A DNA stretch of 64,000 bases from assembly GCF_001806325.1 (NCBI RefSeq), contig NZ_CP017580.1, positions 3,731,949 through 3,795,948 of the forward strand, in the 5' to 3' direction. The DNA comes from Curtobacterium sp. BH-2-1-1. GTDB taxonomy: Bacteria; Actinomycetota; Actinomycetes; Actinomycetales; Microbacteriaceae. How positions within the stretch are numbered: position 1 is the first letter of the stretch; each line of letters begins with the position of its first letter. The position numbers and the translations under genes are program-made. Positions 1-64,000 of this stretch are shown piece after piece. Below the pieces are notes generated by a model, which saw only the letters and a program-made list of their open reading frames with translations, searched no databases and was not told where the DNA came from.

Positions 1-640
1 CGTAGGCAGCCAGGTGCGTGAACGGGCCTTGCGACTGCGAGAGACCGACCCGCCCCCACGCGAAGCCGCCGTAGGGCCAGCTCCCCGAGAACCACTCGCG
101 TCCGGTCCAGAGCGCGGCGACGACGGCCGGGAGGCCCCACACGCGTCCGGCGGTGGACGGCACGACACGCGCCACCCAGCGGTACGCGAGGGCGATCGCG
201 ACGCTGCCGAGGGCGAAGAACGCGGCTTCGAACAGCGCGAGCGCGAACCACGGGACCGGGCCGAGGTAGCGGCCGGCCCACGAGATCGCGGGGATCCAGA
301 AGGCCGCGCCGGAGACGTACCCGAGCCAGGCGGCGCGCCGGGCACGCTGGCCCATCGCGGCGAGCATCATGCACGCGAGTGCCGGGTAGGCGAGGAACCA
401 CCAGCCCGGCGACGGGAAGGCGAGTGCGAACAGCACGCCCCCGATGACGGCGAGCGGGAAGGCCTGCGCGAGCGGCAGGGCGGCGAAGTCGGACCGGCGG
501 CCCGCCGGAGGGCGCACGGCGGAGCCGCGACCCCCCGCCGCGGACGCACGCGCGGCGGCCCCGGACGCGCGCGCAGCCGAGGCGATGGGCGCGGTGGAGA
601 CGGCGCCCTGCGGGCGCACTTCGGACTCGGGAACCGGCAC
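1..640 (-). CDS. lnt: Apolipoprotein N-acyltransferase, N-terminal part (3' end outside window)
   Basis: The enzyme adds the third acyl chain to the N-terminal cysteine of lipoproteins at the membrane. The window edge cuts the gene, leaving 213 codons of a protein that is usually about 500 residues. A GTG start at 640 has AGGAGG four bases upstream and lies 11 bases after the helY stop, so the two are probably one operon. The first ~45 residues are Ala/Arg-rich and look cytoplasmic, followed by closely spaced hydrophobic segments. The stretch WPYGGFAWGRVGLSQSQGP near the cut end matches the conserved nitrilase-domain entry of Lnt. Family assignment is firm from this motif and the membrane layout, but the catalytic Glu-Lys-Cys residues are not in the window. 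Confidence 0.87.
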   Translation of the reverse strand, partial: MPVPESEVRPQGAVSTAPIASAARASGAAARASAAGGRGSAVRPPAGRRSDFAALPLAQAFPLAVIGGVLFALAFPSPGWWFLAYPALACMMLAAMGQRARRAAWLGYVSGAAFWIPAISWAGRYLGPVPWFALALFEAAFFALGSVAIALAYRWVARVVPSTAGRVWGLPAVVAALWTGREWFSGSWPYGGFAWGRVGLSQSQGPFTHLAAY

Positions 641-651
641 CGTGCCTCCTG

Positions 652-3096
652 TCAGACCGCCGCGTAGGCGACGATGCCGCGGCGCACCGCGTCCGTCGCC
701 CGCCGTGCGGTCTGGGCGAGGTCGTCGTCGCCGGCGTTCCGGATCTGGTCGAGCAGGTCGATGACCTGCTTCGACCAGCGCACGAAGTCACCGGCCGGCA
801 GGTCGAGCGTGCGCAGCACGTCGTCGAGCGCGGAGCCGGACGCCCAGCGGAACATGCCGACCGCGGCGGCCGGGGTCGGCGGCTGCGACCCGGCGAGGCG
901 GGCGTCGCGCTCGATGTCGTCGAGTCGGGACCAGATGGTGAGGGTCTCGTCGAGTGCCGGACGGAACGCCCCGCGGGGCAGAGCGTGCTCGGTGCCGGGC
1001 GCGTCTTCTCGGCGGGGCTGGTAGACGATCGTGGCGGCCATCGCGGCGAGCTGCGCCGGGGTGAGGTCCTTCCAGACGCCCGCCTCGAGGCACTCGGCGA
1101 CGAGCAGGTCGCGCTCACCGTAGATCCGCTGCAGCCGACGCCCGCCGGCGGCGACCGTGGCCTCGCCGTTGCCGGTGTCGACCAGGTAGCCGAGCTGCAG
1201 GAGCACGTTCGTGACCCGGTCGAACGTGGTCGCGACCGCACCCGTGCGGGAACGGATCTGCTGCAGGAGCTTGTCGTTGGCGCGCTTGAGCTTGTACCAG
1301 CGCTCGGACCAGCGCGCGTGGGCCTCTCGATCAGGGCACGCGTGGCAGGGGTGCCGCTGCATGCGCCGTCGGACGTCCGTGATGGCGGCCTGCCGTTCGG
1401 CCCGGGCGCCGTGCGAGGCCTCGCGCCCGCCGGGGACGTTCGTCCGCTCGAGGTCGGAGAGTTCACGGCGCAGGGCCGCGTACTCGGTGAAGTCGCCGAG
1501 GTGGCACTGCATCGCCTGCTGGTAGCCATCGAGGGACTCCTGCTGCGACCGGACCTTCCGCGCGAGGTCGACGACCGAACGGTCGGCCTGGAACTGCGCG
1601 AACGACGTCTCGAGGACCTCGCGCGTGCGCTGCCGACCGAACTGGTCGATGAGGTTCACGGCCATGTTGTAGGTCGGCTTGAACGACGAGTTCAGCGGGT
1701 AGGTGCGGCGGCTCGCGAGCGACGCGACACCCTGGGGGTCGAGGCCGTCCGACCACTGGATGACCGAGTGCCCCTCGACGTCGATGCCACGACGCCCGGC
1801 GCGACCGGTGAGCTGGGTGTACTCCCCCGGCGTGATCGGGACGCGGGCCTCGCCGTTGAACTTCTCGAGCTTCTCGAGGACGACCGTGCGGGCCGGCATG
1901 TTCACGCCGAGCGCCAGGGTCTCCGTCGCGAACACGACCTTGAGGAGCTTGCGCTGGAAGAGGTCCTCCACCACCTCCTTGAAGGCCGGCAGGAGCCCCG
2001 CGTGGTGCGCCGCGACGCCGCGTTCGAGGCCCTCGAGCCACTCCCAGTAGCCGAGCACGGCGAGGTCCTCGTCGAGGAGGGTGCGGCAGTGGTACTCCGC
2101 CGTCTCGCGGATCTCGTTGCGCTCCTGCGCCGTCGTCAGCGACAGCCCCGACCGGAGCACGTTCCGGACCCCCTGGTCGCACCCGTTCCGGCTGAACACG
2201 AAGAAGATCGCGGGCAGGAGCATCCGCTCGTCGAGCATGTGGGCGATGCGCTCGCGGTGCAGCTTCTCGGTGCGCGGACCACGACGGTCGTGGTAGCCCC
2301 CGCGCCCCCGGCCGCCGCGGTGTCCGCCGCCGTGCCGTTCGCTGCGCGAGGCACCGCCGACGAGCCGGAGCAGCTCCGGGTTGACGCGGTTCGTCGCCGC
2401 GGCACCGCTGGAGTCGAACAGGTCGACCATCTTCGAGCCGACGAGCACGTGCTGCTCGAGCGGCACGGGGCGGTCCTCGGAGACGATGACGTCGGTGTCG
2501 CCGCGGACGGTCTGCAGCCAGTCGCCGAACTCTTCCGCGTTGGAGACCGTGGCGCTGAGGGAGACGAGCCGGACCTCGGTCGGGAGGTGCAGGATCACCG
2601 CTTCCCAGACGGCACCGCGGAACCGGTCGGCGAGGTAGTGGACCTCGTCGAGGACGACCCACGCGAGGTCGTCGAGCAGGTCGGAGTCCGCGTAGATCAT
2701 GTTGCGCAGGACCTCGGTCGTCATCACGACGACGCGGGCCCGCGGGTTCACGTTCGTGTCGCCGGTCAGCAGCCCGACCTCGGACTCGCCGTAGACGTCG
2801 ACGAGCTCGGCGTACTTCTGGTTGCTCAGGGCCTTCATCGGCGTCGTGTAGAACACCTTCGCCGTCGGCTGCCGCATCGCCAACCAGATCGCGAACTCGG
2901 CCACGATCGTCTTGCCGGCCCCGGTCGGCGCGGCCACGAGGACGCTGCGCCCCTGGTCGAGCGCGTCGCAGGCGGCGAACTGGAACGGGTCGAGGTCGAA
3001 CCGCAGGTCGGCGCGGAAGAGTTCGAGGTTGCGGGAACGGTTCCGGACCTTCGCCGCCCGGAACCGTTCGGCAGCGCTCGGCTCGGTCGTGCTCAC
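652..3096 (-). CDS. helY: Ski2/Mtr4-like DEVH-box RNA helicase (HelY)
   Basis: This is an 814-residue superfamily 2 helicase of the Mtr4/Ski2 type, related to mycobacterial HelY and presumably acting on structured RNA. Walker A (APTGAGKT) is at residues 56-63, a DEVH box lies near residue 160, SLSAT follows as motif III, and QLTGRAGRRG is motif VI. The C-terminal third matches the DSHCT region of the family. The GTG start at 3096 overlaps the tatC stop by four bases (GTGA); the same frame stays open upstream but only antisense to tatC, so the longer reading is rejected. An Arg/Gly/His-rich insert follows the recA1 domain. The tatC-helY order matches the mycobacterial Rv2093c-Rv2092c order. 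Confidence 0.93.
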   Translation of the reverse strand: MSTTEPSAAERFRAAKVRNRSRNLELFRADLRFDLDPFQFAACDALDQGRSVLVAAPTGAGKTIVAEFAIWLAMRQPTAKVFYTTPMKALSNQKYAELVDVYGESEVGLLTGDTNVNPRARVVVMTTEVLRNMIYADSDLLDDLAWVVLDEVHYLADRFRGAVWEAVILHLPTEVRLVSLSATVSNAEEFGDWLQTVRGDTDVIVSEDRPVPLEQHVLVGSKMVDLFDSSGAAATNRVNPELLRLVGGASRSERHGGGHRGGRGRGGYHDRRGPRTEKLHRERIAHMLDERMLLPAIFFVFSRNGCDQGVRNVLRSGLSLTTAQERNEIRETAEYHCRTLLDEDLAVLGYWEWLEGLERGVAAHHAGLLPAFKEVVEDLFQRKLLKVVFATETLALGVNMPARTVVLEKLEKFNGEARVPITPGEYTQLTGRAGRRGIDVEGHSVIQWSDGLDPQGVASLASRRTYPLNSSFKPTYNMAVNLIDQFGRQRTREVLETSFAQFQADRSVVDLARKVRSQQESLDGYQQAMQCHLGDFTEYAALRRELSDLERTNVPGGREASHGARAERQAAITDVRRRMQRHPCHACPDREAHARWSERWYKLKRANDKLLQQIRSRTGAVATTFDRVTNVLLQLGYLVDTGNGEATVAAGGRRLQRIYGERDLLVAECLEAGVWKDLTPAQLAAMAATIVYQPRREDAPGTEHALPRGAFRPALDETLTIWSRLDDIERDARLAGSQPPTPAAAVGMFRWASGSALDDVLRTLDLPAGDFVRWSKQVIDLLDQIRNAGDDDLAQTARRATDAVRRGIVAYAAV

Positions 3097-3914
3097 AGGC
3101 CGTACTCTTCGTCGAGCTTCGCCTGGCGCTTCGCCACCCGGCGGTCGTGGAGCCAGGCCACCGCGCACGCGGCGACGTACAGCACGATCATCGGCACGGC
3201 GAGCAGGAACATCGAGATGACGTCGGCGCTGGGCGTCACGATGGCGCAGAAGACCAGGATGCAGAGGATCGCCACGCGCCAGGACTTGATGATCGAGGAC
3301 GCGGACAGCACGCCGACGAAGTTGAGCAGCACGAGGAACACCGGCAGGACGAACGCGATGCCGACGGCGACGATGAGCTTGATGACGAAGTCGTAGTAGG
3401 CCTTGGCGTCGACGATCGAGGTGTCCTGGCTCGACACGAAGCTGCCGAGGATGCCGACCACGTGCGGCAGGATGTACCACCCGAACCAGCAGCCCGCGAA
3501 GAACAGCGGGATCGCGGTGCCGAGGAAGCCCCACACGTACTGCTTCTCACGCCGCACCAGCGCCGGGACGATGAACGCCCAGATCTGGTAGAGCCACACC
3601 GGGCTCGCGATGACGATGCCGATCGTGATGGCGATCTGCAGCTTCAGGTCGAACGCGCCAGTGATCATCGGGAAGTTGAGTTCGGCCGTGTGCCCGCCGA
3701 CCTTGGCGAGCTGGGAGACCGGGGACCGGAGCGCGTCGAGCACGAACGGGGTGAGGAACCACCCACCGACCGCGGCGACGACGATCGCGATCACTGCGCG
3801 GAACAGGCGGTTGCGCAGCTCGATGAGGTGCTGCCCGAGCGACATGCGGCCTTCGGCGTCCTTCGTCGGACGCCCGGTCCGCCTCGCTCGCCCGCGCGCG
3901 GTCGTCGAAGCCAT
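3093..3914 (-). CDS. tatC: Sec-independent protein translocase subunit TatC
   Basis: TatC forms the signal-peptide receptor of the twin-arginine export system with TatA/TatB in the cytoplasmic membrane. The 273-residue protein has the usual six hydrophobic segments. The signature MSLGQHLIELRNRL lies at about residues 24-37, and the family proline/charged motif ASPVWLYQIWAFIVPAL follows near residue 100. The ~23-residue basic N-terminus is extra relative to the core fold. ATG at 3914 sits six bases from a TAGGAT box, so it is probably leaderless and has its own promoter. Its last bases overlap the helY start. The usual upstream partner tatA is absent; the 279 bases before tatC hold repeats only. 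Confidence 0.95.
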   Translation of the reverse strand: MASTTARGRARRTGRPTKDAEGRMSLGQHLIELRNRLFRAVIAIVVAAVGGWFLTPFVLDALRSPVSQLAKVGGHTAELNFPMITGAFDLKLQIAITIGIVIASPVWLYQIWAFIVPALVRREKQYVWGFLGTAIPLFFAGCWFGWYILPHVVGILGSFVSSQDTSIVDAKAYYDFVIKLIVAVGIAFVLPVFLVLLNFVGVLSASSIIKSWRVAILCILVFCAIVTPSADVISMFLLAVPMIVLYVAACAVAWLHDRRVAKRQAKLDEEYGL

Positions 3915-3920
3915 GGGTCG

Positions 3921-3926
3921 ATCCTA
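3921..3926 (-). promoter_or_regulatory. -10 box of tatC
   Basis: TAGGAT on the minus strand lies six bases before the tatC ATG, which places the transcription start at or next to the start codon. No Shine-Dalgarno sequence fits in the gap. This supports a leaderless transcript and shows that tatC does not depend on read-through from pafBC. Confidence 0.6.
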
Positions 3927-3984
3927 CGGGGTCGGGACCGACAGTCGGCCGCGACGTGCGTTCGCACAGGAGGGTCACGGGCCT

Positions 3985-4016
3985 GGAGGCGCGGGGCGGG
4001 CCCGCACCGCGCCTCC
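3985..4016. repeat. Family-1 palindrome, short copy
   Basis: GGAGGCGCGG at 3985-3994 pairs with CCGCGCCTCC at 4007-4016, and GCGGG/CCCGC pairs inside it, giving a near-continuous hairpin. The arms are the core of the palindromes at 10189, 20418, 52540, 55962 and 58608. It lies in the pafC-tatC gap. Confidence 0.75.
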
Positions 4017-4086
4017 CGTCCGTCTGTCGGCACGTCGGCGGCGGGGCCGACGCGCGTCCGGTCCGACGGTCGGGTGCCTCGCTCGG

Positions 4087-4151
4087 TTCGAACCACGGAA
4101 CCGACGTCGAACCACGTCGCGGTACCGGTTCGACGTCGGTTTCGTGGTTCG
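4087..4151. repeat. Family-2 palindrome, copy D
   Basis: This is an inverted repeat with outer arms TCGAACCACG and CGTGGTTCGA and inner arms AACCGACGTCGAACC and GGTTCGACGTCGGTT, which pair perfectly around a loop of about 13 bases. Three relatives lie at 48164-48674. Relative to copy A the inner stem has changed on both sides so that pairing is kept. It sits between pafC and tatC. Confidence 0.8.
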
Positions 4152-4193
4152 ACGTGTGCGACACGCAGCGCCGGTCCGGCGTTCGCGCGCGGC

Positions 4194-5165
4194 TCAGTCT
4201 CCGGCGAGGGCCGCCGCGGCGAAGTCGCGCACCGCGGCCCGTGCGGCCGGCGGGTCGAGCACGACCGCGCGACCGGGCAGCCCCGCGACCAGCCGCACCA
4301 CACCGTCGAAGCCGTTCGACGCCGCCAGCCGGATGCGCACCCGGCCGTCGGTGTCGGGCGCGTCGGCCGTGTCGGCGAGGAAGTCGGCCACGAGCGGCAG
4401 CGACGAGGAGTCGAGCTCGACGGTGACGATCACGTCCTCGGCTGCCTGCTGGAACAGCGTGTCCGGGATCACCACGTCGTCGATCGACTTCTCCGCCGGG
4501 CGGTCGTCGACCCGTACGCCGGACATCCGGTCGAGCCGGAACGTCCGGAGGGCCTGTCGGGCGAGGTCCCAGGCCCGCAGGTACCAGTCGGTGTCGATCG
4601 ACTCCACGCGCAGCGCGTCGACGCGGCGGGTGCTCCCCTGCGTGCGCGGACCGGCGTACTCGAACGCGAGCCCGCGACCGTCGGCCATCGCCTTGCGGAT
4701 GACCGCGAGGGCGACGTCGTGCAGGTCCTGCCCGACGGCGACGTTCGCGGCCGCGCCGCCGGCACCGCGGGACAGCTTCGCCATGAGCGCGCGGATGGCG
4801 TCGCGGTCGGCGGCCTCGGGCAGGGCGGACAGGTACTGCAGTCCGGCGATGAGCGCCGACGCCTCGCGCGCCGAGAGCCGCGGGGAGTCGTCGATCGCGA
4901 CGAGGTTCGTCAGCACGATCATGTCGTTCTGGTCGAAGTCGTCCCAGGCGATGTCGAACAGGTCGCCGTGCTGGTACTGCATCGTCTCGCCGGGGACGCC
5001 GGACACCGCGATGAGCTCGACGGCACGGCGGATCCGGGTCTCGGGGACGCCGAAGTGCCGAGCGGCCTCGGCGACCGAGACGCGTTCGCGGTCGATCAGG
5101 TACGGCACGAGGGCGAGCAGGAACGCGAGCTTGTCCTGCGCCTGGAGTGGTTGCTGCTCAGCCAC
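4194..5165 (-). CDS. pafC: PafC, WYL-domain transcriptional regulator
   Basis: PafB and PafC together form an activator that in mycobacteria controls the SOS-independent DNA-damage response. This 323-residue protein has an N-terminal winged-helix region (VSVAEAARHFGVPETRIRR, about residues 29-47), a central WCX-type region, and a WYL-like domain (near residues 150-220, DGRGLAFEYAGP) thought to sense a ligand. The ATG at 5165 lies inside the 3' end of pafB (8-base overlap), so the pair is translated together. The next gene downstream in mycobacteria is tatA; here it is replaced by a 279-base repeat gap. Confidence 0.9.
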   Translation of the reverse strand: MAEQQPLQAQDKLAFLLALVPYLIDRERVSVAEAARHFGVPETRIRRAVELIAVSGVPGETMQYQHGDLFDIAWDDFDQNDMIVLTNLVAIDDSPRLSAREASALIAGLQYLSALPEAADRDAIRALMAKLSRGAGGAAANVAVGQDLHDVALAVIRKAMADGRGLAFEYAGPRTQGSTRRVDALRVESIDTDWYLRAWDLARQALRTFRLDRMSGVRVDDRPAEKSIDDVVIPDTLFQQAAEDVIVTVELDSSSLPLVADFLADTADAPDTDGRVRIRLAASNGFDGVVRLVAGLPGRAVVLDPPAARAAVRDFAAAALAGD

Positions 5166-6252
5166 GGGGGCTCCCGTCCTGATCGGCGGCGGGCTCGGCG
5201 TGGTCGGCGGGTGCCGGTGCGTCGGCGTGGTCGGCGGGTGCCGGTGCGTCGGCGTGGTCGGCGACGAGGGCCCGCAGGCGCTCGGTCACCCGGTCGCGCA
5301 GGTCGTCCGGCTCGAGCACGCGAACCTCGGGCCCGAAGGCGGCGAGCTCCTCGGCGAGGATCTGGGGGTCGACGTGGTGCAGCACGAGGACGCCGTCGTC
5401 GTCGGTCTCGGTGTCCCGCCGGCGGGCGAGCCGACGTTCGGCGTCAGACCCCGGTGCGACCCGGATCCGGGCGGTGCGCGCCGCCCAGATGCGCTCGAGC
5501 TCCGCCAGTGCGCGTTCGCCCGCGCCGGCCGGGGCCGGGTGCTGCCCGACCTCGTACTGGGCGACGGGCCCGACGATCCGGGAGAGCAGGTAGTTCTTCT
5601 CGCTGTCCGTCGCGAACTCGTGCGCGGCGAGCATCCAGCGGCCGCCGTGCTGGACGAGCGCAACTGGGGCCACCGCACGCCGACGCGGCTCGTGCTGCCC
5701 CGGCGTGATGTAGTCGAAGCGGACCGCGGCGGACCGGTCGAGCGCCGAGCGCAGCGGCTCGAAGGCGACGTCACGGGCGCGTAGGCGCGGGGCGTACGCG
5801 TCGACGCCGAGGGCCCCGGCGCCGTCGTCCTCGGATCCGGCGGACCGCACCTTGAGCAGGCCGCGACGGGAGTCGGCGGAGAGCGCGCCCTCGCGCCAGG
5901 CCATCGCGGCGAGGGACAGGAGCGCGGACTCGTCCGGCGTGAAGCGGACGTCGACGGGCAGGTCGTACTCGCCCTTCGGGATCCGGTAGCGGAGCGTCTG
6001 GTTGTTGCCGGCGGCCCCCGGGGTCTCGATGGTCTCGAGCGGGATGCCCAGCTCGCGGACGTCGTCCTTGTCGCGCTCGAACTGGCGCTCCAGCGAGGCG
6101 TTGTCGCCGCCCGTCGTGAACCGCTGCCGGTAGCCCTGCACGTTGGCCAGGATCTCGGACTTCGTCAGACCGGACTCCGTCGAGAGCAGCGCGAGCACCA
6201 GGCTGAACAGCCGTTCCTCGGCAGGCACACGGGGCACACGGGTCGCTGGCAC
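5158..6252 (-). CDS. pafB: PafB, WYL-domain transcriptional regulator
   Basis: PafB is the partner of PafC in the actinobacterial DNA-damage regulator. It has 364 residues. The N-terminal helix-turn-helix (LTKSEILANVQGYRQRF, near residues 29-45) and the following FERDKDDVRELGIPL segment are typical of PafB. A WYL domain occupies the second half. The C-terminus ends in a duplicated nine-residue unit (DHADAPAPA) plus a partial third, encoded by a 27-bp tandem repeat and absent from most family members as I know them. The GTG start at 6252 is chosen because a TAGGAT box lies six bases upstream, so the mRNA is probably leaderless. Confidence 0.9.
   Translation of the reverse strand: MPATRVPRVPAEERLFSLVLALLSTESGLTKSEILANVQGYRQRFTTGGDNASLERQFERDKDDVRELGIPLETIETPGAAGNNQTLRYRIPKGEYDLPVDVRFTPDESALLSLAAMAWREGALSADSRRGLLKVRSAGSEDDGAGALGVDAYAPRLRARDVAFEPLRSALDRSAAVRFDYITPGQHEPRRRAVAPVALVQHGGRWMLAAHEFATDSEKNYLLSRIVGPVAQYEVGQHPAPAGAGERALAELERIWAARTARIRVAPGSDAERRLARRRDTETDDDGVLVLHHVDPQILAEELAAFGPEVRVLEPDDLRDRVTERLRALVADHADAPAPADHADAPAPADHAEPAADQDGSPRG
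5200..5263. repeat. 27-bp tandem repeat in the pafB 3' end
   Basis: Two identical 27-bp units (5200-5226 and 5227-5253) and the first 10 bases of a third encode the repeated DHADAPAPA tail of PafB. The repeat keeps the reading frame, so copy-number change would alter only tail length. Confidence 0.85.
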
Positions 6253-6258
6253 GAGCCG

Positions 6259-6264
6259 ATCCTA
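6259..6264 (-). promoter_or_regulatory. -10 box of pafB (leaderless)
   Basis: TAGGAT on the minus strand ends six bases before the pafB GTG. It lies just downstream of the FKBP terminator hairpin, so pafBC has its own promoter. Confidence 0.6.
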
Positions 6265-6269
6265 CGGCA

Positions 6270-6297
6270 GCGCGGGTGCACCGGAGTGCACCCGCGC
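6270..6297 (-). terminator. Hairpin terminator after the FKBP gene
   Basis: A perfect 12-bp stem (GCGCGGGTGCAC / GTGCACCCGCGC) encloses the loop CGGA, 27 bases after the FKBP stop and just before the pafB promoter. No U-tract follows, as is common in high-GC actinobacteria. Confidence 0.7.
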
Positions 6298-6323
6298 CGC
6301 GGTCCGTGGACGGTCCGGGAGGG

Positions 6324-7253
6324 TCAGGCGGAGATCTTCCCGAGGACGTCGATCACGTACGCGTACGCCGCGCCCTGCTGGTGCACGATCGTGAGCACCT
6401 GGTCGCCGACACGGTGCCCGACGATGGCGTTCCGGACGCCTTCCTGCACCTGGCCCTTGGTGAGCGGCACGGTCTGCGCGCCCGAGCCGTCGGTCCAGCT
6501 GGAGCCAGCCACCGAGGCGTCGGTGCCGTCAGCGGGCCACGACACGGCGGTGTACTTGATGACGGCGGTGTCCTTGTCGGTGAGCTCGGCGCCGTGCCCC
6601 TTGCGGAGCAGGTGCGTCTCGTCCGACTTCGGCGCCGACCACGAGGGGATCGTGATGCCGGGCGCACCCGACGGCGCGAGGACGACGGCGGGCATCCCGT
6701 CCCCGGCGAGCTGCGGCGTGCCGGTCGCGCGGGCGTCGAAGGCCTTCTTGACGTCGATGACGGCGATGACGGCGTCCTCGGTCTTGGTCGACGAGGTCCC
6801 CGTGTCGCCGGTGGTCGAGGAGCTCAGGGCGCTCTTCGGCAGTGCGACGGCGAGGCGGTCACCGACGTGCGCGCACTCGAGGGAGGCGCCGAGCGCCCCG
6901 TAGTTGTCGGCACCCGCGGTGATCGGGGCGGTCTGGCCGGAGTACCCGCTCGTCTGTGCGACCTCGCCGGTCGCACCGTCGACGAGGGTGTACTCGATCA
7001 CGACGGGCGTGCCGTCCTCGATCTCGCGACCCTCGCCCTGGCGGAGGACCGAGACCTGGGTGCCCTTCGTGGTGAGGCCGCTCGGGATGTTGACCTTCGG
7101 CTCCTTGCCGAACGCACCCGTGGCGGTGACCGCCTCGGACGCGGCACCGGGAGCGGCGCAGCTCGACGGCGTGGAACCGGCCCCGCTCGCCGCGCACCCG
7201 GTGAGTGCTGCGGCGAGGCCGATGGTGACCAGGAGTGCGGGGATGGTGCGCAC
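6324..7253 (-). CDS. FKBP-type peptidyl-prolyl isomerase lipoprotein
   Basis: This is a predicted exported lipoprotein of 309 residues that would catalyse proline isomerisation outside the membrane. The signal peptide ends in the lipobox LTGC, giving a lipidated cysteine at about residue 21. Two FKBP-like domains follow: one around DGTPVVIEYTLVDG and one at the C-terminus around VGDQVLTIVHQQGAAYAYVI. The GTG start at 7253 is preceded by an AAAGAGG ribosome site, and the frame upstream of it lacks a sensible signal. An FKBP gene in front of pafB is also found in Streptomyces, but there it follows pafA; here the neighbour is trmI and no proteasome gene is present. Confidence 0.88.
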   Translation of the reverse strand: MRTIPALLVTIGLAAALTGCAASGAGSTPSSCAAPGAASEAVTATGAFGKEPKVNIPSGLTTKGTQVSVLRQGEGREIEDGTPVVIEYTLVDGATGEVAQTSGYSGQTAPITAGADNYGALGASLECAHVGDRLAVALPKSALSSSTTGDTGTSSTKTEDAVIAVIDVKKAFDARATGTPQLAGDGMPAVVLAPSGAPGITIPSWSAPKSDETHLLRKGHGAELTDKDTAVIKYTAVSWPADGTDASVAGSSWTDGSGAQTVPLTKGQVQEGVRNAIVGHRVGDQVLTIVHQQGAAYAYVIDVLGKISA

Positions 7254-7296
7254 GGACCCTCTTTCCGTTCGATGCAGGACGGGCACGTCGCGTAGC

Positions 7297-9086
<1,790 letters not shown>

Positions 9087-9094
9087 GGGCGACG

Positions 9095-9100
9095 AGTCTA
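9095..9100 (-). promoter_or_regulatory. -10 box of the HAD-trmI operon
   Basis: TAGACT on the minus strand is eight bases before the HAD GTG start; no ribosome site is visible in between. Confidence 0.5.
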
Positions 9101-9164
9101 CCGGGGCGGTCCGCCCGCGTTCCGCTCACCGCGGACGCGTGGACGCACTCCGGTCGAGCGGCCC

Positions 9165-9170
9165 TATCCT
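9165..9170 (+). promoter_or_regulatory. -10 box of the PAC2 gene
   Basis: TATCCT lies 75 bases before the PAC2 start and would give a leader of roughly 70 bases that ends in a strong AGGAGGT ribosome site at 9232-9238. Confidence 0.45.
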
Positions 9171-9245
9171 TGTTGCTGCGAATGTCCGGTCGCGCGCGAC
9201 CTGCGAGCCGCCCGCGCCCCGCTCCACCACCAGGAGGTCCCGTCC

Positions 9246-10175
9246 GTGCCACAGCACTCCCCCTTCAGCGACGGTCGACTGCTCGTCGTCGCCTTCGAGG
9301 GCTGGAACGACGCCGGAGAAGCGGCGAGCGGTCTCGCCAGGCGCATCGTCGAGTCGCTCGAGCTCGACGAGCTGCGCGAACTCGACGGTGAGCGGTACGT
9401 CGACTACCAGTTCAACCGCCCGAACGTCGGCACGGACGAGAACGGCGGCCGGGGCATCCAGTGGCCGCGGATCGTCCTGCACGGTCCCGGTGCCGAGGGC
9501 CGACCCGTGATCGGAGCCACCGGCTCCCCGTCCGAACGCGACGTCTACGTGCTCGTCGGCCCGGAGCCCTCGCGGACCTGGCGCGGCTTCTGCGCGGAGA
9601 TCATCGACCTCGCGGACGTCTACTCGATCGACGCCGTCGTCTTCGTCGGCGCGATGCTCGCCGACGTCCCGCACACCCGACCCATCTCGGTGTTCGTGTC
9701 GAGCGAGAACGCGGGCGTGCGTGCCGCGTTCGACGTCGACCGCTCCTCGTACGAGGGCCCGACCGGGATCCTCGGGGTGCTCGCCGACGCGATGGACAGC
9801 GCCGGCCTCACCACGCTGTCGCTCTGGGCCTCGGTGCCGCACTACGTGCACAACTCGCCGTCCCCCAAGGCGACGCTCTCGCTGCTCGACAAGATCGAGG
9901 AGCTCACCGACGTCACGGTCCCGCGGGGATCGCTGCTCGACGACGCCACCGAGTGGGAGGAGGGCATCGACGCCCTCGCCGCCGACGACGAGGACATGGC
10001 GTCCTACATCGGCCAGCTCGAGCAGGCGCGGGACACGGTCGACTCCCCCGAGGCGTCGGGCGACGCCATCGCGCAGGAGTTCGAGCAGTACCTCCGCCGG
10101 CGCGAGCGCAAGGACGGCAAGGACGGCGGGACCGCCGGGGGCGAGGGGTTCCGCCCGCCGCCACCGTCGCAGTAG
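9246..10175 (+). CDS. PAC2-family protein
   Basis: PAC2-family proteins resemble archaeal/eukaryotic proteasome-assembly chaperones, but their role in actinobacteria is unknown. This member has 309 residues. The body (LLVVAFEGWNDAGEAASGLA near residues 11-30, then VVFVGAMLADVPHTRPISV) matches the family. The C-terminal 60 residues are acidic and then Arg/Lys/Gly-rich and look unstructured. GTG at 9246 is fixed by AGGAGGT seven bases upstream. It stands alone, facing mshC, with a 75-bp palindrome after its stop. No proteasome genes are in the window, so an assembly role is doubtful here. Confidence 0.85.
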   Translation: MPQHSPFSDGRLLVVAFEGWNDAGEAASGLARRIVESLELDELRELDGERYVDYQFNRPNVGTDENGGRGIQWPRIVLHGPGAEGRPVIGATGSPSERDVYVLVGPEPSRTWRGFCAEIIDLADVYSIDAVVFVGAMLADVPHTRPISVFVSSENAGVRAAFDVDRSSYEGPTGILGVLADAMDSAGLTTLSLWASVPHYVHNSPSPKATLSLLDKIEELTDVTVPRGSLLDDATEWEEGIDALAADDEDMASYIGQLEQARDTVDSPEASGDAIAQEFEQYLRRRERKDGKDGGTAGGEGFRPPPPSQ

Positions 10176-10249
10176 ACGCGACCACACGGACGGACGGGAG
10201 GCGCGGTGCCAGCTGGCACCGCGCCTCCCGTCCGTCACTTGGTCGCGTC
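10175..10249. repeat. Family-1 palindrome, full copy (bidirectional terminator)
   Basis: A perfect 48-bp palindrome spans 10189-10236, centred on AGCT, with the core GGAGGCGCGG...CCGCGCCTCC. Outer arms GACGCGACCA (10175-10184) and TGGTCGCGTC (10240-10249) pair after a short unpaired patch. It lies between the convergent PAC2 and mshC genes, where it could end transcription from both sides. Confidence 0.85.
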
Positions 10250-10374
10250 CCGTCCCGTCCGCGCGAGCGGGCACTTTCGGTCACGCTCGGCGCCTGGAGT
10301 CGGGCGATTCCGCCCTCTCGGCGAACCTGAGCCGCATGTCCTGCCCGCTCGACGAACGGGGGCGGCCGACCGGG

Positions 10375-11619
10375 TCAGCCGAGGCGGATGCCGAGCAGGG
10401 CGTCGACCAGGTCCACGAGGTCCGGCGTGACCGCCGTCCCGCCCGCGATCGCCGTGTCGACCGCGGCTACGGCGCCCGGCGTGTCGAGGTCGTCCGCGAC
10501 ACGGGCGCGGACCCGCGCGATGACCTCGGCCGCGTCGTCGGCGTGTCCCGCGTCGCTCCCGGAAGCCCAGGCGTCCCACGTTGCCAGGCGCGTCGTGGCG
10601 CTGGTGAGCTCGGTGTCGAACCACTCCCAGTCGTCGGAGTACTTGTGCGACAGCAGCGCGAGGCGGATCGCACGCGGGTCGGCGCCGTCGTCGAGCAGCC
10701 CACGGACCGTGACGAGGTTGCCGAGCGACTTCGAGATCTTCTCGCCCTGGTAGGCGATCATCCCGGTGTGCACGAACGCCTGCGCGAGCGGCTGGTGCGC
10801 GAGCGCTGCGGCGTGCCCGGCGCTCATCTCGTGGTGCGGGAAGACGAGGTCGCTGCCGCCGCCCTGGACGCTGATCGGCAGGCCGAGGCGGTCGCCGGCG
10901 ATGACGCTGCACTCGATGTGCCACCCGGGGCGCCCGGGGCCGACGGCGGAGTCCCAGCTCGGCTCGCCCGCTCGTGCGGCGCGCCAGAGCAGCGGGTCGA
11001 GCGGGTCGCGCTTGCCCGCACGGTCGGGGTCGCCGCCGCGCTCGGCCGACAGCGCGAGCATGGTCTCGCGGTCGAGGCCGCTCTCGTCCCCGAGCGACCA
11101 GGCCTCGGTCGGGCGGTTCACGTCGAAGTAGAGGTCGTCACCGGCGGACTCCGGCGTCGGCACCGCGTAGGCGTAGCCGGTCTCCTGCAGGAACGCCACG
11201 GCCTCGGCGATGCGTTCGACCTCGTCCGTCACCGCGACGAAGTCGTCCGGCGGCAGGACCCGCAGCGCCTCCATGTCGCGCCGGAACAGGTCGATCTGCG
11301 AGGCCGCGAGCTCGCGCCAGTCGACGCCGTCCCGCGCTGCCCGTTCGAGGAGCGGGTCGTCGACGTCCGTGGTGTTCTGCGCGTACTCGACCTCGAACCC
11401 GGCGTCCCGCCAGACACGACCGAGCGTGTCGAACGAGAGGTAGGTCGCGGCGTGGCCGAGGTGCGTGGCGTCGTACGGGGTGATGCCGCACACGTAGAGC
11501 GCCGCACGTTCCTCGCCACCGGTCGGATCGACGGGCTTGCCGGTCGCCGTGTCGTGCACGACCGGGCGGGGCGCGGTGCCCGGGACATCGGGGACGGACG
11601 GGACCTGCCAGGCCCTCAC
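10375..11619 (-). CDS. mshC: Cysteine--1D-myo-inosityl glucosaminide ligase
   Basis: MshC joins cysteine to GlcN-inositol in mycothiol synthesis, using ATP through a cysteinyl-adenylate. The 414-residue protein is cysteinyl-tRNA-synthetase-like: zinc-site Cys44 in [10 protein letters not shown], the HIGH-type motif HLGH at 53-56, WHIECS and FPHHEMS for the other zinc ligands, and KISKS as the KMSKS motif. The short C-terminus without a tRNA-binding domain separates it from CysS. GTG at 11619 overlaps the uppP stop by four bases. The uppP-mshC pair is a common actinobacterial order. Presence of mshC implies mycothiol as the main thiol. Confidence 0.95.
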
Positions 11620-12446
11620 GGCTGGATCACTCCGAGCGACAACAACACGATGAGAACGATACCGAGTGCGATGCGGTAGACGACGAACGGCATGAAGCTG
11701 CGCTTGCTGATGTAGTTCATGAACGCCGCGATCACGACGAAGCCGACGACGAAGGCGACCACCGTGGCGATGAGCGTGTCGACCACGCCGAACGGCGCGC
11801 CGGTGTCACCGAGGCTCGTGGCGGCCTCGTACAAGCCGGAGAGGAACACGGCGGGCACGGCGAGCAGGAACGCGAACCGGGCGGCCGCCGGGCGGGTGTA
11901 GCCGAGCGCGAGCCCCATCGACACGGTCGCGCCGGAACGCGAGACGCCGGGGACGAGGGCGAGCATCTGGGCGAGGCCGATCAGGATCCCGCCGCCGAAC
12001 GTCATGTGCTCGATGCGCCGGACCTTCTTGCCGACGACGTCGAGCACGCCGAGCACGATGCCGAACACGATGAGGACGATCGCGACGATCCACAGCGACC
12101 GGAACGTCGTCTCGATCGAGTCCTTGAGCAGCAGGCCGGCGATGCCGATCGGGATGGTCCCGAGGATCACGAGCCACCCGAGTCGGGCGTCCGGGTCGTT
12201 CCGGGGCACGGTCTTCCCCGACAGCGACCGGAACCACCGACCGACGATCCGTGTGATGTCGCGCCAGAAGTAGATCAGCACGGCGGTCTCGGTGCCGAGC
12301 TGCGTCACCGCGGTGAACGCCGCGCCCGGGTCCTGCGCGTCCGGCAGGAACAGCCCGACGATGCGGAGGTGGGCGCTGGACGACACCGGGAGGAACTCGG
12401 TGAGCCCCTGGACGAAGCCGAGGAAGATCGCCTCGAGGATGTGCAC
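11616..12446 (-). CDS. uppP: Undecaprenyl-diphosphatase
   Basis: UppP (BacA) removes a phosphate from undecaprenyl diphosphate so the lipid carrier can be reused in cell-wall synthesis. The 276-residue protein has about eight hydrophobic segments and both catalytic signatures: [14 protein letters not shown] near residues 14-27 and [13 protein letters not shown] near residues 165-177. The GTG start at 12446 directly precedes the conserved N-terminal HILEAIFLG. It shares an operon with mshC through a GTGA overlap. Confidence 0.95.
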
Positions 12447-12508
12447 GGCTCGGGCCTTTCGGGGAGAGTCGGTTCAGGACACCGCCGGACCGGCGACCAT
12501 GCACAATA

Positions 12509-13825
12509 TCAGTACGTGGCGAGGAGGTCTCCGAGGACCTGCCGCCCGAAGGCCAGCGAGTCGAGCGGCACCCGTTCGTCCACGCCGTGGAACATCGCCG
12601 GGAAGTCCACGCCCGCCGGCAGCTGCAGCGGCACGAACCCGTAGCCCGCGATCCCCAGCGTCGACAGCGCCTTGTTGTCCGTCCCGCCCGAGAGCAGGTA
12701 CGGCAGCACCGGAGCACCCGGGTCGTGCCGGCCGAGGACGTCGCGCACGGCGTCGACCAGGGGGCCGCCGAAGTCCTGCTCGAGCCCGATGTCGCGGAAG
12801 GACATCACGACCTCGACGTCGTCGCCCGCGAGTTCCCGGACACGCGCCAGCACCGTCTCCTCGTCGCCGGGGAGGCACCGGATGTCCACCAGTGCCTCGG
12901 CGTGGTCGGGGATGACGTTGTGCTTGTACCCGGCGGTGAGCACCGTCGGGTTCGTCGTCGTGTGCAGGGCCGCGTGGATGAACCGCGACGCCGACCCCGT
13001 GGCCAGTGCCACCTCGTCCGGGCCGGTCACCATCGGGTCCACCCCGAGGAACCGTGCGACCTCGGCCACCATCGCGTCGGTCGTCGCCGACAGCCGCACC
13101 GGCCACTCCTCGCTGCCGATCCGGGCGACCGCCGCGGCGAGCTTCGTCACCGCGTTGTCGTGGATGACGTGCGACCCGTGCGCCGCGGTGCCGGTCGCGA
13201 CGAGCTTGATCCACATCAGGGCCTTCTCGCCCGTCTGCAGCAGGTACGCACGACGGTCACCGAGGGTGATCGAGTAGCCGCCGACCTCGCTGATCGCCGC
13301 GCTCGCACCCCGGAACACCTCGGGGTGGTTCTCGACGACGTGGTGCGATCCGAGGACTCCCCCGGCCTCCTCGTCGGCGAAGTACGCGATCACGAGGTCG
13401 CGCTCCGGCGCTCCCTGCTGCTCGATGACGTCCGACAGCGACGTGAGCATCATCGCGTCCATGTTCTTCATGTCGACCGCGCCGCGACCCCAGAGCATGC
13501 CGTCCCGCACCTCGCCGCCGAATGGGTCCACCGACCAGTTCGCCGGGTCCGCCGGCACCACGTCGAGGTGACCGTGCACGACCAGGGCGGACTTGTCGCG
13601 GTTGCGTCCGGGCACCCGTGCCACGACGCTCACACGATCGGGTTCGGACTCGAACAGCTGCGGCTCGAGCCCGAGCGCACGGAGCTTCGCCTCGACGTAG
13701 TGCGCCGCCTCGGTCTCGCCGCGGGACTTCCCCTCGCCCCAGTTCGTCGTGTCGATGCGGATGAGGTCACGGGCGATCGCCGCGGTGGCCTCGAGGTCGG
13801 TCAGCGTGGCCTCCGGGTTCGTCAT
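12509..13825 (-). CDS. M20-family zinc metallopeptidase / deacylase
   Basis: This 438-residue protein belongs to the M20 (ArgE/DapE/ACY1) family, whose members cleave amide bonds in dipeptides or N-acyl amino acids. Metal-binding motifs are visible: HGHLDVVPAD, DMKNMDAM and YFADEEAGG (catalytic Glu-Glu), with SGGTDNKAL and FHGVDERV near the C-terminus. A dimerisation domain (GTAAHGSHVIHDNAV) separates the halves. ATG at 13825 is six bases from a TAGCGT box, so the mRNA is probably leaderless. It is not in an obvious biosynthetic operon, so a general peptidase role is more likely than DapE. Confidence 0.88.
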   Translation of the reverse strand: MTNPEATLTDLEATAAIARDLIRIDTTNWGEGKSRGETEAAHYVEAKLRALGLEPQLFESEPDRVSVVARVPGRNRDKSALVVHGHLDVVPADPANWSVDPFGGEVRDGMLWGRGAVDMKNMDAMMLTSLSDVIEQQGAPERDLVIAYFADEEAGGVLGSHHVVENHPEVFRGASAAISEVGGYSITLGDRRAYLLQTGEKALMWIKLVATGTAAHGSHVIHDNAVTKLAAAVARIGSEEWPVRLSATTDAMVAEVARFLGVDPMVTGPDEVALATGSASRFIHAALHTTTNPTVLTAGYKHNVIPDHAEALVDIRCLPGDEETVLARVRELAGDDVEVVMSFRDIGLEQDFGGPLVDAVRDVLGRHDPGAPVLPYLLSGGTDNKALSTLGIAGYGFVPLQLPAGVDFPAMFHGVDERVPLDSLAFGRQVLGDLLATY

Positions 13826-13831
13826 GGCCCA

Positions 13832-13837
13832 ACGCTA
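13832..13837 (-). promoter_or_regulatory. -10 box of the M20 peptidase gene (leaderless)
   Basis: TAGCGT on the minus strand ends six bases before the ATG at 13825, with no ribosome site between. Confidence 0.6.
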
Positions 13838-13903
13838 CCGGTCCGCGCCGACGGCCCCGGCGTCGGACGTCACAGCAGGACGCGCCCGGGATGCGCCGCT
13901 GTG

Positions 13904-13933
13904 TTCATCGGGCGTTCAGACCCGTGCTAGTGT
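13904..13933 (+). promoter_or_regulatory. Candidate promoter of tRNA-Leu
   Basis: TTCATC (13904-13909) and TAGTGT (13928-13933) are spaced by 18 bases and lie about 65 bases before the mature tRNA. The -35 match is weak. Confidence 0.4.
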
Positions 13934-13997
13934 CTTCTCTCGGCAGGAACGCCGGGGAAACAGCCCGGAACGACGGCCGACAAGTGAAGAAACACCT

Positions 13998-14083
13998 GTC
14001 CGGGTGGCGGAAATGGTAGACGCGCTAGCTTGAGGTGCTAGTGCCCGTATTAGGGCGTGGGGGTTCAAGTCCCCCCTCGGACA
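13998..14083 (+). tRNA. tRNA-Leu (anticodon GAG)
   Basis: The acceptor stem GTCCGGG pairs with CTCGGAC (one G-U), with discriminator A at 14083. The anticodon stem CTAGC/GCTAG encloses TTGAGGT, giving anticodon GAG at 14032-14034. A long variable arm (TGCCCGTATTAGGGCG) marks a class II tRNA. The T arm is GGGGG-TTCAAGT-CCCCC. The CCA end is not encoded. Confidence 0.96.
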
Positions 14084-14094
14084 CAGGAAATGGG

Positions 14095-14124
14095 ATGCCC
14101 CCTGGCCTTTCGGCCCGGGGGCAT
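14095..14124 (+). terminator. Hairpin terminator after tRNA-Leu
   Basis: ATGCCCCC at 14095-14102 pairs with GGGGGCAT at 14117-14124, with GGCC/GGCC inside. A competing outer pairing AGGAAATG/CATTTCCT extends it. It begins 12 bases after the tRNA. Confidence 0.8.
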
Positions 14125-14254
14125 TTCCTGTTGTGTCTTCCCGGCGAGTGCCGCCGTCGCTTCGCTCGGGGCGTCACCGCCTCAGCCGCGCCAGTTCGCT
14201 GCGCTCACGGCGGGTACGGGGTGCGTCCGGCAGGTAGGTGCCGGTTCGCGGCGG

Positions 14255-14282
14255 CGCGTGACGAAACGGGGCGGGCGGACTC
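14255..14282 (+). promoter_or_regulatory. Candidate ECF-type promoter upstream of the adhesin gene
   Basis: The block CGCGTGACGAAACG, seven bases, then CGGACTC recurs with one base changed at 16617-16644, before the membrane sigma-factor gene. Twenty of the 21 fixed positions agree while the seven-base spacer differs completely, which argues against chance or simple duplication. GAAAC resembles ECF -35 elements. The following bases (CTCACCTTC here, CTCGCATCC there) also align with a one-base shift and could be the -10 side. Confidence 0.55.
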
Positions 14283-14376
14283 TCACCTTCGGCACCGCAA
14301 CCCGATGACCCGAGTCGACGGCCACGTCCCCGCTCGGTGCCGCGGGCCTGGCTGCCGCAGGAACCCGAGAGCCCGA

Positions 14377-15744
14377 ATGCACCACCACCCTGTCCGATCC
14401 CGCGACCGACGCGGATCCGTCCTCCTCGCGGCCGGGATCGCCGCCGTGGCCGCCATCGCCGGCGGCATCAGCGCTGCGGTCCCCGCGTCCGCCGCCGCCG
14501 AGTACACCACGAACGCGACGATCGACGGTCTCCGCTTCACGTCCCAGACCGTCACGTCCGGCAGCGCCGCCGAACTCTCCGGCACGTGGTCCCTGCCGGA
14601 CTCCCCCACCACCCCGGCCGGCTTCGTGGTGGACCTGCCGCCCGAGCTCCAGGGCCGCTCCGACGGGTTCCCCCTGCTCGCACCGGACGGCTCCGCGATG
14701 GGACGGTGCACCGTGTCCTCGACCCAGCTCGACTGCGCCGTCGACAGCGCCTACGTCGCCGCCCACCCGAACGACCTGCACGGATCGTTCTCGTTCTGGG
14801 TCACCGTCGAGACCACCACCGAGTCCGCCACACCGACGACCTACCAGGTCGGTGGCACCGCCGTGACGACCACGGTCGAACCCGCACAGCCCGGCACCGG
14901 ACCCGGGACGTGCACCGTCGACTGCACCTTCACCGGCCGGACGAGCGGCAAGTGGGGCAGCTACGACGCCGCCGCGGGTGTGGTCGAGTGGACCGTGGCG
15001 ATCGGTTCCGGCGCCGACGGCATGCCGGACGGCCAGCGCATCACGGTCACCGACACCCCCGGGCCCGACCAGGAGCTCCTCACCAGCTTCCGCGGGTACC
15101 CCTTCGCCACGCTCTGGCAGACGAACCGGACGACCACCTGGGACGACGGGCGAGAGGGGCTCACCGGATGGGCGCCGGCGTCGCGAGAGGACTACGCCAG
15201 CACGGCCGGGAGCGTCACGTTCACCGCGCGCCAGGGGTACTTCTACGACGTCCACTTCGCCACCCGGGTCACCGACGGCGGCTTGGCGGGCACCTACACG
15301 AACACCGCCACGATCAGCATCGACGGCGACGACGACTCCTCGGTCAGCGGCACGGTCGTGCACCAGGGTGGCGGCGCCTCGGGGTCCGGGACGGCACCGA
15401 CGAGCACGCCGACGCCGACGGCTCCGGCGACGGTCGAGCCCACCCCGACGCCGACCCCGACCGCTCCGGCGACGGTCGAGCCGGCCCCGACCGCCGAGCC
15501 GACCGTCCGGCCGACCGTGACGCCGGGTGCGTCGACCGCAGACGAGGAGACCGAGTCGCCGGTGCCCACGGCGATGGGCGCGGCGGTCGACACCGGAGGG
15601 ACGACGTCCGACAGCACGGCCCCCTGGTGGTCCGTCGCGCTCCTCGGCAGCGGCGGCCTGACCCTGTTGCTCGTCCTCGGCGTGTGGGCAGCCCGTACGC
15701 GGGCACGAACGCGCGCACGAACGCGCGCACGAACGCGACCGTGA
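14377..15744 (+). CDS. Secreted, membrane-anchored adhesin-like surface protein
   Basis: This 455-residue protein is predicted to be displayed on the cell surface. A basic N-terminus and hydrophobic core (VLLAAGIAAVAAIAGG) form a signal peptide, probably cut after ASA near residue 40. Two beta-rich regions follow (about 45-160 and 190-330). HPNDLHGSFSFWV in the first and GTYTNTATIS in the second recall the paired Ig-like domains of MSCRAMM-type adhesins. A Pro/Thr repeat stalk (TPTPTAPATVEP units), a hydrophobic helix and an Arg-Thr repeat tail end the protein. No LPXTG is present; AAVDTGG is the nearest look-alike. An in-frame ATG at 14305 is an alternative start. The ligand is unknown. Confidence 0.7.
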   Translation: MHHHPVRSRDRRGSVLLAAGIAAVAAIAGGISAAVPASAAAEYTTNATIDGLRFTSQTVTSGSAAELSGTWSLPDSPTTPAGFVVDLPPELQGRSDGFPLLAPDGSAMGRCTVSSTQLDCAVDSAYVAAHPNDLHGSFSFWVTVETTTESATPTTYQVGGTAVTTTVEPAQPGTGPGTCTVDCTFTGRTSGKWGSYDAAAGVVEWTVAIGSGADGMPDGQRITVTDTPGPDQELLTSFRGYPFATLWQTNRTTTWDDGREGLTGWAPASREDYASTAGSVTFTARQGYFYDVHFATRVTDGGLAGTYTNTATISIDGDDDSSVSGTVVHQGGGASGSGTAPTSTPTPTAPATVEPTPTPTPTAPATVEPAPTAEPTVRPTVTPGASTADEETESPVPTAMGAAVDTGGTTSDSTAPWWSVALLGSGGLTLLLVLGVWAARTRARTRARTRARTRP

Positions 15745-15750
15745 CCCGTC

Positions 15751-15772
15751 GCCGCGGCACCCGTGCCGCGGC
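15751..15772 (+). terminator. Hairpin after the adhesin gene
   Basis: GCCGCGGCAC (15751-15760) and GTGCCGCGGC (15763-15772) form a 10-bp stem seven bases after the stop. A second hairpin follows at 15854-15883 (CCGGTGGGC / GCCCACCGG), so the sortase gene is probably not simply co-transcribed. Confidence 0.6.
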
Positions 15773-15940
15773 CCCCGACCGCTCCGCTCGACGACCCTGC
15801 GTCGGGCGGAGTCCAGCCGGGTCCGTCGCCCGAACGACGACCCGGCGCGCGGGCCGGTGGGCAGCACCCGAAGCGCCCACCGGTCCGCACATCCAGCGCG
15901 AGACCTGCCCCGACCACGACCGACCCATCGAGGAGACACC

Positions 15941-16585
15941 GTGCACGTCCGATCCGGTCGACGACCGTCCTCACTCCCGCTCGTCCTCGCCGCCGTGAGC
16001 GCGGTCACGATGCTCGGCCTCGGGGTCGGCGGGGTGGTCACCGCGACGAACTCGACGGCACCCGGCACCGCGCGCGACATGCACGGCGACCCCGTCCGGC
16101 TCGAGGCACCCGTCGCGAGCGCTCCCGGAGCCGGAGCGACGTCCAGTGGGTCCGGACGCCTCAGCGTCCCGTCCGTGCGCCTCGACGTCCCGCTCGGTGC
16201 CCTCGACGCCGTGCGCGGCAGGATCACGCCGCCGGGGTTCCGGTCGGCGTACCTGGTCCGCGACGTCGGGGTCACCCCCGAGCACGCCGCGTCCGGCACC
16301 GTGGTCGTGGTGATGCACTCCCTGCGGGGCGGCGGCACCGCCCCGGGGAACTTCCTGACGGACGTCGATCGGGGTCGGAGTCGGGTCGCGACCGGTGCCG
16401 CGGTGACGGTCGCGGGCGTGGCGTACACGGTGACCGGCTCGACCCTGGTGGACAAGGACCGCATCGCCGACGACGCCGACGTGTGGGGCGACGTCCCCGA
16501 CCGTCTGCTCCTCATCACCTGCCTCGAACACCCGGACGGCTCACCGTCGACGCAGAACCTCGTGATCACCGCCACACGGGCGTGA
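15941..16585 (+). CDS. Sortase-like protein lacking the catalytic arginine
   Basis: Sortases cut a sorting motif and join surface proteins to the cell wall or membrane-linked partners. This 214-residue protein has an N-terminal membrane anchor (about residues 12-35), a linker, and a sortase barrel opening with LSVPSVRLDVPLG. His126 (VVVMHSLRG) and Cys194 (LLITCLEHP) fit the catalytic pair. The arginine expected about ten residues after the cysteine is missing: the segment reads SPSTQNLVI, and the only later Arg is Arg213 near the end. GTG at 15941 has AGGAG five bases upstream. Its adhesin neighbour is the obvious candidate substrate. Activity is uncertain. Confidence 0.75.
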   Translation: MHVRSGRRPSSLPLVLAAVSAVTMLGLGVGGVVTATNSTAPGTARDMHGDPVRLEAPVASAPGAGATSSGSGRLSVPSVRLDVPLGALDAVRGRITPPGFRSAYLVRDVGVTPEHAASGTVVVVMHSLRGGGTAPGNFLTDVDRGRSRVATGAAVTVAGVAYTVTGSTLVDKDRIADDADVWGDVPDRLLLITCLEHPDGSPSTQNLVITATRA

Positions 16586-16616
16586 CACCGTCCTCGTAGG
16601 TCGGATGCACCGAGGT

Positions 16617-16644
16617 CGCGTGATGAAACGTCCGACCCGGACTC
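16617..16644 (+). promoter_or_regulatory. Candidate ECF-type promoter of the membrane sigma-factor gene
   Basis: CGCGTGATGAAACG, seven bases and CGGACTC match the block upstream of the adhesin at 14255-14282 in 20 of 21 fixed positions. It lies 75 bases before the sigma-factor GTG. ECF sigma factors commonly drive their own genes, so this may be its autoregulatory promoter. Confidence 0.55.
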
Positions 16645-16719
16645 CTCGCATCCGAGAGCGGTGTGTTCAGATGGACTGCACCGCCCAGCCGGTGAACCCA
16701 GGACGAGGAGACGAACGAC

Positions 16720-18885
16720 GTGCGCGGTGCCCCTGAGCCAGGCAGTGACGCTGCACTGATCCGGTCGACGCGTGACGGCGACCGGTCGGCGGTGGCAGCG
16801 CTGTGGAGCCGGCACCACCGCGCCGCCGTCCGGCACGCGATCGGACTCGTGGGCTCCTCGGACGCCGAGGACGTCGCCTCCGAGGCCTTCACGAACGTCA
16901 TCGGTGCGATCGAACGCGGGGCCGGCCCGGACGAACTCTTCCGCCCGTACCTGTACACGGTCATCCGCAACGTCGCCAACACCGAGTTCCGCCGACGCGC
17001 CCGCCACACGGACGCCGACGTCGACTTCGACGCCTTCGAGGACTCCGGCGCCGACGCGGCGACGGAGATGGCCCGCGCCGCCGACCGCACGGCCCTGGGG
17101 CGAGCGTTCAGCACCCTGCCCGAACGGTGGCAGAGCGTGCTCTGGTACACCGAGGTCGAGGGACTGCGACCTCGACACGTCGCCCCGTTGGTCGACCTCC
17201 AGCCCGGCGCCGTCTCGTCCCTGGCGTTCCGAGCACGGCGGGCGCTCCGCGCGGCCTGGGTCCAGGAACACCTCGCGACGGACGGCCTGCCCGACGAGTG
17301 CCGTCGGCGACTGGCCGCGTTCGGCGCCTACGAGGCGGGCACGCTCACCGCGCGCGACCGTCGTCAGCTCGAGGCGCACATCCGCGACTGCGTGCACTGC
17401 CCGCCGGTGCTCGAGGACACGCGCCGACTCGCCGGACGGATCGCGGCGGCACTCCTCCCGCCGGTGGTCGGTCTGGGCATCGGTCACGCGGTGCTGCACG
17501 CAGACGCCCCCGCCGCGGCGGCCGTGTCCCCCGCTCGCTCGGCCCCGGCGACGGGTGCTGCTCGCCGAGCACCCCTGCCGGTCACCGGGGTGGTCGGCGT
17601 GGTCGCAGCGCTCGTCGTCGTCACGACCGTCGTCGCGGTCGCCGGGACGTGGTCGGACGGCCACCCGACCGGCACGTCCACCGCCGGCGCGCGCGCACCA
17701 GGTCCCGCGGGCGTCCCGGCGCCGTCAGGTGAGCACCCCGCACCGGCCGACCGCACCGCCCCGGTCCACGTCGCCGAACCGAGTCCCGTGCCGTCGCCCG
17801 GTCGCGACGACACCGGCGCACCGACGACGGTCCCGACCGCTCCGACCCCCGTCGTCGACACGGTCCTCGGGGACTCCTCCCCAGGGGCGTCCTCGACACC
17901 CGACGTCCGCACCGACGAACCGAGCGCGAACCCCACGTCACCGGGGACCGGCGGCTCCTCGACCACCGGGGGCGTCGACCCGCAGCTGCCGCGCTCCGCT
18001 CCCCCGGTCCCGGCCGAGGACACGATGCTCGTCGCCAGCCGGACCGTCGAGCTCACCGGGACGGCGACGCCCGGCAGCCGCGTCGAGGTCCGCTCCGGCA
18101 CCCTGACCGCCGCGACCACCGCCGGGTCCGACGGCACGTGGAGGACCACGCTGCGGTTCTCCGGGGACGGGGTCGAACGGGTCAGCATCACCGCGACGAC
18201 GCCGGACCACGCCACCTCGGTCCCCGTGGTCGTCACGGTCACCGTGGACACCACGGCTCCGGCGGCGCCGACGATCGCGACGACCTGGACGCCCACCGAC
18301 ACCACCCCGCCGGTGTTCTCCGGCACCGCCGAGGCCGGCAGCACGATCGACGTCACCGTCGTCCGCGGCACGAGCGGCACGAGCGGCACGAACAGCACGG
18401 GCGGCACGAGCGGCACGAGCGGCACGGGCGACACGAGCGGCACGAACGGCACGAGCAGCACGGCCACCGCGTCGACCACCACCGGTGCCGACGGTCACTG
18501 GCGCGTCGCGGTGGACGGCCTCACCCCGACCGCCACTGGGATCCGCGCCACCGCACGGGACGCCGCCGGGAACACCTCCGCGGCGACGAGCAGCGCCCCC
18601 TTCGCGTTTGTCCCGACCATCGCCGACCCCGCCGACGGGAGCACCGCGACGGGCGGCCCGCTGCCGGTCACGATCACCGGCTGGGCGGACACCGACGTCG
18701 AGGTCGCCGTCGACGGCGCGCTCGTCGGCACGGTGTCGACCGGAGCCGGGGGCCGGTTCAGCGGGCACATCCGGCGCGGGGACACCGGGCTGACGCCGGG
18801 TCGGCACACCATCACGGTGCGCTACCGCGACGATGCGGGCGCGTCCACCGAGACCGCCACGGTGACGATCACCGTGGCGGACTGA
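16720..18885 (+). CDS. Membrane-tethered ECF sigma factor fused to anti-sigma zinc finger and Ig-like ectodomains
   Basis: One 721-residue chain carries sigma2 (about residues 10-95, ending IRNVANTEFRRRAR), sigma4 (about 123-184, LPERWQSVLWYTEVEG), a zinc-finger anti-sigma motif (Cys194, then His220-x3-Cys224-x2-Cys227), a transmembrane helix (about 287-310), a long Pro/Ser/Thr linker and three bacterial Ig-like repeats (about 430-721) of the PGSxVxV...DGTW...A.D.AGN type. The expected topology puts the sigma part in the cytoplasm and the repeats outside. A run of Ser-Gly-Thr triplets interrupts the second repeat. GTG at 16720 has AGGAG about nine bases upstream. Release probably needs proteolysis, which is inference. 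Its stop overlaps the facing gene by 17 bases. Confidence 0.85.
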   Translation: MRGAPEPGSDAALIRSTRDGDRSAVAALWSRHHRAAVRHAIGLVGSSDAEDVASEAFTNVIGAIERGAGPDELFRPYLYTVIRNVANTEFRRRARHTDADVDFDAFEDSGADAATEMARAADRTALGRAFSTLPERWQSVLWYTEVEGLRPRHVAPLVDLQPGAVSSLAFRARRALRAAWVQEHLATDGLPDECRRRLAAFGAYEAGTLTARDRRQLEAHIRDCVHCPPVLEDTRRLAGRIAAALLPPVVGLGIGHAVLHADAPAAAAVSPARSAPATGAARRAPLPVTGVVGVVAALVVVTTVVAVAGTWSDGHPTGTSTAGARAPGPAGVPAPSGEHPAPADRTAPVHVAEPSPVPSPGRDDTGAPTTVPTAPTPVVDTVLGDSSPGASSTPDVRTDEPSANPTSPGTGGSSTTGGVDPQLPRSAPPVPAEDTMLVASRTVELTGTATPGSRVEVRSGTLTAATTAGSDGTWRTTLRFSGDGVERVSITATTPDHATSVPVVVTVTVDTTAPAAPTIATTWTPTDTTPPVFSGTAEAGSTIDVTVVRGTSGTSGTNSTGGTSGTSGTGDTSGTNGTSSTATASTTTGADGHWRVAVDGLTPTATGIRATARDAAGNTSAATSSAPFAFVPTIADPADGSTATGGPLPVTITGWADTDVEVAVDGALVGTVSTGAGGRFSGHIRRGDTGLTPGRHTITVRYRDDAGASTETATVTITVAD
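18367..18460 (+). repeat. GGCACGAGC-type minisatellite inside the sigma-factor gene
   Basis: Imperfect 9-bp units (GGCACGAGC and variants) encode Gly-Thr-Ser/Asn triplets in the second Ig-like repeat. Length change in steps of nine bases would keep the frame and vary a surface-exposed loop. Confidence 0.8.
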
Positions 18886-20338
18886 GCCGCTCCCGCAACC
18901 AGCGCTGGGCGCCCGCCGCGTCCTCGAAGCGCCCCTCGTCCTGCGCCTCGGCCGCGGCGTCCAGGACCTCCCGGAACCGCGGCCCCGGCGCGAGCCCCGC
19001 CGCGACGAGGTCCCGCCCGGTCACCAGGCGCACCCGGGGTCCCGCGGCCTCGTCGGCACGCATGACCGCGAGCCACGCCCACGCCGGTGACGGCCCGGAC
19101 GCCGCACCCCGTCCCTGCGAGTCCGCCTCGCACACCCGGGCCCAGCACTCGGCGGTCGCCATCGACCCGCCGAGACGACGGAGCAGTCGGCGCGCTGCCG
19201 GCACCGACGGCGCCGCACCGTCGGTCGAGTGCACCACCATGTGCTCTCGCACGATCGTGGCGATGCGCTCGGTGAGGGCGCGCGGCGCGCCGATCCGACG
19301 CAGCAGGTCCCGCGCCGCCCGCGCGCCCGAGACCTCGTGCCCGAGGCTGCGGACCCGGACCGTGCCGTCGTCGTCCCGCTCCCGCTGCGTCCCGTCGCCC
19401 GCCTTGCCGAGGTCGTGCAGGAGCGCGCCGAGCACCACGACGGTGCGGTCCTCGCCGGTGACGCCGTCGGCCGTGCAGGCAGCGGCAGCAGCGTCCGCCG
19501 CGAGCCCCAGGTGCACGTGCACGGGCCCCTCGGGGTGCCACCGCGGGTCCTGCGGCACGTCGCGCACCGCGGCGAGTTCCGGGAGGTGCCGCTCCCACCC
19601 GGTGTCGTGCAGCACCTGGAGCGCCCGCGACTGGTGGTCGCCCCGCGCCGTCTTCCGGATCTCCGGCCAGACCCGCTCCGCGGCCACGGACGGGAACGCG
19701 TCCACCAGCGACCGGGCGACGTCCACCGTCGACGGGTCGAGCACGAGGTCGAAGCGCGCCACCAGCTGCACGGCGCGCAGCACCCGCAGCGGATCGTCCC
19801 CGAACCGGTCCGAGGTGTGTCGGAGCACACCTCGGGCAGCGTCGTCGATCCCACCGACCGCGTCGACGTACTCGTTCGTCGCCGGGTCCCACGCGACCGC
19901 GTTGACCGTGAAGTCGCGACGGACGGCGGCCGCGGCGAGCCCGTCGTCGTCGGCGATCCCCGGCACGACCGCGACGTCGACGTGCACGCCCTCGACCACG
20001 ACCTTGAGGACCTCGAAGCGCGCCCCCGTGGTGACGACGACGGCTCCCGCCGCGCGCAGCGCGTCGACGACCGAGGCGGTGTCCGTGCCGTGCACCTCGA
20101 CGTCGACGTCGTGGTCGTCGGCGACGGGGACCGCGCGCCCGGACGCACGGAACAGCGCGTCGCGGACCACCCCGCCGACGAGGAACGGTCGGCCGACACC
20201 GGCGAGCACGTCCAGGACCACGGCGACGCAGGTGCCCACGCCCAGCGCTCGGGCCGGGTCGTCCGGTCCGGGGCAGCGGTGCACCCCGGTGGGGCGGCGA
20301 ACGGCTCGGCAGCGGGGGCAGGAGATGGTGGTGGTCAC
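18869..20338 (-). CDS. CCA-adding enzyme / poly(A) polymerase-like nucleotidyltransferase with HD domain
   Basis: This 489-residue protein has a class II nucleotidyltransferase head: FLVGGVVRDALF, then DHDVDVEVHG with the metal-binding acids, and RRDFTVNAVAW. A neck and body region (RFGDDPLRVLRAVQLVARF) and an HD phosphohydrolase domain (LGALLHDLGKAGDG) follow. Such proteins repair the CCA end of tRNAs. The first ~30 residues hold CPRCRAV...GVHRC, a possible small zinc knuckle not typical of the family. GTG at 20338 is the likeliest start. No other CCA enzyme is in the window, so whether this is the housekeeping copy is open. Confidence 0.8.
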   Translation of the reverse strand: MTTTISCPRCRAVRRPTGVHRCPGPDDPARALGVGTCVAVVLDVLAGVGRPFLVGGVVRDALFRASGRAVPVADDHDVDVEVHGTDTASVVDALRAAGAVVVTTGARFEVLKVVVEGVHVDVAVVPGIADDDGLAAAAVRRDFTVNAVAWDPATNEYVDAVGGIDDAARGVLRHTSDRFGDDPLRVLRAVQLVARFDLVLDPSTVDVARSLVDAFPSVAAERVWPEIRKTARGDHQSRALQVLHDTGWERHLPELAAVRDVPQDPRWHPEGPVHVHLGLAADAAAAACTADGVTGEDRTVVVLGALLHDLGKAGDGTQRERDDDGTVRVRSLGHEVSGARAARDLLRRIGAPRALTERIATIVREHMVVHSTDGAAPSVPAARRLLRRLGGSMATAECWARVCEADSQGRGAASGPSPAWAWLAVMRADEAAGPRVRLVTGRDLVAAGLAPGPRFREVLDAAAEAQDEGRFEDAAGAQRWLRERLSPPR

Positions 20339-20417
20339 GTGCGGTGTCTTCCAGGACCTCCGTGCGGCGGCACCGAGGGAGTCAGTCTGCCGCACCACGC
20401 GCGTCGGCGCGACCGGA

Positions 20418-20467
20418 TGACGGACGGGAGGCGCGGTGCCAGCCGGCACCGCGCCTCCCGTCCGTCA
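20418..20467. repeat. Family-1 palindrome, full copy
   Basis: A 50-bp inverted repeat starts TGACGGACGGG and ends CCCGTCCGTCA, with loop AGCC. It lies between the ndh start-side neighbour gene and the ndh stop, downstream of ndh's 3' end, and may act as the ndh terminator. ACGCGCGT occurs on both flanks. Confidence 0.85.
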
Positions 20468-20478
20468 GGAACGCGCGT

Positions 20479-21807
20479 CTAGGACTTCGACGCCTCGACG
20501 AACGTGCGGCGCGGGTCGGTCTCCTTGATGAGGGACGTCGCGTCGCGACCCGACACGGCCCCGGTGACCCACCCGATCACGATGCGCGCCTTGCGGTTCA
20601 GCGTCGGCATCGCGTACACGTGGTAGGCGCGGTGCGCGAGCCACGCGAGGAGGTTCGTCATCTTGATGCCCTTGATGTTCGCCGCACCCTTCGCGACACC
20701 GTACGACGCGACGGTGCCGATGGACGGGTGGCGGTACTCCTCGAGCGGCTTGCCCGTGATCGTCGCGACCACGTTGTCCGCGGCCACGACGGCCTGGCGG
20801 ACGGCGTTCTGCGCGTTCGGCGGGTAGTACGCCGGCTGCTTCTCGGCCGTCAGGTCGGGCACCTGCGCGACGTCGCCGAGGCCCCAGACGCCGGGGACGA
20901 CCTCGTGGGTGTCCTCGCTCTCGACCTGCAGCTTCGCGTTCGCGGCGAGGTGACCCTTCGGGCCGCGCGGCAGGTCGGACGCGTCGAGGAGCGGGTTCGG
21001 CTTCACGCCGGCCGTCCAGACGAGCAGGCCGGTGGCGAACTCGTCGCCGTCGGAGAGCTTCACGACGCCGCCCTCGCAGCTCGGCATGGTCGTCTTCAGG
21101 CGGACGTCGATGCCGCGGGCACGCAGCGATTCGAGGGTCCACTTGGACAGCTCCGGACCGACCTCGGGCGCGACGCGGTCGAGCGCGTCGATGAGGACCC
21201 AGCGGGGGTGCTCGCCGGCGAGCGACGGGTAGGTCTTGATGGCGGCCTGCGAGACGTCGAACAGTTCGCCGATCGCCTCGACGCCGGTGTACCCGCCGCC
21301 GACGAAGATGCTCGTGAGCAGCTTGCGGCGCTCGTCCTCGTCGCGGGTGGCAGCGGCCTTGGCGATGTTGTCGAGGAGCTTCGCGCGCACGTAGGCGGCC
21401 TCTTCGACGCTCTTGAAGCCGACGCCGTACTCCTCGAGCCCGGGCGTCGGGAACGTGCGCGTGACGGAGCCGAGCGCGACGACGAGCTGGTCGTAACCGA
21501 GCGTGCGGTCGTCACCGCCGGCCGTGGCGATCGAGACGGTCTTGTCGGCCGAGGAGATCCCGGTGACCTTGCCCTGGATGACCCGGGTCTTGCGGAGCGC
21601 ACGGCGCAGCTCGAAGGTCACGTCCTTCGGGGCGATGTGGCCACCGGCGACCTCGGGCAGGAACGGCAGGTACGTGTAGTACGTGTTCTGGTCCACCAGC
21701 GTGATGCGCATCGGCACGGTCGCTGCGTGCTTCTGGAGCTGCTTGACGGTGGTGTAGCCAGCGGAGCCGCCGCCGAGGACGAGGACGTGAGGGATGGAGT
21801 CTGCCAT
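20479..21807 (-). CDS. ndh: Type II NADH dehydrogenase
   Basis: Ndh oxidises NADH and reduces menaquinone at the inner face of the membrane without pumping protons. The 442-residue protein has two Rossmann motifs: VLVLGGGSAGYT for FAD near residues 8-19 and SIFVGGGYTGVEAIGEL for NADH near residues 166-182. YYTYLPFLPEVAGG and GVWGLGDVAQVPD are typical of the family. The C-terminal part, with LAWLAHRAYHVYAMP, probably forms the amphipathic membrane-binding helices. ATG at 21807 is six bases from TAGACC, a near match to the local leaderless pattern. It stands alone between two repeat/terminator regions. Confidence 0.94.
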   Translation of the reverse strand: MADSIPHVLVLGGGSAGYTTVKQLQKHAATVPMRITLVDQNTYYTYLPFLPEVAGGHIAPKDVTFELRRALRKTRVIQGKVTGISSADKTVSIATAGGDDRTLGYDQLVVALGSVTRTFPTPGLEEYGVGFKSVEEAAYVRAKLLDNIAKAAATRDEDERRKLLTSIFVGGGYTGVEAIGELFDVSQAAIKTYPSLAGEHPRWVLIDALDRVAPEVGPELSKWTLESLRARGIDVRLKTTMPSCEGGVVKLSDGDEFATGLLVWTAGVKPNPLLDASDLPRGPKGHLAANAKLQVESEDTHEVVPGVWGLGDVAQVPDLTAEKQPAYYPPNAQNAVRQAVVAADNVVATITGKPLEEYRHPSIGTVASYGVAKGAANIKGIKMTNLLAWLAHRAYHVYAMPTLNRKARIVIGWVTGAVSGRDATSLIKETDPRRTFVEASKS

Positions 21808-21813
21808 TCCCCC

Positions 21814-21819
21814 GGTCTA
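21814..21819 (-). promoter_or_regulatory. -10-like box of ndh
   Basis: TAGACC on the minus strand is six bases before the ATG. The last base deviates from TANNNT, and the purine-rich gap (GGGGGA) could also serve as a short ribosome site. Confidence 0.4.
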
Positions 21820-21839
21820 CCCGACTTCGGCTTGCGATG

Positions 21840-22049
21840 TCATGAGGTCCGCGGCCTGTCGCGGAGCCGCCACCACGCGGTCTCGGCGAGTTCGACGCCC
21901 GTGTACACCCCGTGGGGCGTCCGGCGGGACTCGGTGAGCGAGAACCGACGGAGCCGGTAGCCCCCGCCGAAGCGGTCGATGATCGCCTCGGGTGAGGACT
22001 CCGCGTCGCGCTTGACGTACCAGGTGCGGTCGTCGACGGCCTCGATCAC
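21840..22049 (-). CDS. Small conserved-looking protein, 69 residues, unknown function
   Basis: The protein starts VIEAVDDRTWYVKRDAES and contains GGGYRLRRFSLTESRRTPHG and a Trp-Trp pair near the end. It is small, basic, lacks a membrane segment and shows no motif I recognise. GTG at 22049 begins seven bases after the helicase stop, which suggests translational coupling; no clear ribosome site is visible. Codon use matches the neighbours and the frame stays open for 69 codons with a coding-like GC pattern. It closes the FUSC-dinB-helicase chain and may be a helicase-associated factor, but that is only positional inference. Confidence 0.6.
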   Translation of the reverse strand: MIEAVDDRTWYVKRDAESSPEAIIDRFGGGYRLRRFSLTESRRTPHGVYTGVELAETAWWRLRDRPRTS

Positions 22050-22056
22050 GCGGTGC

Positions 22057-23994
22057 TCACCGGCGGCCGCCGATGCGGGAGCGCAGCACGTCGATGCGCT
22101 TCTGGATCTGCTCGATGCTCGCCTGCGCCACGGCCGGGCCACCGCTGATGCGGCGGAGTTCGGCGTGGATGGCCCCGTGCGGTTCGTTCGCGTGTCGGGA
22201 CCAGATCGAGACGAGCCGGTGCAGCTCGGACCGCTGTTCCTTGATCGTCTGGTACATCGGGCGGTCCTCGGGCGCCGGGGCGGCCGCCTTGGGCATACCG
22301 TCCTTCGGGGTACGGCCCTTCGCTCGCTTCGCCTGCGTCGCCTGGCGTGCACGGAGCAGGTCGCGCACCTGGTCCGGTTCGAGCAGCCCCGGGATGCCGA
22401 TGAAGTCGAGTTCCTCGAGCGAGCCCACCTCGCCGCCGCTGCCGAACTCGCCGCCGTCGTAGAGGACACGGTCGAAGGACGCCTGCGAGTCGAGCGCCTC
22501 GAACGGCTGGACCTCGAGCAGGCTCTCAGACGCGCGGTCCTCCTTGTTGGCCTCGGCGACCATCGCGTCCTCGGGGTTGTACATCCCGTCGTCGGCGTCC
22601 TTCGGGCGGTCGAGGGCGTGGTCGCGCTCGAGCTCGAGGGAGGCCGCCAGCGCCATCAGTCCGGGCACGCTCGGCAGGAACACGCTCGCCGTCTCACCGC
22701 GGCGACGGGCCCGGACGAAGCGGCCGATGACCTGGGCGAAGAAGAGCGGGGTGCTCGCGCTCGTGGCGTACACGCCGACGCACAGCCGCGGCACGTCCAC
22801 GCCCTCGGACACCATGCGGACGGCGACCATCCACCGGGACGTGTCCTCGGCGAAGGCACTGATCCGGCTCGACCCCGCTGCTTCGTCGGAGAGGACGACC
22901 GTCGGCCGCTCCCCCGTGATCTGCTGCAGGATGCGGGCGTACGCGCGGGCCGTGGTGGTGTCCGTGGCGATGACGAGGCCGCCGGCGTCCGGCACACCAC
23001 GGCGGACCTCGGTCAGGCGCTTGTCGGCGGCGGAGAGGACGGCCGGCATCCACTCGCCCTCGGGTGAGAGCGCCGTGCGCCAGGCCTGGGCAGTGATGTC
23101 CTTCGTGACCTGCTCGCCGAGCGACGCCGACATCTCGTCGCCCATGCGGGTCTTCCAGCGCATCTGCCCGGCGTACGCCATGAAGAGCACCGGGCGGACG
23201 ACGCCGTCCTTGAGGGCGCGCCCGTAGCCGTAGTTGTAGTCGGAGATCGAGGTGCGGATGCCCTGCTCGTCGGGGGCGTACTGCACGAACGGGATCGGCG
23301 CGGTGTCCGAGCGGAACGGCGTGCCGGAGAGGGACAGGCGACGGGTGGCCTTCGAGAACGCCTCTCTGATGCCGTCGCCCCAGGTCAGGGCGTCGCCGCC
23401 GTGGTGGACCTCGTCGAGGATCACGAGCGTCTTGCCGCCGGCGGTGATCTTCTGGTGGACCTCGGGGTTCATGCCGACCTGGGCGTACGTGATCGCCACG
23501 CCCTGGTAGTGCCGGCCGAACATGCCGTCGCCGTTCTTGAACATCGGATCGATCCGGATGCCGACGCGGTCCGCCGAGTCCGCCCACTGCCGCTTGAGGT
23601 GCTCCGTCGGGGCCACGACGACGATGCGGTCGACGGTGCCGCGGGCGAGGAGCTCGGTCGCGAGCCGGAGCGCGAACGTGGTCTTGCCGGCGCCGGGCGT
23701 CGCGGCCGTGAGGAAGTCCCGCGGCTCGGTCTCGAAGTACTTCGTGAGCGCTTCGACCTGCCAGGCGCGGAGCTTCGACGCGGTGCCCCACGCGGCACGG
23801 TCCGGGAAGGCCGGTGACAGGTTCTGCACGGCCGAGTTGCCCGCCGCCTCGGCAGCGGCGACGGCCTCGTCGTGGGCGACGACCGCGTGCTCAGGCGCTG
23901 CGGTGCCGTCGTCCCACAGGGCCGCGGGCTGGTCCCCCGCCCCTGGCTGATCGGTGTACTCGGCTGCGCTCACTGCACGAGATTCTACCGTCAC
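22057..23994 (-). CDS. Superfamily 2 DEAD/DEAH-type helicase (XPB/SSL2-like)
   Basis: This 645-residue ATPase has the SF2 core. LRAWQVEALTKYF is the Q-like entry, ATPGAGKTTFALRLA is Walker A near residues 85-99, ILDEVHHGGDA is motif II and LSLSGTPFRSD is motif III. VIGRFVRARRRGE is motif VI. It resembles the UvrB/XPB-like restriction-helicase branch, and single-gene members are widespread in actinobacteria. GTG at 23994 overlaps the dinB stop by four bases; an in-frame GTG at 23973 is a weaker choice. Coupling to dinB hints at DNA repair, but there is no direct evidence of the substrate. Confidence 0.87.
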   Translation of the reverse strand: MTVESRAVSAAEYTDQPGAGDQPAALWDDGTAAPEHAVVAHDEAVAAAEAAGNSAVQNLSPAFPDRAAWGTASKLRAWQVEALTKYFETEPRDFLTAATPGAGKTTFALRLATELLARGTVDRIVVVAPTEHLKRQWADSADRVGIRIDPMFKNGDGMFGRHYQGVAITYAQVGMNPEVHQKITAGGKTLVILDEVHHGGDALTWGDGIREAFSKATRRLSLSGTPFRSDTAPIPFVQYAPDEQGIRTSISDYNYGYGRALKDGVVRPVLFMAYAGQMRWKTRMGDEMSASLGEQVTKDITAQAWRTALSPEGEWMPAVLSAADKRLTEVRRGVPDAGGLVIATDTTTARAYARILQQITGERPTVVLSDEAAGSSRISAFAEDTSRWMVAVRMVSEGVDVPRLCVGVYATSASTPLFFAQVIGRFVRARRRGETASVFLPSVPGLMALAASLELERDHALDRPKDADDGMYNPEDAMVAEANKEDRASESLLEVQPFEALDSQASFDRVLYDGGEFGSGGEVGSLEELDFIGIPGLLEPDQVRDLLRARQATQAKRAKGRTPKDGMPKAAAPAPEDRPMYQTIKEQRSELHRLVSIWSRHANEPHGAIHAELRRISGGPAVAQASIEQIQKRIDVLRSRIGGRR

Positions 23995-25241
23995 CCTTCG
24001 TCCTGCCGAGCGTGCGGGACGTGCCCCTCGGGCGTGCCGCGCACCAGGGATGCCGGTCGGAGCACGCCGGCGCCGAAGCGTGCGGCGACCGCGTCGATCG
24101 TCGTCTCGGTCTCGCGCCACGGCGCGTCGTCGTCCCAGAGCGCGTTGCTCGCCGCCGCCGGCACGAGGTTCTCGCCACGGACCCCGATGAGCCGGATCCG
24201 GTTGCCCGGCCGGTGCAGCACGTCGTACAGCTCGACGGCTTCGCGGTGCAGGCGCTTGGCGACGTCGGTCGGTTCCGCGAGGGTGCGGGACCGGGTCAGC
24301 GTGGTGAAGTCGGTGTAGCGGACCTTGAGCGCCACCGTCCGCGCCTGGACGTCGGCCCGTCGGAGTCGCACGGCCACCTTGTCGGCGAGGCGCAGGAGTT
24401 CCCGGGCGACGTCGTCGCGCTCGGTGAGGTCGTGGCCGAAGGTGACCTCGTGCCCGATCGACTTCTCGCCGACGCCGCTCTCGACCACGCGCGGATCGCG
24501 GCCCCACGCGAGGTCGTGCAGGCGCTGACCGCCGGCCGGACCGAGCGCGGAGACGAGCGAGCCCAGCGGCGTGGTCGCGAGGTCCCCCACGGTGCGGATG
24601 CCGCGTCGTTCGAGGGTCTCCTGCGTCTTGCCGCCGACCCCCCACAGTGCCGACACGGGCTGCGGGTGCAGGAACGACACGGTGTCGGCAGCCGGCACGA
24701 CGAGCAGGCCGTCCGGCTTCGACCGACTCGACGCGAGCTTCGCCACGAACTTGGTCGACGCGGCGCCGACGGAGCAGTGCAGGCCCGTCTCGGCGTACAC
24801 CGCCGCACGGATCGCCCGACCGATCTCCCACGGGGTGCCGTACAGCCGGATCGCCCCGGCGACGTCGAGGAAGGCCTCGTCGATGCCGAGCTTCTCGACG
24901 CGGGGCGTGAAGCGGTCGAAGACGGCCATCACGGCGTCGGACTTCGCGCGGTACTTCTCGAAGTGCGGCTCGACGATGATCGCCGCGGGGCACCGGCGCT
25001 TGGCGACGGCCATCGGCATCGCGGAGTTGACGCCGTACTTGCGGGCCTCGTACGTGGCGGCCGTGACGACCGAACGGTCGGAGTCGTGCCCGACGATCAC
25101 CGGCAGGCCGCGGAGGTCCGGCCGGTCGAGCAGCTCCACCGAGGCGAAGAAGGCGTCCATGTCGACGTGCAGCACGCTCGCCGTCACGTCGTCGACGGGC
25201 GCGTCGGACACCAGTCGGTTGCGTCCGTCCTGCTTGCTCAC
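23991..25241 (-). CDS. dinB: DNA polymerase IV (Y family)
   Basis: DinB is an error-prone translesion polymerase. The 416-residue protein shows the palm motifs HVDMDAFFASVELLDRP (catalytic Asp and the Phe steric gate region) near residues 25-41 and EKLGIDEAFLDV with the catalytic Asp-Glu pair. The helix-hairpin-helix region (WGVGGKTQETLERRGIRTVGDL) and a little-finger domain follow. No clear C-terminal clamp-binding QL motif is seen; the tail is short and basic. GTG at 25241 overlaps the FUSC stop by four bases, and its own stop overlaps the helicase start, making a coupled three-gene chain. Confidence 0.94.
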   Translation of the reverse strand: MSKQDGRNRLVSDAPVDDVTASVLHVDMDAFFASVELLDRPDLRGLPVIVGHDSDRSVVTAATYEARKYGVNSAMPMAVAKRRCPAAIIVEPHFEKYRAKSDAVMAVFDRFTPRVEKLGIDEAFLDVAGAIRLYGTPWEIGRAIRAAVYAETGLHCSVGAASTKFVAKLASSRSKPDGLLVVPAADTVSFLHPQPVSALWGVGGKTQETLERRGIRTVGDLATTPLGSLVSALGPAGGQRLHDLAWGRDPRVVESGVGEKSIGHEVTFGHDLTERDDVARELLRLADKVAVRLRRADVQARTVALKVRYTDFTTLTRSRTLAEPTDVAKRLHREAVELYDVLHRPGNRIRLIGVRGENLVPAAASNALWDDDAPWRETETTIDAVAARFGAGVLRPASLVRGTPEGHVPHARQDEG

Positions 25242-27535
25242 ACGGCGATGATGCCAGGACCCGCCGACATCGCCCCGACGACCGTTGCGTGGTGGCGGTC
25301 GGCGAGCAGCGCGAGCGCCTCGTCGATCCGGCCGAGCGCGTGCGCGGCCGTCGCGATCGCCCGCTCGTCCGGCCGTCCGGAGGCGGCGGCCACCGCCTCG
25401 TCGAGCTGGTCGCCGACCCGGACCCAGACCGCCGTCGGCGTGGCGGACCGCGGCCCGGCCACGATGCCGTCGGCGAGCTGCGCGATCGAGGCGGCGAGGC
25501 GGTCGGCCGCACCGCGCAGGGCCGCTGGCGGGTCCTGCGGGGCCGAGCCGAGCCTCCCGGCCGCCTCGCGCGCGAAGGTCGCGGCCGCCTGCAGTGAGGC
25601 GCGCGTCCTGGCGTCGGCGCGCGCCGGCCCGCCGGTCGGGAAGCGGACCATCGGACGCAGGACGGCGTCCAGTTGGTAGGTGGCGGCGTCGACCGCGCGC
25701 GACCGGGCGCGCAGGTCACGCCGGGCGCGGTCCGCCTCCGCCGTGTCGGCCGCGTCCGCCTCGTCGTCGTCCTCGACCCCCACCAGCGCGAGCACGAACG
25801 CGCGGACGGCGACCAGCTGCCGGCGCACCGCGCGCCGGATGACGGCACGGGTGGCGATCGGGAAGACGACCGCGCTGACGAGCACCGCGACCGCGGCACC
25901 GAGCAGGTTCTCGGCGAGCCGCATCGGGATGAGGGCGTCCGTGAAGGTGCCGGAGAACGCGTACACCTGGCAGAGGACGACCACGAGGCACGCGGCCCAG
26001 ACCGAGTACACGCCGCCGAAGCCGTACGTGCCGACGGCGAGCAGGACGCACACGAGCACGATCGTCACCCACGGGTGCGTCGTGCCGAGCAGGTGCACGA
26101 GGACGATCCCCACCGCTCCCCCGACGACCGTCCCGACGCCGCGGTGGAGGCCCTTCCGGATCCGCTCGTGCGTGGTGTTCGTGCCGGCGAGGACGATCAT
26201 CACACCGATGACACCCCAGTAGAACCGGCTCCCGTCGAGCAGGAGGGCGAGCGGTTCGACGATCGCGACGGCGATGGCGGCGTGGACGGCGGTCCGGAGC
26301 GACGCGGTGAGGTGCCAGCGGCGCCACGGGCCCTCGGCGACGGCGTCCGCGACGACCGGCACGGCTCCGGCCGGGCGCCCGCCGGCGAGGATCACCGGCG
26401 TGGCGAAGGGCACACCGGCACCGTGGCGGGGCAGCTCGTCACGGAGCTCGCGCCACCGGAGTCCGGCGGACCGCAGGTCGGTGAACTCGGCAGCCATGCG
26501 GCGGACGAGCGCGGTCGTCCGGGATCCGTCGTCGGCCGCCGAGGCCGTGATCCCGTAGCGGGCGAGGAGGGTGTGCGCTGCCTCCTGGCCGTGGCTGCCG
26601 CCGTGTCGGAGGACGAGCGTGACGGCCCGGAGCGCGGCGTGCCGGACGTCCGACGGCGCGCCCTGCTCGACCAGTGCCCCGGCCGCGCGGCCGAGCTCGT
26701 CGATCGCGAAGTGCGTGTCGAACACCAGGCGGTGCAGTTCCTCGGCGGTGGTGTCGGCGTCGACCCCGCTCGCGGCGAGCATGCCGTCGACCGTCAGGGC
26801 GATCTCGTGGTACCGGTCACGAGCGCGTCCGAGCCGGCGGAGGGCACGGCGGCGGGCGCGCTGGTCGTCCGCGGCGGCGCCGACGGCTCCGGCGGCCAGG
26901 ACCGCGGCGGCTGCCTCGAGCCCGTCGGACCCCCGGGCGACGAACCCGCGACGGGTCCGGAGCAGCGCCCGGTGCGGATCCGGCCGGAACAGGAGGCGGA
27001 CGACGATCGTCACGGCGAGGGAGCCCGCGACGACGAGCCCGAGCGGGACGACGCTCGTCTCGGGCAGGGGCAGCAGGAGTCCGCAGAGGTACCCGGCGAA
27101 CCCGACGATCGCCGCGTCCGCCGCCCACACGCCCCACGAGGCCGCCGCGAACTGCACGAACAGCAGCACCACGATGAGGACGAGTTCGAGGAGCCGGAAC
27201 GGCTGCAGGGCGATGCTCCCGGCGAGTGCGACGACGAACGGCACGAGGACCGCGCCGGTGCGCGCGGCGGTCCGGCCCGTGCTCGGGTCGACGATGACCA
27301 GGCAGGTGATGAAGGCCGGCATCGCGCCGATCATCACGCCGAGGATCGCCGGCAGGCCGAACGCCGTGGCGATCGCGTACCCGACGGCCATGCCGGCCGG
27401 GACGGCGACGAGGGTGCGGAGGGCACCGTCGGTCTTCACGAGCCCCGGGTCGAGTGCGAGGGCACGGTCCGTCAGTCGCTGGGTGCGGGTCCGTCGCCGC
27501 GGGGCGGTCCGGTTCGTGGTCTCGGTCCTCGGCAC
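25238..27535 (-). CDS. FUSC-family membrane protein (aromatic-acid exporter type)
   Basis: This 765-residue protein has two blocks of about six hydrophobic segments, one beginning near residue 45 (LVAVPAGMAVGYAIATAF) and one near residue 440 (FYWGVIGVMIVLAGTNTTHERI). Each is followed by a long soluble helical region, the layout of FUSC/YccS/AaeB proteins. YWGVIGVMIVLAGTN and RGVGTVVGGAVG match the FUSC core. Such proteins are thought to export organic acids or stress compounds. GTG at 27535 has AGGAGG ten bases upstream. Head of the chain with dinB and the helicase; the reason for this grouping is not apparent. Confidence 0.83.
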   Translation of the reverse strand: MPRTETTNRTAPRRRTRTQRLTDRALALDPGLVKTDGALRTLVAVPAGMAVGYAIATAFGLPAILGVMIGAMPAFITCLVIVDPSTGRTAARTGAVLVPFVVALAGSIALQPFRLLELVLIVVLLFVQFAAASWGVWAADAAIVGFAGYLCGLLLPLPETSVVPLGLVVAGSLAVTIVVRLLFRPDPHRALLRTRRGFVARGSDGLEAAAAVLAAGAVGAAADDQRARRRALRRLGRARDRYHEIALTVDGMLAASGVDADTTAEELHRLVFDTHFAIDELGRAAGALVEQGAPSDVRHAALRAVTLVLRHGGSHGQEAAHTLLARYGITASAADDGSRTTALVRRMAAEFTDLRSAGLRWRELRDELPRHGAGVPFATPVILAGGRPAGAVPVVADAVAEGPWRRWHLTASLRTAVHAAIAVAIVEPLALLLDGSRFYWGVIGVMIVLAGTNTTHERIRKGLHRGVGTVVGGAVGIVLVHLLGTTHPWVTIVLVCVLLAVGTYGFGGVYSVWAACLVVVLCQVYAFSGTFTDALIPMRLAENLLGAAVAVLVSAVVFPIATRAVIRRAVRRQLVAVRAFVLALVGVEDDDEADAADTAEADRARRDLRARSRAVDAATYQLDAVLRPMVRFPTGGPARADARTRASLQAAATFAREAAGRLGSAPQDPPAALRGAADRLAASIAQLADGIVAGPRSATPTAVWVRVGDQLDEAVAAASGRPDERAIATAAHALGRIDEALALLADRHHATVVGAMSAGPGIIAV

Positions 27536-27607
27536 GCTCCGGCCGCCTCCTGTTCGCTGGGGAGGCCAATGGTACCGCAAGCGAACTAGTTGGGGCGCGC
27601 GGCGGTG

Positions 27608-28765
27608 CTACGGTGCGAGCGGCCCCAGCACCGACGCCGCGATCGTCCGCGCCGCCGAGTCCCGCGACGACGGGTGGTACTGGCCCGCCCGGACGTCCCG
27701 GGCCAGGCGCGCGAGCTCGCCACCGGCCCGGTAGGCGCCACCGCCCACGACCCGCATCGCCTCGTCCACGACGTGCTGCGCCGCGTCGACCGCCCGGGCC
27801 TTCGTCCCGACGAGCAACGGGAACCACCGCGGCCCGAGGTCGTCGAGCTCGTCGACAGACCGGGCGAGCGAGGTCACCTGCAGCTCGATCGCGTCGACCG
27901 TCCCGCGCATGTCCGCGATCGCCCGGCGCACGTCCGGGTCCGCGGACCGCGGTGTCCCGTCGAGTGCCGTGCGCGACCGCACCGCCGACACCGCGAGTGA
28001 CGCCGCACGGGCGGCGATCCCGACGTACACCGACGCCACGAGCAGCTCGAACGCCGCGAAGACGCCGAACACGAGCGGGTCATGGTTCGGCCCGACCGGC
28101 AGGGTCCGCACGATCCGGTCCGTCGGCACGTGCACGCCGTGCAGCTTCGTCGTACGACTCTGCGTCGCCCGCATCCCGAGGGTGTCCCAGTCGTCGAGGT
28201 GCTCGACGTCGCCGTCGGACCGCAGCACGAAACCGTGCACGAGCCGCGGCTCCGGCCCGGACCCGTCCTTGCCGAACACGCTCAGCACGTCCCACGCCGG
28301 GGCCAGCGAGGTGAAGACCTTCGTCCCCGTGAAGCGGTAGCCGCCGTCGCCGTCCGGCTCCGCCGTCGTCAACGAGTCGAAGAGGACGGCGTCGTTGCCC
28401 GGCTCGCTCACACCGAACGCGAGCAAGTGGTCGTCCGCCGCGTGGTCGGTGACGGCCTGGAGGAACGACCCACCCCGCGCAGTGACGGCGCGCGCCGCCT
28501 GCACCCAGACCTGGTGCATCCCGAGCCCCAGCGCCGTCGCCGGTGCGGCTTCCGCGAGCCGCCGCTGCACCGCGGTCGTCGCGGCGAGCCCCAGTCCGGC
28601 ACCGCCGCGTTCGACGGGCACCCCGAGCCGCAGGTAGCCGGCCGCCCGGAGTTCGTCGAGGTCCTCGGTGCAGAACGCGTTCGCGGCGTCGTAGCCGGGG
28701 GCGCGGGCGGCGATGCGCTCCAGCAGCTCGTCGCCCAGCACCGCCGCGGGGTTGGCCTTCGTCAT
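27608..28765 (-). CDS. Acyl-CoA dehydrogenase-family flavoprotein
   Basis: This 385-residue protein has the acyl-CoA dehydrogenase fold: an N-terminal helical domain (GYLRLGVPVERGGAGLG), a beta domain with FGVSEPGNDA and YRFTGTKVFTSLAP, and a C-terminal four-helix bundle. VDEAMRVVGGGAYRAG replaces the usual VQ..GG.GY region, and the usual catalytic Glu is not evident. This places it nearer to the DszC/monooxygenase-like branch, so a flavin-dependent oxidation other than beta-oxidation is possible. ATG at 28765 is six bases from TAGTCT, a leaderless pattern. It is divergent from the SGNH hydrolase with only 23 bases between the start codons. Confidence 0.8.
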   Translation of the reverse strand: MTKANPAAVLGDELLERIAARAPGYDAANAFCTEDLDELRAAGYLRLGVPVERGGAGLGLAATTAVQRRLAEAAPATALGLGMHQVWVQAARAVTARGGSFLQAVTDHAADDHLLAFGVSEPGNDAVLFDSLTTAEPDGDGGYRFTGTKVFTSLAPAWDVLSVFGKDGSGPEPRLVHGFVLRSDGDVEHLDDWDTLGMRATQSRTTKLHGVHVPTDRIVRTLPVGPNHDPLVFGVFAAFELLVASVYVGIAARAASLAVSAVRSRTALDGTPRSADPDVRRAIADMRGTVDAIELQVTSLARSVDELDDLGPRWFPLLVGTKARAVDAAQHVVDEAMRVVGGGAYRAGGELARLARDVRAGQYHPSSRDSAARTIAASVLGPLAP

Positions 28766-28771
28766 GCCACG

Positions 28772-28781
28772 AGACTATGGT
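28772..28781. promoter_or_regulatory. Overlapping divergent -10 boxes (acyl-CoA dehydrogenase / SGNH hydrolase)
   Basis: AGACTATGGT holds TAGTCT on the minus strand (28772-28777, six bases before the dehydrogenase ATG) and TATGGT on the plus strand (28776-28781, seven bases before the SGNH GTG). The two boxes share two bases, so RNA polymerase could open only one promoter at a time. Confidence 0.6.
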
Positions 28782-28788
28782 CCGAGGA

Positions 28789-29583
28789 GTGTCAGCTCGT
28801 CATCCGTGGTCCAGGTACGTCGCGATCGGTGACTCGTTCACCGAGGGGATCGGCGACCCCGACCCCACCGTCCCCGGCGGGAACCGTGGCTGGGCGGACC
28901 GGGTGGCCGAGGTCCTGGCGAACCAGTCCGAGGACTTCGCCTACGCCAACCTGGCGATCCGCGGGCGACTCCTGCAGCAGATCATCGACGAGCAGGTCGA
29001 ACCGGCCCTCGCCCTCCGTCCCGACCTCGTCACGGTGTCGGCGGGTGGCAACGACATCATCCGGCCGGGCTCCGACCCCGACGAGCTCGCCGAGCGTGTG
29101 GACGCGATGGTGTCCCGGCTGCGGAGCGACGGCGCGACCGTGGTGCTCTTCACCGGTCCGGACGTCGGCATGACCCCGGTGCTCGGGATGGTCCGCGGCA
29201 AGACGGCGATCTACAACGAGAACCTGCACGCCATCGCGCTGAAGCACGGCGCCCTCGTCGCGAACATGTGGGCGCTCCGGGTCCTCCGCGACCCGAGGAT
29301 GTGGGCTCCGGACCGGCTGCACCACTCCCAGATGGGCCACGCGACCGTCGCCGCCGCGGTGCTGGACGCGCTCGGCGTCGAGCACGGGCTCGAACCGTTC
29401 AACCCCGAGCCGCTCGAGGCCCGTCCGTGGCGGGAGGCCCGCGCCGAGGACCTCGGCTGGGCGCGCGAGTACCTCGTGCCGTGGGTGGTCCGGCGGATCA
29501 GGCACACGTCCTCGGGCGACGGCGTGACCCCGAAGCGACCCGAGCTGCAGGACGTCGTCGAGCACAAGTCCGACACCCCGTAG
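28789..29583 (+). CDS. SGNH/GDSL-type esterase
   Basis: This 264-residue hydrolase has the SGNH blocks in order: YVAIGDSFTEGIGD (Ser, block I), ANLAIRG (Gly, block II), VSAGGNDIIRPG (Asn, block III) and APDRLHHSQMGHATVA (Asp-His, block V). No signal peptide is visible, so it is probably cytoplasmic. GTG at 28789 is preferred over the in-frame ATG at 28777, because that ATG lies inside the TATGGT -10 box seven bases upstream; the message is then leaderless. Its stop is seven bases from the facing serine-hydrolase stop. The substrate is unknown. Confidence 0.88.
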   Translation: MSARHPWSRYVAIGDSFTEGIGDPDPTVPGGNRGWADRVAEVLANQSEDFAYANLAIRGRLLQQIIDEQVEPALALRPDLVTVSAGGNDIIRPGSDPDELAERVDAMVSRLRSDGATVVLFTGPDVGMTPVLGMVRGKTAIYNENLHAIALKHGALVANMWALRVLRDPRMWAPDRLHHSQMGHATVAAAVLDALGVEHGLEPFNPEPLEARPWREARAEDLGWAREYLVPWVVRRIRHTSSGDGVTPKRPELQDVVEHKSDTP

Positions 29584-29590
29584 CGCTCGA

Positions 29591-30958
29591 TCAGTCGGCG
29601 GGGCGGCGCAGGGTCAGCGGACCGTCGTGCAGCGGCTCGGTGGCCCACGACGCGGTGGCGGTCCCGGCCGCGAGGTCGATGCGCACGTGCGCGAGGTGCG
29701 GCGTCTCCACGAACCGGACATCGACGAGCACGGTGCCGTCCGGTGCGACCGCACCGCTCGCGGCGAGGGGACCGTCGACCGCCCACTCCCCCTCGCCGAC
29801 CGGTACCGAGAGCGTCCCGCCGTCGACCTCGAGGGCCGCGCGCCACCGGTCGCCGTCGCGCGTGAAGCCGATCCGGTCGATGTCGTCACCGCGGAACGGA
29901 CCGGCACCGAGGTCGGGGAGGCGACCGCCCTGCACCGGGGGCAGTCCCAGGGAGGCGAGCCGCGCCTCCAGGTCCGCATCCGCGGCCGCGTCGAGGTCCG
30001 CAGCGTCGACGGCGGGCAGGAGGTGCTGCCAGGCCGCGTCGAGGACAGCCTGCATGTCGAGGCTCTGGCCGGTGAGCGCGAGGACGACGTCCTGCTCCGG
30101 CAGGACGACGCAGAACTGGCCGTAGGCGCCGTCGCCGCGGAAGCCGTGGCGGGCCATCCAGAACTGGAAGCCGTAGCCCTGCGACCAGTCCGGGTTGCCC
30201 TCGTCGGGGTTCGCCACCTGCGTGCTCGTGGCGGCGGCGACCCAGTCCTCGTCGAGGATCCGCTCGCCCGCCCACACGCCGCGCTGCAGGTACAGCTGGC
30301 CGAGCGCGGCGATCGCCGACGTCGGGGCGTAGCACCCGCTGAACCCGAGCTCAGCGCCGGTCTCGTCCCGGCGCCACGCCAGGTCGTCGATGCCGAGCGG
30401 GTCGAGCAGCCGCGGGCGCAGGTAGTCGACCAGGGTGCCGCCGCTGACCCGCCGGACGATGGCGGCGAGCGTGTAGGTGCACGGCTGGTTGTACGCGAAG
30501 ACGGTGCCGGGCTCCTCGTCGGGCGGCGTGAGCAGGAACCCGCGGACGAGGTTCTCCGGATCGGCGGAGCGGGCGCGGTCGAGGGCTTCCTCTCGGTGGC
30601 CGCTCGCCATCGCGAGCAGGTGCCGGACGCGGATGCGGCGGCTGCGTTCGTCGGTGATCTCGGCGTCGAGCTCCGGGAAGTACGAGAGGGCGGTGGCGTC
30701 GAGGTCGATGAGCCCCTCGCGGACGGCGATCCCGACGGCGGCGGCGGTGAAGCTCTTGCTGAGGGAGTAGAGCAGGTGGACGCGGTCCTCGGCGTAGGGC
30801 TGCCACCAGCCCTGGGCGGCCACCAGACCGTGGCGGAGCAGCACGATGCTGTGCGGTTCGACGTCGGGCGTCGACTCGAGGGCGTCGAGGAACCGGGCGA
30901 GGCCACGGGCGTCGATGCCGAGGGCGGACGGGGTGGACCGGGGGAACGTCGTCGTCAC
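29591..30958 (-). CDS. Serine hydrolase of the beta-lactamase/penicillin-binding family
   Basis: This 455-residue protein has the class C-like triad elements: SLSKS (Ser-x-x-Lys) near residue 67, and YNQPCTYTLAA as the Tyr-x-Asn equivalent. GYGFQFWMARH and GAYGQFCVVLP precede the third conserved strand. The C-terminal ~130 residues form an extra beta-rich domain. There is no signal peptide, so it is probably a cytoplasmic esterase or peptidase, not a resistance enzyme. GTG at 30958 is seven bases from TAGTGT, matching the leaderless pattern. Confidence 0.87.
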   Translation of the reverse strand: MTTTFPRSTPSALGIDARGLARFLDALESTPDVEPHSIVLLRHGLVAAQGWWQPYAEDRVHLLYSLSKSFTAAAVGIAVREGLIDLDATALSYFPELDAEITDERSRRIRVRHLLAMASGHREEALDRARSADPENLVRGFLLTPPDEEPGTVFAYNQPCTYTLAAIVRRVSGGTLVDYLRPRLLDPLGIDDLAWRRDETGAELGFSGCYAPTSAIAALGQLYLQRGVWAGERILDEDWVAAATSTQVANPDEGNPDWSQGYGFQFWMARHGFRGDGAYGQFCVVLPEQDVVLALTGQSLDMQAVLDAAWQHLLPAVDAADLDAAADADLEARLASLGLPPVQGGRLPDLGAGPFRGDDIDRIGFTRDGDRWRAALEVDGGTLSVPVGEGEWAVDGPLAASGAVAPDGTVLVDVRFVETPHLAHVRIDLAAGTATASWATEPLHDGPLTLRRPAD

Positions 30959-30965
30959 CCGTCCG

Positions 30966-30971
30966 ACACTA
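30966..30971 (-). promoter_or_regulatory. -10 box of the serine-hydrolase gene (leaderless)
   Basis: TAGTGT on the minus strand ends seven bases before the GTG start. Confidence 0.55.
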
Positions 30972-31128
30972 CGTCGCCGCGGGTCGTCACGCGCAGCGCT
31001 TCGGTCCGTGTCCTCGTCGGTCTGTCTGAGAGTCACGGCATCTGCGTCACGGGTGCCGTCCACCGGCGCACGCCAGGATCGATCGGCAGCAGCACAGCAC
31101 GGACGGCACGACGGCACGAGGGGGTCCG

Positions 31129-32451
31129 ATGACGACGGCGGACCACCCGCGGAGACGGCCGACCACGGCGGTCTGGGCGCTCCTCGTCGCCGTCGCCACC
31201 GGCCTGCTCGCGTGGGTCCGCATCGGGAGCCCGGCCCGCGGCGTCGCCTGGGCGGAGGACTCCGGGCGCTTCCTCACCGACCGGCTCGCCCTCGGCCCGG
31301 TCCGCTCGGTGTGGCACCCGTACGACGGCTACCTGCACGTCCTGCCCCGGCTGGTGGTCGACGCCGCCGTCGCGCTCGGGCGGATCGACCTGTACGCGCT
31401 GTCCGTCTCGGCGATGTCGTGCGCGGCCCTCGGCGCGGTGTGCGGAACCGTCTTCGTCCTGGCGCGCGGCGTGGTGCGGGCCTGGCCGCTCCGGGTGCTC
31501 CTCGCGGCCGTCCCCGCCCTCGTCCCGCTGGCGCCCGTCGAGATCGCCGGGACCGCGGCGAACCTGCACTGGTACCTGCTGTTCGCGGCACCGTGGCTGC
31601 TCGCCCACCGTCCGCGGAGCTGGTGGTCGTCCGCGTGGACCGCCGTCGCGGTGGCGGTCGTGACCACGAGCGAGATCCAGGCCGCCGTGTTCCTGCCGCT
31701 CCTGCTGCTGGGCCGTCGGCAGCGTCGGGTCATCCCCGTCGCAGCAGTCGCCCTGCTCGGTGTCGCGGCACAGGTCACGGCAGCGCTGACGCACCCCCGT
31801 TCCGCCACGCACCGGGGTGGCATCACCTCGTTCCGGGACATGACCGCCGGGTTCGTCGCCCAGGTCGTCGGCGGCAGCGGGAACGCCGACGTCCGTGCGG
31901 TCGGAGCGTCCGTCTCCGCGCACGGCTGGTGGGTCGTCACCGTGCCGGCCGTGCTCCTCGTGGTGGCGGTCGTGGCCGCCCTCGTCCTGGCGGACTGGCG
32001 GACCCGGTGGATGCTCCTCGCCGTGAGCGTCGGCGCCGGCGTCGTCTGGTACGCGGCGCTCATCGTGAACCGGACGCCCGGCACGACGTGGTCCTCGTTC
32101 ACCCCGGCGGCGTGGGCGGGCACGGCGCCCCTGCGGTACGCGGCCGCGTCGTCGATGTTCCTGACCGCGGCGGTCGTCCTCGCCGCCGACGTGTTCCTCG
32201 CCCGCGCACGGTGGTCGTGGCGGGCAGCGGGCGCTGTGCTGGTCGTCGCCTCGGTCGTCGCGTTCGTGGCCGAGGCCGGGGCGGTGCCGCTCCGCGAGCA
32301 CGGGCCGCAGTGGTCCGCCGAGATCGAGCACCGAGCGTCGTACTGCGCGGCGCACCCGGGCGACACCGTCCGGGTCGGCGCGATGCCCAGGATCGCGGGG
32401 TGGGACGCGACCGTCCCGTGCGCGATGGTCGAGCGCGCCGTCGGCCGGTGA
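31129..32451 (+). CDS. Polytopic membrane protein, glycosyltransferase-C-like layout
   Basis: This 440-residue protein has about nine to ten hydrophobic segments. An early extracytoplasmic loop reads AWAEDSGRFLTDRLAL, with an acidic pair after the first helix, as in lipid-linked sugar transferases. SVWHPYDGYLHVLPRLVVD follows. It ends in a short outside domain with two cysteines (YCAAHPG and VPCAMV) that could form a disulphide. I recognise no exact family; a surface-polysaccharide role is a guess. ATG at 31129 follows GAGGGGG. It is a single gene ending four bases from the facing GNAT stop. Confidence 0.65.
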   Translation: MTTADHPRRRPTTAVWALLVAVATGLLAWVRIGSPARGVAWAEDSGRFLTDRLALGPVRSVWHPYDGYLHVLPRLVVDAAVALGRIDLYALSVSAMSCAALGAVCGTVFVLARGVVRAWPLRVLLAAVPALVPLAPVEIAGTAANLHWYLLFAAPWLLAHRPRSWWSSAWTAVAVAVVTTSEIQAAVFLPLLLLGRRQRRVIPVAAVALLGVAAQVTAALTHPRSATHRGGITSFRDMTAGFVAQVVGGSGNADVRAVGASVSAHGWWVVTVPAVLLVVAVVAALVLADWRTRWMLLAVSVGAGVVWYAALIVNRTPGTTWSSFTPAAWAGTAPLRYAAASSMFLTAAVVLAADVFLARARWSWRAAGAVLVVASVVAFVAEAGAVPLREHGPQWSAEIEHRASYCAAHPGDTVRVGAMPRIAGWDATVPCAMVERAVGR

Positions 32452-32455
32452 GGGC

Positions 32456-33130
32456 TCAGGCGCCCCGGCCCGCGCCGGCCGGGTCGCCGGGCGGCGGGCT
32501 GCCCGGGTCGCGGGGCAGTGGGCTGGCCGGGTCGCGGGGCGGCGGGCTGGCCGGGTCGCGGGGCAGTGGCACGGTGCCGGGGGTCGGGTCGGTCGCCAGG
32601 CGGGCGTGGGTCTCGACGTCGAAGCGGTCGTCGCCGTAGCGGAGCTTCTCGCGTTCCACTCCCTCGGCGCGGAACCCCGCCCGGGTCGCGACCGCGCACG
32701 ACGCCGGGTTGTTCGTGCGGTGCCCGAGTTCGAGGCGGTGCAGGCCGAGGGCGAAGGCGTCCTCGGCGGCGGCGGCGAGTGCGCGGGTCGCCAGGCCCCG
32801 GCCGCGGGCCTCCGGTCTGAGCCAGTACGAGATCCAGGCGGTGCCGTGGGTGTGCTCGATGGCCGTCACCCCGACGCAGCCGACGACGCGGGCACCGGCG
32901 CCGCCCGACCCGTCCGCGAAGTCCGCGACGTCCGCGACGTCCGCGACGATCGCCCAGTACCGGGCGTGCCCGTCGAACCGGTACGTCGCCCCGATGAACG
33001 CCTCCGCCGCCGCGACGTCGTCGAACCGCACACCGCCGAACTGGCGCGCGAGCTCCGGGTCCGCCGACGCCGCCAGCAGCACCGGCGCGTCGGACGACCG
33101 CCACGGGCGCACGGAGGCCGGCACCGTCAC
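32456..33130 (-). CDS. GNAT-family N-acetyltransferase with repetitive Pro-rich tail
   Basis: This 224-residue protein is RimJ/RimL-like. VRPWRSSDAPVLLAASADP opens the fold, WISYWLRPEARGRGLATRAL (near residues 110-129) is the acetyl-CoA loop, and LELGHRTNNPASCAVATRAGF is the C-terminal strand-helix. It may acetylate a protein N-terminus or small amine. A tandem 24-bp repeat encodes a DPASP-PPR-type tail of about 35 residues that is not part of the fold. GTG at 33130 overlaps the carboxypeptidase stop by four bases, so the two are co-translated. Confidence 0.85.
   Translation of the reverse strand: MTVPASVRPWRSSDAPVLLAASADPELARQFGGVRFDDVAAAEAFIGATYRFDGHARYWAIVADVADVADFADGSGGAGARVVGCVGVTAIEHTHGTAWISYWLRPEARGRGLATRALAAAAEDAFALGLHRLELGHRTNNPASCAVATRAGFRAEGVEREKLRYGDDRFDVETHARLATDPTPGTVPLPRDPASPPPRDPASPLPRDPGSPPPGDPAGAGRGA
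32485..32570. repeat. 24-bp tandem repeat in the GNAT 3' end
   Basis: Three to four imperfect 24-bp units (GGGTCGCGGGGC... pattern) encode the repeated Asp-Pro-Ala-Ser-Pro tail. The repeat keeps the frame and ends just before the stop codon. Confidence 0.75.
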
Positions 33131-34359
33131 GCGCCCTGGAACGGGTTCGTCCAGCGCCACCACACGCCCGGGTCGTCGATCGGCCGCTCGAGCACGAGCG
33201 GCACCGTCACCGGGTCGTGGTCCGTGATGGTGAACCGCACCGTGCCGACGCGCTCCCCCTTCGTGCCGAGGGTGATCTGCTCGAGCTTCGTCCTCGCGGA
33301 CACCTTCGTCCGCCCCCACACGAGCACCTCGGCCGCGGACCGCGACACCGCGTCCGCCTCGTCCTGCCACGGCGTCGAGAACGTGCCGAAGGTCTGCCCG
33401 GCGTGGGTGAGCGTGACGACCTGGAAGTTGTCGGCGACCGACCGGAGCAGCCGCTGGACGTCGACGTCGAGCGAGTCGTGGTCGACGCCGCCGAGCATCG
33501 CGCCGACGACCGTGACCTCCTTGCCACCGCGCTCGTACGTCGCCGCGAAGAGCAGGCACGCGCCGGCCTCGTCGAGCGTGCCGGTCTTGATGCCCTCGAC
33601 ACCGTCGAGCCCGAGCAGCTTGTTCGAGTTCTCGATCGCGCCGGCGCCGGGCACCGTGACCTGCTTCGTGCCGACGACCTCCTTCACCACCGGGTTCGCG
33701 AGGGCGAGCTGCCCGAGTTCGACGAGGTCGGTGGCCGTCGAGGTGTTGTGCGCGTCGAGGCCGGTCGGCTCCTGGATCGTGGTGTGGTCGAGTCCGTGCT
33801 CGTCGAGCCACTCGTCCGCCGCCTGGCGGTAGGCGTCCATCGACCCGAAGGCCCAGAGCGCCAGCGACCCGGCGTAGTTGTTCGCCGACTTCATGAGCAT
33901 GACCTGGAGCGTCTGGTACTCCGACAGCTGGAGGCCGGCGGGCATCGGCGCGACCTCGCCGTTCACCGCGAGGTACTTCGCGTACAGCGCCTGCATCCCG
34001 GGGCTGAAGGTGATCGTCGGGCCGGACTCCCCCGGCCGCAGCGGCTTCTCGTCGAGCACGACGAGCGCGGTGACGACCTTCGAGATGCTCGCGATCGACC
34101 GGGGCTTCGTGTCCCCGCTCGTGCGCAGGCTCTCGGGGAAGTCGGTGGCCTCGACCGCGGTGGCGCCGTAGCCGGGGAACGTCAGGTCCGGCACCGACGA
34201 CGTGGGCGCGGAGTACGTCGTGGTCGAGGCGCTCGCCGGGGCGAACGGCACGACCGCTGCGGCCACGAGGTAGCCGACCGCCAGCACGAGCACGGCGACG
34301 ACCGAGATGGTCACCGGCCTCCGGACGGCGGAACGGGGGCGGCGGACGACTCGTGACAC
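33127..34359 (-). CDS. D-alanyl-D-alanine carboxypeptidase (PBP5/DacA-like)
   Basis: This cell-wall enzyme trims the terminal D-Ala from peptidoglycan stem peptides. The 410-residue precursor has an N-terminal signal anchor (ISVVAVLVLAVGYLVAAAV). Active-site motifs are SISK (Ser-x-x-Lys), SANN (Ser-x-Asn) and KTGT (Lys-Thr-Gly). The penicillin-binding fold is followed by a C-terminal beta domain. No second anchor helix is evident, so it is probably held by the uncleaved N-terminal helix. TACGCT lies eight bases before the GTG start at 34359. Confidence 0.92.
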   Translation of the reverse strand: MSRVVRRPRSAVRRPVTISVVAVLVLAVGYLVAAAVVPFAPASASTTTYSAPTSSVPDLTFPGYGATAVEATDFPESLRTSGDTKPRSIASISKVVTALVVLDEKPLRPGESGPTITFSPGMQALYAKYLAVNGEVAPMPAGLQLSEYQTLQVMLMKSANNYAGSLALWAFGSMDAYRQAADEWLDEHGLDHTTIQEPTGLDAHNTSTATDLVELGQLALANPVVKEVVGTKQVTVPGAGAIENSNKLLGLDGVEGIKTGTLDEAGACLLFAATYERGGKEVTVVGAMLGGVDHDSLDVDVQRLLRSVADNFQVVTLTHAGQTFGTFSTPWQDEADAVSRSAAEVLVWGRTKVSARTKLEQITLGTKGERVGTVRFTITDHDPVTVPLVLERPIDDPGVWWRWTNPFQGA

Positions 34360-34367
34360 GGGAACCG

Positions 34368-34373
34368 AGCGTA
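34368..34373 (-). promoter_or_regulatory. -10 box of the carboxypeptidase-GNAT operon
   Basis: TACGCT on the minus strand is eight bases before the GTG at 34359, in the 48-base gap after the DUF1097 gene. Confidence 0.5.
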
Positions 34374-34407
34374 CCGGGGGCGGGTCCCCCGTGGCTGCGA
34401 GGACGCG

Positions 34408-35013
34408 CTAGGCGCGCGTCGGTGCGGGGTCGGACTGGAGGCGCGGCTCGCCCCCGCCGGCAGCCGTCGCGTCCGACGGGACGCCGGCCCCACCGCCGTC
34501 GGGTCCCGTCGGGCGCGCGAAGGTCCACCTCCGCGACAGGTACGCGAAGACGGGGCCTGCGGCGTTCATCACCACGACGGACACCCACGCTGCCCACACG
34601 TTGCCCGGTGCGAAGCCGAAGCCGCCGAAGTACGTCGCGAAGAAGGACGCGAACCCGAGGAACATCCCGGGGACCAGCGCGAACGCACGGACCCGGCCGG
34701 TGCACATCAGCGCGGTGTTGCACACGAGGATCACGACGCCGAGCACGACGTTCCGGGCGAACTGCCCGTCGCCGAGGAGCGTGCCGATCCGCTGGTCGAC
34801 GAGCACGATGACGAGGGCGAACGTCGACCCCACCGGCATCGTCGCCCAGAGCCGGGTGGCGTTCCGGAGCGTGGGCTTCGGCCCGAGCAGGAACATCCCC
34901 GCCCAGCTGATGAAGATCGCCCAGGTGGGCAGGTTCAGCGCTGTGCCCCCGATGAACGCGGTGGCACCGGCCAGGACGGAGGCGACGATCTCGTGCGGGA
35001 TCCGTTCACGCAT
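34408..35013 (-). CDS. DUF1097-family membrane protein
   Basis: This 201-residue protein has about five to six hydrophobic segments (VASVLAGATAFIGGTALN, TWAIFISWAGMFLLG, FALVIVLVD, NVVLGVVILVCNTALM and others) and a hydrophilic C-terminal tail. It resembles DUF1097 proteins, whose function is unknown. ATG at 35013 lies inside the 3' end of the amidohydrolase gene (8-base overlap), so the two are co-translated and share the 36394 operator. A transport role for the amidohydrolase substrate is an inference from context only. The tail codons contain a family-1 repeat arm (GGAGGCGCGG at about 34438). Confidence 0.72.
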   Translation of the reverse strand: MRERIPHEIVASVLAGATAFIGGTALNLPTWAIFISWAGMFLLGPKPTLRNATRLWATMPVGSTFALVIVLVDQRIGTLLGDGQFARNVVLGVVILVCNTALMCTGRVRAFALVPGMFLGFASFFATYFGGFGFAPGNVWAAWVSVVVMNAAGPVFAYLSRRWTFARPTGPDGGGAGVPSDATAAGGGEPRLQSDPAPTRA

Positions 35014-36295
35014 TGCTGAGCTCCTTCGATCGGGTGGTGCCGGTGGTGAGGACGGTGGTGCGGGTGGTCTCGGCGACGACGCGGCCGCGCTTCACGACGA
35101 GGGCGCGGTCCGGGCGGTCGAGCAGCACGCCCGCCGGGTCGGTGGTCGAGAGGAGCACGAGGTCGGCGTCGGCGCCGGGACGGATGCCGTAGGTCTCGGC
35201 GATCCCGACGACCCGTGCAGCCGAGGTCGTCGCCATGTCGAGGACGCGGGCGAGGTCCTCCGGTCCGGACAGGTGCCCGACCTGCGCGAGCAGCAACCCG
35301 ATGTCGAGCAGGTCGGCGTTGCCGAACGGGGTGAACGCGTTCCGCACGTTGTTCGACGAGTACGCACTCGTGACGCCGGCGGCCCAGAGGTCGCGGACCG
35401 GGACGACACCACGGCGGACGTCGTGGTCGTCGGCGCGACCGCCGAGGTGCAGGTCGGTCGCCGGCAGCGGGACGACCGCGACCCCCGCCTCGGCGAGCCG
35501 CGCGAACAGGTCGGCCCGCTCGGTCGAGGGCAGGCTCGCGGACGAGGTCATGTGCCCGAGCGCGACCCGGCCCTGCATCCCGCGGCGGACGACGGTGTCG
35601 GCGATGACCCGCGCGAGGGCGAACCGCGGGTCGCTCGTGTCGTCGGCGAAGTCGGCGTGCAGGTCCGCCGGCACGTCGAACTCCTCGGCGAGGTCGAGGA
35701 CGGTCTCGACGTGCTCGTGGCACTCGGCGAGGGACCGCTCGTTGTACGTGCAGCCGCCGATCACGTCCGCGCCGGCACCGAGCGCCTCGCGCAGGAGTGC
35801 GAGCGTCCCCGGCGCCTTCGCGATGCCCTCCTGCGGGAACGCGACGATCTGCAGGTCGAGGGCGTCGCGGTACTCGTCGCGGAGCCCCAGCAGGACCTCG
35901 ACGCCGGTCAACCCGACGATCGGGTCGACGTCGGGGTGTGCGCGGACCAGCGTCGTGCCGTTCGTGATCGCCTGGTCGAGCAGGGTGCGCGCGCGGTCCC
36001 GGACCGAGCCGTGCGTGAACCCGCGCTTGAGCTCCCCGGTGACGGCGATCGCCCCGGCGAGCGTCCCGTCCGGGTTCGGACGTTCCCGGTCGAGCAGGGC
36101 CTTGTCGACGTGCAGGTGCGACTCGACGAACCCGGGCACGACGACGCGGCCGGCGCAGTCGACGACCCGGGTGGCGGGGTCGCCGGGCACGGTGCCGACG
36201 GCTGCGGTCACCGCGGTGATCGTGCCGTGTTCGACGACGACGTCGACGAGGCCGGGCTCGTCGACCAGGCGGGCGTTGCGGAGGACCAGGTCCAC
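35006..36295 (-). CDS. Cytosine-deaminase-like amidohydrolase
   Basis: This 429-residue metal-dependent hydrolase is related to CodA/AtzC. HLHVDK (residues near 61-66) is the HxH motif after GRVVVPGFVES, DLHADFADD carries the next His, and VALGHMTSSA a further one. The usual acidic motif (DNVRDPF type) reads SSNNVRNAF, so the expected metal/catalytic Asp appears as Asn. GTG at 36295 is preceded by AGAGGGG about seven bases upstream. It heads the leftward arm of the amide island and is controlled from the promoter at 36386-36414. Substrate unknown; a cyclic amide or amidine is plausible. Confidence 0.82.
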   Translation of the reverse strand: MDLVLRNARLVDEPGLVDVVVEHGTITAVTAAVGTVPGDPATRVVDCAGRVVVPGFVESHLHVDKALLDRERPNPDGTLAGAIAVTGELKRGFTHGSVRDRARTLLDQAITNGTTLVRAHPDVDPIVGLTGVEVLLGLRDEYRDALDLQIVAFPQEGIAKAPGTLALLREALGAGADVIGGCTYNERSLAECHEHVETVLDLAEEFDVPADLHADFADDTSDPRFALARVIADTVVRRGMQGRVALGHMTSSASLPSTERADLFARLAEAGVAVVPLPATDLHLGGRADDHDVRRGVVPVRDLWAAGVTSAYSSNNVRNAFTPFGNADLLDIGLLLAQVGHLSGPEDLARVLDMATTSAARVVGIAETYGIRPGADADLVLLSTTDPAGVLLDRPDRALVVKRGRVVAETTRTTVLTTGTTRSKELSNA

Positions 36296-36385
36296 GACGG
36301 ACCCCTCTTCTTCATCGGTGGTCGGTTGACGCCACCCACCATTCGCCCGTCGTGTTTCCGGCTCCGTCGCAGCGTGTGACGGGCG

Positions 36386-36414
36386 TGTAAAAGTTGGTCG
36401 TACCAATGAGCCAA
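36386..36414 (-). promoter_or_regulatory. Promoter of the amidohydrolase-DUF1097 operon with embedded operator
   Basis: On the minus strand TTGGCT (36409-36414) and TTTACA (36386-36391) are 17 bases apart. The palindrome TTGGTCGTACCAA at 36394-36406 fills the spacer, so a bound regulator would block RNA polymerase. Confidence 0.55.
36394..36406. promoter_or_regulatory. FadR-type GntR operator
   Basis: TTGGTCGTACCAA is a perfect inverted repeat containing TGGTNNNACCA, the half-site arrangement known for FadR-subfamily GntR regulators. It lies 37 bases before the divergent gntR start. A further ACCA half-site occurs at about 36418-36421. Confidence 0.7.
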
Positions 36415-36443
36415 GCAGACCAATGGACCCTAGGCTCCTGCCC

Positions 36444-37136
36444 ATGCAACGAGGACGCACCCTGAGCGCCGCCACCGCCGCGCACCTCGCGCGCCTGGTG
36501 CTCGAGGACCTCGCTCCGGGCGACAAGCTGCCCCCGGAACGGACCCTGGCCGAGGACCTCGCCGTGTCGCGCACGACCGTCCGCGAGGCCATGCAGGAAC
36601 TCGAACGTCGACGCCTCGTGTCCCGGACGCCCGGTCGCGGGACGGTCGTGCTCCCCCGGTCCGAGGAGGCCACCGCGCTCCTCGAACGCCAGACCGGTGT
36701 CGGGCACGCCGAGGACCTCGCGCACCGGGCCGAGAACGTCGCCGAGTTCCGGACCGTCGTCGAGCCCCAGGTCGCCGCGCTCGCCGCAGCCCGTGCCGGC
36801 GAGGCCGACCTGCTCGCGCTCGAACGGATCCTGCAGGCCACGCACGCCGGCCTCAGCCCCGAGGAGTCCCTCGCGCAGGACGTCGCGTTCCACGTGCAGG
36901 TCGCCCGGGCCTCCGGCAACCCACTCCTGGTCTCCCTGTGCGAGCTCAGCAGCGGCTGGGTGCAGGACGTCCGCGCCCGGTCCCACAGCACGAGCGAGGG
37001 CCGCCGGTCGTCGTTCGTGTGGCACGAGCGGATCCTCGACTGCATCCGCCGACACGACGAGGGGGCCGCCCGCGCGGCGATGACCGACCACCTCGCCGAC
37101 GTCGCCCACCTCGTCGAACGGAAGGCCGACCGATGA
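36444..37136 (+). CDS. GntR/FadR-subfamily transcriptional regulator
   Basis: This 230-residue regulator has an N-terminal winged helix (LPPERTLAEDLAVSRTTVRE, then GRGTVVLP) and a C-terminal all-helical FCD effector domain (AENVAEFRTVVEPQVAALAA, FHVQVARASGNPLL, HERILDCIRRHD) with the His/Asp metal-site pattern of the family. ATG at 36444 is preferred over the in-frame ATG at 36423, because TAGGCT lies seven bases before it and the protein then starts at the family's usual N-terminus. It sits at the centre of the island and probably represses both arms until an amide-related ligand binds. Its stop overlaps the next start (ATGA). Confidence 0.88.
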   Translation: MQRGRTLSAATAAHLARLVLEDLAPGDKLPPERTLAEDLAVSRTTVREAMQELERRRLVSRTPGRGTVVLPRSEEATALLERQTGVGHAEDLAHRAENVAEFRTVVEPQVAALAAARAGEADLLALERILQATHAGLSPEESLAQDVAFHVQVARASGNPLLVSLCELSSGWVQDVRARSHSTSEGRRSSFVWHERILDCIRRHDEGAARAAMTDHLADVAHLVERKADR

Positions 37137-38227
37137 CGACCCCCGCGATCCCGACCCTCCAGCCCGGAAGGGGACCGGTCCGCGCCGACCGCTACCTGCC
37201 GGTCGACCCGGACACCGTCCTCTGGGGGCGGCTGCCGAACGCCGACGACCGACCGGCGATCACCGTCGTGCCGGGCGAGTCCGTGACGATCGACACCGTC
37301 AGCCACGAGGGGATCCTCCCCGACCAGGGCAGTGACCCACGTGCCTTCTTCGCCACGCACGGCGTCGCACCGGAGCACGTGCTCGACGACGCCGTCGCGA
37401 TCGCCCGGACCGGACGCCGCGACCCCGACGCAGACGGACCGCACGTCGTGTCCGGGCCCGTCGGCGTCGCGGGCGCACGACCGGGGGACGTCCTCACCAT
37501 GACCGTCGTCGAGACGCTCCCCCGCGTGCACTACGGCGTCGTGTCGAACCGCCACGGCCGGGGCGCGCTGCACGGCGAGTACCCCGTCGACGGCACGACC
37601 GTGAGCGTCTTCGCCGACGTCGTCGACTCCCCCGCCGGACTCCGCGGCCGCATCCCCCTGACACCCGCCCGCGAACGGTTCGCCCGGTTCCCGCTCGCCC
37701 CGTTCCTCGGGATCATGGGCGTCGCGACCCCCGGGGAGCGCCGGCACTCGGTCCCGCCGGGCCGCCACGGCGGGAACATCGACGTGAACCTCCTGCAGGC
37801 GGGCACGCAGCTGCACCTGCCCGTCCTCGTGCCCGGTGCGCTCGCGTACGTCGGCGACCCGCACTTCGCGCAGGGCGACGGCGAGGTGGCGCTCACCGCG
37901 ATGGAGGCCTCGCTCCGCGCGACGGTCCGGTTCGACCTGACACCGGCCGACGAGGCCGCGAGCCGGTTCGGCGACCTCGTGTGGCCGGTCGCCGAGACCC
38001 AGGAGTACCTCGTCCCCACCGGGATGGACCCCGACCTCGACGAGGCCGTCCGGGAGTGCGTCCGGCACGCCGTCGCGATCCTCGGTGCGCGCTGGGGGAT
38101 GGAGCCGCACCTGGCGTACGCCTACCTCTCCGCCGCGACCGACTTCGACATCTCGCAGGTGGTCGACCTCGTCACCGGTGTCCACGCCCGCATCCGCAAG
38201 GCCGACTTCGAGGAGCCCACCCGATGA
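37133..38227 (+). CDS. Acetamidase/formamidase-family amidase (FmdA type)
   Basis: FmdA-type enzymes hydrolyse short amides to ammonia and the acid. The 364-residue protein has the family landmarks: ITVVPGESVTIDTVSHEG, DVLTMTVVETLP, PGRHGGNIDVNLLQAGTQLH (the PxxxGGNxD metal-site loop) and YVGDPHFAQGDGEVALTAME. The length is a little above the usual ~320. ATG at 37133 overlaps the gntR stop, and its own stop overlaps the amidase start, so all three genes are translationally coupled. It likely supplies nitrogen by removing an amide formed earlier in the pathway. Confidence 0.88.
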   Translation: MTTPAIPTLQPGRGPVRADRYLPVDPDTVLWGRLPNADDRPAITVVPGESVTIDTVSHEGILPDQGSDPRAFFATHGVAPEHVLDDAVAIARTGRRDPDADGPHVVSGPVGVAGARPGDVLTMTVVETLPRVHYGVVSNRHGRGALHGEYPVDGTTVSVFADVVDSPAGLRGRIPLTPARERFARFPLAPFLGIMGVATPGERRHSVPPGRHGGNIDVNLLQAGTQLHLPVLVPGALAYVGDPHFAQGDGEVALTAMEASLRATVRFDLTPADEAASRFGDLVWPVAETQEYLVPTGMDPDLDEAVRECVRHAVAILGARWGMEPHLAYAYLSAATDFDISQVVDLVTGVHARIRKADFEEPTR

Positions 38228-39780
38228 CCACGCACCCCGACGCTCCCGAGGGTCTCCTCGAGGCACTCGACGCGTACGAGGCCGCCCTGCTGACGAACGA
38301 CCTCGACGCCCTCGACGACGCGTTCGTCGACGCACCCGGCACGATGCGCGGCGACGACCGCGGGCTGCTCGTCGGCCACGACGCGATCAGCGCCTTCCGC
38401 GGAGCACGCGGCGGGGTCGCGACCAGGACGTTGACGCGGGTCGAGGTCCGGCCCCTCGCCGAGGACCTCGCCCTCGTCGTGTCGGTGTCCCGGTTCGCCG
38501 CCGGCGGCCACGGCCTCCAGACCCAGCTGTGGCGCCGCACGACCGCACACGACGACACCGGCCCCGTCGCGTGCTGGCGCATCGAGGCAGCACACGTGAC
38601 CGGCCGCCCCCGCGCCTTCGACCCGACCGTCTGGCGGGCTGTCGGCGACCCGCTCGTCGCACCCAGCGCCTCCGGGCCGCTCGACGGGCGCACCGTCGCG
38701 GTCAAGGACCTCTATGCCGTGCCCGGCCAACCCGTCGGTGCCGGCAACCCCACCTTCCTGCGCGAGGCGCCGGTCGAGACGGCCGCGGCACCGGCCGTCG
38801 CGGCGCTCCTCGCCGCCGGTGCGGCGATCCGCGGGATCGCGCGCACCGACGAGTTCGCGTACAACCTCACCGGACGGAACGAGCACCACGGCACACCGCC
38901 GAACGCCGCGGACCCGACGCGGCTGCCAGGGGGCTCGTCCAGCGGCTCCGCGTCGGCCGTCGGTCTCGGCATGGCCGACATCGGGATCGGCACGGACACC
39001 GCCGGGTCCGTCCGGGTCCCCGCCTCGTACCAGGGGCTCTGGGGCCTCCGGACGACCCACGGCACGGTCCCCCGCGACGGTCTGCTCCCCCTCGCACCGT
39101 CCTTCGACACCGTGGGGTGGCTCACCCGCGACGCCGAGACGCTCCTCGCCGTGGTCGACGCCACCGTGCCCGACCCCGGTCCGGCCCCGGCACCGACGCC
39201 CCTCGTCGTCCCGGAGGACCTGCTCGCCCTGGTCGACCCCGACACCGCCAGCGCGTTCTCGGCGTTCACCCGGTGCCTCGACGACGAACCCGACCGGGTC
39301 CGGCTCGCGGACCTCGGCGTCCCCGCCCCCGACGAGCTCCGCGAACTGCTCCGCCTGGTGCAGGCCGCCGAGGCCGTCGCCGCCCACGGAGCCTGGATCG
39401 CCCGACACCCCGGCGCGTTGAGCACCGTCGTCGGGGACCGGTTCGCAGCAGCCGCGGCGAACGACCCCGCCGCCACCGCCGACGCGGTCCAGCGCCTCGG
39501 CGTCGTCCGGGACACCATCCGCCGGGCGCTGGTCGGCCTGACCCTCGTGTTCCCGACCGTGCCGGGCCCCGCACCGCTCGTGTCCGCCGACGCCGCCGCA
39601 CTCGAGCGCAGCAGGACCGCGACGACGGGGTTGACGAGCCTCGCGAGCGTGGGCGGCCTCCCCGCGGTGAGCGCCCCCGCCCTCACCGTCGACGACGCCC
39701 CGGTCGGCGTGTGCCTGGTCGGCGCGGTCGGCACCGACCGGGACCTGGTGCGCCGTGCACGAGACCTGACGACCCGCTGA
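38224..39780 (+). CDS. AtzH-like domain fused to amidase-signature enzyme
   Basis: This 518-residue fusion has an AtzH-like (DUF3225, SnoaL-fold) domain at residues 1-125 (LEALDAYEAALLTNDLDALD, with RIEAAHVTGRP at its end) and an amidase-signature domain at about 150-518. The catalytic set is visible: Lys in VAVKDLYAVPG, the cis-Ser region GGSSSGSASA and the nucleophile in GTDTAGSVRVPAS. In cyanuric acid/biuret breakdown AtzH accompanies the amidase AtzE; here the two are one chain. The target could be a carboxybiuret- or allophanate-like amide, but this is inference. ATG at 38224 overlaps the FmdA stop. Confidence 0.87.
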   Translation: MTTHPDAPEGLLEALDAYEAALLTNDLDALDDAFVDAPGTMRGDDRGLLVGHDAISAFRGARGGVATRTLTRVEVRPLAEDLALVVSVSRFAAGGHGLQTQLWRRTTAHDDTGPVACWRIEAAHVTGRPRAFDPTVWRAVGDPLVAPSASGPLDGRTVAVKDLYAVPGQPVGAGNPTFLREAPVETAAAPAVAALLAAGAAIRGIARTDEFAYNLTGRNEHHGTPPNAADPTRLPGGSSSGSASAVGLGMADIGIGTDTAGSVRVPASYQGLWGLRTTHGTVPRDGLLPLAPSFDTVGWLTRDAETLLAVVDATVPDPGPAPAPTPLVVPEDLLALVDPDTASAFSAFTRCLDDEPDRVRLADLGVPAPDELRELLRLVQAAEAVAAHGAWIARHPGALSTVVGDRFAAAAANDPAATADAVQRLGVVRDTIRRALVGLTLVFPTVPGPAPLVSADAAALERSRTATTGLTSLASVGGLPAVSAPALTVDDAPVGVCLVGAVGTDRDLVRRARDLTTR

Positions 39781-39795
39781 GGTGCGCCGGACGAC

Positions 39796-39814
39796 GGAGG
39801 CGACCCGCGCCTCC
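39796..39814. terminator. Short hairpin between convergent genes
   Basis: GGAGGCG (39796-39802) pairs with CGCCTCC (39808-39814). The arms match the centre of family-1 palindromes. It lies between the amidase stop and the methyltransferase stop. Confidence 0.5.
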
Positions 39815-39820
39815 CGGCCC

Positions 39821-40648
39821 TCAGGCCCGCGCGGAAGCGAGCCGCTGCGCGTGCGTGACCGCCCAGAGCCCGACGGCGCTCGCCGCGGCGACGTTCAACG
39901 AGTCGACGCCGTGCGCCATCGGGATGCGCACGGTGGTGTCGGCGGACGCGATCGCCGCCGGCGTGAGGCCCTGCCCCTCGGTGCCCATCACGAGCGCCAC
40001 GCGGTCCGGGACGTCCGCGACGAACGCGTCGAGGTCCACCGAGCGGTCCGTCAGGGCCATCGCGGCGAGGTGGAAGCCCTGCGCCCGGAGCTCCTCGCCG
40101 GCGGCCGGCCAGTCGCCGATGCGGGTCCACGGCACCTGCAGCACCGTGCCCATGCTGACGCGGACGCTGCGCCGGTAGAGCGGGTCGGCGCAGCGGGGGC
40201 TGACCAGGACGGCGTCGGCCCCGAGGCCGGCGACGCTCCGGAACACCGCGCCGACGTTGGTGTGGTCGACGATGTCCTCGAGCACCACCACGACCCTGGC
40301 GTCGCGCACCACGTCCGCGACGCTCGGCAGCTCCGGGCGATGCATCGCGGCGATGGCGCCGCGGTGCATCCGGAAGCCGGTGAGGTCCTCGAGCAGGTCG
40401 TCGGGGCCGACGAACACGGGGCCGTCGTGGTCCGCGACGACCGGGAGCACGCTGTCGAGCCACTTCTCCTGGACCAGCACGCTCCGCGGGACGTGCCCGG
40501 CGCGGACCGCCCGCTCGATGACCGTGTTCGACTCGGCGATGTACAGGCCGCCCTCCGGCTCGGACACGCGCCGCAGGGCGACGTCGGTGAGCCGGGCGAA
40601 GTCGTCGAGGCGGGGGTCGTCGAGGGAGTCGATGCGGACGGCGTGCAC
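39821..40648 (-). CDS. TrmH/SpoU-family RNA 2'-O-methyltransferase
   Basis: This 275-residue SPOUT enzyme methylates a ribose 2'-OH in rRNA or tRNA. It has an N-terminal L30e-like substrate-binding domain (EGGLYIAESNTVIERAVRAG) and the knotted catalytic domain with NVGAVFRSVAGLGADAVLV (motif 1), VMGTEGQGLT (motif 2) and RIPMAHGVDSLNVAAAS (motif 3). GTG at 40648 is the likeliest start because it opens the conserved N-terminus; only a weak ribosome site is visible. It is divergent from the sirtuin gene. The target nucleotide cannot be read from the sequence. Confidence 0.9.
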   Translation of the reverse strand: MHAVRIDSLDDPRLDDFARLTDVALRRVSEPEGGLYIAESNTVIERAVRAGHVPRSVLVQEKWLDSVLPVVADHDGPVFVGPDDLLEDLTGFRMHRGAIAAMHRPELPSVADVVRDARVVVVLEDIVDHTNVGAVFRSVAGLGADAVLVSPRCADPLYRRSVRVSMGTVLQVPWTRIGDWPAAGEELRAQGFHLAAMALTDRSVDLDAFVADVPDRVALVMGTEGQGLTPAAIASADTTVRIPMAHGVDSLNVAAASAVGLWAVTHAQRLASARA

Positions 40649-40743
40649 GGGGCTCGTTTCGGGGTCGGTGTGGGGGCCGGTGGCGGCGGGGCACGACCTG
40701 GCGTCGTCCACGGGAAGTGACCGGGGCGGTCGGCTGTTGAGGG

Positions 40744-40749
40744 TACCGT
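40744..40749 (+). promoter_or_regulatory. -10 box of the sirtuin gene (leaderless)
   Basis: TACCGT ends seven bases before the ATG at 40757. A GTG at 40748 in the same frame overlaps the box, so the ATG is the better start. Confidence 0.5.
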
Positions 40750-40756
40750 GAACACG

Positions 40757-41611
40757 ATGGCGACGAGCGAACCGACCAGCACCGCGAGCGCGACCGCGTC
40801 CGGGCAGGCCCTCGACCGCGCCGTCGAGCTCCTCGCCGGCAAGCGCATCGCCGTGCTCTCCGGCGCCGGGCTGAGCACGGACTCCGGCATCCCCGACTAC
40901 CGGGGCGCCGGCCGCGTCGTCCGGAAGCCGATGACCTTCCAGGAGTTCCGCGCCGACCCCGCCAAGCGGCAGCGCTACTGGGCCGGCTCGCACCTCGGCT
41001 GGCGCACCTTCGCCTCGGCCCGTCCGAACGCCGGGCACCAGGCCCTCGCGGCGCTCGAACGCGACGGCATCGTCACGGGGGTCGTCACGCAGAACGTCGA
41101 CGGACTGCACCTCCGCTCCGGATCACGTCGGGTCGTCGAGATCCACGGGTCGATGGACCGTGCCGTCTGCCTCACCTGCGGGCAGGTGTTCTCGCGCGCC
41201 GACCTCGCGACCGTGCTCGACCGGGACAACCCGTGGATCGACGAGCCCGGGTCGGTGCAGCTCCAGCCCGACGGCGACGTCGAGATCACCGACGTCGAGC
41301 GCTTCCGGGTGCCGGACTGCTCGGTGTGCGGCGGGGTGCTGAAGCCCGACGTGGTGTTCTTCGGCGAGTTCGTCCCGGCCGAGAAGTTCCGCGAGGCCGT
41401 CTCCATCGTCGCCGAGGCCGACGCGCTCCTCGTCGTCGGCTCGTCCCTCACCGTGAACTCCGGCGTCCGGCTCGTCGACCACGCCGCACGACGGAAGCAC
41501 CCCGTGGTCATCGTGAACCGCGGCACGACCCGCAGCGACCCCCGGGCAGCGGTCAAGATCGACGCCGGCACGACCGAGACGCTCGAAGCCCTGGCGGCAC
41601 GGCTGCGATGA
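40757..41611 (+). CDS. Sirtuin, NAD-dependent protein deacylase
   Basis: Sirtuins remove acyl groups from lysine using NAD. The 284-residue protein has the NAD motif VLSGAGLSTDSGIPDYRGAG (residues near 33-52), TQNVDGLHLRSG, and the catalytic His in VVEIHGSMDRAVCL. Zinc cysteines are CLTCG and CSVCGGVLKPDVVFFGE. GSSLTVNSGVRLVD completes the Rossmann fold. ATG at 40757 is seven bases from TACCGT. Its stop codon overlaps the first unit of a 24-bp tandem repeat that separates it from the histidine phosphatase. Confidence 0.92.
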   Translation: MATSEPTSTASATASGQALDRAVELLAGKRIAVLSGAGLSTDSGIPDYRGAGRVVRKPMTFQEFRADPAKRQRYWAGSHLGWRTFASARPNAGHQALAALERDGIVTGVVTQNVDGLHLRSGSRRVVEIHGSMDRAVCLTCGQVFSRADLATVLDRDNPWIDEPGSVQLQPDGDVEITDVERFRVPDCSVCGGVLKPDVVFFGEFVPAEKFREAVSIVAEADALLVVGSSLTVNSGVRLVDHAARRKHPVVIVNRGTTRSDPRAAVKIDAGTTETLEALAARLR

Positions 41612-41705
41612 GGTGCCGCGCCGCGTCCGGGACGAGGTGCCGCGCCGCGTCCGGGACGAGGTGCCGCGCCGCGTCCGGGATGAGGTGCCGCGCCGCGTCT
41701 GGGAT
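41610..41705. repeat. 24-bp minisatellite, four units
   Basis: Four head-to-tail 24-bp units (41610, 41634, 41658, 41682), each starting GAGGTGCCGCGCCGCGT, differ at only two or three positions. The first unit overlaps the sirtuin stop, and the last ends next to the histidine-phosphatase promoter and start. The frame of the phosphatase stays open through it (EVPRRVRD per unit). Confidence 0.95.
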
Positions 41706-41714
41706 GATCGTGCG

Positions 41715-42353
41715 GTGACGACGCTCCTGTACCTGGTCCGGCACGGCGAGACCGACTGGAACGCCGAACGGCGCATCCAGGGCTCGACGGACATCCCCCT
41801 GAACGACACCGGACGCCGACAGGCCCGATCCACCGCGACCCTGCTCGACCGCCGGCGGTTCGACGCCGTCGTCGCGTCGCCGCTGTCCCGGGCGTTCGAG
41901 ACCGGATCGATCATCGCGGACCACCTCGGTCTCGCAGCGCCCGCCACGTACGCAGGGCTGGCGGAACGCTCCTACGGCGAGGCCGAGGGCCTGACCGACG
42001 ACGAGGTCCGCGAGCGCTACCCGCACGACGACATCCCGGGCCGCGAGTCCCGCAGCGCGCTGCTCGACCGCGTCACCGAGACACTCGCCGAGATCGCGGT
42101 CCGGTACGACGCCGGCAGCGTCGTCGTCGCGACCCACGGCGCCGTGATCCGCAGCATCGTCAACGCCGCCGCCCCCGGCACCGCCGACCGGCACAGCACC
42201 CCGATCCGGAACGGGTCCGTGCACTCGTTCCGGTGGGACCCCGAGCGCTTCCACGCCGAGCTCGTGCGGTTCGACGACCCGATCGACGGGGTCTCGGACG
42301 GGCCCGGCCGGTACGCCTTCGAGTACCAGAACCCACTCGAGCGCCGCGGGTAG
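41715..42353 (+). CDS. Histidine-phosphatase superfamily protein
   Basis: This 212-residue protein has the phosphoglycerate-mutase-like RHG motif LVRHGETDWN near residues 7-16, the second catalytic His in VVATHGAVIRS, and ERSYGEAEGL with the proton-donor acid. It could be a phosphatase acting on sugar phosphates or nucleotides, like CobC/GpmB. GTG at 41715 starts the fold exactly and lies six bases after GATGAT, a -10-like box; reading through the upstream repeat would add about 34 Arg-rich residues and is less likely. The substrate is not evident. Confidence 0.87.
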   Translation: MTTLLYLVRHGETDWNAERRIQGSTDIPLNDTGRRQARSTATLLDRRRFDAVVASPLSRAFETGSIIADHLGLAAPATYAGLAERSYGEAEGLTDDEVRERYPHDDIPGRESRSALLDRVTETLAEIAVRYDAGSVVVATHGAVIRSIVNAAAPGTADRHSTPIRNGSVHSFRWDPERFHAELVRFDDPIDGVSDGPGRYAFEYQNPLERRG

Positions 42354-42403
42354 CGCCGCGGGTTGCCGCCGGGAGCCGCCGCGCGCTGTCGGTGGTGTCG
42401 TAC

Positions 42404-42409
42404 TAGGCT
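42404..42409 (+). promoter_or_regulatory. -10 box upstream of the 42449 gene
   Basis: TAGGCT lies 39 bases before the ATG, leaving a leader of about 33 bases that ends in the purine-rich GAGGGGG ribosome site. Confidence 0.45.
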
Positions 42410-42448
42410 CCGATCCACTCGCAGACCCGAGCGTGTGAGGGGGCTGAC

Positions 42449-43198
42449 ATGACCGTCGACGGACCCGGTGGTGGGGGCGCTCGGCCCGGCTGGCCGCAGT
42501 CGCCCGATCCGGACGACCTCGATCGTGCCTTCGGCCCGGGCACGGCATCCGTCCCGGTGCGGACCCCGCGGCAGCGTGTCCGACGCAGCGCCCTGGTCGG
42601 TGTGGGCGTGATCATCGCTGCCGGTGTGCTCGCCGTCGTGCTCGTCACCATCATCGGCAGCGTGCAGAACGGCGTCGGTGGCGTGTTCCCCCGCCCCGAT
42701 GCCGCGCTCGACCGGTTCGGCAGCGCCGCGCGGGACCTCGACGGCGTCGAGGGCGTGCGCGACTCGGAACCGAAGAAGACCTCGTTCGCGAGCTACGACG
42801 TCGAGTCCACCGTCACGGTGTCGCCGACGCTCTCCGACGAGGAACGGACCGCGGTCGTCGACGACCTGCGCGCCGCAGCGAAGACGGCGAGCGGCAACGG
42901 CGTCCGGGTGTTCGCCGTGGCGGACCTCGGTGCGCTCGAGATCGGGGTCTCTCCGGACGAGCGCACCACGGAACAGCGTCTGACGCTCGCCCGGCAGCTC
43001 GACGCGATCGGCGGTGTCTCGGGCGTGCGGTGCTCGTGGGGCGACGGCGGCCCGTCGGACGAGCCGGCCGACCAGGCGATCACGGTCGAGACGATCGGGC
43101 GCGGGGCTGCGCTCGACGCCGTGGTGGCGAAGGCGACGCAGGAGGCGCAGGCGGTGTTCCCGGGGGCCACGGTGTCGGCGGAGCGGCCGTCGTCCTGA
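42449..43198 (+). CDS. Single-pass membrane protein of unknown function
   Basis: This 249-residue protein has a Gly/Pro/Asp-rich cytoplasmic start, a basic stretch (TPRQRVRRS), one strong transmembrane helix (residues about 50-71, VGVGVIIAAGVLAVVLVTII) and an outside domain of about 170 residues. The outside part alternates predicted beta strands (SYDVESTVTVSP, RVFAVADLGALEIGVSP) with helices and seems to be an internal duplication of a small alpha-beta unit. I recognise no family. ATG at 42449 follows GAGGGGGCTGAC. It is a single gene ending 51 bases from the facing glycosyltransferase stop. Confidence 0.75.
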   Translation: MTVDGPGGGGARPGWPQSPDPDDLDRAFGPGTASVPVRTPRQRVRRSALVGVGVIIAAGVLAVVLVTIIGSVQNGVGGVFPRPDAALDRFGSAARDLDGVEGVRDSEPKKTSFASYDVESTVTVSPTLSDEERTAVVDDLRAAAKTASGNGVRVFAVADLGALEIGVSPDERTTEQRLTLARQLDAIGGVSGVRCSWGDGGPSDEPADQAITVETIGRGAALDAVVAKATQEAQAVFPGATVSAERPSS

Positions 43199-43249
43199 GG
43201 CGGGTCGGTGCGCGCGACCGGCGCCCGAAGCCTGCTGGCTCGGGCTGGC

Positions 43250-44341
43250 CTACTGCCCGGGGGTGGCCCCGCGGGCCGCGACCGCCTGCTCCACCGCGCG
43301 GACGACCTGCTCCGCCGAGGTCTCCCACCGGAACCGCCCGGCCTGCACGACCGATGCCCGCGAGGCCTCGTCCCACCGCGCCTCGAGTCGGCGCACCGCG
43401 GCCGCGACGGCCGACGGCGACGACGGGTCGAAGTACTCCGCGACGTCCCCGCCGATCTCGCGGAAGATCGGGATGTCACTGACGACCACCGGCGTGCCGA
43501 CGCCCATCGCCTCGACGAGCGGGATGCCGAAGCCCTCGTCGTACGACGCCGTCGCGAGGGCCGTCGCCGACCGCAGCACCGACAGATACTCGTCGTCGGA
43601 GGCGCCGTCGTGGAACACGATCGACCCCGCCGGCGCTAGCCGTTCGAGCCGCGCACGATCGGCGGCGGACACCCGGGACATGCAGTGCAGCACCCAGTCC
43701 GCTCCGAGCAGCGGCATCGCGGCGGCGAGGGTCTCGACGTTCTTGTACGGCATGAACGAGCCCATGTACACGAGGGACTTCTCGCGCGGACCGCCCTCGG
43801 GCCGAGGGGTCGCGGGATCGGCGGCGTTGTACGCGACGGTGACGGGGCGCTTCGTCAGCCGGTGCTCGGCGATGAGGCCGGCGGTCGTCTCGGACACCGT
43901 CACGACCCCGTCGGCGCCGTTCAGGAGCAGGCGCTGCGGCACCCAGCTGAGGTGGAAGGCACGCCAGCCGAAGCGGAGGGGCCACGAGAACTCCCGCGGG
44001 GGCGTCCGGTTCCGGTAGTAGATCAGGTCGTGGAGGGTCAGCACGAGGGCGTACTGCCGACCGCGGGACCCCATGGTCTGCATGGGCGAGAAGACGGCGT
44101 CGAGCCCGAGGCGGTTGACCTTGCGCGCGACGAGGGGCTCCCCCGGCTCGGTCGGCGCAGGCAGGAGTTCCCACGGCAGGTCGGACGGCAGCGACTCGAG
44201 CTGCCGCTCGTCGTGCACGAGCAGGGTGTAGTCGTGTCGCTCGGGCAGGTGGGCGACGACGCCGGCCGTGAACCGGCTGATGCCGTCGTGGCGGCCGATG
44301 CGGACGTAGCGGCAGTCGATCCCGATGCGCAGGCGGGTCAC
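43250..44341 (-). CDS. Family GT4 glycosyltransferase
   Basis: This 363-residue retaining glycosyltransferase has the GT-B layout. LRIGIDCRYVRIGRHDGISRF opens the acceptor domain and SLVYMGSFMPYKNV begins the nucleotide-sugar domain. EGFGIPLVEAMGVGTPVV carries the E-x7-E donor-binding motif near residues 277-285. There is no signal peptide, so it acts in the cytoplasm, probably mannosylating or glycosylating a lipid or polysaccharide precursor. GTG at 44341 overlaps the hydrolase stop by four bases. Confidence 0.88.
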   Translation of the reverse strand: MTRLRIGIDCRYVRIGRHDGISRFTAGVVAHLPERHDYTLLVHDERQLESLPSDLPWELLPAPTEPGEPLVARKVNRLGLDAVFSPMQTMGSRGRQYALVLTLHDLIYYRNRTPPREFSWPLRFGWRAFHLSWVPQRLLLNGADGVVTVSETTAGLIAEHRLTKRPVTVAYNAADPATPRPEGGPREKSLVYMGSFMPYKNVETLAAAMPLLGADWVLHCMSRVSAADRARLERLAPAGSIVFHDGASDDEYLSVLRSATALATASYDEGFGIPLVEAMGVGTPVVVSDIPIFREIGGDVAEYFDPSSPSAVAAAVRRLEARWDEASRASVVQAGRFRWETSAEQVVRAVEQAVAARGATPGQ

Positions 44342-45351
44342 GACGCGGCACCGTCGGCCGGCGGAGTCGGCGTCGCCCTCGGCTTCGGTGTCTCCTTCGG
44401 CTTCGGTGTCTCCTTCGGTGCACGCTTGGAGCCCGGCTGCGCTCCCTTGCGGCCGCGCTTCGGGGCGTCCGCCATCCGTCGCAGCACCGCGGACGCAGCG
44501 GCGCCGGGCGTCTCGTAGTGCACGAGGTGCCCGACGTGCGGCACGACGACCAGCTCGGCGTCCGCGAGGCGCGCGGCCAGGGCACGCTGCTCGGGCACCG
44601 CCGTGATGTCGTCGCGCTCGGCCGCGATCATCAGCACCGGCACGGTGATGCGATCGGCGTACTCGGCGACGTCGTGCGTGACCGAGGTGCGGAACGCCTC
44701 GAGCACGCTCGTGCGGTTCGCGAACGCCGAGAAGTACCGGTCGTGCTGGTCGTGCACCCAGCGCCGGAGGTCACGGTCGTGCGACTTGAGCATCGCCAGG
44801 CTCATCACTCGCACGATCGCCGGGTTGCGGAGCAGTCCGAGCCCGAGCGGCTTCGGCAGCACGGCGCCGGCACGGTAGTACCCGATCGCGATCGCCGTGC
44901 CGACCGCACGCGGACCCTGCAGTGCCGGGGCGGCGATCGGGTTCACGAGCACGAGCAACCGCGTCGCGAGGCCGGAGGCGACCGTGGCGGCCACGACGAT
45001 CGACCCGAACGAGTGCCCGAGCACCACGGTGTCCGCACCGAGACCGAGCGCCGCGTGGAAGCCGCGCAGCCACGCGACGTAGGAGTCGATGTCGGACACG
45101 GGCAGCGGATCGGAGATGCCGAAGCCGGGCAGGTCCGGCACGATCACCCGGACCCCGTCGAGGTGCGCGGCGATCGTCTCGAGGCCGTGGTGGTCGCCAC
45201 GGAACCCGTGCACGGCGAGGACGGTCTGGGTGGCGTCGGACGGGCCGTACTCCCAGAAGTGGGTGGTGCGGCCGTCGACCTGCACGGAGCGGTGGACGAC
45301 CGGGGTGGCGGCCATCAGCGACTGGTACGGGGAGAGCACGGGCGGTTGCAT
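44338..45351 (-). CDS. Alpha/beta hydrolase with basic C-terminal tail
   Basis: This 337-residue hydrolase has the alpha/beta fold: VLAVHGFRGDHHG (oxyanion region), VLGHSFGSIV (nucleophile Ser), and PHVGHLVHYE (catalytic His), with AAERDDITAVP supplying the acid. A cap region lies between strands 6 and 7. The last ~45 residues are Lys/Pro/Ala-rich (KRGRKGAQPGSKRAPKETP) and unstructured, perhaps for membrane or nucleic-acid contact. ATG at 45351 is seven bases from TAGACT. It is coupled to the glycosyltransferase, which suggests lipid or glycan metabolism; the substrate is unknown. Confidence 0.85.
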   Translation of the reverse strand: MQPPVLSPYQSLMAATPVVHRSVQVDGRTTHFWEYGPSDATQTVLAVHGFRGDHHGLETIAAHLDGVRVIVPDLPGFGISDPLPVSDIDSYVAWLRGFHAALGLGADTVVLGHSFGSIVVAATVASGLATRLLVLVNPIAAPALQGPRAVGTAIAIGYYRAGAVLPKPLGLGLLRNPAIVRVMSLAMLKSHDRDLRRWVHDQHDRYFSAFANRTSVLEAFRTSVTHDVAEYADRITVPVLMIAAERDDITAVPEQRALAARLADAELVVVPHVGHLVHYETPGAAASAVLRRMADAPKRGRKGAQPGSKRAPKETPKPKETPKPRATPTPPADGAAS

Positions 45352-45358
45352 CCCCGTC

Positions 45359-45364
45359 AGTCTA
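45359..45364 (-). promoter_or_regulatory. -10 box of the hydrolase-glycosyltransferase operon (leaderless)
   Basis: TAGACT on the minus strand ends seven bases before the ATG at 45351; GACGGGG between them could also be a weak ribosome site. Confidence 0.5.
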
Positions 45365-45431
45365 CGAACGCGCGCCGGTGCGCCGACGTCACCCACGCTG
45401 GAGGGTGGACGACTCGCGGCCGCGACGTGCC

Positions 45432-45453
45432 TGTGGAGGACGACCCGCGCCTC
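45432..45453. repeat. Degenerate family-1 hairpin
   Basis: TGGAGG (45432-45437) and CCTCCA (45448-45453) are inverted around a loop containing CCGCG. It lies between the divergent hydrolase and treS genes and resembles a decayed family-1 palindrome. Confidence 0.45.
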
Positions 45454-45493
45454 CAGGCCGTGCATTCTCCGGACAACTCCATGCACCGCGGCC

Positions 45494-45499
45494 TAGCGT
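45494..45499 (+). promoter_or_regulatory. -10 box of treS (leaderless)
   Basis: TAGCGT lies four bases before the ATG at 45504 and seven before the next codon GTG at 45507. The spacing rule seen elsewhere favours GTG as the true first codon; both give almost the same protein. Confidence 0.55.
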
Positions 45500-45503
45500 G
45501 TCC

Positions 45504-47222
45504 ATGGTGACGTTCACCGCCCCGATCCAGCTCCCCGGCCTGACACTGGACCCGCAGTGGTACAAGCGCTCGGTCTTCTACGAGTGCATGATCCGCTCGT
45601 TCGTCGACTCGAACGGCGACGGCATCGGGGACATCCAGGGCGTCATCGGCAAGCTCGACTACCTGCAGTGGCTCGGGGTCGACGCCCTCTGGCTGCCGCC
45701 GTTCTTCCAGTCGCCGATGCGCGACGGTGGGTACGACATCGCCGACTACAAGGCGATCCTCCCCGAGTTCGGCACCCTCGACGACTTCCGCGAACTCGTC
45801 ACCAAGTCGCACGAACGCAACATGCGCATCGTCATCGACATGGTGATCAACCACACCAGCGACCAGCACGAGTGGTTCCAGCAGTCCCGCGAGGACCCGG
45901 ACGGCCCCTACGGCGACTTCTACGTCTGGCGCGACACGGACACCGACTACGAGAACATCCGCATCATCTTCGTGGACACCGAGGAGTCGAACTGGACCTT
46001 CGACCCGGTCCGACGCCAGTTCTTCTTCCACCGGTTCTTCTCGCACCAGCCCGACCTCAACTTCGAGAACCCGGCCGTCGTCGAGGCCGTGTACGACGTC
46101 GTGCGGCACTGGCTCGACCTCGGCGTGGACGGGCTCCGGCTCGACGCGATCCCGTACCTGTTCGAGTCGGAGGACGGCAACGGCGAGGGCGAACCCGAGA
46201 CGCACGAGTTCATCAAGAAGCTCCGCGCGATGGTGGACGACGAGTACCCCGGGCGTGTCCTGCTCGCCGAGGCGAACCAGTGGCCGCGCGAGACCGCCGC
46301 GTTCTTCGGCACCGACGAGGAGCCCGAGTGCCACATGGCGTTCGACTTCCCGGTGATGCCGCGCATCTTCTACTCGCTCCGCGCGCAGCACGCCGCCGAG
46401 CTCAAGGCGATCCTGTCCGAGACGCTCGACGTACCGGCCTCCGCTGCGTGGGGCGTCTTCCTCCGCAACCACGACGAGCTCACGCTGGAGATGGTCAGCG
46501 AGGAGTACCGGCAGGCCATGTACGGCTGGTACGGCTACGACCCGCGGATGCGCTCGAACATCGGCATCCGGCGACGCCTCGCTCCCCTGCTCGACAACTC
46601 CCGCGCCGAGCTCGAACTCATCCACGCCCTGCTGTTCTCCCTCCCGGGGTCGCCGTTCCTGTACTACGGCGACGAGATCGGGATGGGCGACAACATCTGG
46701 CTGCCGGACCGCGACTCCTCGCGCACGCCGATGCAGTGGACGCCGGACCGCAACGCCGGCTTCTCCACCGCGGACCCGGGCAAGCTGTACCTTCCCGTCG
46801 TCCAGTCCCTCGTGTACAACTACGCGCAGGTCAACGTCGAGGCGCAGCTCGCCCAGTCCCGGTCGCTGCTGCACTGGGTCCGCAACGTGATCCACGTGCG
46901 GAAGGCGCACCCGGTGTTCGGGCTCGGCACGTTGGACGTGCAGGACACCTCGAACGACTCCGTGCTCGCGTTCGTCCGGTCGTGGGAGGGCTCCGGCTCC
47001 GGCCACCAGTTCGGCCCCTCCGCCGAGGACGTCCTCTGCGTCTTCTCCTTCGCCACCAACCCGACGTCGGTGACCATCTCTGCGCCGGAGTACGCCGGGA
47101 GGCCGTTGTACGACCTCTTCGGCGGCGGCTCGTTCCCGTCGTTCGACGCGGAGGGCCAGGTCACGCTGACGATGGGGACACAGTCGTTCTACTGGCTGCA
47201 CGTGGGTGCGCCGGTCGGGTAG
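45504..47222 (+). CDS. treS: Trehalose synthase (maltose alpha-D-glucosyltransferase)
   Basis: TreS interconverts maltose and trehalose in the cytoplasm. The 572-residue GH13 enzyme has DMVINHTSDQHEWFQ (region I), DGLRLDAIPYL with the nucleophile Asp (region II), VLLAEANQW with the general acid Glu (region III) and FLRNHDELTLEM with the transition-state Asp (region IV). The conserved N-terminus WYKRSVFYECMIRSFVDSNG and the length are typical. No maltokinase is fused or adjacent, unlike many actinobacteria where pep2/mak follows. With glgA and glgC 3-5 kb away it suggests a glycogen-trehalose link. Confidence 0.96.
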   Translation: MVTFTAPIQLPGLTLDPQWYKRSVFYECMIRSFVDSNGDGIGDIQGVIGKLDYLQWLGVDALWLPPFFQSPMRDGGYDIADYKAILPEFGTLDDFRELVTKSHERNMRIVIDMVINHTSDQHEWFQQSREDPDGPYGDFYVWRDTDTDYENIRIIFVDTEESNWTFDPVRRQFFFHRFFSHQPDLNFENPAVVEAVYDVVRHWLDLGVDGLRLDAIPYLFESEDGNGEGEPETHEFIKKLRAMVDDEYPGRVLLAEANQWPRETAAFFGTDEEPECHMAFDFPVMPRIFYSLRAQHAAELKAILSETLDVPASAAWGVFLRNHDELTLEMVSEEYRQAMYGWYGYDPRMRSNIGIRRRLAPLLDNSRAELELIHALLFSLPGSPFLYYGDEIGMGDNIWLPDRDSSRTPMQWTPDRNAGFSTADPGKLYLPVVQSLVYNYAQVNVEAQLAQSRSLLHWVRNVIHVRKAHPVFGLGTLDVQDTSNDSVLAFVRSWEGSGSGHQFGPSAEDVLCVFSFATNPTSVTISAPEYAGRPLYDLFGGGSFPSFDAEGQVTLTMGTQSFYWLHVGAPVG

Positions 47223-47275
47223 CGGCGTCCTGGAGGCGCGGCTCGGCCCCGGTGGGCGGGTCGCGTCCCCCGTCT

Positions 47276-47353
47276 GGTCGCGTCGCGCCCGGTGGGCTGG
47301 TCGCGTCGCGCCCGGTGGGCTGGTCGCGTCGCGCCCGGTGGGCGGGTCGCGTC
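47276..47353. repeat. 23-bp tandem repeat downstream of treS
   Basis: Three 23-bp units (47276, 47299, 47322; GGTCGCGTCGCGCCCGGTG...) and a partial fourth fill most of the treS-exonuclease gap, preceded by one family-1 arm (GGAGGCGCGG at about 47232). The 23-bp period is not a multiple of three and no frame is kept. Confidence 0.9.
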
Positions 47354-47375
47354 TCGGCGTGTCGGTGCGTCCGGT

Positions 47376-47381
47376 TAGCCT
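47376..47381 (+). promoter_or_regulatory. -10 box of the exonuclease gene (leaderless)
   Basis: TAGCCT ends six bases before the GTG at 47388 and lies just after the tandem repeat. Confidence 0.55.
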
Positions 47382-47387
47382 GACCGC

Positions 47388-48134
47388 GTGACGTTCCCCA
47401 CAGCGCAGCTCGACTCCCCCGCTCCGGCCCAGGACCTCTCGGGTCGCCCCTGGTGGCACGCACTCGGCGTGTTCGACCTCGAGACCACCGGCGTCGACGT
47501 CGAGACCGCCCGGATCGTCACCGCCCACGTCGGCCTGATCGACATGACCGGTCGCTCCATCGTCGAGGGCGCCTGGCTCGCCGACCCCGGTGTCGAGATC
47601 CCCGAGGGCGCTGCCGCCGTCCACGGCATCACGACCGAGCGCGCTCGCGCCGACGGCCGCCCCGCCGCCGAGGTCGTCGCAGAGATCATCGCCGCGGTCG
47701 AGGCCGTCTTCGCCCGGGGCATCCCGCTCGTCATCTACAACGCCCCGTACGACCTCACCGTCCTCGACCGCGAGGCCAAGCGCCACGGCATCGCCTCCCC
47801 GGTCATCGGGAACGTCGTGGACCCGCTCGTGATCGACAAGGCGCTCGACACCTACCGCAAGGGCAAGCGCACGCTCGAGGCTGCGTCGGAGCTCTACGGC
47901 GTCACCCTCTCCGAAGCGCACGACGCCGGCGCCGACGCCATCGCGGCCGGGCGTGTTGCGCAGGCCATCGCGGCGAAGTACCCCGAGGAGCTCGGCGTCT
48001 CCGCCGAGGAGCTCCACCGCAAGCAGGTCGGCTGGTGCGCCGAGCAGGCGTCCTCGTTCCAGGACTACATGCGGAAGAAGCGCGACCCGGCCTTCACCGC
48101 CGACGGCCGCTGGCCCCACCGCAACGCCGGCTGA
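47388..48134 (+). CDS. DEDDh 3'-5' exonuclease (DnaQ-like)
   Basis: This 248-residue protein is a stand-alone DnaQ-type exonuclease. Exo motifs are LGVFDLETTGVDVETARI (Asp-Glu), IYNAPYDLTVLDREA (Asp) and SEAHDAGADAIAAG (His and Asp), with VHGITTERARADG between. It lacks a polymerase domain. It may proofread or process nucleic acid ends in repair. GTG at 47388 is set by the -10 box six bases upstream. Downstream lies a 726-base gene-free repeat block. Confidence 0.9.
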   Translation: MTFPTAQLDSPAPAQDLSGRPWWHALGVFDLETTGVDVETARIVTAHVGLIDMTGRSIVEGAWLADPGVEIPEGAAAVHGITTERARADGRPAAEVVAEIIAAVEAVFARGIPLVIYNAPYDLTVLDREAKRHGIASPVIGNVVDPLVIDKALDTYRKGKRTLEAASELYGVTLSEAHDAGADAIAAGRVAQAIAAKYPEELGVSAEELHRKQVGWCAEQASSFQDYMRKKRDPAFTADGRWPHRNAG

Positions 48135-48163
48135 GGCGCCCGCCGGCGGGCACGGCTCGCCCG

Positions 48164-48234
48164 GCGTCGAACCACGCTTCCGACGCCGAACCACGTCGCT
48201 CGCCTGGTTCCACGTCGGATCCGTGGTTCGACGC
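48164..48234. repeat. Family-2 palindrome, copy A
   Basis: Outer arms GCGTCGAACCACG and CGTGGTTCGACGC and inner arms beginning TCCGACG / CGTCGGA pair into a stem of nearly 30 bp around TCGCTCGC. Confidence 0.85.
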
Positions 48235-48439
48235 GCGCACCGGCCGGCCCGCCCGTGCCTCGCCCCGCACCGACGCCCGCGCCGCTCCCGCGCGGCGTCC
48301 CACTCCGCTCCCGCACGGTCGCACAACCAAACTCCGTCCGAACCGCGCCGTAGCACGGCGCGAACGCACTTGCGTTGTGCGCCGGCAATCCGCACCGCCC
48401 GCGTCTCCACGGCGCCGCTCCGGCCGAGCGCGAGACGAC

Positions 48440-48506
48440 TTCGAACCACGCTTCCGACGTCAAACCACGCCGCTCGCCTGGTTCGACGTCGGTTCCGTGG
48501 TTCGAA
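48440..48506. repeat. Family-2 palindrome, copy B
   Basis: Outer arms TTCGAACCACG and CGTGGTTCGAA are perfect. The inner arm has GTCAAACCA against TGGTTCGAC, giving one mismatch. The loop (CGCCGCTCGCC) matches copy C. Confidence 0.85.
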
Positions 48507-48611
48507 CCGTCACCGCGGCCGCCCCCTCGCCGCCGCGCCCGCCCGAGCCACCCAGCCGCACCGCAAAGCGCACCGCCCGCCCGCGCCGCCCGGCCGAGCG
48601 CGACGCGACTC

Positions 48612-48674
48612 CGAACCACGCTTCCGACGTCGAACCACGCCGCTCGCCTGGTTCGACGTCGGTTCCGTGGTTCG
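48612..48674. repeat. Family-2 palindrome, copy C
   Basis: Outer arms CGAACCACG and CGTGGTTCG and inner arms CCGACGTCGAACCA and TGGTTCGACGTCGG pair fully. It lies 172 bases after copy B and shares its flanks. Confidence 0.85.
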
Positions 48675-48806
48675 ACCCGTCGTCGCGGCCGCCCGACACC
48701 GCCCGCCCAACGTGCAGCACCGCCCGCCCGGTCGGCCGCACCGCCCGAGCCACCCGGCCGCCCCGCGCACCGCCCGACCCGCCGCGCCACACCCCCGCCA
48801 ACGACG

Positions 48807-48840
48807 GAACGGGCGGCCCTCCCGCAGGAGAGCCGCCCGT
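48807..48840 (-). terminator. Terminator of rpmE2
   Basis: AACGGGCGGC (48807-48816) pairs with GCCGCCCGTT (48831-48840), with a smaller TCC/GGA pairing in the loop. It starts 21 bases after the rpmE2 stop. Confidence 0.75.
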
Positions 48841-48860
48841 TCGAACGTCCGGAGGACTGC

Positions 48861-49109
48861 TTACTTGCCGAAGCTCTTGAAGCGCTGGTTGAACTTCTCG
48901 ACGCGACCGGCCGAGTCGAGGATGCGCTGCTTGCCCGTGTAGAACGGGTGCGACGCCGACGAGATCTCGACGTCGATGACCGGGTATGTCGCACCGTCGA
49001 GCTCGATGGTCTTGTCGCTGTTCGCGGTCGAACGCGTCAGGAACGTCTCACCGGAAGCCAGGTCACGGAAGACGATGGCGCGGTACTCGGGGTGGATGTC
49101 GGTCTTCAT
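48861..49109 (-). CDS. rpmE2: 50S ribosomal protein bL31, type B
   Basis: This 82-residue ribosomal protein has the bL31 core ([20 protein letters not shown] and [21 protein letters not shown]). It contains no cysteine, so it is the zinc-free type B form that can replace the zinc-binding form in zinc shortage. ATG at 49109 has a GAGGAA ribosome site. I looked for a Zur-type AT-rich palindrome in the 121 bases upstream and saw none, so zinc control is not supported here. Confidence 0.95.
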
Positions 49110-49230
49110 GGAGATTCCTCGGTTGCGATGATGGGGACGTGCGCGGCACTCGTACGAGCACGACGCGGGAAGTCTGCGGCTTGCGCCAGCCGTCTACGTT
49201 ACCAGACGACCGGCCGGATCGGGAGCAGTG

Positions 49231-50013
49231 TCACGATGCGCGCGCCGTGTACCGGCCGGCGTCCTTCGACACGGTGAGCTCGATGCCGAACGCCTCGGTC
49301 AGGGTCGGGGCGGTCAGGACCTCGTCGATCGGCCCGGCAGCCTGCACGTGCCCGTCCGCGAGCACCAGGGCGTGGGTGAACCCGGCCGGGATCTCCTCGA
49401 CGTGGTGGGTCACGATGACGATGGCCGGCGAGTCCTCGCTCTGCGCGTAGCCGCCGAGGGTCCGCACGAGGCTCTCACGCGCGCCGAGGTCGAGCGACGC
49501 GGCCGGCTCGTCGAGGAACAGGATCTCGGGGTCGGTCATCACTGCACGGGCGATCTGGACGCGCTTCTGCTCGCCGTCGCTGAGCTCGCCGAAGGTCCGG
49601 TCGGTGAAGGCACCGAGGCCCCACTCGTCGAGCACGCGCTGGGCGCGGCGGACGTCGAGCTCCTCGTACTCCTCGTTCCAGCGGCCCGTCACCGAGTACG
49701 CCGCAGTGAGCACGACGTCGATGACCTTCTCGGTGACCGGGATGCGGCGCGCGAGGGCCGTCGACGCGAAGCCGATGCGTGGACGCAGCTCGAACAGGTC
49801 GGCACCGCCGAGCTCGGTGCCGAGGACCTCGACCTCACCCGAGGTCGGGAAGGTCTGGGCGCCGGCGACCTGCAGCAGCGTCGTCTTGCCGGCACCGTTG
49901 GCACCGAGGACGACCCAGCGTTCGTCGTCCTGCACCTCCCACGAGATCCCGTCGAGGATGGTGGCCCCGTTGCGGACCACGGAGACGTCTGACAAGCGCA
50001 CGACCGAGGGCAT
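49231..50013 (-). CDS. Orphan ABC transporter ATPase (YlmA/ModF-like)
   Basis: This 260-residue ATP-binding subunit has Walker A GANGAGKTTLL near residues 38-48, signature LSDGEQKRVQIARA, Walker B ILFLDEPAASLD and the switch His in IVTHHVEEIPAG. DERWVVLGANGAGK is typical of the iron-siderophore/molybdate-like ModF group. No permease or binding protein is adjacent. ATG at 50013 is six bases from a TAGGCT box that overlaps the glgA stop codon, so it has its own leaderless promoter. The role is unknown; a soluble regulatory ATPase is possible. Confidence 0.87.
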   Translation of the reverse strand: MPSVVRLSDVSVVRNGATILDGISWEVQDDERWVVLGANGAGKTTLLQVAGAQTFPTSGEVEVLGTELGGADLFELRPRIGFASTALARRIPVTEKVIDVVLTAAYSVTGRWNEEYEELDVRRAQRVLDEWGLGAFTDRTFGELSDGEQKRVQIARAVMTDPEILFLDEPAASLDLGARESLVRTLGGYAQSEDSPAIVIVTHHVEEIPAGFTHALVLADGHVQAAGPIDEVLTAPTLTEAFGIELTVSKDAGRYTARAS

Positions 50014-50019
50014 GCGACC

Positions 50020-50025
50020 AGCCTA
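50020..50025 (-). promoter_or_regulatory. -10 box of the ABC ATPase gene, overlapping the glgA stop
   Basis: TAGGCT on the minus strand begins with the TAG stop codon of glgA (50023-50025) and ends six bases before the ABC ATG. Confidence 0.55.
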
Positions 50026-51222
50026 GGGGTTCTGCCCGAGCACCTCGTCGTAGACCTGGCGTGTCCGCCGGGCGATCGCGTCCCAGGTGAACTCGGTCTC
50101 GACGCGGAGGCGTCCGGCGCGGCCCATGAGCTTCGCGAGCCCCTCGTCGGCGAGCACCTCGGTGAGGGTCGCGGCGAGGTCGGCCACGTAGCGGTCCGGG
50201 TCCGTCGGGGTCCCGGTGCCGTCCTGTGCCTGGTCGATCGGCACGATGCGACCGGTCAGTCCGTCCGCCACGACCTCGGGGATGCCCCCGGTGCCGGTGC
50301 CGACGACGGGGATCCCGCACGCCATCGCCTCGAGGTTGACGATCCCGAGCGGCTCGTAGATCGACGGGCAGACGAACACGGTGCCCGACGACAGCACGTT
50401 GACGATCTCCTCGTGAGCGAGCATCCGGTCGATCCAGACCACGCCGTCACGAGCGGAACGCAGCGAGTCGACCAGACCCGTGACCTCGGCCATGATCTCC
50501 GGCGTGTCCGGCGCACCGGCGCAGAGCACGATCTGCACGTCCGCCGGCAGCGAGGCCACCGCGCGCAGCAGGTACGGCAGGCCCTTCTGCCGGGTGATGC
50601 GTCCGACGAACACGACCGAGCGACGCGACGGGTCGATCCCGAGCGCGCGGACGGCGTCCTCGTCGACGGTGGGCTTCCACTCGTCGATGTCGATGCCGTT
50701 GTAGACGACGTGCACCTTCGCGGGGTCGATCGACGGGTACGAGCGGAGGATGTCCGCGCGCATCGCCTTCGACACGGCGATGACACCGTCGGCGTGCTCG
50801 AACGCCTCGCGCTCCATCCAGCTCGACAGCCGGTACCCGCCGCCGAGCTGTTCGGCCTTCCACGGGCGGAGCGGCTCGAGGCTGTGCGCCGTGACGACGT
50901 GCGGGATGCCGTAGGTCAGCTGCGCGATGCGTCCCGCCGAGTTCGCGTACCAGGTGTGCGAGTGCACGAGATCGGCACCCTCGACGTCCGCGGCGATCGA
51001 AACGTCGGTGCCGAGTGCCTGCAGCGCGCCGTTCGCCTGCTCGAGGCCGCCGGGCGTGCGGTAGGCCCACACGTCGGCCTCGTCGCGGAACGCCCCGAAG
51101 GCGCGGACGCGCACCTCGGTGTCGGTGTCGGACCGCAGCGCCGCGGTCAGTTCGGCCACGTGGACACCCGCACCGCCGTAGACCTCCGGCGGATACTCCC
51201 TGGTCAGCAGATCGACTCGCAC
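50023..51222 (-). CDS. glgA: Glycogen synthase, actinobacterial GT4 type
   Basis: This 399-residue GT4 enzyme matches Corynebacterium-type GlgA (mycobacterial GlgM group), which extends alpha-1,4-glucans from ADP-glucose or makes maltose-1-phosphate. [23 protein letters not shown] opens the fold, [17 protein letters not shown] begins the second domain and [19 protein letters not shown] carries the E-x7-E motif. GTG at 51222 is six bases from TACGTT. It is divergent from glgC with 47 bases between start codons, so precursor supply and polymer synthesis are likely co-regulated. GlgM versus GlgA activity cannot be told apart from sequence alone. Confidence 0.92.
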
Positions 51223-51228
51223 GCGTTC

Positions 51229-51262
51229 AACGTAACGGGTTCCCAGTGCTGACGCCTACTGT
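51229..51262. promoter_or_regulatory. Divergent leaderless promoters of glgA and glgC
   Basis: TACGTT (minus, 51229-51234) is six bases before the glgA GTG. TACTGT (plus, 51257-51262) is seven bases before the glgC ATG. The -35 regions of each must overlap the other promoter. Confidence 0.6.
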
Positions 51263-51269
51263 GAGCGGC

Positions 51270-52511
51270 ATGGCACCAAAGAAGGTCTTCGGCATCGTGC
51301 TCGCCGGCGGCGAGGGGAAACGGCTCATGCCGCTCACGGCCGACCGTGCGAAACCCGCTGTCCCGTTCGGCGGGAACTTCCGTCTCATCGACTTCGCGCT
51401 CTCCAACCTCGTCAACTCCGGACTGCAGAAGATCGTCGTCCTGACGCAGTACAAGTCGCACAGTCTCGACCGCCACGTCGCCGAGACCTGGCGCATGGAG
51501 GGCCTGCTCGGGTCCTACGTCGCGTCGGTGCCGGCGCAGCAGCGGCTCGGCAAGCGGTGGTTCGCCGGGTCGGCAGACGCGATCCTGCAGTCGCTCAACC
51601 TGCTCCGCGACGAACGCCCCGACATCGTCGTCGTGGTCGGCGCCGACCACGTGTACCGGATGGACTTCCACCAGATGGTCGAGGCGCACATCGCCTCCGG
51701 CCGCAGCGCCACGGTCGCCGCGATCCGCCAGCCGATCGGCCTCGCCGACCAGTTCGGCGTGATCCAGGTCGCCGACGACGACCCGACGAAGATCGAGGCG
51801 TTCCTCGAGAAGCCGAAGGACGCCGTCGGGCTCGCGGACTCCCCCGGCGAGATCCTCGCGTCGATGGGCAACTACGTCTTCGACGCCGACGCGCTGGTCG
51901 ACGCCGTCCTCCGCGACGGCCAGATCGAGGCGTCGGACCACGACATGGGCGGCGACATCGTCCCGGACTTCGTCGCGCGTGGCGACGCGGGCGTCTACGA
52001 CCTCAAGCGCAACGACGTCCCCGGGTCGAACGAGCGCGACCGGTACTACTGGCGCGACGTCGGGACGATCGACTCGTTCTACGACGCGCACATGGACCTC
52101 ATCGCACCGGTCCCGGTCTTCAACCTGTACAACCAGGACTGGCCGATCTTCAACCAGCAGACGAACCTGCCCCCGGCGAAGTTCGTCCGCGACGCGAACG
52201 GCAACACCGGCTCGACGGTCGACTCCCTCGTGTCGCTCGGTTGCCTCGTGTCCGGCGCCCAGGTCGAGCGCAGCATGATCGGCCCCTGGTGCGGCATCGA
52301 CTCCGGCGCGAAGGTCCTCGACTCGATCGTCTTCGAACGCGCTTCGATCGGCGCCGGCTCCGTCGTGAACCGCGCGATCCTCGACAAGGACGTGGTGATC
52401 GCCCCCGGCGCCCAGGTCGGCATCGACCGCGAAGCGGACGAAGCGCGCGGCTTCACCGTCACCGAGTCCGGCATCACAGTCGTCGGCAAGGGCGTGCGCG
52501 TCGACGCGTAG
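51270..52511 (+). CDS. glgC: Glucose-1-phosphate adenylyltransferase
   Basis: GlgC makes ADP-glucose, the donor for glycogen synthesis. The 413-residue protein starts with [28 protein letters not shown] (nucleotide-binding and regulatory motif, residues 8-35). [14 protein letters not shown] and FLEKPKDAV are catalytic-site strands, and a left-handed beta-helix with [15 protein letters not shown] forms the C-terminal domain. Lengths match the family. ATG at 51270 is supported by the -10 box seven bases upstream. A family-1-related hairpin follows the stop. Confidence 0.96.
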
Positions 52512-52539
52512 CGTCGCGCGGGCAGGAACGGACGGCCCA

Positions 52540-52578
52540 GGAGGCGCGGCTGGCGTCATGAACGCCGGCCGCGCCTCC
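52540..52578. repeat. Family-1-related hairpin downstream of glgC
   Basis: GGAGGCGCGGC (52540-52550) pairs with GCCGCGCCTCC (52568-52578), and TGGCGT pairs with ACGCC plus one G-U, around the loop CATGA. It probably terminates glgC. Its outer arms are family-1 but the inner stem differs. Confidence 0.75.
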
Positions 52579-52586
52579 CGAGTCGG

Positions 52587-52592
52587 TACCGT
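52587..52592 (+). promoter_or_regulatory. -10 box of serB (leaderless)
   Basis: TACCGT ends six bases before the GTG at 52599, directly after the hairpin that ends glgC. Confidence 0.5.
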
Positions 52593-52598
52593 TGGTGC

Positions 52599-53237
52599 GT
52601 GCCACGCTTCCTCGTCGTCCTCGATGCCGATTCCACGCTCCTCGAGGACGAGGTCATCGAACTCCTGGCCGACACGGCGGGGACCCGGCCACAGGTCCAG
52701 GCGATCACGGAGCGCGCCATGCGCGGCGAGATCGACTTCGCCGAGAGCCTCCGGGAGCGTGTCGCGACCCTGGCGGGCCTCCAGGACGACGTCTTCCAGG
52801 GTGCACAGCAGGCGGTCCGCGTGACGCGGGGTGCCGACCAGCTCGTCCGCGGCGTGCACGCCGCGGGCGGGACCGTCGGCGTCGTGTCGGGCGGCTTCCA
52901 CGAGGTCCTCGACCCGTTCGCCGAGCAGCTCGGACTCGACCACTGCCGGGCGAACCGGCTCGAGGTGGTGGACGGCGTCCTCACCGGGCGGGTCCTCGGC
53001 GACGTCGTGGACGCGCACGCCAAGGCCGTCGCACTGCGCGAGTGGGCCGCGGCCGACGACGTGCCGATCGTCCGCACCGTCGCGATCGGCGACGGCGCGA
53101 ACGACCTCGAGATGATGCGTGTGGCCGGACTGTCGGTCGCGTTCGACGCGAAGCCGCTCGTCCGCGAGCAGGCGGACGTCGCGGTCGTCGACCGTGACCT
53201 GTCGAGCGTGCTCGCGACGCTCGGCCTGCGCGGCTGA
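52599..53237 (+). CDS. serB: Phosphoserine phosphatase
   Basis: SerB removes phosphate from phosphoserine in the last step of serine synthesis. The 212-residue HAD protein has LVVLDADSTLLEDEVIELLA (DxDST motif, residues 5-24), TVGVVSGGFHEVLD (Ser and Gly motif), and TVAIGDGANDLEMM (acidic motif IV). It lacks the ACT domain found in longer SerB forms. GTG at 52599 fits both the fold and the -10 box six bases upstream. It converges on fabG. Confidence 0.94.
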   Translation: MPRFLVVLDADSTLLEDEVIELLADTAGTRPQVQAITERAMRGEIDFAESLRERVATLAGLQDDVFQGAQQAVRVTRGADQLVRGVHAAGGTVGVVSGGFHEVLDPFAEQLGLDHCRANRLEVVDGVLTGRVLGDVVDAHAKAVALREWAAADDVPIVRTVAIGDGANDLEMMRVAGLSVAFDAKPLVREQADVAVVDRDLSSVLATLGLRG

Positions 53238-53352
53238 CGCGCCGCCTGACGCGCCGCGCCGGCCGGGCCGAGACTCGGCCCCGCGGACGGTTTCGCGGCC
53301 GCTTCGCCACGAAGGTGTCCGCCGAGGCGAGACTCGGCGGGCGCGCCCCGGC

Positions 53353-54066
53353 CTAGTGCCCCATCCCGAGGCCGCCGTCGACCGGGATGACCGCGCCGGA
53401 GATGTACCCGGCCCCGTCGCCGGCGAGGAACAGCGTGGCGTCCGCGACGTCGTCGACGGTGCCGTACCGCGCCGCCGGGATCTGCTTCTTGAACTCGGCC
53501 TGCAGTTCTTCGGGCAGCGCCGCCGTCATGTCCGTCTGGATGAACCCGGGCGCGACGACGTTGGCGGTGATGCCGCGGGAGCCGAGCTCGCGCGTGATCG
53601 ACCGGGCCATGCCGACGAGGGCGGCCTTCGACGAAGCGTAGTTGACCTGGCCGACCTGGCCGTAGGCGCCGACGACGCTCGACATGAGCACGATGCGGCC
53701 GAACTTCGCCTTCATCATGCCCTTCGTGGCGCGCTTGACGACCCGGAACGTCCCCGTGAGGTTCGTGTCGATGACGCTCGTGAAGTCCTCCTCCGACATG
53801 CGGAGCAGCAGCTGGTCGTTCGTGATCCCGGCGTTCGCGACGAGGACCTCGATCGGGCCGAGCTCGGCCTCGACCTGCGAGAAGGCAGCGTCGACCGAGG
53901 CCGTGTCGGTGATGTCGGCCTGCACCGTGAGCGCGCCCTCTGGGCCGCCCTGGCCGCTGCGGGACGTGACCGCGACGCGGTGGCCGGCGGCGACGAAGCG
54001 CTCCGCGAGGGCGTGGCCGATGCCGCGGTTGCCGCCGGTGACGAGGACGGTACGGGGGGTGCTCAT
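53353..54066 (-). CDS. fabG: 3-oxoacyl-ACP reductase (FabG-type SDR)
   Basis: This 237-residue short-chain dehydrogenase probably reduces 3-oxoacyl-ACP in fatty-acid elongation. TVLVTGGNRGIGHALAERF is the NADP motif near residues 6-24. VLVANAGITNDQLL, VLMSSVVGAYG (Ser) and NYASSKAALVG (Tyr-x3-Lys) complete the catalytic set. ATG at 54066 has GGAG seven bases upstream, and TACGCT at 54133-54138 is a likely -10 with a leader of about 60 bases. No inhA-like gene follows. Confidence 0.92.
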   Translation of the reverse strand: MSTPRTVLVTGGNRGIGHALAERFVAAGHRVAVTSRSGQGGPEGALTVQADITDTASVDAAFSQVEAELGPIEVLVANAGITNDQLLLRMSEEDFTSVIDTNLTGTFRVVKRATKGMMKAKFGRIVLMSSVVGAYGQVGQVNYASSKAALVGMARSITRELGSRGITANVVAPGFIQTDMTAALPEELQAEFKKQIPAARYGTVDDVADATLFLAGDGAGYISGAVIPVDGGLGMGH

Positions 54067-54132
54067 GGTCGCTCCGTTCGGGGTGGGTTGCACGGCGCGC
54101 CGGGCCCGGACCGGGTCGGACACGCCCGGAAG

Positions 54133-54138
54133 AGCGTA
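54133..54138 (-). promoter_or_regulatory. -10 box of fabG
   Basis: TACGCT on the minus strand lies 66 bases before the fabG ATG, giving a leader long enough to contain the CGGAG ribosome site. Confidence 0.4.
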
Positions 54139-54198
54139 CCGGAGCCGATACGCGCACCGTGTCCGCGCGCGGCGGAACCATCCGGGCCCGCGCGGAGT

Positions 54199-54204
54199 TA
54201 GGCT
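54199..54204 (+). promoter_or_regulatory. -10 box of the DUF3099-SURF1 operon
   Basis: TAGGCT lies 28 bases before the ATG at 54233. The short leader carries AGAGGAAA as ribosome site. Confidence 0.5.
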
Positions 54205-54232
54205 TTCCCTCGGGCAGAGGAAAGAACATCGG

Positions 54233-54652
54233 ATGAAGACGACGCACAGCATCACCACCCTCCCGGACTCTCCGGAGCAGGATCGTGCGCACCGCCTGTC
54301 CCGGTACGTCTGGCAGATGGCCCTCCGCGTCGTGTTCTTCATCGGTGCGGTCGTCGTGTGGTCGATCTGGCACACGTGGATCGCCGTCATCCCGATCGTC
54401 CTCGCCGGTGTGATCCCGTGGGTCGCAGTCATCATCGCCAACGCGGGCAGCCGTGCCGAGAGCGACATCGTGACCCCTGCCGGTGCGATCCAGCTCTACG
54501 ACGCCGTGGACCCGCGACTCCGCGAACAGCAGGAGGACGCCCGGGCCGAGGCGTACCGCGCCGAGCAGGACCGGCTGCGCGAGCAGGCGCAGGACGCGCA
54601 GGCCGAGTGGCAGCGCAACGGCGACCGCTCGCGTGTCTGGGGACGTCGCTGA
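54233..54652 (+). CDS. DUF3099-family membrane protein
   Basis: This 139-residue protein has two transmembrane helices (about residues 31-47 and 49-66), preceded by a short soluble start containing ITTLPDSPEQDRAHR and followed by a charged coiled-coil tail (RLREQQEDARAEAYRAEQ). It matches DUF3099, an actinobacterial family of unknown function found beside SURF1. The ATG at 54233 has AGAGGAAA about nine bases upstream. The next gene's start shares one base with its stop (TGATG). A role in cytochrome oxidase assembly is suggested by its neighbours only. Confidence 0.83.
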   Translation: MKTTHSITTLPDSPEQDRAHRLSRYVWQMALRVVFFIGAVVVWSIWHTWIAVIPIVLAGVIPWVAVIIANAGSRAESDIVTPAGAIQLYDAVDPRLREQQEDARAEAYRAEQDRLREQAQDAQAEWQRNGDRSRVWGRR

Positions 54653-54960
54653 TGGGGGCCACGTTCGACCTCTTCACCGAACCCGGCTCGACCCCCGTGT
54701 GCTCGCGTGCCGGCTGCGTGTCGACCGCCTCGTGGCGCGTCAACTGGCGCAACCCGCGGATCCACGCGACCGACCGGGTGAAGATCTGGGCCGCGTGCGA
54801 CGAGCACCGTGACTTCCTCGCCGACTACCTCCGGTCCCGGTCGTTCCCCGTCCGGGTCACGGGCATGCACGAGGACGTGGACCGCCTCGACGACGAACGC
54901 GACCCGGCCGACGCCCCGAAGAACGACGTCGGTGCACGCGCAGCCGGTGACCGTCGGTGA
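54652..54960 (+). CDS. Small Cys/His-rich actinobacterial protein
   Basis: This 102-residue protein contains CSRAGC near residues 17-22, a Trp-Arg-Val-Asn-Trp-Arg stretch, then AACDEHRDFL. Together these could bind a metal (CxxxxC...CxxH). It has no membrane segment. It is joined to the DUF3099 gene by TGATG and to SURF1 by a GTGA overlap, so all three are translated as a unit. I know similar small proteins in this position in other actinobacteria but no function. A role in copper or haem handling for the oxidase would fit, as inference. Confidence 0.78.
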   Translation: MGATFDLFTEPGSTPVCSRAGCVSTASWRVNWRNPRIHATDRVKIWAACDEHRDFLADYLRSRSFPVRVTGMHEDVDRLDDERDPADAPKNDVGARAAGDRR

Positions 54961-55934
54961 ACCAGCAGTTCGACCCGAGCTCCCGGTACGGCCGACGGCA
55001 CGCGCAGAAGCTCGAGCGCGCCGCAGCCGCCTCCGCTGCCGACGGCACCACCCGGACCGCCGAGCGTGATCCGGACGAGCCCTTCGTCGGCTGGCGCTTC
55101 GTCCGCAGCCGGCGGTGGCTCGGCTACTTCGCCATCGCGGTGGCCTTCGCGATCGTGTGCGCGCTGTTCGGCATGTGGCAGTGGGACCGCCGGAACGAGG
55201 CCGTCCGCCAGAACGAGCAGGTCGCGCAGAACTACGAGCACACCCCGGTCCCCCTCGACGAGGCGCTCCCGACGGCGTCGAGCTGGAACGACGGCAAGAC
55301 CTGGCTCCGCGTGAGCGTCACCGGCCGCTACGACACCGACGACCAGCTGCTCGTCCGGAACCGTGTGCACAACGGCCAGCCCGGCTTCGAGGTCCTCACG
55401 CCGCTCGTCACGGCCGACGGTCGTGCGTTCGTCGTCGACCGCGGCTGGGTCCCCACCGGCAACGCACAGGACGCCCCCGACCACGTGCCCGCTCCCCCGT
55501 CCGGCGAGGTCACGGCGATCGTCCGTCTGCAGCCGAGCGAACCGCGCATCCCCGGCCGCACAGACCCGGCACACACCGACCAGGTGCAGTCCGTGACGCT
55601 GTCCGACGTCGGCAAGAAGGTCGACACGCCCATCTACACCGGGGCGTACGGGCAGCTCGCGTCCGAGTCCCCCGCCCCGACCGAGGCTCGCCCGCTCGGC
55701 TGGGAGCGCCCGACGGCCGACACGGGGCTGCACCTCAGCTACTTCATCCAGTGGTTCATGTTCGCGGTCGGCGGGTTCGGGTTCCTCGTCTACCTGATGG
55801 TGCAGGAGTTCCGGAACCTGAACCAGGACGACCCCGAGGAGCGCGAGCGCGCTCTCGAGCGCCAGCGCCGCAAGGACGCGAAGCCGAAGACGGACGCGCA
55901 GATCGAGGACGAGCTGCTGAACGCGGTTCGCTGA
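54957..55934 (+). CDS. SURF1-family cytochrome oxidase assembly protein
   Basis: SURF1 proteins help insert haem a into cytochrome c oxidase. The 325-residue protein has a soluble N-terminus, a first transmembrane helix (about residues 60-76, LGYFAIAVAFAIVCALFG) with GMWQWDR right after it, an outside domain with LLVRNRVHNGQPGFEVLTPL and VVDRGWVPTG, and a second helix near the C-terminus preceded by LHLSYFIQWFMFA. A charged cytoplasmic tail follows. GTG at 54957 overlaps the previous stop by four bases. ctaA at the right edge fits the same haem-copper oxidase theme. Confidence 0.9.
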   Translation: MNQQFDPSSRYGRRHAQKLERAAAASAADGTTRTAERDPDEPFVGWRFVRSRRWLGYFAIAVAFAIVCALFGMWQWDRRNEAVRQNEQVAQNYEHTPVPLDEALPTASSWNDGKTWLRVSVTGRYDTDDQLLVRNRVHNGQPGFEVLTPLVTADGRAFVVDRGWVPTGNAQDAPDHVPAPPSGEVTAIVRLQPSEPRIPGRTDPAHTDQVQSVTLSDVGKKVDTPIYTGAYGQLASESPAPTEARPLGWERPTADTGLHLSYFIQWFMFAVGGFGFLVYLMVQEFRNLNQDDPEERERALERQRRKDAKPKTDAQIEDELLNAVR

Positions 55935-55961
55935 AGCCAGCACAGGGCTGACGCCACCCAG

Positions 55962-56009
55962 GACGGACTGGAGGCGCGGTGCCAGCTGGCACCGCGCCTC
56001 CAGTCCGTC
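55962..56009. repeat. Family-1 palindrome, full copy with compensatory change
   Basis: A perfect 48-bp palindrome centred on AGCT lies between the convergent SURF1 and ABC-F genes. Compared with the 10189 copy, ACGGGAGG has become ACTGGAGG on one arm and CCTCCCGT has become CCTCCAGT on the other, so the pair is kept. Two GACGGG/CCCGTC hairpins follow at 56007-56042. Confidence 0.88.
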
Positions 56010-56054
56010 GACGGGTCGCGCCCGTCGACGGGTCGCGCCCGTCGGCGGTGCGGG

Positions 56055-57653
56055 TCACGCGAGCTCGATGAGCTCCGCGTAGTCCTTGTTCCAGTGGTCC
56101 TCGGTGCCGTCCGGCAGGAGCAGCACCCGCTCGGGGTTGAGCGCCTCGACCGCACCGGCGTCGTGCGACACCAGCACCACGGCACCCTCGTAGCCGGCCA
56201 GCGCGCCGAGGATCTCCTCGCGCGAGGCCGGGTCGAGGTTGTTCGTCGGCTCGTCGAGCAGCAGCACGTTCGCGCCCGACACGACGATCATCGCAAGCGA
56301 GAGCCGCGTCTTCTCACCGCCGGAGAGGACACCGGCCTTCTTGTAGCCGTCGTCACCGGTGAACAGGAACGAGCCGAGGACCCGTCGCGCCTCGGTCTCG
56401 TTGAGGTCGTTCGACGCGGACACCATGTTCTCGATCACGGTGCGGTTCACGTCGATGTTCTCGTGCTCCTGCGCGTAGTACCCGATCCGCAGGCCGTGTC
56501 CTGGAAGGATCTCCCCCGTGTCCGGCTGGTCGGCGCCCGCGAGGATGCGCAGCAACGTCGTCTTGCCGGCACCGTTGAACCCGAGGATCACGACGCGCGA
56601 GCCCCGGTCGATGGCGAGGTCCACGCCGGCGAAGATCTCGAGCGACCCGTAGGACTTCGACAGCCCCTCGGCCATGAGCGGGGTGCGGCCACAGGGTGTC
56701 GGGGTCGGGAAGCGCAGCTTCGCGACGCGGTCGACTGCGCGCTCGTCCTCGAGCCCGGCGAGGAGCTTCTCGGCACGCGCGACCATCTGGTGCGCCGCTG
56801 CGGCCTTCGTGGCCTTCGCACCGAAGCGGGCCGCCTGGTCCTTGAGCGTGGCGGCCTTCTTCTCGGCGTTCGCGCGCTCCTTGCGGCGGCGCTCCTCGTC
56901 GGCGGCACGCTGCCGCTGGTAGAGCTTCCACCCCATGTTGTAGACGTCGATCGACTGGCGGTTGGCGTCGAGGTAGAAGACGCGGTTGACGACCTCGTCC
57001 ACGAGCTCGACGTCGTGGGAGATGACGATCACACCGCCCGGGTACGTCTTGAGGTGCTCGCGCAGCCAGATGATCGAGTCGGCGTCGAGGTGGTTCGTCG
57101 GCTCGTCGAGGATCATCGTCTCGGCGTCCGAGAACAGGATCCGGGCGAGCTCGATGCGACGGCGCTGACCACCCGACAGCGTCTTGAGCTGCTGGTCGAG
57201 GATGCGGTCCGGCAGCTTGAGGTTCGACGCGATCGACGCCGCTTCGGCCTCGGCCGCGTAGCCGCCGAGCGCGTTGAACTGGTCGTCGAGCCGGCTGTAC
57301 CGCCGCATGGCCTTCTCGGCGACGGCCGTGTCCGTGCTGGCCATGTCGAGGGTGGCCTGGCGGATGCCCTCGACGAGCTCGCCTAGCCCGCGGGCGTCGA
57401 GGATGCGCTTGCGGGCGGTGTCCTCCGGGTTGCCGGAGCGGGGGTCCTGCGGCAGGTACCCGATCTCGCCGGAGCGGTCGATCTTGCCCCCGGTCGGCTG
57501 GGTCTCACCCGCCAGGGCCTTGGTCATCGTGGTCTTCCCCGCGCCGTTCCGGCCGACGAGGCCGATCTTGTCGCCCTTCTCGACGCGGAAGGACACGTTC
57601 TCCATCAGGAGGCGAGCCCCGACGCGGATCTCGAGGTCGTGCACGGCAAGCAC
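56055..57653 (-). CDS. ABC-F family ATPase
   Basis: ABC-F proteins bind the ribosome instead of a membrane partner and act in translation or antibiotic protection. The 532-residue chain has two ABC domains: Walker A GLVGRNGAGKTTM (near residue 33) and ILGFNGAGKTTLL (near residue 352), signatures LSGGQRRRIELA and LSGGEKTRLSLA, and Walker B ILDEPTNHLD and LLDEPTNNLD. The linker between them is highly charged (ERRRKERANAEKKAATLKD). Only a short linker is present, unlike long-linker resistance types. The gene resembles mycobacterial Rv1473 in position near suf. GTG at 57653 opens the fold. Confidence 0.9.
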   Translation of the reverse strand: MLAVHDLEIRVGARLLMENVSFRVEKGDKIGLVGRNGAGKTTMTKALAGETQPTGGKIDRSGEIGYLPQDPRSGNPEDTARKRILDARGLGELVEGIRQATLDMASTDTAVAEKAMRRYSRLDDQFNALGGYAAEAEAASIASNLKLPDRILDQQLKTLSGGQRRRIELARILFSDAETMILDEPTNHLDADSIIWLREHLKTYPGGVIVISHDVELVDEVVNRVFYLDANRQSIDVYNMGWKLYQRQRAADEERRRKERANAEKKAATLKDQAARFGAKATKAAAAHQMVARAEKLLAGLEDERAVDRVAKLRFPTPTPCGRTPLMAEGLSKSYGSLEIFAGVDLAIDRGSRVVILGFNGAGKTTLLRILAGADQPDTGEILPGHGLRIGYYAQEHENIDVNRTVIENMVSASNDLNETEARRVLGSFLFTGDDGYKKAGVLSGGEKTRLSLAMIVVSGANVLLLDEPTNNLDPASREEILGALAGYEGAVVLVSHDAGAVEALNPERVLLLPDGTEDHWNKDYAELIELA

Positions 57654-57711
57654 AGCAGACGTCCAATCAGTTGGTGGATGTGCACAACGGTGTGTGCGGG
57701 AGGTGCACCGC

Positions 57712-57745
57712 TACGCTGACGGGACCGATGGTCCCGAACGGGACC
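57712..57745 (+). promoter_or_regulatory. bioY -10 box and alternative hairpins in the leader
   Basis: TACGCT (57712-57717) is a likely -10. GGGACC (57721-57726), GGTCCC (57730-57735) and GGGACC (57740-57745) follow, so the middle arm can pair with either neighbour. Two exclusive hairpins just before the ribosome site (AGGAG at 57759) could affect initiation. No known biotin operator motif was seen. Confidence 0.4.
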
Positions 57746-57768
57746 AGCAGTCCATTCTAGGAGAATCC

Positions 57769-58368
57769 ATGACGAACGCCACCGGGTTCGCTCGCCGCGC
57801 AGTCCTCGCCGACCGTCTGCGCACCCACGGCCTGGCCACGAACGCCGCCCTGGTCGCCGGCGGAGCACTCTTCACCGCCGCCATGGCGCAGGTCGAGGTG
57901 CCGATGTGGCCGGTGCCGATCACGGGCCAGACCCTGGCGGTCGTGCTCGTCGGTGCCACCCTCGGTGCCCGCCGCGGCATGCTGTCGCTGCTCGTCTACG
58001 CGGTCGCCGGACTCGCCGGTGCGCCGTTCTTCGCCGACTTCACGGGTGGCCTCGGCGCCCTCGCCGTGCCGAGCTTCGGCTACGTCATCGGCTTCATCCC
58101 CGCCGCCGGTGTCATCGGCTGGCTCGCCCGTCGCGACTGGGACCGCCACGTCGGCCGTGCCGCGGTGGCGATGCTCGTCGCCAGCGCGATCCCGTTCGTC
58201 ACCGGTCTCCCCTACCTGGCCGTCGTGCTCGGACAGCTCGGCGCGCCGAACGACCTGCAGTCGGTCCTCGCGGCCGGGCTCTACCCCTTCATCGTGGGCG
58301 GCATCGCGAAGGCCCTCATCGCCGCGGGCATCGTGCCGCTGGCGTGGAAGGTCCTCGGCCGCCGCTGA
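57769..58368 (+). CDS. bioY: Biotin transporter S-component BioY
   Basis: BioY is the membrane substrate-binding unit for biotin uptake, working alone or with an ECF module. The 199-residue protein has six hydrophobic segments and the family stretches VEVPMWPVPITGQTLAVVL (residues 43-61), GATLGARRGMLSLLVY, GAPFF...GGLGALAVPSFGYVIGF and GLYPFIVGGIAKALIA. No bioM/bioN genes are adjacent. ATG at 57769 has AGGAG five bases upstream. It ends in a strong 18-bp terminator stem. Confidence 0.94.
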   Translation: MTNATGFARRAVLADRLRTHGLATNAALVAGGALFTAAMAQVEVPMWPVPITGQTLAVVLVGATLGARRGMLSLLVYAVAGLAGAPFFADFTGGLGALAVPSFGYVIGFIPAAGVIGWLARRDWDRHVGRAAVAMLVASAIPFVTGLPYLAVVLGQLGAPNDLQSVLAAGLYPFIVGGIAKALIAAGIVPLAWKVLGRR

Positions 58369-58376
58369 GTCCCGTC

Positions 58377-58416
58377 GCAGAAGGGCCCCGCACCGTCCGG
58401 TGCGGGGCCCTTCTGC
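58377..58416 (+). terminator. bioY terminator
   Basis: An 18-bp perfect stem (GCAGAAGGGCCCCGCACC / GGTGCGGGGCCCTTCTGC) closes on GTCC, starting eight bases after the bioY stop. Confidence 0.88.
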
Positions 58417-58430
58417 GTGCGCGGGGGCAC

Positions 58431-58500
58431 GGGGCGCGCGGGCGGGGGCGCGCGGGGGCGTGCGGGGGCGTGCGGAGGCGTGCGGGGGCGTGCGCGAGCG
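58431..58500. repeat. G-rich 10-bp tandem repeat
   Basis: Six to seven imperfect GGGGGCGTGC-type units run between the bioY terminator and the T6 hairpin. With several G4-G5 runs close together it could form a G-quadruplex. Confidence 0.75.
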
Positions 58501-58607
58501 GGCAGGACACGCCGCGGGCTGCCCGCCGAGCGGGCGAAACCGGCCGCTCCAGAGCGGCGAGCGTGACTTTTTTGGCCCACTCGGGGCGCGCCCGAGACCC
58601 GACGCAC

Positions 58608-58657
58608 TGACGGACGGGAGGCGCGGTGCCAGCCGGCACCGCGCCTCCCGTCCGTCA
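58608..58657. repeat. Family-1 palindrome, full copy
   Basis: This 50-bp inverted repeat is the same as the 20418 copy from TGACGGACGGG to CCCGTCCGTCA, loop AGCC included. It sits between convergent bioY and the suf operon, 11 bases from the sufT-like stop. Confidence 0.88.
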
Positions 58658-58668
58658 GGGGGTCGCGA

Positions 58669-58998
58669 CTAGATCGAGAACCCGAGCGCGCGCATCATCT
58701 CGCGCCCGTCGTCGGTGATCCGCTCCGGGCCCCACGGCGGCATCCAGACCCAGTTGATCCGGAACGCGTCGACGATGCCGTCCAGCGCGTTCGCCGTGTC
58801 GCCCTCGATGACGTCGGTCAGGGGGCAGCCCGCGCTCGTCAGGGTCATGCTGATCACGAGCGCGGTCGCCTCGTCGTCCCAGGCGAGATCGTAGATGAGC
58901 CCGAGGTCGACGATGTTCACGCCGAGTTCCGGGTCCTGGACCTCCTTGAGGCCCTCGACGACCTCGTCGAACTTCTCCGGTGCGAGTGCGGTGATCAT
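58669..58998 (-). CDS. sufT: SufT-like iron-sulphur assembly protein (DUF59/MIP18)
   Basis: This 109-residue DUF59 protein helps mature or deliver Fe-S clusters. EGLKEVQDPELGVNIVDLGL (residues 15-34) is the family core and MTLTSAGCPLTD contains the conserved cysteine. INWVWMPPWGPERITDDGR is the C-terminal signature. Its ATG shares one base with the sufC stop (TGATG). In mycobacteria and Streptomyces sufS and sufU sit between sufC and this gene; both are absent here. Confidence 0.9.
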   Translation of the reverse strand: MITALAPEKFDEVVEGLKEVQDPELGVNIVDLGLIYDLAWDDEATALVISMTLTSAGCPLTDVIEGDTANALDGIVDAFRINWVWMPPWGPERITDDGREMMRALGFSI

Positions 58999-59771
58999 CA
59001 GTTCCCCGCCGCGGCGGCTGCGGCCTGCACGTAGCGGTCGTAGCCCTCGTTCTCGAGGCGCTCCGCGAGCTCGGGGCCACCCTGCTCGGCGACCTTGCCC
59101 GCGACGAACACGTGCACGAAGTCCGGCTTGATGTAGCGGAGGATGCGCGTGTAGTGGGTGATGAGCAGCACGCCGAGCCCGGTCGCGGCCTTGGCACGGT
59201 TGACGCCCTCGGACACGATCTTCAGCGCGTCGACGTCGAGGCCGGAGTCGGTCTCGTCGAGCACGGCGAACTTCGGCTTGAGGAGCTCGAGCTGCATGAT
59301 CTCGTGGCGCTTCTTCTCGCCACCGGAGAAGCCCTCGTTGACGTTTCGCTCGGCGAAGGCCGAGTCCATCTTGAGGTCGGCCATCGACTGGCGGAGGTCC
59401 TTGACCCAGCTGCGGAGCGCCGGGGCCTCGCCGTCGATCGCGGTCTTGGCGGTGCGGAGGAAGTTCGACACCGTCACACCGGGGATCTCCACCGGGTACT
59501 GCATGGCGAGGAACATGCCGGCACGGGCACGCTCGTCGACGCTCATCGCGAGGACGTCCTCGCCGTCGAGCGTGATCGAGCCACCGACGACGTTGTACCG
59601 GGGGTGGCCGGCGATCGTGTAGGCGAGGGTGGACTTGCCCGAGCCGTTCGGCCCCATGATCGCGTGGATCTCGCCCTCGTTGATGGTGAGGTCGACGCCC
59701 TTGAGGATCTCCTTGACACCCTGGTCGGTGTCGATCGAGACCTGCAGGTCGCGGATTTCGAGAGTGGACAT
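58998..59771 (-). CDS. sufC: SufC ATPase of the SUF iron-sulphur system
   Basis: SufC is the ABC ATPase that drives the SufBCD scaffold. The 257-residue protein has Walker A IMGPNGSGKSTLAYTI near residues 37-52, signature GFSGGEKKRHEI, Walker B AVLDETDSGLD and the switch His in LLITHYTRIL. QYPVEIPGVTVSNFL is the SufB/SufD-contact loop. ATG at 59771 has GAAGGAA as ribosome site. An 82-base gap separates it from the Rieske gene upstream in the operon. Confidence 0.96.
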   Translation of the reverse strand: MSTLEIRDLQVSIDTDQGVKEILKGVDLTINEGEIHAIMGPNGSGKSTLAYTIAGHPRYNVVGGSITLDGEDVLAMSVDERARAGMFLAMQYPVEIPGVTVSNFLRTAKTAIDGEAPALRSWVKDLRQSMADLKMDSAFAERNVNEGFSGGEKKRHEIMQLELLKPKFAVLDETDSGLDVDALKIVSEGVNRAKAATGLGVLLITHYTRILRYIKPDFVHVFVAGKVAEQGGPELAERLENEGYDRYVQAAAAAAGN

Positions 59772-59853
59772 TGCGTTCCTTCGGTTGCAGCTGGTGTGCG
59801 GCGTCAGCCGCGGGAAGTGAGTGGAGGCCGGGGACGGCCGGGTCGGAGCGGTC

Positions 59854-60180
59854 TCAGTCGACCGGGACGGGGTCGTGCACGTCGACGTAGACCTCGCCGT
59901 CGCGGACCTCGACCCGGAAGACCGGGACGGGTTCGTACGCCGGGAAGTTCTGCGGCTTGCCGGTGGCCAGCGAGAAGCGGGACCCGTGGGCCCAGCACTC
60001 GAGCGTGTCGCCCTCGACGAACCCCTCCGCCAGGGAGATGTCCCCGTGGGTGCAGGTGTCGCCGATCGCGTGCACGGTGCCGGCGGAGTCCTTGACGATG
60101 GCGACCGCGGTGCCGTCGACCACGGCGCGCATCGGGCTGTCCACCTGGATGTCCGCCTCGGCACAGACCTTCGTCGACAT
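59854..60180 (-). CDS. Rieske-type ferredoxin within the suf operon
   Basis: This 108-residue soluble protein binds a [2Fe-2S] cluster through CTHGD near residue 43 and CWAHGSRF near residue 62 (the CxH...CxxH pattern). It resembles small bacterial ferredoxin components of non-haem oxygenases. Its ATG shares one base with the sufD stop. Placement between sufD and sufC is common in actinobacterial suf operons, and it may supply electrons or act as a cluster acceptor, which is inference. Confidence 0.9.
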   Translation of the reverse strand: MSTKVCAEADIQVDSPMRAVVDGTAVAIVKDSAGTVHAIGDTCTHGDISLAEGFVEGDTLECWAHGSRFSLATGKPQNFPAYEPVPVFRVEVRDGEVYVDVHDPVPVD

Positions 60181-61436
60181 CAGGCGGAGGCCTCCGGTGC
60201 GGCCTCGGCGATGACCGAGCGCCCCTCGGCGAGCTCCTGCTCGACCGCGGCGATGAGGCGTTCCTCGAGCTCGGGCGCACCGATCTTCTGGATGACCTCG
60301 ACGAGGAAGCCGAGCACGACGAGACGACGTGCCTCTTCCTCGGGGATGCCGCGGGACTGCAGGTAGAACAGCTGCTCGTCGTCGAAGCGACCGGTCGCAC
60401 TCGCGTGACCGGCGCCCTCGATGTTGCCCGTCTCGATCTCGAGGTTCGGGATGCTGTCCGCACGCGTGCCGTCGGTGAGGACGAGGTTGCGGTTCTGCTC
60501 GTACGAGTCCGTGCCGTCGCCGGCGCGCCCGATGAGCACGTCGCCGATCCAGACCGTGTGCGCGCCCTGGCCCTGCAGCGCGCCCTTGTAGTTGACCCGA
60601 CCGCGCGTGTTGGGCGCGTCGTGGTTCACGTAGACCTGCTGCTCGATGTACTGACCGGCGTCGGCGAAGTACACGCCGTACATCTCGGTGTCGGCACCCT
60701 GCGCACGGAGGTGCGTCGAGGGGTTGACCCGGATGACGTCGCCGCCGAGCGAGACCACGACGTGCTTGAGGAAGGCGTCGCGGCCGACCTCGGCGAAGTG
60801 GGTCGACACGTGCACCGCGTCGTCGTCCCAGTCCTGCAGGCTGACGACCGTCAGGCGGGCGCCGTCGCGGACGACGATCTCGACGTTCTCGCTGAGGAGC
60901 GCCGAACCACGGTTGTCGAGCACGACGATGCCCTGCGCGTGCGCCTCGGCCGTGATGACCGTGTGCGCGGCGCGGGGCTGCGTGCCGAAGTCGGAGCGCG
61001 TGATCGTGATGAACTCGTGCGCCTCGGTGGACTTGACCGTGACGGCCAAGACCGCGTCGCGAGCGGTCCAGGCGGCTGCGGCGGCGCGGTCCTCGGGCAG
61101 GCCGGCGGTGCCGACGCGGGGGTCGTCGCTGCGACCCCACTCGACGTCGGCGCCGTCGGACTGGCGGGCGAGGAACGGGTAGGCGGATCCGTCGAGGCCA
61201 CCGTCGAGCAGGGGCTGGAGCTTCGCGAGGGGCGCGAACTTCCAGTTCACCTCTCGCCCGGTGACGGTCGGGAACGCGTCGACGTCACCGGACTGGAACC
61301 GCTCGGAGCGGGTCTGCACCGGGATCGTCTTGTCGGGCGCGTCCCAGCCGCCGTCGGAGTGTGCTCCGGCGCCGTGCTGCGTGGTCGCCGCGGGCTCGAT
61401 CGGCTGGTCGATGTGGGGAGGGGTGGTGCTGGACAT
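60180..61436 (-). CDS. sufD: SufD scaffold subunit
   Basis: SufD pairs with SufB in the Fe-S scaffold. The 418-residue protein has a helical N-terminal part and the right-handed beta-helix core (EMYGVYFADAGQYIEQQVYVNH, RGRVNYKGALQGQGAHTVW). FDDEQLFYLQSRGIPEEEAR is the C-terminal signature shared with SufB. Its ATG directly precedes the sufB stop with no gap. The first ~35 residues are low-complexity and unlike the core. Confidence 0.94.
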   Translation of the reverse strand: MSSTTPPHIDQPIEPAATTQHGAGAHSDGGWDAPDKTIPVQTRSERFQSGDVDAFPTVTGREVNWKFAPLAKLQPLLDGGLDGSAYPFLARQSDGADVEWGRSDDPRVGTAGLPEDRAAAAAWTARDAVLAVTVKSTEAHEFITITRSDFGTQPRAAHTVITAEAHAQGIVVLDNRGSALLSENVEIVVRDGARLTVVSLQDWDDDAVHVSTHFAEVGRDAFLKHVVVSLGGDVIRVNPSTHLRAQGADTEMYGVYFADAGQYIEQQVYVNHDAPNTRGRVNYKGALQGQGAHTVWIGDVLIGRAGDGTDSYEQNRNLVLTDGTRADSIPNLEIETGNIEGAGHASATGRFDDEQLFYLQSRGIPEEEARRLVVLGFLVEVIQKIGAPELEERLIAAVEQELAEGRSVIAEAAPEASA

Positions 61437-62855
61437 CTAGCCGACGGATCCTTCCATGCTCATCTCGATGAGCTTGTTGAGTTCGAGTGCGTACTCCATC
61501 GGGAGCTCGCGGGCGATCGGCTCGATGAAGCCGCGGACGATCATCGCCATCGCCTCGTCCTCGGGCATGCCGCGCGACATGAGGTAGAACAGCTGCTCCT
61601 CGCTCACGCGGGAGACCGTGGCCTCGTGCCCGAGCTGGACGTCGTCGACGCGGATGTCGATCGCCGGGTACGTGTCCGATCGGCTGATGGTGTCCACCAG
61701 CAACGCATCGCACCGCACGGTGTTCGCCGCGTGGTGGGCTGCCGGGTCGACCCGGACCTCACCGCGGTACCCCGCGCGACCGCCGCCACGGGCGATCGAC
61801 TTCGAGACGATCGAGGACGTCGTGTACGGCGCCATGTGGATCATCTTCGCGCCGGCGTCCTGGTGCTGGCCGGGGCCGGCGAAGGCGACGGAGAGCGTCT
61901 CGCCCTTGGCGTGCTCACCCGCGAGGTAGATCGAGGGGTACTTCATCGTCACCTTCGAGCCGATGTTGCCGTCGATCCACTCCATCGTGGCGCCCTCGTG
62001 CGCGATCGCACGCTTGGTGACGAGGTTGTAGACGTTGTTCGACCAGTTCTGGATCGTCGTGTACCGCACGCGGGCGTTCTTCTTCACGATGATCTCGACG
62101 ACGGCCGAGTGCAGCGAGTCCGACTTGTAGATCGGGGCGGTGCAGCCCTCGATGTAGTGGACGTAGGAGTCCTCGTCCGCGATGATCAGCGTCCGCTCGA
62201 ACTGGCCCATGTTCTCGGTGTTGATCCGGAAGTAGGCCTGCAGCGGGATCTCGACGTGGACGCCCTTCGGGACGTAGACGAACGAGCCGCCGGACCACAC
62301 GGCCGTGTTCAGCGCGGCGAACTTGTTGTCGCCGGCCGGGATCACGGTGCCGAAGTACTCCTCGAAGATCTCGGGGTGCTCGCGGAGCGCCGTGTCGGTG
62401 TCCATGAAGATGACACCCTGCTGCTCCAGGTCCTCGCGGATCTGGTGGTACACGACCTCGGACTCGTACTGCGCGGCGACGCCGGCGACGAGGCGCTGGC
62501 GCTCGGCCTCGGGGATGCCGAGCTTCTCGTAGGTCGCGCGGATGTCCTCGGGGAGGTCCTCCCACGACTGCGCCTGCTTCTCGGTGGAGCGCACGAAGTA
62601 CTTGATGTTGTCGAAGTCGATGCCCGTCAGGTCGGCACCCCACGTCGGCATCGGCTTGCGGCCGAACAGCTGCAGGCCCTTGAGCCGGTTCTTGAGCATC
62701 CACTCGGGCTCGGACTTGAGGTTCGAGATGTCGGTCACGACCTCTTCCGAGATGCCGCGGCGAGCAGAGGCGCCGGCCGAGTCGGAGTCGGACCAGCCGA
62801 ACTCGTATTGGCCGAGCCCTTCGAGCTCGGGACGGTCGATGAGCACGTCGGACAT
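61437..62855 (-). CDS. sufB: SufB scaffold subunit
   Basis: SufB assembles the nascent Fe-S cluster on the SufBCD complex. The 472-residue protein contains the long family core ([77 protein letters not shown]). No intein interrupts it, unlike in M. tuberculosis. ATG at 62855 has AGGAG seven bases upstream. No sufR repressor gene precedes it; the divergent gene is ctaA. Confidence 0.96.
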
Positions 62856-63136
62856 GGTCTCCTCGTTTCCTTCTCGCGGCAGCGTCTTCGGGTGTCAACC
62901 CGTGGCGTCTGGACGCCATTCCACCGCAGACCCCCGACACGCTCGTCGCGCGCACGGTGGACACGGTGTTGCTCCCTCGCAACGTCGATGGTTCCACACA
63001 GCCCTGAGTGTCGACGTCCGGGGTGTGAACGGCGATCTCGGACCATTCGGAGCCGGCGCCTGCCTAGACTTGACTGCTGCTGAACCCTCGAATCCTACAG
63101 GTTCGCTGCACGGAACAACAGGAAGGCACCACGCTC
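62856..63136. other. sufB-ctaA divergent intergenic region
   Basis: No gene is seen in these 281 bases. TTGACT at 63070-63075 and TACAGG at 63096-63101, or TAGACT at 63065-63070 alone, are candidate elements for ctaA. I could not find a convincing sufB promoter or a SufR-like palindrome. Confidence 0.45.
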
Positions 63137-64000
63137 GTGACTCGCGTCGCATCCCCCGTCGACCAGGACGTCCGCCGTGCGCGGTGGTGGTCGCTCCCCC
63201 GTGTCGTCGACCAGCGTGTCGTCGTCCTCGCCTGGGCGTCCTTCGTCGTCGAGGTGATCCTGATCGGCACGGGCGGCCTCGTCCGCCTCACCGCATCGGG
63301 TCTCGGGTGCCCGACCTGGCCGAAGTGCACGGCGGACTCCCTCGTCTCGACGCCCGAGATGGGCATCCACGGCGTCATCGAGTTCGGCAACCGACTGCTC
63401 ACCTTCGTGCTCGTCGTCGTCGCGATCGCCATGTTCCTGCTCGTCGTCCGGATGCGCCGCACGCGCCCTGAACTGTTCTGGCTCGCGTTCGCCCAGGGCG
63501 CAGCGATCCCGGTGCAGGCCGTGATCGGCGGCATGAGCGTCTGGACCAACCTCAACCCGTTCGTCGTCGGGCTGCACTTCGTCGTCTCCGCCGCGCTCAC
63601 GGCGGTCACCGCCGCACTCGTCTACCGCGCCATGCGTGGTCCGCGCACCGCCGAGCGGCTCGTCCCCGGCTGGTACACGGGCGTCGTGCGCGGCACCATC
63701 GCCGCGGTCGTCGTCACCGTGCTCGTCGGCATCCTCACCACGGGCAGCGGCCCGCACGCCGGCGCCGACGAGGCGGTCGACGGCGGACGACTGCACCGCA
63801 CGGGCTTCGACCCCGCCGTGATGGAGCACCTGCACGCGATCCCCGCCTACGTGCTGTTCGCCCTGACCCTCGTCCTCGTGGTCGGCGCGGTGCGCCTGCG
63901 CCTGTCGAGCAAGTGGGCGCTGCTGCTCCTGGTGGTCGAGTTCGTCCAGATCGCCGTCGGGCTCACCCAGGCGCGCACGGGGCTGCCGGTCGGTCTGGTG
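63137..64000 (+). CDS. ctaA: Haem A synthase, N-terminal part (3' end outside window)
   Basis: CtaA oxidises haem O to haem A for cytochrome aa3 oxidase. 288 codons are present and no stop is reached. Hydrophobic segments alternate with GTGGLVRLTASGLGCPTWPKC (first loop with paired Cys), GIHGVIEFGNRLLTF (His), VVGLHFVVSAALTA (His) and MEHLHAIPAYVLF (His), the haem-ligand pattern of the family. GTG at 63137 has AGGAAGG about ten bases upstream. The neighbourhood (suf, ABC-F, SURF1 nearby) resembles the mycobacterial Rv1456c-Rv1473 region. Confidence 0.93.
   Translation, partial: MTRVASPVDQDVRRARWWSLPRVVDQRVVVLAWASFVVEVILIGTGGLVRLTASGLGCPTWPKCTADSLVSTPEMGIHGVIEFGNRLLTFVLVVVAIAMFLLVVRMRRTRPELFWLAFAQGAAIPVQAVIGGMSVWTNLNPFVVGLHFVVSAALTAVTAALVYRAMRGPRTAERLVPGWYTGVVRGTIAAVVVTVLVGILTTGSGPHAGADEAVDGGRLHRTGFDPAVMEHLHAIPAYVLFALTLVLVVGAVRLRLSSKWALLLLVVEFVQIAVGLTQARTGLPVGLV

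Follow-up and report, generated by a model that had tools for sequence, protein, structure and literature searches.

Can a sigma factor that is built into one polypeptide with its membrane anti-sigma domain and a surface-exposed rod act as a switch, and which genes would it turn on? The question is raised by a single open reading frame (16720 to 18885, +) in a 64-kb stretch of DNA from Curtobacterium sp. BH-2-1-1, the whole of which is referred to here as the window. The fusion of sigma factor, anti-sigma domain, and membrane helix is already known from actinobacteria. Groups ECF48, ECF52, and ECF53 comprise sigma factors that carry a zinc finger and one or two helices in the same chain, for which activation by proteolytic release is expected, and in IutY of Pseudomonas putida (ECF243) such release has been experimentally characterized (PMC8999054). 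The studied case is SCO4117 of Streptomyces coelicolor (ECF52), a pleiotropic factor whose knockout changed the expression of 56 genes and for which the authors suggest autoregulation (PMC5826349). The literature found on fused membrane sigma factors comprises these two papers and PMC8103513; in the first two, little is described beyond SCO4117 of the output of fused ECF factors with this layout (PMC8999054, PMC5826349). Titles and abstract openings of the literature searched disclosed no fused membrane sigma factor with adhesin or pilin domains, and the 2021 ECF classification might mention one.

Architecture and predicted fold of the fused sigma protein

The frame comprises 721 codons from a GTG start, preceded by a ribosome-binding-like GAGGAG that is retained in both orthologs described below. 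It encodes, in order, ECF sigma region 2, sigma region 4, a zinc anti-sigma domain, one transmembrane helix, a Pro/Thr-rich linker, and three Ig-like beta domains; Pfam, a superfamily model, and hydropathy agree with the parts and the order, from sigma2 to the membrane helix, that the original prediction had read from this one frame. Of the segment-by-segment profile searches that it had called for, those for sigma2 and the zinc finger exceeded the Pfam cutoff, that for sigma4 taken singly stayed under it, and those for bacterial Ig matched Big_6 and Big_13. Region 2 (residues 10 to 100; 16747 to 17019, +; Pfam and structure model) matches Sigma70_r2 over residues 28 to 95 (E 1.3e-10, over the Pfam cutoff), and region 4 (residues 113 to 187; 17056 to 17280, +; Pfam, superfamily model, and structure model) matches Sigma70_r4_2 over residues 125 to 176 with 19.1 bits, under the cutoff of 25.7. 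The sigma70-ECF superfamily model spans residues 24 to 178, covering both regions, with 54.8 bits versus a cutoff of 42.9. The protein thus has the sigma2 and sigma4 of an ECF factor, without sigma3, region 4 taken singly being under its Pfam cutoff. All 11 matches to solved sequences at E 0.01 are sigma factors, and all fall inside the first ~180 residues.

Class I (zinc) anti-sigma domains have the pattern C/H-x25-H-x3-C-x2-C followed by a sigma-binding helix. The corresponding domain here, with its long last helix (residues 192 to 259; 17293 to 17496, +; Pfam, alignment, and structure model), carries C194-x25-H220-x3-C224-x2-C227, the H-x3-C-x2-C portion lying at 17377 to 17400 (+), and H220, C224, and C227 are invariant across the 73 rows of alignment A5, the fused sigma protein included. 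The zf-HC2 match (residues 194 to 227; E 8.3e-5) reaches 23.0 bits against a cutoff of 22.2, 0.8 bits over. Judged by its sequence and a predicted helix, the domain appears to be of class I.

Hydropathy identifies one clear membrane helix (residues 290 to 308; 17587 to 17643, +; mean hydropathy 2.67). An Arg-Arg pair lies on its N side, and the Ig rod should therefore face outward, the flanking charge pointing to an N-in/C-out topology. A weaker hydrophobic stretch at residues 237 to 255 (hydropathy 1.61; 1.64 and 1.81 in orthologs G002 and G078) is modeled inside the long last anti-sigma helix (residues 227 to 259), and an arrangement with two membrane helices, in which the Ig domains would be intracellular, is disfavored by that model.

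Beyond the helix, a Pro/Thr/Ser-rich linker (residues 309 to 432; 17644 to 18015, +), 23% identical to its G002 counterpart versus 77% in sigma2, probably spans the wall. Three Ig-like repeats had been predicted, and all three are supported. Domain 1 (18016 to 18249, +) matches Big_6 at residues 435 to 507 (E 4.5e-12), and domain 3 (18565 to 18882, +) matches Big_13 at residues 652 to 719 (E 3.4e-7), in each case by Pfam with a structure model in agreement. Domain 2 (18250 to 18564, +; structure model and ortholog alignment), which includes a 9-bp tandem repeat, has no separate Pfam match for its unit at residues 511 to 615; its basis is the predicted beta structure and the Ca_tandemer repeat model, which covers four stretches of the protein with 49.5 bits, just under the cutoff of 50.

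An AlphaFold2 model built on a 48-row alignment has mostly confident helices at residues 10 to 259, save for a loop near 101 to 110, and mostly confident beta domains from residue 433 onward, save for 553 to 578; the stretch at residues 263 to 432, which includes the membrane helix and linker, is of low confidence, and the pTM of the model is 0.35. In a Foldseek search with the whole model, the best matches fell on the beta part, with Ca2+-stabilized bacterial adhesins (an ice-binding adhesin and SiiE) at the top, in line with the predicted adhesin-like ectodomain. Among the 50 matches listed, a Bap region ranked 9th, many vertebrate Ig/Fn3 receptors came lower, and an ECF sigma factor ranked 50th; TM-scores of the whole model were low.

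Orthologs and conservation

In a set of 66 genomes of the genus, the source genome included, the sigma/anti-sigma part has a match at E 1e-12 or better in 6 and close orthologs in 3, namely, the source genome, G078 (91%), and G002 (73%), as compared over roughly the first 265 residues. These two other genomes of the genus share the architecture, with 77% and 58% identity. Their orthologs retain sigma2, sigma4, the zinc motif, the helix, the linker, and the three Ig units. A sequencing or assembly error that merged two genes, which the original prediction had named as its own possible undoing, has a negligible probability: no point in its favor was found, the same frame occurs in both orthologs and in dozens of family members, and because both orthologs retain the whole architecture, an artifactual fusion is refuted.

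Identity to G002 is 77% in sigma2, 77% in sigma4 together with its preceding linker, 65% in the anti-sigma domain, 53% in the membrane helix, 23% in the outer linker, and 40 to 59% in the Ig domains. The outer part of the protein evolves faster than the sigma part.

It might be argued that the sigma part lacks activity, or has been silenced for good, and that the locus is decaying, as the subthreshold Pfam score of region 4 could suggest, together with a 30-residue repeat expansion in Ig2. The latter stems from the 9-bp tandem repeat (18365 to 18462), which is expanded in the source genome alone among the three, both orthologs having a 30-residue gap there. However, sigma2 and sigma4 are the best-conserved parts of the protein, the positions that are invariant in the family are kept, and the frame has no frameshift or stop; we regard decay as very improbable.

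A widespread core with varied outer domains

Public genomes, scanned with a seven-row alignment as the query, yielded at least 594 matching stretches, 281 of which encode relatives; the best 80 of these 281, nearly all labeled Actinomycetota, were kept. Together with the loci from the genomes of the genus, 94 loci were examined, and after removal of 6 that were short or ordinary and 8 at contig ends, 80 were intact. Seventy-three of the 80, the present protein and its orthologs among them, extend for 100 residues or more past a membrane helix close to the zinc motif. Pfam domains were counted in 73 of the 80 members (L066, L084, L090, L104, L115, L116, and L119 were omitted), with Sigma70_r2 in 73, zf-HC2 in 64, and region 4_2 in 58. 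Outer domains, from the 25 of 28 families listed, included NPCBM (11 members), Big_6 (7), Big_13 (5), DUF11 (3), DUF642 (2), and ricin-type lectins (up to 3), and one member of the 73 has pilin domains and an LPXTG anchor. The fused core thus occurs widely, and its outer part is swapped freely. The fusion itself had been taken to be rare; it is instead common in Actinomycetota, with ECF48, ECF52, and ECF53 already described (PMC8999054).

The fused sigma protein fits the description of ECF48 and ECF53, actinobacterial ECF factors that include a zinc anti-sigma domain in the same chain along with one or two helices. An assignment to ECF52 was rejected, as the protein has no Pfam match to NPCBM, which was found in five of the seven Streptomycetaceae members scanned singly, and falls into a separate clade. 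In the tree, for which the zinc motif was required in choosing rows (as it was for alignment A3 and not for A5), its clade of three genomes forms a long, isolated branch outside a 16-row Streptomyces/Kitasatospora clade (support 100/100) that holds five NPCBM proteins; the deep branches of this tree are weak, and SCO4117 itself is not among its rows. Pfam also finds no FecR domain in the protein, which sets it apart from ECF243, and the anti-sigma part of IutY is FecR-like.

Resemblance to the known systems is otherwise close. SCO4117, like the protein described here, combines an ECF sigma factor, a zinc finger, a membrane helix, a Pro-rich region, and an extracellular domain in one chain (PMC5826349), but its outer part is a carbohydrate-binding module (NPCBM in the Streptomyces relatives examined here) rather than Ig domains, and, unlike SCO4117, the present gene lies in an adhesin/sortase cassette. 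With ECF48 and ECF53 it shares the layout as far as the membrane helix and an expected activation by proteolysis (PMC8999054); compared by description, their extensions are of at most 400 residues, whereas ~530 residues, including the Ig domains, follow sigma4 here. In IutY, too, a sigma factor is joined to a membrane anti-sigma domain and freed by stepwise proteolysis (PMC8999054), but the protein serves iron cell-surface signaling in a Gram-negative host.

A three-gene accessory cassette

The fused sigma gene is the third of three genes on the same strand that follow a tRNA-Leu(gag) (13998 to 14084, +), the left edge of the cassette. The first encodes an adhesin-like surface protein of 455 amino acids (14377 to 15744, +) with a Collagen_bind domain by Pfam, a C-terminal membrane helix, and a basic tail; the second encodes a sortase-like membrane protein of 214 amino acids (15941 to 16585, +); a gene for a CCA-adding enzyme forms the right border. 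At this tRNA-Leu, 14 other genomes of the genus were inspected, and no cassette was seen within the stretch covered; in two of the 14, G009 and G006, the gene for the CCA-adding enzyme comes right after the tRNA. Between the first two genes lies a conserved 16-pair hairpin (15849 to 15888, +) identified by consensus folding (-29.6 kcal/mol; two pairs have changes on both sides among three sequences), a putative terminator or RNA-stabilizing element, which may uncouple the sortase-like gene from transcription of the adhesin gene.

Among the 65 other genomes of the genus, near-full-length matches to the adhesin occur in G078 and G002 only, and a fourth match (E 6e-6) is confined to residues 352 to 448; the search scored up to 25 first-look candidates per genome, so that a weak relative could have escaped it. 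Close orthologs of the sigma factor and of the adhesin thus co-occur in the same 3 of 66 genomes and at two chromosomal places, with identical order and orientation of the trio at both. In G078 the trio follows the same tRNA-Leu as in the source genome, and in G002 it lies elsewhere in the chromosome, no part of the cassette being seen in the 1.5 kb after the G002 copy of that tRNA. Because the source genome and G078 share the locus, these are two independent occurrences, and since the trio is found in the same three genomes at two places, we consider it an accessory unit that stays together. The adhesin-like and sortase-like neighbors noticed at the outset are therefore partners that travel with the fused sigma gene, the former recognized by its Pfam domain and the latter by a sortase fold in its predicted structure.

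In the family at large, sortase-anchored genes made up 9 of 316 neighbors at ranks 1 and 2 versus 7 of 589 at ranks 3 to 8, an enrichment that is not significant (Fisher p 0.064; 85 family loci with the three cassettes left out, our own gene caller, and a motif rule).

The sortase-like neighbor

Among the genomes of the genus, 19 of 66 contain the sortase-like gene, in 24 copies. At 19 of 23 loci inspected, the upstream gene encodes a surface protein with [VI]xTGG and a membrane helix at its C-terminus, in most cases followed by a basic tail; at the other 4 there is no such protein, and the 23 loci are not all independent because some copies are near-identical. The adhesin of the cassette has VDTGG before its terminal helix (15586 to 15600, +), a putative noncanonical sorting motif that follows this pattern. 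The Pfam sortase model matches 2 of 15 aligned members at E 0.01. In these 15 rows one His and one Cys are invariant (H126 and C194 by alignment and structure), as is an Asn 12 residues after the Cys (N206, placed by eye near the expected position of the catalytic Arg); no invariant Arg follows the Cys. Solved sortases account for all 50 matches listed for the predicted structure of the 214-amino-acid protein (mean pLDDT 78), and the model thus presents a sortase fold together with the catalytic His and Cys.

Class E/F actinobacterial sortases recognize LPxTG/LAxTG signals and have a catalytic Arg on the last strand. The protein resembles them in its fold, its His and Cys, and a gene adjoining that of the presumed substrate, and differs in having [VI]xTGG for LPxTG/LAxTG and an Asn near the usual place of Arg. 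It is likely a dedicated single-substrate sortase with a noncanonical signal, of putative activity, as far as its model tells. A sortase with a VxTGG-type signal may widen the known range of sorting motifs.

A promoter-like motif shared by the adhesin and sigma genes

GCGTGAC-N15-GACTC (14256 to 14282, +) lies upstream of the adhesin gene and GCGTGAT-N15-GACTC (16618 to 16644, +) upstream of the fused sigma gene; in G078 and G002 the motif recurs at both places with identical spacing. The pattern GCGTGAY-N15-SACTC thus occurs with equal spacing at six of six sites in the three cassette genomes, while outside it the upstream regions of the source genome and G002 are 52 to 53% identical (47/90 and 88/167). 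The motif supplies a link from sigma factor to adhesin that the original prediction did not have.

The pattern was defined post hoc from the aligned upstream regions, and its frequency was compared with that of a reversed control pattern. The three cassette genomes have 12 copies versus 5 of the control; 63 cassette-free genomes of the genus have 85 versus 75, so there is no excess in genomes that do not have the cassette. In the source genome, two of three copies are in the cassette, and the third lies antisense inside a called dehydrogenase-like coding frame. Two of 100 shuffles of the window reached two matches. A blind scan for dyads in single genomes hardly surpassed shuffles, the best score being reached by 1 of 20 shuffles in the window, 1 of 20 in G078, and 0 of 20 in G002, the top pair in G078 being a different one. 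Because the source genome and G078 share the locus, at 91% identity, the independent comparison is essentially that with G002. The weight of this candidate promoter therefore is in its equal spacing upstream of both genes and its conservation in G002. Eleven pairs of sigma and surface-gene promoters were collected, three of them from the cassettes and one too short to scan; in the 10 scanned, no shared dyad stands out outside the cassettes.

The simplest reading of these upstream sequences is that the motif is the promoter recognized by the fused sigma factor, with a predicted regulon of its own gene and the adhesin unit, both of which it probably drives. The motif could instead be the site of another sigma factor or an activator that coinduces the adhesin and the fused sigma factor, the latter acting elsewhere. 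The motif came from footprinting alone, the genome encodes at least one further ECF factor, and 56 genes responded to loss of SCO4117 (PMC5826349), all of which would suit such a regulator. That the motif stands out only in the cassette, with no excess in the 63 cassette-free genomes, and that the sigma gene has stayed within the cassette at both chromosomal places, as a local regulator would, weigh against it, and we consider it rather unlikely.

Relatives whose outer part resembles a neighboring gene product

At locus L062, from Arthrobacter alkaliphilus, pilin domains and an LPTTG sorting signal come after the sigma, zinc, and membrane module. Residues 429 to 877 of this frame are 79% identical to residues 50 to 498 of the pilin that the second downstream gene encodes, so that the copied part equals the neighboring pilus backbone minus its first 49 residues; a divergence to 79% argues against a duplicate introduced in assembly. 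The same-strand genes 3' of the sigma gene encode a large SpaA-domain protein, the pilin, and a sortase. At a second locus (L057), the outer DUF642 domain is 46% identical over 162 residues to a nearby DUF642 protein. These were the two positive cases among 72 loci tested, the present locus being negative: no neighboring frame, the adhesin included, resembles its ectodomain at E 1e-4. The alignments suggest that in some loci the outer part of the fused sigma factor is a copy of a protein encoded close by.

Such a pilin fusion, and a sortase-like gene adjoining the fused sigma gene here, could mean that the protein is mainly a structural or assembly partner, its sigma part reporting assembly (the state of the sortase or the adhesin) and not external contact. 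Against this, the fused sigma protein ends without a sorting signal or C-terminal helix, and its ectodomain is unlike that of the adhesin or any other neighbor, and we judge the possibility to be small.

A more general, speculative proposal is that in some actinobacteria surface-structure genes are tied to a tethered sigma factor with an outer part that serves as a decoy or probe for that structure. Load on the structure (sortase and adhesin, or pilus), or its assembly, would tug on or change the probe, free the sigma factor by proteolysis, and commit the cell to further production of the structure. The sigma-pilin fusion of Arthrobacter would then be its clearest form, and the adhesin/sortase/sigma cassette described here might, as tentatively, be a second.

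A model for the cassette

We favor, with moderate confidence, a model in which the cassette is a self-contained surface-state switch, its tethered sigma factor being freed by proteolysis and transcribing its own gene and the adhesin gene. The ECF sigma factor would be made joined to its zinc anti-sigma domain and kept inactive at the inner face of the membrane, with one helix and the Pro/Thr linker carrying an adhesin-like Ig rod across the wall. The rod would receive a signal (binding, load, or the state of the wall or of assembly) that triggers a first cut, on the outside, and a second cut would be made in the membrane by an M50 protease of the RseP/Rip1 type, after which the anti-sigma remnant would be degraded. 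The freed sigma factor would then transcribe its own gene and that of the adhesin, and perhaps the sortase-like gene too, from GCGTGAY-N15-SACTC promoters.

Because the anti-sigma domain comes directly after region 4, inhibition within one chain is to be expected, and inhibition within one chain means that release needs proteolysis; the architecture thus bears out the earlier argument that the sigma factor cannot leave its anti-sigma domain without cleavage. One M50 protease is encoded in the source genome, and its presence carries little weight since all 14 control genomes have one. Contact sensing by the ectodomain, as first proposed, is plausible as a hypothesis. There is a parallel in SigI/RsgI of Clostridium thermocellum, in which carbohydrate is sensed and an extracellular binding domain on a membrane anti-sigma factor controls genes for surface and secreted proteins; SigI and RsgI are two separate proteins, and the sigma family is different from that of the ECF fusion described here.

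Implications

While the fusion of sigma factor, anti-sigma domain, and membrane helix belongs to a known actinobacterial kind (ECF48, ECF52, and ECF53, with SCO4117 as the studied case), three things described here are new: an accessory cassette of an adhesin, a divergent sortase, and a fused sigma factor; a bipartite promoter-like motif that precedes both the adhesin gene and the sigma gene; and an Arthrobacter sigma-membrane module fused to a near-copy of the neighboring pilus backbone, ahead of the pilus genes. The accessory unit is compact, and its predicted regulon has two promoters and encodes a surface adhesin, so that experiments on input, release, and output would need no more than the three genes and a single reporter. 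Should the pilin-fused relative function as its layout suggests, a transcription factor would be tied by one polypeptide into a wall-anchored fiber, and, if this is true, the pilin-fused sigma factor would offer a direct test of mechanical or assembly sensing in Gram-positive bacteria.

Divergent sortases and their presumed substrates

The sortase-like gene of the cassette (window 15941-16585) belongs to a divergent sortase family that is also found in 18 other genomes of the genus and in which an asparagine is invariant, near the place usually held by arginine. At 19 of 23 inspected loci encoding such sortases in the genus genomes, a putative substrate, recognized from its sequence by [VI]xTGG ahead of a terminal helix, lies upstream. 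At two loci, the surface protein adjoining the sortase gene as its presumed substrate contains Y_phosphatase3, a tyrosine-phosphatase domain (L160:4620-6149 and L162:7431-9014), an unusual cargo for a cell surface anchor.

Features of the cassette

A strong hairpin between the adhesin and sortase-like genes (window 15849-15888) is kept in all three cassettes and does not carry a T-run terminator flag. Within Ig domain 2 of the fused sigma factor, a 9-bp tandem repeat of about 11 copies (window 18365-18462) aligns with a 30-residue gap in the G078 and G002 orthologues. The G002 locus carries a third copy of the promoter-like motif GCGTGAY-N15-SACTC (L031:5365-5391, minus strand), directed away from the cassette and immediately 5' of a frame (4330-5358, minus strand) whose C-terminal portion, judged by eye, resembles an isochorismatase-type hydrolase. 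This copy may be a chance occurrence.

Relatives of the fused sigma factor

In Arthrobacter alkaliphilus (L062:7944-10538 and 10782-16726), the sigma, zinc, and membrane module is joined to a near-copy of the neighboring pilus backbone (79%) that carries its own LPTTG signal, and pilus genes and a sortase follow the fused gene. At another locus, the outer domain is DUF642, as is a nearby protein (L057:12670-13326, minus strand), with 46% identity across 162 amino acids. Eight loci (L037, L131, L084, L090, L104, L115, L116, and L119) encode sigma and zinc finger in a single short protein; no membrane helix was detected in these proteins, which are possibly soluble, self-inhibited sigma factors.
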